Part shown: positions 1 to 29,863 of the stretch, piece after piece
How the letters are laid out: the number at the start of each line of letters is the position of its first letter
Numbering within the stretch: position 1 is the stretch's first letter
Assembly: GCA_910890315.1 (NCBI GenBank)
Contig: CAJVGD010000054.1
Coordinates: 1 to 29,863 of the forward strand
Direction: 5' to 3'
DNA: 29,863 nucleotides
Origin: Serendipita indica DSM 11827
Taxonomy: Eukaryota > Basidiomycota > Agaricomycetes > Sebacinales > Serendipitaceae
Made by a program: the position numbers and the translations under genes
Notes under the pieces: generated by a model
What the model was told of the DNA's origin: nothing
Databases searched by the model: none
Seen by the model: only the letters and a program-made list of their open reading frames with translations

Positions 1-740
1 GAATGGCTTCCTGACGTTTCGTAGCGCAATCTACGCGAACACGGCTCTTGACCTCGCCATCAAAACATTATAGAGGTCTACGGCATTTGCATGAAATTGG
101 GCAAGTATGGGCATTGGTTATGCCGGTAACTCCATCTTAATCCACTGGCACTTTCTAACATTTGCCAGTGGTACGACAAATCTCCGGAAACATCTCAGTC
201 AAAACCTTCACCCGCAGTGCAGTTTCCGGGTGGTATGTGAAATGATCGGCTTCGATGCGGTCATTAATCAGTCAAAACAACCTAGTGGCTAGATATCATA
301 TGCGCCGTTGTGTACATGCATTCGCGTGGTTTCATCCACGGCGACCAAACCAGTACGGCTACCCATCTTGTCTTCCACGTGAAACTCACCGAATCAAAGG
401 AGAATATAATGATCGACGATCACGGCAATCCCAAGATCGGGTTTCGGACTTTCTATTGCATTGAACGCGCCCAAATGAACGAATACCAGCAACTCGCGGT
501 AGCGTTGAATACGACAACCACGTGGGTACCGCGCGATATCAGGCTCCAGAGCTCGTGGTACAAATGGTGGAGTACGCGTCACCCAAGCTGGCGATATGTA
601 CGCATTGGGAGGAATAGGCCTCGATGTAAGCACAGTTTATTCCCCATCTAGTTTCGCCGAAATAGCTTATTGATGAGTGATTGTATTGTAGATCTTGTGG
701 TCTACGATGCCGTACGAACCGCGATAACCACGATGGCATC
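1..740 (+). pseudogene. protein kinase fragment, different from the cluster kinases
   Basis: Pieces of a kinase catalytic domain can be read in more than one frame. An AIKT-like strand near 55-70 may be the ATP-binding lysine region. A 'HSRGFIHGD' catalytic-loop start lies near 320-345, then 'ENIMIDDHGNPKIG' near 400-440 (metal-binding Asn, approach to the DFG site). 'YQAPELV' is in another frame near 540-560, and 'MYALGG' near 596-613. The order is correct for a kinase, but frames change and the Lys after HGD and the DFG itself are not clean. It is not a copy of the A-E kinases, whose loop reads HGDMKP and whose metal site reads DLG. The 5' part is probably outside the window. Known family logic gives the kinase call; whether it is dead or mis-sequenced is open. 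Confidence 0.5.
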
Positions 741-1319
741 GTCCTAGATATCGGTGCAGGGGGCTTCCACCGGCGCAGCGCCCGTCGAACCTTTCACCCA
801 GCCTCTTGGGTTATCGCGCCTTTGGATGCGCTCGGTAGTGCTGGAGGCCTGATTCAGGTGATTCAGGTCGCCCGAGGCAGGGCAGTTCCACAGCACTTGT
901 TAGAGCACCAAGGAAATTATCGCCGCGCTCGGGAGCAGGCGTAATTAATGGAATCGCTCGGAAGTTTATTGGTCCCACGGATGGTTATCATGCAGGATGG
1001 CGCTGCAGCATCCTTTTCACGCTTGTATCATTATTCAATCATGCATTCGTTACACGTTATTATATGGCTATAATCATTGGTAGAAGGGCCTACGCGAGTA
1101 TATCGTAAGTTTGCTCTGATCATCTCAGGGATCATATTTCCTTGAATTAAAAGGATGAGATCGTCCGGGTTTCATGGATTTGGCTGTGTAAGAACTCCGG
1201 GAAGTAAAACTATGGTAAAAGTCCATTGGTTTCATATGCAAAATCGTATACAGCCGATTCTATGCGATAGCAAAAATCTCCAACCTCGCCCGGTAGCCAC
1301 CGCGACTACCGTCCAGCCA
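741..1319. other. intergenic, no gene recognised
   Basis: I see no convincing gene here. A short direct repeat (gattcaggt twice) lies near 851-868. The segment from about 950 to 1230 is AT-richer. The left end of the inverted duplication begins at about 1320. Confidence 0.4.
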
Positions 1320-1389
1320 TAGTATGACAAGGAGAATGGGCCTTGTGATGGTGGCGACGAATGGTATCGAGGATTGAGCAGTTGGGTAG

Positions 1390-3280
1390 TCAAGGCGCTT
1401 GCTGAAGTGCACCGACTATAAGATTCTCGTAAGTATCCAACCATTCCCATAGGGAAGATGCAGTTGGACGACGGAAGGGATCGCGACTCCAGCACAACTC
1501 GAGGATATCCCACAAGGCGTCGATACCATCGACCGGGGGAGTTGTCAGATGAGGAAGAATCCGTGGTCGTTTGATGCGTGGTCGACGGGCAGGTGGCACC
1601 CGCAGCGAATGTCATGGAATATCTGTCCACGTCGATTATCATCACGCGATGAGCGTAAGGTACAACCGAGTAGATGAACTAGTACGCGTTAGTGCTGGTA
1701 CTCGGCAGATGGGTGCATTGTGAAGAAAGAAACGTACTTCGAATCCGATACAACCCGCAGCATATGCGTCCGTAGCCGTTGTCGGTTCCGACGGATCGTT
1801 GAGATCAACTAGCTCAGGAGCAAAGGTATCGCGGTGTGCCCGTATGCGGAGTCGTGGTATTGATCTCGCATCCATTCGACTTTCGTCACTGCTGTACCCG
1901 TCGCCAGAAGAAGACGAAGAAGAGTCGTCGACCACAACCAGAACCAGTCAAGGTCGCAGATCTTTGGCCTTCCATCGGCAGCGATAAGAACATTGGGCTA
2001 GGTATCGGGAATCAGATCGTGAGATGCAAAATGTGAGGCGGCCTACGGGTTTCATGTCTCCATGAACGATTTGCGGCGAATGAGAGTGCAAGTAAACAAG
2101 ACCACCGACCACGCCTTGCCACTACATAGGGATTAGCCCACGTTCATTCCATGGCAACGTTGCTCACTAGACGGTATCTTTCCAGTGGTGAAGGGGCGTG
2201 CTTGTGAAGATATTGCGCAGCATTGCCGTTTAGACACCACTGTGGATACTCAATAAGAACTTTCTGTTAGAGGATTGATTCACTCACTGGCGTAACAATG
2301 GCCCCGAATGGCCCGAACATTCGATCTTCCACGATACCATGTACCGGTAGGACGTTCGGATGTTGGAGAATCTTTCCAATCGTGACCTCGCGACGACGTC
2401 TCTGCATCCAGTTCAGATCTATTCTTGCGGATTGTCACCGACAGGTTGGGAATTTTGTCGTTGCGTGACCTTGACTCGAGCTCGTAGAAGCAAAGCACCT
2501 GAGCGGATCCAGGTGAGAATACGGTTATTGCTCTCGCTCGTGGATTTGGGAGATAGATTTGGCATTTTCGTATCCTGCTCGCGGTGAGCATCGACGTTAG
2601 TTTCCCGTTTCGTTGAATCTCGCCTTGCCGAGACCCTTTGTTTGACGTTGAACTGGGAAGAATGATCAGATATGCAACTAGTGTGGTCGTTGAAGAACAA
2701 ACCAGTTGGAGAAGAGATTCCACGTAGCCCGGCTTTGGTTGGCCATGAAGAAGCCGCTTGGTATCACGTGAACACTCGACCCCCGACTTTGAGCAAGAGG
2801 AGCAGTCGCCCGGAGAGTCGCACTTGGCCTGTATGTAGAAGGCAATGGTGGACATTTCTAATCAGCGCGATGAGGGACGCGCAACACGGGAAGCTTACTG
2901 ACCCCAAAGGACAGATTTGTCTCGGAGAGGATAGCGACGTTGGTGACCGGTTGACAGTGGAATCCCGGGACCGCCCTTGCCGTCTGATTGTTGCGTGTTG
3001 GGGCAGACATACTGATATCTTGAATATATGACATATATGTGGCAATTCAACGTACTGGCGAGAAGATTGTTAACATCAACTACATCCAACGAACCGTCTT
3101 CCAATGGCGAGCCCGTGATCCGCGAGCAGACGTGGCGAGACAGGATGCACGCATCACGTCTCTGAGAGTTTGAATGCGTTGTACACTTGATTTTGCTTGA
3201 GCGGCTACATGCTTCACATCAGGCCCAAGTCGAAGTCGGGTTCAAGACGCGACTCACCACTCGTCACACGCAGTCGACAT
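1390..3280 (-). pseudogene. kinase-fusion copy A: Zn2Cys6 clusters plus kinase, internally deleted
   Basis: Left-arm homologue of copy E. The first exon (3280-3258) encodes MSTACDEC and is split at the second cysteine by a GT-AG intron. The next exon continues RSSKIKC, but the fourth cysteine of this cluster is Arg. The second-cluster remnant (KCDSPGDCSSCSKSG near 2800-2840) is followed by 'GYVESLLQL', typical of a Zn2Cys6 linker. Compared with copy E, about 780 bp encoding the linker and the kinase N-lobe (glycine loop and VAIK lysine) are absent, with the junction near 2430-2440. Kinase pieces such as RRRREV, HPNVLPVHG and 'DPSEPTTATDAYAAGCIGFE' (1740-1800), and the C-terminal lobe (1390-1599), follow in several frames. 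Without the lysine strand it cannot encode an active kinase. Confidence 0.75.
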
Positions 3281-3779
3281 TCTTTGCCTTGTGATGATGC
3301 TTTGAATATTTTTGCACAACTAGATAAAACCTCGCCGAACCAGTTGCTTACCTGAGCGGGGGACAACGACGCGGTTCCATATCTACCCTTTTTAAGTGAC
3401 TTCGCCTGGTGGCAGTCAAGCCACGACCTCCTGACCTACTTTTGAATGAGGCTGGAACTTTGGGATCACCCGGAGTGATGCAGTGGCGATAGACTCGCAA
3501 ACCACCGTCCTTGCTTGTCTATGAATTATATTGTTCGAATATTTCTTACTAGCGTTGAGATACACGCAAGCGCGGGCCTGATCCCATCTTCGACCCGCCC
3601 ATCTCGACTGCCGGCCCGCAGAGGCGACGTTTCGACTATCAAGATTTTGGATATTCCATTTCTCTTTTTTATTTGACATCACTTCACTGGACCTCGGGCG
3701 TCGCATCGATATGGCATATAGTTATATAACCAGAATATGCTCAGATTCAGACTGCTAGATTGCACTACATTTTCCAGAC
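3281..3779. other. intergenic between finger gene and kinase copy A
   Basis: There is no convincing gene. The region must hold the promoter of copy A and the 3' end of the finger gene. Patches, such as the stretch around 3620-3640, match the equivalent right-arm gap (21413-21892), so it is part of the duplication but less conserved than the exons. Confidence 0.5.
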
Positions 3780-5228
3780 TCATTCCAAGCTAGAGGCTTG
3801 CTTCCGGACTCTTTTTCTGGTGCGCTCCACGCCATCTTCGTACTCGTCGCCATCGTCCTCCTCCGCCTTTCGCTTCCTCCCCGTCCTCTCCGCGTCGTAG
3901 TGCTCCCTGATTCGCTTCTCTACACTAAGGCATCAGCTCCGATTCCGTTTACGAAAGTCATCCAAGGACTTACGAATGCGATCTGGTTGGTCCTTTTTGC
4001 GCCCTCGAGAGATCCCAAAGTGCGCCTCTATCACATGGCGCCTGTACGAATCCCCCGTTGCGACCTCAATTCCACACGGTTCGCACTCCGTGTGGACCCA
4101 TCGCACGACGCCCGAGGCTGCAATCGCCCCCCGGATTCCGCATCGGCGCCTCCCTTTTGCGTCGACTGTAAATCCTTGGTCGACGGGGAAAACGACCTTG
4201 AAGGTGGACGTCCTGAAATGCTTTTGAGCCCTCTTGAGGTGCTCAAGGACCTCGATGGGATCCGCGTATCCCATCGAGTCTTTCTCTACGTATTGTTAGC
4301 AAGTGGATATTGTCCAAAAAACGTCACGTACCAAAATGCTTCTCCTCTACTCCATCTTTGGTGGCCTTGGAGGCCTTTCGGGAGGGCTTGCGAGGTTGGG
4401 CGACCTTTTTGCCTGGATGGCGAGGTCGGATGACCTTTTTACCTGGATGGCGAAGTCAGTGATTAGCGAGAAGAACGCAAATGAGGACATACCCTTGGCG
4501 GCGGAGCCGCTCTTGATGACTTTGTCACGGCTTGCCAAACTGGCGGAGCCGTGACTATGGTTGTGAAGTTTGACTCCGTCGGCAGGAAGGATCCCACCGA
4601 CGGAGACTGAGCCTTGGGAGGTTGCACCCTCTGTCCCAGAGGTCGACGCGCGTTCCGATTCAGGGGACGCTTTCGACCTCTTGTGCTCACCTGCATCGCT
4701 CTCATGAGCCAGCAGTTGAATAGGTCTGTATCGATCAGTATTAATCTGACCTTTCATGCATAGTTACGAACCTATCCTCGTCATCCTCAAACTCGGACTC
4801 CAGGTCCCCTTCGACTCCGACCGGCTCCGGTTCGTCCTCCAGCTCTGGCGCATCTGTGTCGCCAAACGCTGAGAGTCTATCCGAACGACCGTCAAGATCG
4901 CTCGGGCAGACCGAAAGCGTATCGGGCTCTGTTGATGGAGCGACGCTGACCGATTCGTCCCGTCTAATGCTGCAAGTCAGTGGATATTTAAAATGCTCAC
5001 AGAGCACCAACAGCGAATCCGCGTCTCCGGCAAGGGCCTCTTTGCCTTCCAAGCTGGTTGCGAAAGCGTCAGCGCCTATCGAAATCTGCGTGGCCTAACT
5101 CACTGTTTCTCCCAGTCGCTCCGCGTCCACCAGAGGCACTCTATAACCTCGCGGTCGTCTGCGGGTTCGGGGGTGGGATCCCTTCGCGGCTTCTCGATGA
5201 GGTCCTCGTCGAAATTATACGTGTCCAT
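3780..5228 (-). CDS. C2H2-finger nuclear protein, intact left-arm copy
   Basis: Six exons on the minus strand join in frame: 5228-5104, 5053-4772, 4725-4493, 4442-4332, 4285-3974 and 3919-3780, giving 401 codons (400 aa) to a TGA. Every intron is GT-AG and phases match. The product starts MDTYNFDEDL, has a strongly acidic stretch (about residues 105-135), a basic repeat GKKVIRPRHPGKK (about 214-226), a single C2H2-type finger with Cys318, Cys321, His334 and His339 (Cx2Cx12Hx4H), and a Lys/Arg-rich tail (GRKRKAEE, RKRVRKQ) that looks like a nuclear localisation signal. The finger and tail suggest a nuclear DNA- or RNA-binding protein; the target is unknown. I do not recognise the family. In exon 2 a stretch of about 31-37 bp (gtgagc to ttgcag or attag) resembles an intron, but reading through it keeps the downstream frame. 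A TATA box lies 115 bp upstream. Confidence 0.8.
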
Positions 5229-5342
5229 GGTTTATTCGTTTGCAGATCCCGGCTTTGTAGACGCGTTGGTGGGCAGCGACCAAAGGACGCGTCGGGGGGC
5301 GAGGTCAAGGTGCGAGGCCGGCCAGAAACTGACTCATGGCCT

Positions 5343-5349
5343 CTTTATA
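5343..5349 (-). promoter_or_regulatory. TATA box of the left finger gene
   Basis: TATAAAG on the minus strand, about 115 bp upstream of the ATG at 5228. The right-arm copy has the same motif at almost the same distance (19893-19899, 114 bp), within a well-conserved upstream block. Confidence 0.55.
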
Positions 5350-5762
5350 ATGACGCGCTAAAGCGGGGTTTGAACTCGTTTCGCGAGACACGTGATCCAA
5401 GCCACCTGCTGAGTCGCACCGATTGGCAGATGCCTTTGCCTGGAGGTACCAGGCGCGTGTTGGATGGATGGTATCTATATCCGAGAGTTTCAGCTACTCA
5501 GATAGAGAGGATAAAAGCAAGTTTGTGGGCTGGTCACCGTTGGCTCCGGACGTGGCTCAACGCGTCCTTTCCACCACATCAGGGCGCAGACGCGCACTCC
5601 CTCTGAAGGGCGTGTAGTCCCATCTAGAGCCTGTTATGTATACGTTTGACGCGTTTACATGTTTTCTTATGGCCTTTCGTGAGCAGGCACCTGGTGGACT
5701 CGTGCTGTTGATCGCTGACCACAAGGAACCCCCTGATCCTTTTTATATAATCTATTTCTGCT

Positions 5763-5885
5763 CTAAATCGCGTAATGCGATGAGAAGACCGCATAAAATT
5801 GGCCCGCCAAACGGTTGCATAAAGGATCACATTCTGCCACATTTTTTGGAGCCGCCGCTCGTTTCTCAACACCGCTCGCATCCAT
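5763..5885 (-). other. possible small ORF or upstream exon (40 codons)
   Basis: An ATG-initiated reading frame on the minus strand contains 'APKNVAECDPLCNRLAGQ'. The right arm has a matching open frame at 19352-19462 (plus) with 'APKNVAEWDPLCNRLAGQ', but its first codon is ATA. The two DNA copies are similar throughout, so protein-level conservation is not proven. It could be a small gene, a 5' exon of the finger gene's transcript, or chance. Confidence 0.3.
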
Positions 5886-5975
5886 TGGTCTCTTTACAGT
5901 CTAATTTACCTCTTCGTCTCTTATCAAGCTCTAACATGGTTGTTTTGTGGTGTTCTAACTAGAGGACCATGCTCA

Positions 5976-6592
5976 TGTCCCTCCCTCAGCGTCGTTTCCA
6001 CTTCGCTTCCGCCTCATTTCCGCATATCCATATCCTCTTTCAACATTAATTGATTCATCTCCATCAAAGGTTCTTGCCTACGAAGGCTGGTCATTATCGG
6101 CGCCAGGCTCATCCTTAGATAAGGGAGAAACGCATTATACATAACATAGACGGTTCCAAAGCGACTATTATACGGGATAAATTTCACCTACAAACTTTCT
6201 TTCTCTCGCAGAGACTTGCCGGCGCGCCTCGATCCGAAGAACGACGACCCGTCGAACAAAGTCAATTATGACTATATTGGTAGGATGTTCATGATACGAA
6301 GGTAGTGTAATTAGTCTGTATTCAAGGCCATTCAGGGAGAATCACGACATTTAAACGCGTCGTCAATATTTGGGAGTTGTTTCCAGGCGCGTTGAGTGTA
6401 TTACGTAAGCATGAAAGCCGACGAACTATAGTCCTTCGTGAACACATTTAACTATATACATGCCTTGTAGGCTGTGAGCGTCAGAACAGGCTCCCAAGGT
6501 AACTTTACCGGCAACCCGCTTGCATCCGACGATATAATTCAAGTCGATTTAAGGCGAGATAGAAGGGGAGGAAATTTCCATAACTCTAGCCG
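5976..6592. other. intergenic, no gene recognised
   Basis: This stretch lies between the end of the left arm and the 3' end of kinase-fusion copy B. I see no ORF with family features. It is AT-richer around 6120-6480, and I could not extend the match to the right arm here. Confidence 0.4.
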
Positions 6593-8793
6593 TTAGGTCT
6601 GGCACTCGAGCGCACTGACAATCACGTCTTCGTAACTGGCCAACAACTCGCGCAGACGCAATGCCATCGGGCGAGAAGAAGGATCACGACGCCAGCACCA
6701 CTCCAGTATATCCCATAGAGTACTCACACCGTCGTCCGGGGTCGACAATGGACTAGTTTTGGGTGAGTGTGAGGTCGTCGGTCGAGAAGCGGGAGGGATG
6801 CCGCGACGAATATCATGGAAGATTTGACCCTGAAGATTGTGTGGACGATTTGCGTAGGGCACCTTTGAGTAGATGAACTGTGCCATTGGTCAAGCATCAT
6901 GGAGCGGAGTTTCAGCGGAAGACGACGTACCTCGAACCCGATACACCCGACTGCGTACACGTCTGCCGCTGTAGTAGGTTTAGAAGGACGGTTTAGATCA
7001 ACCTGTTCGGGAGCGAGGTATCGAGGTGTTCCAGAATGCGGCGTTGTGGTATTGATTTTACGCATCCAGGACTGATTTTCGTCGCTAGCGTATCCGTCGC
7101 TCGAGAATGAGGTCTCATCGACCAAGATTCGTGCAAGCCCGAGGTCGCAAATCATCGGCCTTCCATCTTTGGCAATCAGAACATTGGGCTAGAGGTCGGC
7201 GGTCAGCGAAGTCAGGGGAGTACCTGAGGAAAGACCCACCGGTTTCATGTCTCCGTGTACAATTTGCGGTGAATGCGAATGTAGATGAGCAAGTCCATCC
7301 ACCACACCTCGCCACTGAGTGACCGTTAGCATGCACCTTCTTTTATCCCATCAGTACTCACCAGACGATATCTTTCCAGTGGCGAAAGATTGTACTCGTG
7401 GACCAATTGCGCAGCATTGCCATTTGGACACCACTATGGACGCTCAGTACGGCTTTTCAATCTAGAAAAGCATCTCACTAGTGTGATGATTCCGCCAAAC
7501 GGGCCAAACTCCTCGCCCTCGACAATGCCGTATACCGGGAGGATATTCGGATGGTGAATACTCATTCCTGTCGTGACTTCACGACATCTTCTCTGGAGCC
7601 AAGTCAGCTCAACCCCCTACAATACTTCATGACGCACCCGCCGTATCGAACGAGGAGACCCGACGGCTCGAACGATCTTTATGGCGACCTACGCGGTGCT
7701 CGGTCAGTGGGAGTCGACCCACAACGAAGATACATACGTCTTTTTCTTCATCCCCGTCCTTGTAGATACCTTGATAGACGGCCGAATATGGACCATCGTA
7801 GACTTTGTGCAATGAGCGCAACCGCACATAACCCGTGAGGTTTCTCTCTCGAATTGTCCACGGAGAAGAGTTGGCAGGCCTCGAATTGTCAGGGACGCTA
7901 CTGACGGAAGAGTGGCGCAAGTTCTTGTGGGCGCCGAGAGAAGGAAAAGATGAAGGGTGAGTTGAATAGTCGAGATTAACCTCTTTTAGTGATACCGGGC
8001 GAGCGGGAGCATCCACGTCTTGAGCCAGATACCCGAAAGCCTTTTGACTACCTTCGAGGTCGACGTCTACGCTCTCGAAAAGACTTGATGTCGGGCTCTG
8101 TGGTTGAATAGGCGTCTGACGAGAGGCAGACGACGCGTGGTCCGTGATTGATCGCGGGGAACCGCCAGCTGGTGTAAATGGAGAGGACACTGGATGAAGA
8201 TTGCGCGGTGAGGAAACTCGAGGGCCGCTCAGTGAGTACTTGATGGCTCTCCGTAGTTTCACCACCGGACGAATAAGCCCGTTGATTAGGCGTTGTAGAC
8301 GAGTCAGGCGAGCGACTGTTTGCTCAATGTCGTTTCCATCGTCGTCGTTCACCCTAGGGTCCGCGGCGCCAGCAAAATATTGGATCTGAGACTGGTGGAT
8401 CAGTGGAGATCAGCTCATGAGAAACGAAGAGAGCGGTGCAAGTAGAAACTGACCTGATGAGCAGGATATTGGCTTGTTGACTGTATGGTGCCGGGAGCAA
8501 GTATGCTGATGTTGTCAGTATAATGCCAGCGCAAGACGTAATTGCAATTTACCGTTGATTGGCCACTTCGTGCGCGGATGAAAGCGTGCGGTGCCAACTG
8601 TGGATTGGTAGCTCCAAAGGTCGTAGAACAGGCCTGGCGGGTCTGAATGCAAGTATTGCATCTCTCGGGGGTTCTATTTCGTATACACTCGATATTGCGC
8701 GCGTAGCTGCATGAGTCGAGTGTTAGCCAAAATCGACGGCAGGTACAAGTGAGGGGCTCACCACGCTTCGCAGGCCATCTTCATCGTCGACAT
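6593..8793 (-). CDS. Zn2Cys6-kinase fusion protein, copy B (open start to stop)
   Basis: Nine exons on the minus strand join in frame to 606 codons: 8793-8762, 8706-8454, 8391-7738, 7688-7638, 7616-7479, 7433-7362, 7314-7240, 7188-6931 and 6877-6593. All introns are GT-AG; that at 7637-7617 is only 21 nt. Residues 8, 11, 18, 27, 30 and 37 are cysteines spaced Cx2Cx6Cx8Cx2Cx6C, a fungal Zn2Cys6-type cluster. A Leu/Arg-rich helix (VARLTRLQRL, about 118-127) and a Ser/Pro-rich linker follow. The kinase domain runs from about 270 to 600: glycine-loop remnant YDGPYSAVYQG, Lys317 (VAIK), Glu343, HGDMKP (Asp422), Asn427, DLG (Asp440), APE (484-486) and DVYAVG. All catalytic residues are present; the family resembles fungal tyrosine-kinase-like kinases. 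An intron-like 47-bp stretch after codon 79 (gtaaat to catcag) is read through here; removing it would break the frame. The second Zn cluster of sister copies is absent. Confidence 0.75.
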
Positions 8794-9813
8794 GCTGTAT
8801 TACTTCAACAACAGAGAGTGAAGATGGAGAGGATGAGGAGAGACAAACAGCATTCAATGGGGATCGAGGTGCGTTATATGCGCAGTGGCTCGACTGAGAT
8901 GATATTTTCCCGGGAAGGCAGTTGTCACGCACATCCGGTGAATCAGCCTTGTCCGCGACGCGCCACATTGCACCTCGTTGGCTCATTCTCCATTCAAAAG
9001 TAATGCATTCACATCAATTCCCCGAACATCGCACTCAATCATCATCAATGCAGGAATACTTTGGAGAGAAGGCACTGCCTCAACGTCGTATCCGCCCACA
9101 CGTCGGAATTGTGGTAAAAACCTTGTCAGTCCAGGCAAGGCAGTTCAAGGTCATTCAAGGTCATTCCAGGGCGACCAGCCTTGATGAAGTGACCCAGGAC
9201 CTGGTGCCGGTGCTGGGGTCAAGCTTGGACGGGCTTGCGCTCGTAACTTTCCTGTGGCGTCTATGCGATTAGGGGCACGATATGGCAATTGGATCAGGGT
9301 TGTACAACTCGAGGTGCGTCAGGTGGAGATACCGATAGTGCTATGCATGCCATCTATGACAGTTTGAGAGAGCTTTGGTGAACAATCGATTTAGACACTT
9401 TTTGTCCTCGACTATACTTACTGCTGATCATGCGCCGTTGGTCCAGCAGGCAAATTCAACGAGGCGATTATAAGCTCAGCAATGGCAGTCCACGTAATAC
9501 ATCCCCACCATTCTTTAGCTCAATCATTGGAAAGCATGAAATCTACCATATTCCGATGACATTACATCTCCATGTGTCAAGTGGGACATTTAGGCAGGGT
9601 GAATTACAATCAGTATATCGTCATAATCATATGTCATTCAATTTGACACATCTCAGTTTGATCACCAGGTGTGTTTGGACTAGCTCGAGAGAACAAGGCC
9701 ACCTTCCAGGAGAGAGAATTCGCACAGATTGTCAAGGCGCGACCAATTTGAGGATGTACAGCGGGGTTTGGCTTAAACCGGTGAGGATAGTTTCGCGAAA
9801 TAAGGCGGGGTGA
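8794..9813. other. intergenic upstream of copy B, no gene recognised
   Basis: Open frames occur here, but none shows family features. A short tandem repeat lies at 9144-9170. The first few hundred bases should contain the copy B promoter; I see no clear TATA box. Confidence 0.4.
9144..9170. repeat. 10-bp tandem repeat, about 2.7 units
   Basis: The unit ttcaaggtca occurs twice in a row, followed by a partial degenerate third unit. No function is apparent. Confidence 0.7.
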
Positions 9814-12452
9814 CTAGTATACTCCACATTCGAGCGCATCGACGATCACGTCCTCGTACTCGACCAACCATTTGCGCAAGAGCAATGCAGTCGGGCGAGA
9901 CCGTGGCTCACGACTCCAGCACGACTCTAGAATACTCCAAAGAATATCGATGCCATCGGCAGAGGATGACGCGAGTGCATCATCAGCCAAAGAAGAGGAC
10001 ATGTCTGGTCGAGACGCGGGTGGGACGCCAGTCCGAATGTCGTGGAATATTTGTCCTGGAGGTTATGCTCTCGATGAGCATAAGGTACAATAGATGAACT
10101 AGGGTCGTATCAGCTATGCTATCCAGCATATTGCGATGACAACGCACCTCGAATCAATGCACGCTACCGCATATGCATCCGTAGCCGTGGTTGGCTGAGA
10201 TGGACGATTCAGTCGACCTGCTCGGGGGCAAGATACCGCGCGTCCCCGTGCATGCGCACTCGTAGTGTTGATTCCACCCATCCGCCCAATGTTCATAACC
10301 CCTGCACTCGAGGGGAGACGATGAGGTTGAGAGCCGTCGACGATGAGTCGCGCAAGACCAAGGTCGCAGATCATCGGTCGTCCGTCATCTGCAATAAGAA
10401 CGTTGGGCTAAACATCCTAGTATGAGCAATCTGGCACAGAACGTGAAAGCAACGTACGGGTTTCATATCTCCATGTACGATTTGCGGCTCATGCGGGAAT
10501 GGAAGTGAACCAGGCCATCCACAACACCTCGCCACTGTACTGCTGTTAGCCGACACTCGTCCCTGGTCGCAACAGTACTCACCAATCGATATCTTTCGAG
10601 TGGCGAGAGCTTGTAGTTCTGGAGATATTGAACAGCATTGCCGTTTGAGCACCACTGTTTATATTCAATAAACGACGTTAGATTAAATTACCAACTCACC
10701 GGTGTGACGATTGCGCCAAAGGGTCAAACATTCGACCTTCCACGGCCCCATAGACGGGAAGAATATTTGGATGCCGAACTTTATCCAGTAATAACCTCGC
10801 GACGACGTCTCTGAAACCAGTTTAGGCCGACCTCGCCGTTTCGGTGCCACATACCCGCCGTATAGCATAAGCTTAGGGCCAACTGGTTTTATCACTTTGA
10901 TGGCGACCTATGTAAATTGAATGAGTGTACTTTGTGACGACGAAGAATGTACGCGCGTCTTCTTCGCCATATTCGTCCTTGTAGATGCCTCGATAGACAG
11001 CCGAATATGGGCCGTCATAGATTTTGCTGGATCGATATAGATGTGTGTTTCCAGTAAGATTCAATACACGAGGCGGGCATGAGAAGAAGCCACCCTGAAG
11101 AGAATCGGCCCACGCGTCGCCTGTGATTGGGAGCGACTCAAGGCCATCCAGTGTTGCATACAGGGATATTGAGGGAGAGGGGTCGCTGGAAAGTGGTCGT
11201 TGACCTGCTGGCGAGTCACGTTCGACTGGATGGGACGAGCTGGCGCATACTTTGATTGTTTCGGTGCGAGGTGAATGGCTGACAATGTCGGCATCGTATA
11301 TATGAATTGAGCATGAGGTGTAGCATCAATTATAGCGTCTGGAGAGAGCGGTGTCGGTGACTCCGGATTGCCGTCGAGGTCATGTGCGCGAACGCAGAGG
11401 GTCTGAGGGGAAATTGGAGGGTTGTAGTGCGATGTATCTACAGGATTCGCCCGATGGCATTCCACATGATGATGATTTTCAGACGGTGTTGAACTGGCCT
11501 TTGAGATTGTCGACAATCCCCCCTTTCGCCTCCCATTTTCTGTTCTTGAAACAGACGTCCCATTTTTTTGGCAGAGTCGAGGATGAAAACCTCCAAGGCA
11601 CCTGGCCGCTGGATGGCAGTTCCAGATAGTGAAAACGCCGCCATCAACCAAGCAATCAGACAAGCGAAAATACCCTTGGCTGGAACAGCTACGGGCTTCG
11701 GAGTGTGCGGATTTTGCGTCTGTGGCCTTCCCAACGGCGGAGCCGACAAGGATGCGCCTTGAGGTGCTCGTCTCGGAGGGTGTTTGCCTAGCATTGGGCT
11801 GGTGAAAATGGTCAAATATTTGCCAACATGGCTATCGAAGGACGAACAGTATCAACAAAGATTCCAGGTAGGTCAATTTAGTCTCCAGAGCTTCGGTATC
11901 GTTTCGATGGCCCCAAGGCGTGACTTCATATCACGCGTGCACTCGACACCTGCTGTGGAACAGTTCGAGCAGTTGCTTGAACAGTTGCATTTGACCTGGA
12001 TATGGAAGAACGGTCGTCGTCCGCGGTTAGCACGTTCAATGACAGCACATGTAACATGGAGAATCACCAACCTTGAGAGTACGACATCTGTCACAAGCAG
12101 ACGCATGCCGACGCGGGTTCCTCCTCTCAGTGCTGGCCGCGATCTCGTCGACAGAATGGTCGGGTGTTGGCGCGCGCATGCTGTGATCATCAGAGTTTGT
12201 CGGTAGACGAACAAAATAGACACATACTCTTCGTCCTCGACGTCTATGACACTCAAAGAGATGTCTGCCCATCGTTGATGTCCTGCCTGGGAGGATGAGA
12301 AGCATATGCGGCGATCCAAGGTGCACAGATTGCATCCTTCAGAGCCTTTAGTTTGTTTGCACTTGGCTTTATGCTTGCGGCTACATGTCCGAGTAGAGCC
12401 AAGGTCGAAAGGATCCAGGTTGGGCTCACCACTCGACGCTGGCTGCCGACAT
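9814..12452 (-). pseudogene. kinase-fusion copy C: two Zn2Cys6 clusters plus kinase, frames broken
   Basis: Exon 1 (12452-12430, 23 nt) and the exon from 12380 encode the first cluster, RKHKAKC with GCNLC and C after six residues; the first cysteine is Ser. A phase-2 intron (gtatgt to cacag) leads to the second cluster, ACDRCRTLK, a GT-AG intron, then VKCNCSSNCSNC, with perfect Cx2Cx6Cx5Cx2Cx6C spacing (about 12100-11950). 'YLESLL' follows in another frame. The linker (about 11800-11080) is Pro/Ser-rich. The kinase part begins NLTGNTHLYRSSKIYDGPYS near 11060-11010, with VAIKVIKPVG, HPNILPVYG and DLGLAR, but the frame shifts after ITG and before the APE region, near 10230. There is a 23-nt GT-AG candidate intron at 10854-10832. 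It ends at a TAG in the same place as copy B. Confidence 0.75.
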
Positions 12453-13244
12453 AGTCAGCGTGTTTCGTTGGAAGGAGTCTGCTTGCATTCCTAAAGACAG
12501 ATATGGCCACCACCAGTCAGCCTTTGGAAGGGGCCGGATGCCAAACGGTTGTATTGCTTGAGTGTTAGACGTGGTCTTTGGAACTGCACTTAATACAGTC
12601 AAACTGGACAAAAGCAATGACATTTGCTCAAGGCACGGTCTCGCCGAGACAAACGGCGCTTGCAGCTCCGCTTGAGGAGACTTACAATACAGTCGAAGAC
12701 AAACTCCCGGACATTGCTCAACAGCACTAAATGCAGTCTATCGCGTCTCAGATTATCACCCAAATGTTTTCAAAACTCAAAGTGCTCTAGACTAGGCCTT
12801 GAACGCTTTCGAAGGTGCTGGCAGTTTGCATCGCCTCCGAATGTTTACCCTCCTACGGAGGCATCTTCCCAACGCCATTCCTCGATTCCATGGATGATGA
12901 AATCTGCAGCTATTTCATCTAAATACACAAGGTACCCGTATAGAGTCGAGGATTCCTAGCTGCTGGCCGAGCAGCCGCTCTCACTCCTGAATGTTCACCA
13001 CGTCGATGTCATCTAAGGTGAAATATATTTGATTTCCAACGAAAACAGCGAGAACTATGCAACAGAGGCACAACGAGGCAGATTGATGGAACGCAACGTT
13101 CATCAAATAGCTCGCCAGGAGAATAAGGATACCTTTTAGGAGGAGAATTCACATAGATCATCAATGCGGAACTATTTGAAGATGAACAGAGAGGTCTGGG
13201 TTTGGCCGACCGAGAATGGCATCAAACAAAAGGGCGCTGGGCTA
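12453..13244. other. intergenic upstream of copy C, no gene recognised
   Basis: I find no family-like ORF. The part next to 12453 should hold the promoter of copy C. The rest (12600-13240) has short open frames without recognisable features. Confidence 0.4.
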
Positions 13245-15884
13245 TTATGCTCGGCGCTCGAGTGCATCGATAATCACGTCCTCGTCCTGCGCCAACCACT
13301 CGCACAAGTCCGATGCACTCGGTCGACGACAAGGATCGCGACTCCAGCACAACTCCAGCACATCCCAGAGGATCGTGATCCCACAGACCTCGGACGACGC
13401 CACGGTGGGATTGGTAGAGGACGGAGTTGCAATATCAGGTCTACGTGCGGGTGGAACACCGTTGTGAATGTCGTGAAAGATTTGCCATTGCAGATTGTGT
13501 TTACGGTGCGCATAGGGTACCGCCGAGTAGATAAGCTAGTGTGTGTCAGCGCTGGGACGTACAGTACCAAAGGACTAGGAAAAGGGAGATAATGTGCGAA
13601 CAACGTACCTCGTACCCAATACACCCTACTGCGTACACATCCGTAGCCATGGTTGGTCTCGACGGATTGTCCGGGTCGACCTGTTCTGGTGCGAGATAAC
13701 GCGGTGTACCCGTATGTGCGCTCGTAGTATTGATCCCAACCATCCATTCCCAGCATCCATTGCTAAGGACGCCATTGAATGAAGACGGTCGCCGATATTC
13801 CTCGACTCGTGCAAGTCCGAGGTCGCAGATCATAGGTCGTCCATCGTCAGCGATGAGAATATTAGGCTACAAAGCAATAATGAGTTGGTTACTTGAGCGT
13901 AGTCACAAGTTGGCCTACAGGTTTCATATCTCCGTGGACGATCTGCGGTACGTGCGCATGCAGATATGCAAGCCCATCCACAACTCCCTTCCACTATTCG
14001 ATTATTAGCCTATCTGAGCCCTTTCGTCGCAGTGCTTCTCACCAGGCGGTACCTCTCAGCCGGCAAAGTGTCGTGGGTGTACAGATATTGCACAGCGCTA
14101 CCATTTGGACACCACTACGAATGCTCAGTTACACGTCCAATCAGAGTGGTGACTCACTGGAGTAACGATTCCACCAAAGGGACCAAACTCTTTGCCTTCG
14201 GCAATACCATAAACGGGGAGGATATTAGGGTGACGGAGAATCGTCCCAGTAATGACTTCTCGACGACGTCTCTGCACTAGGTTAGCTCGGCCGTTGTCAT
14301 TGCTCCTTTCATTGCCCGCCGTATCGAGTGTATGGGACCGATTGACTTGACTACTTTGATAGCGACCTACGTAGGTATTAATGGAGTTTATTTTGGTCAT
14401 GGAGTATCACGTACGAGCTCTTTGCGAAATCCATCATTGTAAACGCCAGGATAAACAGTCGAGTATGGACCGTCGTGAGCACATGCGACAGATATAGGTG
14501 CACATGACCGGTGAGATTTCTTTCTGTACCGCTCACTGAGTATGAGCAACCGGGATCCGAGTTGACTGTGGTGTGCTTGGCGATGAAGAATGGGAGCGGC
14601 ACGAGCTTTTCTGGCCGACAGAGAATGAGCGATGGAGGACCGATGGATGATTCAAGATGTGGTTGATCTCCACAATGACAGCACCGCGAAGTGTCTGAGG
14701 ACGAGGGGTGGATGCGCGATGGTAATCAGAAAAAACGACATTTATTGTCCAGATGTACTTGCCGAATTCTGCAGTTGGATAGTATCCTGAGGACGCAGGT
14801 AGCTTGTTCGTGATGGGTGGCCCGCCGTTGAGGGTTGGGATTGGTTATACGTCTAGGCGGAGACAAACGGGGATCGGATCCGACAGCAAGGAAGAAAGTG
14901 CATCTGCCACGCATCGGTCTTTATCAGTCTCTTGAACATCGCCACAGGACGATGAAGCTTGGCGATCATGTCACATGTGACGAATCAGGCGCGTATTCTG
15001 TTGGCTTCCTTGGCCCAGTTCTCTTTGAGACTCAATATCATTTTAGAACTCTGAATGGCGCTTGAGGCTGGCAGCTCCATCAGAGAGTAAAGGGTGCTCA
15101 ACTTCATGCTGAAAGGACCATAAAAGCCTTGAATGGTCCATTAGAGATGGTATTGTATTCGTCGACTCCCTCGGAGGATGGAGCAGGCAACCATTTCCAC
15201 TTCTCACACGGGCGAAAGACCGACCGCGGCGGGAGAACGAGTCCGCGATAGGAACGAGATTTTCGGTGATCTACACCATCCGAAAATCTCCTGTTTCGAG
15301 ACAAACTGAAGATTATCAGCGACGGCTTAGCGTGATTGAAACGAACTGGTTGCAAAGAATCTTTCGACTTTGTCCCCAGGATGAATATATTGTTTTGTGA
15401 CTACCCACAAGGTTGGTTCGTTGCTAAGAGCGTAGAGCGTACTCAGGAATGGGATGATTTAAACAAGGGTCTGGGAGTGCGCTTGGTCCTATGTCCAAAG
15501 TGACAATGTGCACGATCATCTCATTGAATCCAGTATGATAACCAAATAGGACTTGCCTTGTCCGCGCAAATAACGGACCTCGTCGGCTTCTTTTGCGCGT
15601 GATATATGAAACCACACTACTATCGATTAGTAAATGACAGAAAACCTTTATTCTATTTACCGTTGATTATTGGCACCGTCCGCAATGGACGAACGCTCTG
15701 CCACCCTACATGTGCCCTCGACAGTCTGAGACAGACCTGTGATCCCAAAGTACATGCATCGCATATCATGAGCTTATACTCCGGAACACTTATTTTACTG
15801 GTGGTGGCTACGCGGCCAGGTAAAAAGGCCGGAGTCGACGCGCGTTCAAAGGGACACTCACCACTCATCACAGACGGCGCTCAT
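13245..15884 (-). pseudogene. kinase-fusion copy D, nearly intact kinase domain
   Basis: Exon 1 (15884-15862) encodes MSAVCDEC, the same 23-nt length as in A, C and E. The next exon carries codons for TSKI, C and later CDACTLGSQVC, so all six cysteine codons exist, but at least two indels separate them (one looks like AAA shortened to AA in the KIKC motif). No second cluster could be confirmed at 15300-15600. The kinase part starts near 14520 (ERNLTGHVHLY), has one 1-nt loss before DGPYSTVY, then reads well: VAIKVVKSIG, RRRREV, HPNILPVYG, VHGDMKP, DLGLAR, TPRYLAPEQV, DVYAVGCIGYE, ending with RDPCRRPSASDL and a TAA at 13245. The C-lobe exons are fully open. The short intron after 'SIRR' has gc where sister copies have gt. 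If the few indels are sequencing errors, this is a working gene. Confidence 0.7.
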
Positions 15885-16254
15885 CATCAGCTCGGCAAGT
15901 CTGCTGGGATCGTCTTGGATGAGAGAGAAACTGAAAGCGCAGAAGGAGAAGAGGGTGGATGAGATCCATGACCGATCCTGGAGTTTAAATGGCCACAGAG
16001 AGAGGGGTACAGGTGGTAATCGTGAACTATCTTCTCATCACAGACAGCGCGAGTTTAAATATGGCCAGAGGTACGGGTGGTAATCATGAACTGCAAACCG
16101 CTTGGCGCGATACCCATTGGTTCGCCAGCTGCACAGCCACTCTGAAACCTGGACATGACCGATCATAATTGGTATGCTGGATCTCGTGCATCCATTCCGA
16201 AATTTGCGTCCACATCCATTCAACCACTCGTATCGCCGCTTCTTCAACAAGGCA
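15885..16254. other. intergenic between enolase and copy D
   Basis: No gene is recognised. The segment is short and includes a local duplication (15981-16092) and a second partial copy of copy D's first-exon sequence near 16035-16052. Confidence 0.45.
15981..16092. repeat. imperfect direct repeat, two units of about 45 bp
   Basis: Both units begin gagtttaaat and continue through a ggtacaggtggtaat or ggtacgggtggtaat core to 'tgaact'. They span about 15981-16028 and 16051-16092. Between them sits 'ctcatcacagacagcgc', which nearly repeats the start of copy D's first exon at 15866-15880. A small local duplication is the simplest reading. Confidence 0.65.
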
Positions 16255-17994
<1,740 letters not shown>

Positions 17995-18070
17995 ATTTGC
18001 TGTCGTAGATTTGTGGATTTGGAGTGGTGGGGTTGGATGAGAAAGGGCCAAGGTCGAGTACTTACGCCCA

Positions 18071-18077
18071 CTTTATA
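18071..18077 (-). promoter_or_regulatory. TATA box of the enolase gene
   Basis: TATAAAG on the minus strand, about 77 bp upstream of the enolase ATG. The sequence between is C/T-rich (for example near 18001-18050), as in promoters of highly expressed fungal glycolytic genes. Confidence 0.5.
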
Positions 18078-18149
18078 CGGTATGGCCCGACTATGGCAAG
18101 CGGCGCCTCGGACCTAGTCGGTGAGACGGACCACCCGTTGATCCACACA

Positions 18150-18620
18150 GTTTCCAAGGAAAACATCGGCAGATAAGATAGCGCTACGAGACTTTCTAGA
18201 CCGGCAACAACTCGGAAGTTGTACTCTGGGGAGACACTAGACGCGGCTAAAAGACGACTGTGTAGTGATCGAGAACGCCATAGCTCATTCGAATATCAGA
18301 ATCAGTTCTTTGTTATTCCAAATAGGGCTCTAAGCAATGATCCACGCATGTTTGGACACGATAGTAAGATTATTGGTATGAAATTATTCGGTACATATTG
18401 TCTATATTGGTACGGACCACGAAGATGGCCAAAAGCTGGGATAAATAGTCAACTCCTGACGCCGCCACGAGCCCAACCCCTGTGCCGACGCCAAGATAAC
18501 CGAATAGCTGGTGATTCTCTCCCATCAGTTGACTTTGAATTCTGGGATCGCTTCCCACCCGGAGACTTGTACCCGTTCGGGTGACCCTTCGGTGCCAGCA
18601 AACTCTAGTCCATCCCGACG
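18150..18620. repeat. direct repeat unit R1 (partner at 24716-25220)
   Basis: Shared landmarks in the same order with the unit at 24716: a 'gcagataagat' core followed by 'gcgctac', a 'gggagacacta' box about 70 bp on, 'agatgg(c/t)caaaagc' about 200 bp later, 'gacgccgcca(c/t)gagc', 'gccaagata' and 'gaattctgg'. Similarity is patchy (diverged). The minus strand holds a small hydrophobic frame (GYLGVGTGVGLVAASG near 18440-18510); no product is recognised. Confidence 0.65.
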
Positions 18621-19254
18621 TCATTCAAATGTAGCTTCAATTCCATTCTCGAGGTTTCAATCGATGTCAGGACTGAGATGAGCCAAACCTAGGAAAGAAA
18701 ACCGTCAATCTTGGAGAGCCGGAATCGTTCTTATACAGGAGCAAAGAGATCAAATCACGGTGAAATCCGCGAATTACCTGATCGTTCAGCACATGAGAAC
18801 GACAGACATCGTCGCTGCGGCTCCGTACATCGGGGACTGTTCTCTGGCATCACGCCAATGGACCACGCACCGCTCAAAACACCCTATGGAAGGCTTAAAT
18901 TGGAGGAAAAGATATGCCTGTTAGATTTTCCTCACTACAGGATCAGTAGAAAAGGTAATTGAAACCGGAGGAGACGCCCTGCTCTTATACAAGGTATTCT
19001 CAAGACGGCGAGTTGGCATCGCCGTTGTCATGAAGGCAAACTGCACGCCTGCATCCTGATTCGACGGAAAGGACAAATTGCGCTATCCCCAGGGCCGACC
19101 GCGACGAGCCCATAAACCTGCCTTTTTTTTTCGAGTAGGCCGTTGAGATTGTCCAGTTTCGACAAGCAACGACTCTGAGAGGAAATTAAAGAGGAGGAAT
19201 CTATGCTATATTATATTGCGCGTAGACTGCGAGGAGCATGGAACGGCGTGAGAG
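18621..19254. other. intergenic, no gene recognised
   Basis: This stretch lies between repeat R1 and the inner end of the right arm. I see open frames, but none with family features. Confidence 0.4.
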
Positions 19255-19892
19255 CAGAGCATGGGGGTGGCTCTATGATCAGAGCACCGCCGAAAGATCG
19301 CACAAGAGTTCGAAGAGAGAGAAAGAGGTGGGATAGACCGTAAACAGGCCAATAGGTGCGAGCGCCGTCGAAACGCCAGCGCTGGCTCCAAAAAATGTGG
19401 CAGAATGGGATCCTTTATGCAACCGTCTGGCAGGCCAATATTCTGCGGCCATGTCATCATAGGACGCAGTATAAAGCATGAATAGATCATATAAAGCAGG
19501 TTCTACTGGATTCCCTTCGGTCAGCGATCAACAGCCGCGAGTGAACAAGCGTGCTCGCTCACAAAGGGCCATACGAGTACATGTAAACGCGTCAAACGTA
19601 TACATAATAGGCTCTAGATGAGACTACACGCCCTTCAGAGGGAGTGCGCGTCTGCGCCCTGATGTGGTGGAAAGGACGCGTTGAGCCACGTCCGGAGCCA
19701 ACGGTGACCAGCCCACAAACTTGCCTTTATCTGCCTCTATCTGAGTAGCTGAAACTCTCGGAGGTAGATACCATCCATCCAACACGCGCCTGGTACTTCC
19801 AGGCAAAGGCATCTGCCAATCGGTGCGACCTAGCAGGTGGCTTGGATCACGTGTCTCGCGAAACGAGTTCAAACCCCGCTTTAGCGCGTCAT

Positions 19893-19899
19893 TATAAAG
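19893..19899 (+). promoter_or_regulatory. TATA box of the right finger gene
   Basis: TATAAAG 114 bp upstream of the ATG at 20013, matching the left-arm motif at 5343-5349. Confidence 0.55.
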
Positions 19900-20012
19900 A
19901 GGCCACGAGTCACGTTCTGGCCGGCCTCGCACTTGACCTCGCCCCCCGACGCGTCCTTTGGTCGCTGCCCACCAACGCGTCTACAAAGCCAGGATCTGAA
20001 AACGAATCAACC

Positions 20013-21412
20013 ATGGACACGTATAATTTCGATGAGGACCTCATCGAGGTGCCAAAAGGATCCCACGAACCCGCAGACGACCGCGAGGTTATAGAGTGTC
20101 TCTGGTGGACGCGGAGCGACTGGGAGAAACAGTGAGTTAGGCCAAGCAGATTTCGATAGGCGCTGGCGCTTTTCGCAACCAGCTTGGAAGGCACAGAGTC
20201 CCTTGCCGGAGATTCGAACCCTTTGTTCGTCCCTTGTGAATGTTGCGAATGTCTACTAACTTGCTGCATTAGATGGGACGATTCGGTCAGCGTCGTTCCA
20301 TCAACGGAGCCAGACAGACTTTCATTGTTTGGCGGTCGCAGATACGCGCGCCAGAGCTGGAGGACGAACCAGCACCGTTCGGAGTCGAAGGGACCTGGAG
20401 TCCGAATTTGAGGATGACGAGGATAGGTTCGTAACTCTGCATGAATGGTCTGATTGATACTGATTGATACAGACCTATTCAACTGCTGGCTCATGAGAGC
20501 GACGCAGGTGAGGCCAGGAAGTCGAAAGCGTCGCCAGACTCGAGACGCGCGTCGACGTCTGGGACAGAGGGAATGAGCTCGCTCACCTCAGGCTCTGTCG
20601 GAAGGAAGATTCCTGCCGGCGGAAAAACTCTTAATATCCATAGTCACGGCTCCATCAGTTCAAGCGGCCGTGACAAACCTATCAAGAGCGGCTCCGCCGC
20701 CAAGGGTATGTCCTCCTTCACCTTTTTCTCGCTAATCACTGACCTCGCCATCTAGGTAAAAAGGTCATCCGACCTCGCCATCCAGGCAAAAAGGTTGCTC
20801 AACCTCGCAAGCCCTCCCGAAAGGCCTCCAAGGCCACCGAAGATGGAGTGGAGGAGAAGCATTTTGGTACGTCACGTCCTTTGGACAACATCCACTTGCT
20901 AACAATACGTAGAGAAAGACTCGATGGGATACGCGGATCCCATCGAGGTCCTTGAGCACCTCAAGAGGGCTCAAAAGCTTTTCAAGACGTCGGCATTCAA
21001 GGTCGTTTTCCCCGTCGACCAAGGATTCACGGTTGACGAAAAGGGGAAGCGCCGGTGCGGAATCCGGGGTGCAATTGCAGCCTCGGGCCTCGCGATGGGT
21101 CGCACCGACTGCGAACCATGCGGAATCGAGGTCGCAACAGGAGAGTCGTACCGGCGCCACGTGCTTGAGGCGCACTTTGGGATCCCACGGGGCAGAAGAA
21201 AAGAGGACCAACAGGAACGACTCAGTGAGTCTTTGAGAGCTTTATCGACGAAATTGGAGCTAACCTCGCCTATAGAAAAGCGAATAGGGGAGCATTACGA
21301 CGCGGAGAGCAGGGGGAGGAAACGAAAGGCGGAAGACGACAACGATGAGTACGAAGATGGCGAGCGACGACAAAGAAAAAGGGTCAAGAAGCAAGCCTCT
21401 AGCTTGGAATGA
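20013..21412 (+). pseudogene. C2H2-finger nuclear protein, right-arm copy with broken exon 2
   Basis: Exons correspond one to one with the left copy: 20013-20131, 20183-20426, 20473-20705, 20756-20866, 20913-21224 and 21276-21412. Exons 3, 4 and 5 have exactly the left-copy lengths (233, 111, 312 nt) and stay open, including the finger (CEPCGIEVATGESY then RRH and EAH) and the Lys/Arg-rich tail GRKRKAEDD with KRVKKQ. Exon 2 is 244 rather than 282 nt, missing part of the acidic segment and shifting frame, so a full-length product is not predicted. An alternative start inside exon 3 could still give the finger half. The start codon, promoter and all splice sites are kept, so it may be transcribed. 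Confidence 0.7.
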
Positions 21413-21892
21413 TTCTGGAGGGTGAAATCATGTAAAATATAATCTCATAGTCTAAATCCGAGCATGTTCTGGTCGAATGATTATATGCCACACTTGATGC
21501 GGCGCCGAGGTCAGAGGTGATGTTGAATCCAAATATAAATGAAGCATCCACCGTCATAATGGCAAAGCGTCGCCTCTGAGCGAGTGTAGATGAGATGGGT
21601 CGGTCGAAGATGGAAAGGCCACATCGGACGTGTATCTCGCTCGCAAGAAAGGCGCAAATTATTCAAGCAATATTATACAGGCGAACACTGCCGTTTGCGA
21701 GTTAGTCCCCGACCAAACTGAATGGAGGCGGTGCTTCAGTCACTCACCTGGCTAAGTCCTTTTCTCTCTCGCCTTTAAAGGCACCTATAGCTGATACGGA
21801 GCCGCGTCGTGTCCCCGCGCAGGGCAAGCGACTACTTCGGCAGATTTGCCTAGTGGTACAAGAAGATTCAGAGCATCATTACAAGGCAAAGA
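21413..21892. other. intergenic between right finger gene and copy E
   Basis: No gene is recognised. It is equivalent to 3281-3779 in the left arm, with patchy similarity, and should contain the copy E promoter. Confidence 0.5.
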
Positions 21893-24696
21893 ATGTCGAG
21901 TGCGTGTGACGAGTGGTGAGTAGTCTCTTGGACCCGACGTCGACTTGGCCCTGATGTGAAGCATGTAGCCGCTCAAGCAAAATCAAGTGTACAACGTATT
22001 CAAACTCTCAGAGATGTGATACATGCATCCTGTCTCACCACGTCTGCTCGTGGACCCCCAATGTCACGGGCCCGCAATCAACAGACGGCTCGTTGGATAT
22101 AGTTGAGGTCGACAATATCCAGTATGTGCAAATATTCATTTCTAGCTGACATATACTCACTATATCAGCATGTCTACCCCAACGCACAACCGTCGTGACA
22201 GCAAGGACGGTCCTGTTCCCACTCAACCGGTCAGCCAACGTCTATATCCTTCTTCTTACGAGAGATTTCGTACTCTCAAGGTCTGTGATTACCAGCGTTG
22301 CACCTCCGAGGCGTTGCTCTGCGATGTCCACCGTTGCTTTCGACATATAGGTCAAGTGCGACTCTCTGGACGACTGCTCCTCTTGCTCAAAGTCGGGGTC
22401 CGAGTGCTTGCGTGATACTAGCGGTTTCTCCATGGCCAACCGAAGCAAGGCTACATGGAATCTCTTCTCCAACCGGTCTGTTCTTCGACGCCTCTACTAG
22501 TTGCATATCTGATCACTCTCGCCAGCTCAATGTCAAAAAGGTGTCTCAGCAAGGCGAGATTCAACGAAACGGGAAACCGTCGTCGATGCCCGCCGTAAGA
22601 AGGATACGAAATCGCCAAATCTGTCCCCAAACCCACGAGCGAGAGCAATAACCGTATTCTCGCCTGGATCCGCTCAGGTGCTTCGCTTTTACGAGCTCGA
22701 GTCAAGGTCATGCAACGACAAAGTTCCCAACCTGTCGGTGAAATGGGTACCTTGGTGATCAACCTGGCCTCCTCCGGAAACGGATAGGCAATCCATCTCG
22801 ACGAGACCAAAACGGCTACGCCGCAGGCTTTCATCGAAAAGCTCATCCAGCATTCCCCGCCCTTCTTCGACGGCTGATCCTTTGAACAGCACTGGGTGCA
22901 TTACTACTCGAGCATCTATCAATGATCACACGGAGTACCAAACGGCTATCCCTGTTCCTTAGTCCCACTCCCACCCATGGGATCGCACCCAGAGTCAAGA
23001 GTCCCGCGAACCCGACTGTGGCGGTCATTTCCAATCTCAGAACCGGCTCGTTGTTGACGATATTCTCGACTCCACAATTCCCGCGTCACATAGGTTCACC
23101 ACCTTCAGCGTCGAACATCAACGTTGCTGGCCTTTGGTCGAGGCTGACTTGCCTGTTTCGTCATATCCAGTGGATCCTCGTCCGTCACTTTACCAGCATC
23201 CTTTTCCGGCGTTTCAATCCCTCTCAATTCCTCGGTGTGCTCCAAGCACTCGTTCCTCGGCTCTTGATCACGATGTTTCGGCCCCAATCCCGATGAAATC
23301 GTCCCATTTCACTCTCAAGGGCGGGATTTGACGAGCATCGTGCATGTCTGACCGATCGCAAAGTCTACGATGGCCTTATTCAGCGGTATATCAAGGTGTC
23401 CGATGATGGGCACCAGATGGAGGACGTACGTGTTGCCACGTCGAATAGAAACGTACTGAACAAACGACAGGTTGCCATCAAAGTCATCAAGGCAGTCGGT
23501 CCTAGGCATTCCATTCAGAGGGTAGGTAGTCCCGAATCTGCAAGTAGATCTGAACTGGATGCAGAGACGTCGTCGCGAGGTCACGATTGGAAAGATTCTC
23601 CAACATCCGAACGTCCTACCGGTACATGGTATCGTGGAAGATCGAATGTTCGGGCCATTCGGGGCCATTGTTACGCCAGTGAGTGAATCCTCTAACAGAA
23701 AGTTCTTATTGAGTATCCACAGGTGTCTAAACGGCAATGCTGCGCAATATCTTCACAAGCACGCCCTTCACCACTGGAAAGATACCGTCTAGTGAGCAAC
23801 GTTGCCATGGAATGAACGTGGGCTAATCCTATGTAGTGGCAAGGCGTGGTCGGTGGTCTTGTTTACTTACTCTCATTCGCCGCAAATCGTTCATGGAGAC
23901 ATGAAACCCGTAGGCCGCCTCACATTTTGCATCTCACGATCTGATTCCATGCTCCTCCAATGTTCTTATCGCTGCCGATGGACGGCCAATGATCTGCGAC
24001 CTTGGACTGGTTCGAGTTGTGGTCGACGACCTTCTTCGTCTTCTTCTGGCGATGGGTACAGCAGTGACGAAAGTCGGGAATGGATGCGTGAGATCAACCA
24101 CGACTCCGCATACGGGTACACCGCGGTACCTTTGCTCCTGAGCTAGTTGATCTCAACGATCCATCGGAACCGACAACGGCTACGGACGTATATGCTGCGG
24201 GTTGTATCGGATTCGAGGTACTTTTTTTTCAATGCACTCCATCGGCCGAGTACCAGCACTAACCCGGACTAGTTCATCTACTCGGTTGTCACCCTACGCT
24301 CATCGTGAGGATAATCGACGGGGTCAAATTTTTCATGACATTCGCTGCGGGTGCCACCTGCCGTCGACCACGCATCACAACGACCACGGATTCTCCTCGT
24401 CCGACATATTACCCTCGGTCGATGGTATCGACGCCTTGTGGAATATCCTCGAGTTGTGCTGGAGTCGCGATCCTCTTCATCGTCCGACCGCATCTTCCCT
24501 GTACGAGTGGTTGGACACTGCCGAAAACCTTATAGTTGATGCGCTTCAGCAAGCGCCTGACTACCCAACTACTCAATTTCTTGACGCCATTCGCCGCCGT
24601 CGCCACCATCACAAGGCTCATTCCGCTGCCATTCTCTCAGTCATCCTCCAAAACCTCGCTCGAAGGACCCAGGATAATCTCGATTTTAATTTATGA
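21893..24696 (+). pseudogene. kinase-fusion copy E: two Zn2Cys6 clusters plus kinase, frames broken
   Basis: Exon 1 (21893-21915) and exon 2 (from 21969) give a perfect first Zn2Cys6 cluster with cysteines at residues 5, 8, 15, 24, 27 and 34 (MSSACDEC, RSSKIKC, QRCDTC). A 47-nt phase-2 intron (gtatgt to atatcag) joins in frame to the second cluster exon, which reads YERFRTLK where sister copy C has CDRCRTLK, so its first two cysteines are Tyr and Phe; after a GT-AG intron it continues VKCDSLDDCSSCSKSG. The frame then breaks. A linker (22740-23330) absent from copy A follows, then KVYDG (one base short of KVYDGPYS), an intron, VAIKVIKAVG, HPNVLPVHG, VHGDMKP and DLGLVR, with a further shift before the APE region (near 24130). 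The C-lobe (24270-24696) is open and carries a longer tail (DYPTTQFLDAIRRRRHHH) than copies B, C and D. The finger gene lies 480 bp upstream on the same strand. Confidence 0.75.
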
Positions 24697-24715
24697 GATT
24701 TTCCAGCCTCACTCA

Positions 24716-25220
24716 GTTTCCGAGGAAAAACGTGCAGATAAGATCGCGCTACTACACCTCGACTTCGGTAACTCAGGAGCTGTATTCTGTCTGGGAGACA
24801 CTAAATGTGGTTAGGGACGACTTTGTAATGGTCGAGCGCGTGGGTATAGCCCATTTAAATGGAGCCAGAAGCTCAGAAATAGCCTGTTATTCCAACCAAG
24901 GCCTTGAAGTATCCTTTGTCTGTACTACTTTATACGGTTGGATTGATAAGACTACGGGTATGACATGATTCGATGCATAAAAGGGGTTCGTCCCGACTGC
25001 GGAGATGGTCAAAAGCCGGAGTGAACAGTAAACCTCCCGACGCCGCCATGAGCACTTTGCATGCGCATAACGCGTGTTGATGATGCCAAGATAGCCTAAA
25101 TAGCTAGAATTCCTCTCTCAAGCGATCCTCACGCATCGTTTACCTCGAATTCTGGAGTCGAGACTGTCCTCCAGCTCGCCATCCACCCGAAGACGTCTAC
25201 ATGCCGGATGGACATTCATT
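24716..25220. repeat. direct repeat unit R2 (partner at 18150-18620)
   Basis: It begins about 20 bp after the stop of copy E and shares the ordered landmarks described for R1, in the same orientation. The two units flank the right arm. Confidence 0.65.
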
Positions 25221-25387
25221 GCCACGAGAATTTCTATTTACCTTTGACCTCTTTCAAACGTCCCGGAACCTGCTCTGCTCGCCGTAGGACCTAAAGTCTT
25301 TAAAACCCTCAGAGTGTCCCTCTCGCATCTCGCGCCTGCAATCTCAGTAAAACCAAATGACTACCATATACGAGAAGAGGCTCGTCA

Positions 25388-26430
25388 TTAAATCGTCGTA
25401 AGTCCAATTTTGGCCTCGTAGTTGATCGACAGTTTCCGCTGACGGTCTGCAAGTGAGCTGGGCAAGGCTGGAACTCTTCTCTTAGCCTTCAAGCCTCTTG
25501 ATAACACTGGCATCAGGCAAAAGATAGTTGTGTGGAAGTAGGTACCATTGATTGACATCTCACGGCTTGATTCGATCTTCCACAGGATCATCCCATTCTC
25601 AAAAGCTCGTTCGTAACTTGGCAGGTCGAGTGTAATAGCTGACGGAGTATACATCATCGCAGCCAACAATGTTGCCAAAGTGAAATACGTGAGCCAGTAT
25701 GCTGTCATGATTTGGTATCAGTCGCCAGCCGCTGACCATCCGATAGGCTCGCGTTCATCGCTCCTCAGATCGACGATGATAATATAATTACACCTTCGTC
25801 CCACACTGTCGACGTGTGTCATGTCTGGCTTGCCCTCTGTCCGAAACTCACAGAGTATAGGTTGGAGGAGCGGTTATCTATGACATTGACTCAGATAAAA
25901 ATATAATCATCAAAGTAAGTGGGGGTTCTTATGGCCCCGTGACAGCAAAAGCTTATACCAAAAAAATAGGATACCGAAGAAAACAAGGAGGAAAGGCTCT
26001 ATCGCCGCAACGAACAACACTGGAAACTTCTAGATATTGCCCTTGGTATGCTTATCTCTCACCTTGTGACATGGAGTCATCATGCCCCAATAGGCCTTCA
26101 GATCGACGCAAAGGCTGATCCCGAGCCTATTTTGCATTTTCCCAACATTGCGTACATCTCTGGATCTGGCCATGAACTTGATTGAACAGAGATTGTAGAC
26201 ATCACGGAGCAGTTGTGGCCAGTTTCGCCCAGTACTGCGTGCCTATATGACCTCTGACTATCGAGCACGAAAGTCATTTCGGGCGAGTGCAAACCAATAT
26301 GATCTGGGAGAGGATCTTACTCAGTTGGATAGTAAGACCGTCTGGTCACTTCTTTACAATGGGGAAACGGGAGGTATAGCCTGGCGCAGGAGAAAGAGAA
26401 TCATTAGTCACGTACGCCATTGTTTCAATA
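25388..26430 (+). pseudogene. unrecognised gene, first copy (frames interrupted)
   Basis: Several coding pieces follow one another. 'AGTLLLAFKPLD' lies near 25465-25500, 'FHRIIPF' near 25575-25595, and after acceptors at about 25860 and 25969 come 'VGGAVIYDIDSDKNIIIK' and a long open exon (25970-26183) with 'RLYRRNEQHWKLLDIALG' and 'ILHFPNIAYISGSGHELD'. A GTAAGT donor at 25915 joins the last two in frame. Coding seems to continue with TSDYRARKSFRASAN (from 26250) in another frame. The same motifs recur in the same order at 29315-29863 (GTLLFTFKPLD, FHRVIPF, VGDAVSYDLDGDG), which supports real coding. I do not recognise the family and assign no function. Confidence 0.5.
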
Positions 26431-26788
26431 ACTCTTCCTCCTCCTCGTCGACTCCATGCATGGTGAAATGGTTGATTCCTTGAGCCGAGCCGGCGGGCAG
26501 AAGAGCTTACTCGGCCACTTGAACTCGACCACGCTATCCGCCGTTGTCAAATTCGCCCATATATTCGCAATTTCGCTGCAGGTGCAATGACAGCCGTTCA
26601 TTACACTCGAAATCTATCCAGATTTGCAACTTTTCGGTGACGTCGTGTCGGCTGACCGAAGCTCGAGCTGCTGTCAATCTTGTCGAGGTATCGTCAAGAT
26701 GTATATTGATCCGGTGATCGGGTTTATTTACAAGTTTGGCGTCTCTTCAAAAGTCTCACCCTCAAATTGCCCCGTTGCCGACTAGTGA
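26431..26788. other. unassigned stretch before the protease-like gene
   Basis: It may contain the 3' end of the preceding gene or 5' exons of the next one ('LLGHLNSTTLSAVVKFAH' near 26508-26560 reads like protein). I cannot decide. Confidence 0.3.
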
Positions 26789-26839
26789 GTGTACCAATGT
26801 TCTTTTGCTGTTGCCTTTTGCTCACTTCTCATCTTTCTA

Positions 26840-28575
26840 GTGAATCTTGATGGTGAATTCTTCCGCTCATGTCTCGAAGTTGGTCGCGGAAGACGGGTGG
26901 CATCCCCCGATATCCCAAAGGACGTGCCAGAGGAGATCACCGACGAGTCACCCGGAGCATGGAGAGACTTCGTTGGTTTTCCATCGCTTCCCATCTCAAT
27001 ACATCGCACGGGCCCAGAATGGCCGATAAATCCTCCCCCGAAAGCATATCGCATTCCGAGACAGGTTTTACCTGTCTGCAAACATCCCATTCAAGCGGTT
27101 TGGCTTACGCTAGGTGAAAAAATCTACAAGCTGCTTGATTCTCTCGGAGTGCGGTGGACGACGATCGATCCGGGCCGCTTTACCGACGCTGAGAAGAGAT
27201 GGGAGGCGGACTCTCTCTCCATCTGGATAGGCGTTCTACCTGGGTCACTCTCTGTCGAGCTTGCCAAGATCGCAGCCGTTGCAAAGACATCCTCGCCGCC
27301 GCAAACTTCTCCGACATTGAAATCTCATTCCGGGAGTCGTTCTTTACCTCTCTCCCCTCAACGCTCCTCAATCACACCGAGAGATGGTTCGACCCCGGCT
27401 GATTTGCGTAGCCCCTTCACGGCGTCCTAGGCATTGCGATCGCTCATAAAAAGGCAGCTCCGGTAGAGGGTATGGGGACGCTGTACATTTGCGAGGGCGG
27501 TGAACGCAACCGAGTTTCCTGTTGACCGCCCGCCATGTCGCTCTACCTTCAGTATGCACCGCAATGACCTCTATATCTTCGATAGGATCAAATCTAGCCT
27601 CCTTCGTCCTCGTATTCGTCACCAAGTACTTATTCTCGGTCCACAAGCGTACCAATGCTATCAGGGACATGGTTGGCAAAATGGATCCGAGGTTTCCAAT
27701 CTCGAGCGCTACAAGCGTCTCCTCAGTCAACTAGGTGAAGCACCTGCAGACGAGAATGTCAGCACGGTATCGAAGAGCCGTAGGACCTATAAGGAAAGGT
27801 TGGATAAAGCGGAGAGGACACTTGTCGGTGTAGACGCGCTTCATAGCGAGATCACCAAGAATTGGACGGTGGTGGAACAGCGCGTGCTGGGCCACGTTGT
27901 CTATGCTCCCCCTATTTCAGTCGCCACTGACCCCAAGCAGTTCACCGAAGACTGGGCATTGGTCGAGCGTGACTGCGTAAAGATCGATTGGGATGATTTC
28001 AAGGGTAATGCCCTGTATATCGATACGTTCTTCGAGGATATTTACCAAGTACGATGTCATCTGACTGGGACCAGAGGAAAAAGTTTCCGTCGCAGAGTTT
28101 CTTCAGCAACTACATCCAAATCCCGAGGATCGTAACATCTCTCCATATATTCATGACGAGCTTCTTCACCTTGATGGCATCGTAAAAGAGGAGGATATAC
28201 GCAAACCACGCTAGACGAAAGAGGAGAGAGAATGAATCATTTTCCTTAAAAACGGTGCAAGTACCGGGGTCACCACTGGCCGCGGAGCAGGCTCGAGTCG
28301 GCTACTCTCGAGTACGATGAACACGGGGATCAAGTCGACATCGATAGCAATCGCCATACACCCCTATAGCCAAAAGCTTGGGGCGTTTTCCGCTCCTGGT
28401 GACTCGGCTCTGTTGTCGTTGATGGTCACGGACGTATCTCTGTATGCTCATCGGTGGCGCGGGCATGGCAGGCGACATGGACGTCGTACGTTACGCCGTA
28501 TTTCTGGCTCGAGGATCGAATCAAAAGATCTTTCCCGACTCCTACCTCTACCCTGCTACGGGAAGTGACCTCTGA
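26840..28575 (+). pseudogene. trypsin-like serine protease-fold protein, frame-disrupted
   Basis: I recognise the general layout of a large Agaricomycete family: 'GAWRDFVGFPSLPISIHRTG', 'PIQAVWLTLGEKIYKLLDSL' and 'IWIGVLPGSLSVE' in the N-terminal half (26950-27270), then a chymotrypsin-type core with LLTARHVAL (catalytic His, about 27515-27541), 'FTEDWALVE' (probable Asp, about 27940-27970), FSAPGDS (Ser, about 28387-28410) and a closing 'YFWLEDRIK' (28500-28525). The family is likely an intracellular or secreted protease-like protein; substrate unknown. The exon at 27555-28048 is open and ends at an intron donor (gtacga). At least five frame changes occur, several of them one base short in a run (before FLLTARH, in GDSG, in the final RIK). 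The start is uncertain. Confidence 0.65.
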
Positions 28576-29314
28576 GGACTGTCGTTTCTTATATCTCATT
28601 TATAGCTGTATATCCGGCTTGTACGTTACGACGAACGTTCGAGCATTTCCTCTAATCCTTTGATTTTTCAACATTTTATAAACCGGATTATGGCTCGTTG
28701 GTGGCCTCGCCTATCCTAAATTGATTGCCGTCCTCTTGTTGACACTTCAGCTCGATACGTCCTCCTCAATGATGGGCTTGTTCTCTGTAAGACGTTACGG
28801 CCCAGACTTGCAGGAACGTCACCCAGCTCGACAAGACTTTTGACCGGAGGCGCAGACGGTATGACAGGGAATCTGGGGTCTAGAGGCCCCACCCGACGAA
28901 GAAAGCTGGTTAATTTCAAGTTACTGCAACAGACATTTGCTCGCAACCCCGTAGTACTCCTGAATGGACTTGACTGCGAACCTCCTAGGCTAAGTCACCG
29001 TGCGTTCCTCAGGAGTGCTCCTTCGATTTTCAAAGTTTCCGTCCCCTTCAATTTCGGGGTGATGCTCATTCGAGATGGTATCGGGCGGCTATTCAAATCA
29101 AACCGGAGCTTTCAAACGTCCGCTGCCCCATGACTAGTCGGCTGCTGATGGTAAAAAGGTGATTACAGCTCTCAATCTTGACCAGGTGCAAGTGCTTCAA
29201 ACGTCTTCCGCCCGCAGTTTTGCAACTCCATCATAATGTCCAATCGGTTCAAGAGAGTGATTATCATCAAGACGCCGTGAGCTGCCTCGCTTTACTATTT
29301 CTTGCCATTGAGCA
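28576..29314. other. no gene recognised; possible 5' part of the next gene
   Basis: An open frame at 28861-29133 (MTGNLGSRGPTRRRK) has no family features. It could belong to the gene at 29315, but I cannot show that. Confidence 0.3.
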
Positions 29315-29863
29315 ATGAACGATATTGACAGCGGCGTGGCCAAAGGTGGCACCCTCCTGTTTACCTTCAAGCCTCTCGATCGTATTGGGCTGAAGCAGAA
29401 GAAGGTTGCTTGGAAGTCAGTTGGCCTTGAGGAAGCTGTTTTGGTACTCACTGTTCCACAGGGTTATTCCGTTCGCGGCAAACGGTGTGTCATTTGGTCG
29501 GCGCTTTATTGACCTGCTGAGAATGTCCCTCGACTCAAGCCAAAAAAAGAGCCCAAGTAGAATATGTGAATCAGTATATCATTTCCTCTAATCTGGTATA
29601 GCTCCTGAGGCTAACGTATATTCTAGGTTGGCATTCATTGCCCCTCAGGTCTCTGACGGTAACCGCATCAACCCATCTACCTACGAAGCAGTGAACGTAC
29701 GTAGCTTTGCTCGTTGGTTATGTCCGTGAAGCTCATCTAGGTTGGTGATGCAGTCAGCTATGATCTTGACGGGGATGGACAACTCGTTATCAACGTGTAG
29801 GTCTCCCACTATTGTCGGTAAAGGCCTACTGATTTGAGCACAGGGAGGCCGACGACCTCAAGA
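29315..29863 (+). CDS. unrecognised gene, second copy, cut by the window edge
   Basis: It opens MNDIDSGVAKGG (ATG at 29315, though a start further upstream is possible) and continues GTLLFTFKPLDRIGLKQKK. It changes frame near 29430 to FHRVIPFAANGVSFG. After an intron it reads LAFIAPQVSDGNRINP (from about 29632), splices at gtacgt (29698) to VGDAVSYDLDGDGQLV, and after another intron continues EADDLK to the window end. Motifs and their order match 25388-26000, so this is a duplicated gene on either side of the protease-like gene. No function is assigned. Confidence 0.45.

Follow-up and report, generated by a model that had tools for sequence, protein, structure and literature searches.

In the 29,863 nucleotides of Serendipita indica DNA analysed here (the window), a duplicated gene family in which a Zn2Cys6 cluster is predicted to be fused to a protein kinase is well supported by the sequences of its five copies, termed A to E. 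Each gene would encode an N-terminal Zn2Cys6 cluster, a Ser/Thr/Pro-rich linker (measured in copy B) and a C-terminal eukaryotic protein kinase. The interpretation we favor, and consider probable, is that the cluster serves as an address tag aiming the kinase, with that of copy B acting as a docking or pairing module. What is said below of zinc binding, DNA binding, location and activity of the proteins we infer. A Zn2Cys6 head is normally found on transcription factors. If a kinase bears such a factor's DNA-binding head, promoter occupancy would be coupled directly to phosphorylation in one protein, and the family could represent a kinase steered to particular genes, with the DNA-reading part looking worn in the intact copy B.

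Gene model and kinase domain of copy B

Copy B is on the minus strand (8793-6593), and the preferred model, rebuilt by eye and then by script, has ten exons and a product of 571 amino acids, with nine introns, all GT-AG and 45-72 nt long (Table 1). The first-pass annotation had given nine exons and 606 codons. That model could be rebuilt exactly, with a single terminal stop, with every residue number as given and with recovery of K317, E343, D422, N427 and D440. It differs from the ten-exon model in three respects: intron 2 is kept, exon 4 begins 6 nt earlier and there is one intron of 21 nt. The 21-nt intron was rejected, as in spliced alignment the intron at that residue is 44 nt in C and 43 nt in E against 45 nt in the preferred model of B (in D the alignment used another junction, and this part is missing from A). 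Ten exons and 571 amino acids are preferred because of these C and E introns, and the change from 21 to 45 nt costs eight residues. Intron 2 (72 nt) is open in frame and exons 2 and 3 are possibly continuous; with two readings each of intron 2 and of the 6-nt shift of the exon 4 acceptor, the product of copy B ranges from 571 to 597 amino acids. The linker (residues 71-262 scored) is 29 percent Ser, Thr or Pro.

In the 571-residue model the catalytic residues are K291, E309, D388, N393 and D406. The earlier description of the kinase as catalytically complete holds for this Lys, Glu, Asp, Asn, Asp set as predicted from the codons, and less well for the motifs around it, HGD standing in place of HRD and DLG in place of DFG. 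Pfam gives Pkinase (PF00069) 119 bits, where the gathering score is 31.7, and PK_Tyr_Ser-Thr (PF07714) 83 bits; of the domains that the earlier annotation proposed to look for by HMM, these two were matched and Zn_clus (PF00172) was not. The fungal_trans middle domain has no match in copy B at E<=1 in Pfam, and the 11 kinase-type NCBIfam models that match it all score below their own cut-offs. Among the best 60 of 1491 PDB matches are the Map kinase kinase-like protein 9gmp, bacterial PknB, RIPK1-3 and plant CTR1, with RIPK and CTR1 being kinases that we take to be TKL.

Table 1. Positions in the window of the copy B exons and of the zinc clusters and kinase regions of the other copies
Feature	Position	Strand	Remarks
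Copy B exon 1	8762..8793	-	From the start Met to the second Cys, whose codon is interrupted (TG|C) by a phase 2 intron; aligned with C, E and A
Copy B exon 2	8553..8706	-	Remainder of Cys cluster 1
Copy B exon 3	8454..8480	-	May run on from exon 2; both readings open
Copy B exon 4	7738..8385	-	Ser/Thr/Pro-rich linker and start of kinase N-lobe; no in-frame Met
Copy B exon 5	7638..7688	-	VAIK lysine
Copy B exon 6	7479..7592	-	Helix C glutamate
Copy B exon 7	7362..7433	-	Presumably the kinase hinge/helix D region
Copy B exon 8	7240..7314	-	HGDMKP catalytic loop
Copy B exon 9	6931..7188	-	Catalytic Asn, DLG, GTPRYLAPE
Copy B exon 10	6593..6877	-	C-lobe and stop
Copy E cluster 1	21893..22121	+	Exons 21893-21915 and 21969-22121 (by eye); six Cys; Zn_clus 22.2 bits; best PDB match GAL4
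Copy E cluster 2, second half	22351..22407	+	4 of 6 Cys, the first two lost upstream; Zn_clus 23.9 bits for this remnant joined to its degenerate first half
Copy C cluster 1	12228..12452	-	Exons 12452-12430 and 12380-12228 (by eye); 5 of 6 Cys; Zn_clus 15.5 bits, below cut-off
Copy C cluster 2	11939..12095	-	Six Cys across an intron; Zn_clus 31.4 bits
Copy A cluster 1	3104..3280	-	5 of 6 Cys
Copy A cluster 2, second half	2772..2822	-	
Copy D cluster 1 trace	15716..15891	-	Eroded: in-frame stop and frame break
Copy E kinase	23304..24555	+	11 frame breaks in alignment
Copy C kinase	9820..11082	-	10 frame breaks in alignment
Copy A kinase remainder	1396..2433	-	Without N-lobe; 7 frame breaks in alignment, one in a stretch without true counterpart
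Copy D kinase	13248..14539	-	1 frame break in alignment

Zinc clusters and their predicted joining to the kinases

The spacing Cx2Cx6Cx8Cx2Cx6C is present at residues 8-37 of copy B, as first described, where the Zn2Cys6 spacing in general is Cx2Cx6Cx5-12Cx2Cx6-8C. Pfam finds no Zn_clus there, either with the whole protein (E<=1) or with fragments (E<=10), and in the PDB the cluster has a weak match to GAL4 (E 0.76). It is classed as Zn2Cys6 because it is homologous to the clusters of E and C, and on no other ground. Scored with a cluster model from which B was left out, its peptide gives 20.9 bits, the best of 999 shuffles giving 7.2. With the Zn_clus gathering score at 21 bits, three of the four pieces tried from C and E pass, namely both clusters of E and the second of C, and C cluster 1 fails. 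When its intron 1 is removed at the codon used in B, E cluster 1 reads CDECRSSKIKC-TTYSNSQRC-DTC-ILSHHVC and has GAL4 as its best PDB match (E 0.0017); the best for C cluster 2 is LAC9 (E 0.052). The full set of six cysteines is present in cluster 1 of B and E and in cluster 2 of C, and the pattern is broken in D.

A second cluster, complete in C and about 200 bases downstream of the first, together with the half-clusters in E and A, points to a tandem double cluster in the ancestor, and the sequences thus suggest that the family began with two. The counterpart of cluster 2 in copy B, at -0.1 bits, is not above shuffle level (best of 20 shuffles 6.1), nor is there in D any trace of cluster 2 above that level. 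Just behind cluster 2 of copy C, a stretch in another frame reads EALETKLTYLESLL. A coiled coil follows many zinc clusters, and the stretch resembles one.

The predicted joining of cluster to kinase is supported at the DNA level. The window has four kinase copies besides B, three of them (A, C and D) on the minus strand and one, E, on the plus strand. E cluster-1 DNA (exon 1, intron 1 and exon 2), used alone as a single-sequence query, gives five hits across the window at E<=1 and no more: E itself and the fronts of the A, B, C and D kinases. The corresponding DNA of C finds the same five, D being the weakest (E 5.8e-4). The cluster-1 module is accordingly upstream of, and on the same strand as, all five kinase copies and, at E<=1, is absent from the rest of the window, so that the architecture proposed earlier for A, C, D and E can be traced in each, in eroded form in D, whose cluster exon contains a stop codon as well as a frame break. 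Even so, the D cluster scores 41.9 bits with a four-copy model lacking D, where the best of 20 shuffled windows reaches 5.9. Exon 1, intron 1 and exon 2 could be aligned across B, C, E and A. With what appears to be a Zn2Cys6-type N-terminus and a kinase in one gene model in five copies, the suggestion of a family, rather than of a chance fusion, stands.

A chance cysteine pattern was also considered and rejected. The half motif Cx5-9Cx2Cx6-8C occurs six times in the six-frame translation, in each case upstream of kinase copy A, B, C or E, as against a mean of 0.65 (maximum 3) in 40 dinucleotide shuffles, and the shuffled-window and left-out-model scores and the module search likewise speak against chance. 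Identity among B, C and E extends to five of the six Cys columns and to 1 of 28 other columns, a contrast for which the hypergeometric P of 1.3e-4 is flattering, the Cys columns having been picked from the same four sequences.

Methionines in the copy B model are at residues 1, 4 and 6, and then there are none until 314. The N-lobe of B hence needs an upstream start, and the cluster exon supplies one.

At the window edge, 310-787 on the plus strand contains a sixth, distant kinase-like fragment with HGD followed by ENIMIDDHGNPKIGF. Its similarity to copy B is weak (563-787, E 0.96), ORF 310-651 has no Pfam match at E<=1, and the fragment was left out of the count of five modules in five copies, its upstream side lying beyond the window. 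A Pfam search of ten other ORFs of the 42 gave one match, to an enolase piece. Comparison of the window DNA with plasmids gave no match, nothing was found in it by Rfam at gathering scores, and of two pattern matches of the copy B protein to viral contigs none was confirmed by tblastn.

State of the family and proposed role of the clusters

The kinase region of B has six introns. All six are at the same residues in C, and five are shared by D, with the sixth assigned to another junction in the alignment. In E four are exact, one is displaced by a residue and one was unrecovered, the aligner having set a doubtful 38-nt intron 17 residues earlier. Copy A, which lacks the N-lobe, shares four. Of ten kinase pairs, dS is finite in seven, where dN/dS ranges from 0.12 to 0.34, though in six of the seven dS (1.8-2.3) is close to saturation; the other three pairs are saturated. 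A and E, the youngest pair, have 0.34. The sequences show that the kinase is under purifying selection and that the presumptive zinc-binding cysteines are preserved.

Frame breaks complicate the picture. There is none in the kinase alignment of B, and those in A, C, D and E (Table 1) are of uncertain origin and may reflect either decay or technical or assembly error. One possibility, an unlikely one in our estimation but deserving of attention, is that the family is decaying, with A, C, D and E being pseudogenes, B a recently silent survivor and the fusion without present function. Besides the breaks themselves, the stop in the cluster exon of D fits this, as does the absence from A of about 0.8 kb present in E, the N-lobe included. 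So does the character of the 1-nt indels between the arms carrying A and E: 25 of 70 are in runs of one base where the background is 42 percent, and with no enrichment in such runs one common mark of sequencing error is absent. Against decay, copy B is fully open, dN/dS is well below 1 and the 1241 kinase codons aligned from A, C, D and E contain no in-frame stop, a count from which the aligner may have skipped some sites at frame breaks; of random substitutions in copy B codons, about 4 percent would be expected to create a stop. In addition, an enolase gene in the same window (16274-17835, minus strand) has 12 apparent frame breaks and two stops in a spliced alignment to an approximate yeast enolase sequence, the count being rough as that alignment is visibly wrong in places. 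It is either a damaged copy or an assembly error, and since it too has frame breaks, those in the kinase copies may be technical.

The arms just mentioned belong to a large inverted duplication (1334-5932 and 19305-24623) with 81-91 percent identity between its arms, on which copies A and E lie along with other sequence. It includes the paired ORFs 3933-4274 (minus) and 20924-21412 (plus), which share a Cys/His-containing segment; the latter has no Pfam match at E<=1.

A separate question is what the clusters recognize. Some of the basic residues between Cys2 and Cys3 face or contact DNA in the GAL4 structure. Three of the four basic residues of GAL4 are kept there in E cluster 1 (RSSKIK) and C cluster 2 (RTLKVK), which makes promoter tethering a reasonable proposal for the family. 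Copy B has YARNIE versus RLKKLK in GAL4, with one of the four positions kept and the others changed from Arg to Tyr, Lys to Asn and Lys to Glu. That copy B itself is a DNA-bound nuclear kinase, its cluster reading promoter DNA today, is therefore doubtful, notwithstanding the complete Cys spacing, the adjoining relatives with canonical clusters and a linker composition in keeping with it. YARNIE contrasts with the RSSKIK of E as well as with GAL4, and a second cluster is not discernible above shuffle level. The description of B as DNA-tethered in the first-pass annotation consequently fares poorly, with Zn_clus unmatched by Pfam and three of the four GAL4 basic positions changed; tethering to DNA is plausible, judged by the clusters, for the family and weakest for B, with its single basic residue of the four and no second cluster.

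The favored interpretation accommodates this difference. In the ancestor, two tandem clusters would have held the kinase at promoters, leading to phosphorylation of transcription proteins there. In copy B the six cysteines would keep the fold with the DNA-reading basic residues mostly gone, and with that loss its cluster is more likely a docking or pairing module, dependent on zinc, through which the kinase is aimed or controlled. A bolder extension, offered tentatively and with the balance of probability against it, is that a double DNA-reading Zn2Cys6 head was fused to a kinase in the ancestor and that duplicates kept different clusters (cluster 1 in B and E, cluster 2 in C), the tandem kinases thereby being re-aimed at different DNA sites or partners.

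Least probable, and in our view quite improbable, is that two adjoining genes, one for a fragment of a zinc-cluster protein and one for a kinase, are joined by the model alone, as the uncertainty of introns 2 and 3 of copy B and the invisibility of its cluster to Pfam might allow. Against it are the module upstream of kinases A-E in the same orientation, the lack of a Met for the N-lobe in B and (by eye) in the open stretch leading into the kinase of C, and the intron after the cluster exon, which falls at the same codon in B, C, E and A (phases by eye).

Relation to known proteins

No description of a fusion of zinc cluster and kinase was found among the matches listed in a search of the open-access literature, most subscription papers being outside its scope. 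As far as the accessible portions of their text go, nothing on such a pairing is in PMC5030230, PMC11878562, PMC9815663, PMC10515909, PMC9239057, PMC6985275 or PMC2151957. Proteins of this type may well be listed in fungal protein databases already. The accessible text of a survey of fungal kinases reports expansion of TKL kinases in Laccaria and has Fungal_trans among domains seen once in fungal kinases (PMC2838846); zinc-cluster terms are absent from that text, figures not included. FslK kinases are described as expanded in Agaricomycetes in a paper whose accessible part makes no mention of zinc (PMC3937382). The family in the window is like TKL and FslK kinases, to the extent these partial sources describe them, in being an expanded set of fungal kinases and in RIPK and CTR1 being among the best 60 of 1491 PDB matches of copy B, its membership in either group being conjectural.

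Zinc clusters paired with another DNA-binding domain are known from dual-specificity fungal transcription factors, and in one studied family of these one specificity was lost after duplication (PMC5415576, accessible text, from which the word 'kinase' is absent). As described there, the likeness to the family in the window is in the combination of a zinc cluster with a second domain, and the difference is that their second domain is DNA-binding (PMC5415576).

Set beside Zn2Cys6 transcription factors generally, the family has the same Cys spacing, two clusters (E cluster 1 and C cluster 2) above the Pfam cut-off and PDB matches to GAL4 and LAC9. It departs from them in having a kinase after the cluster, in the absence of a fungal_trans match in B and, again in B, in the loss of three of the four basic residues. 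From the other side, copy B resembles PF00069 and PF07714 kinases in its 119 and 83 bits and in its catalytic Lys, Glu, Asp, Asn and Asp, and is unlike the usual members of both in having HGD, DLG and an N-terminal zinc cluster.
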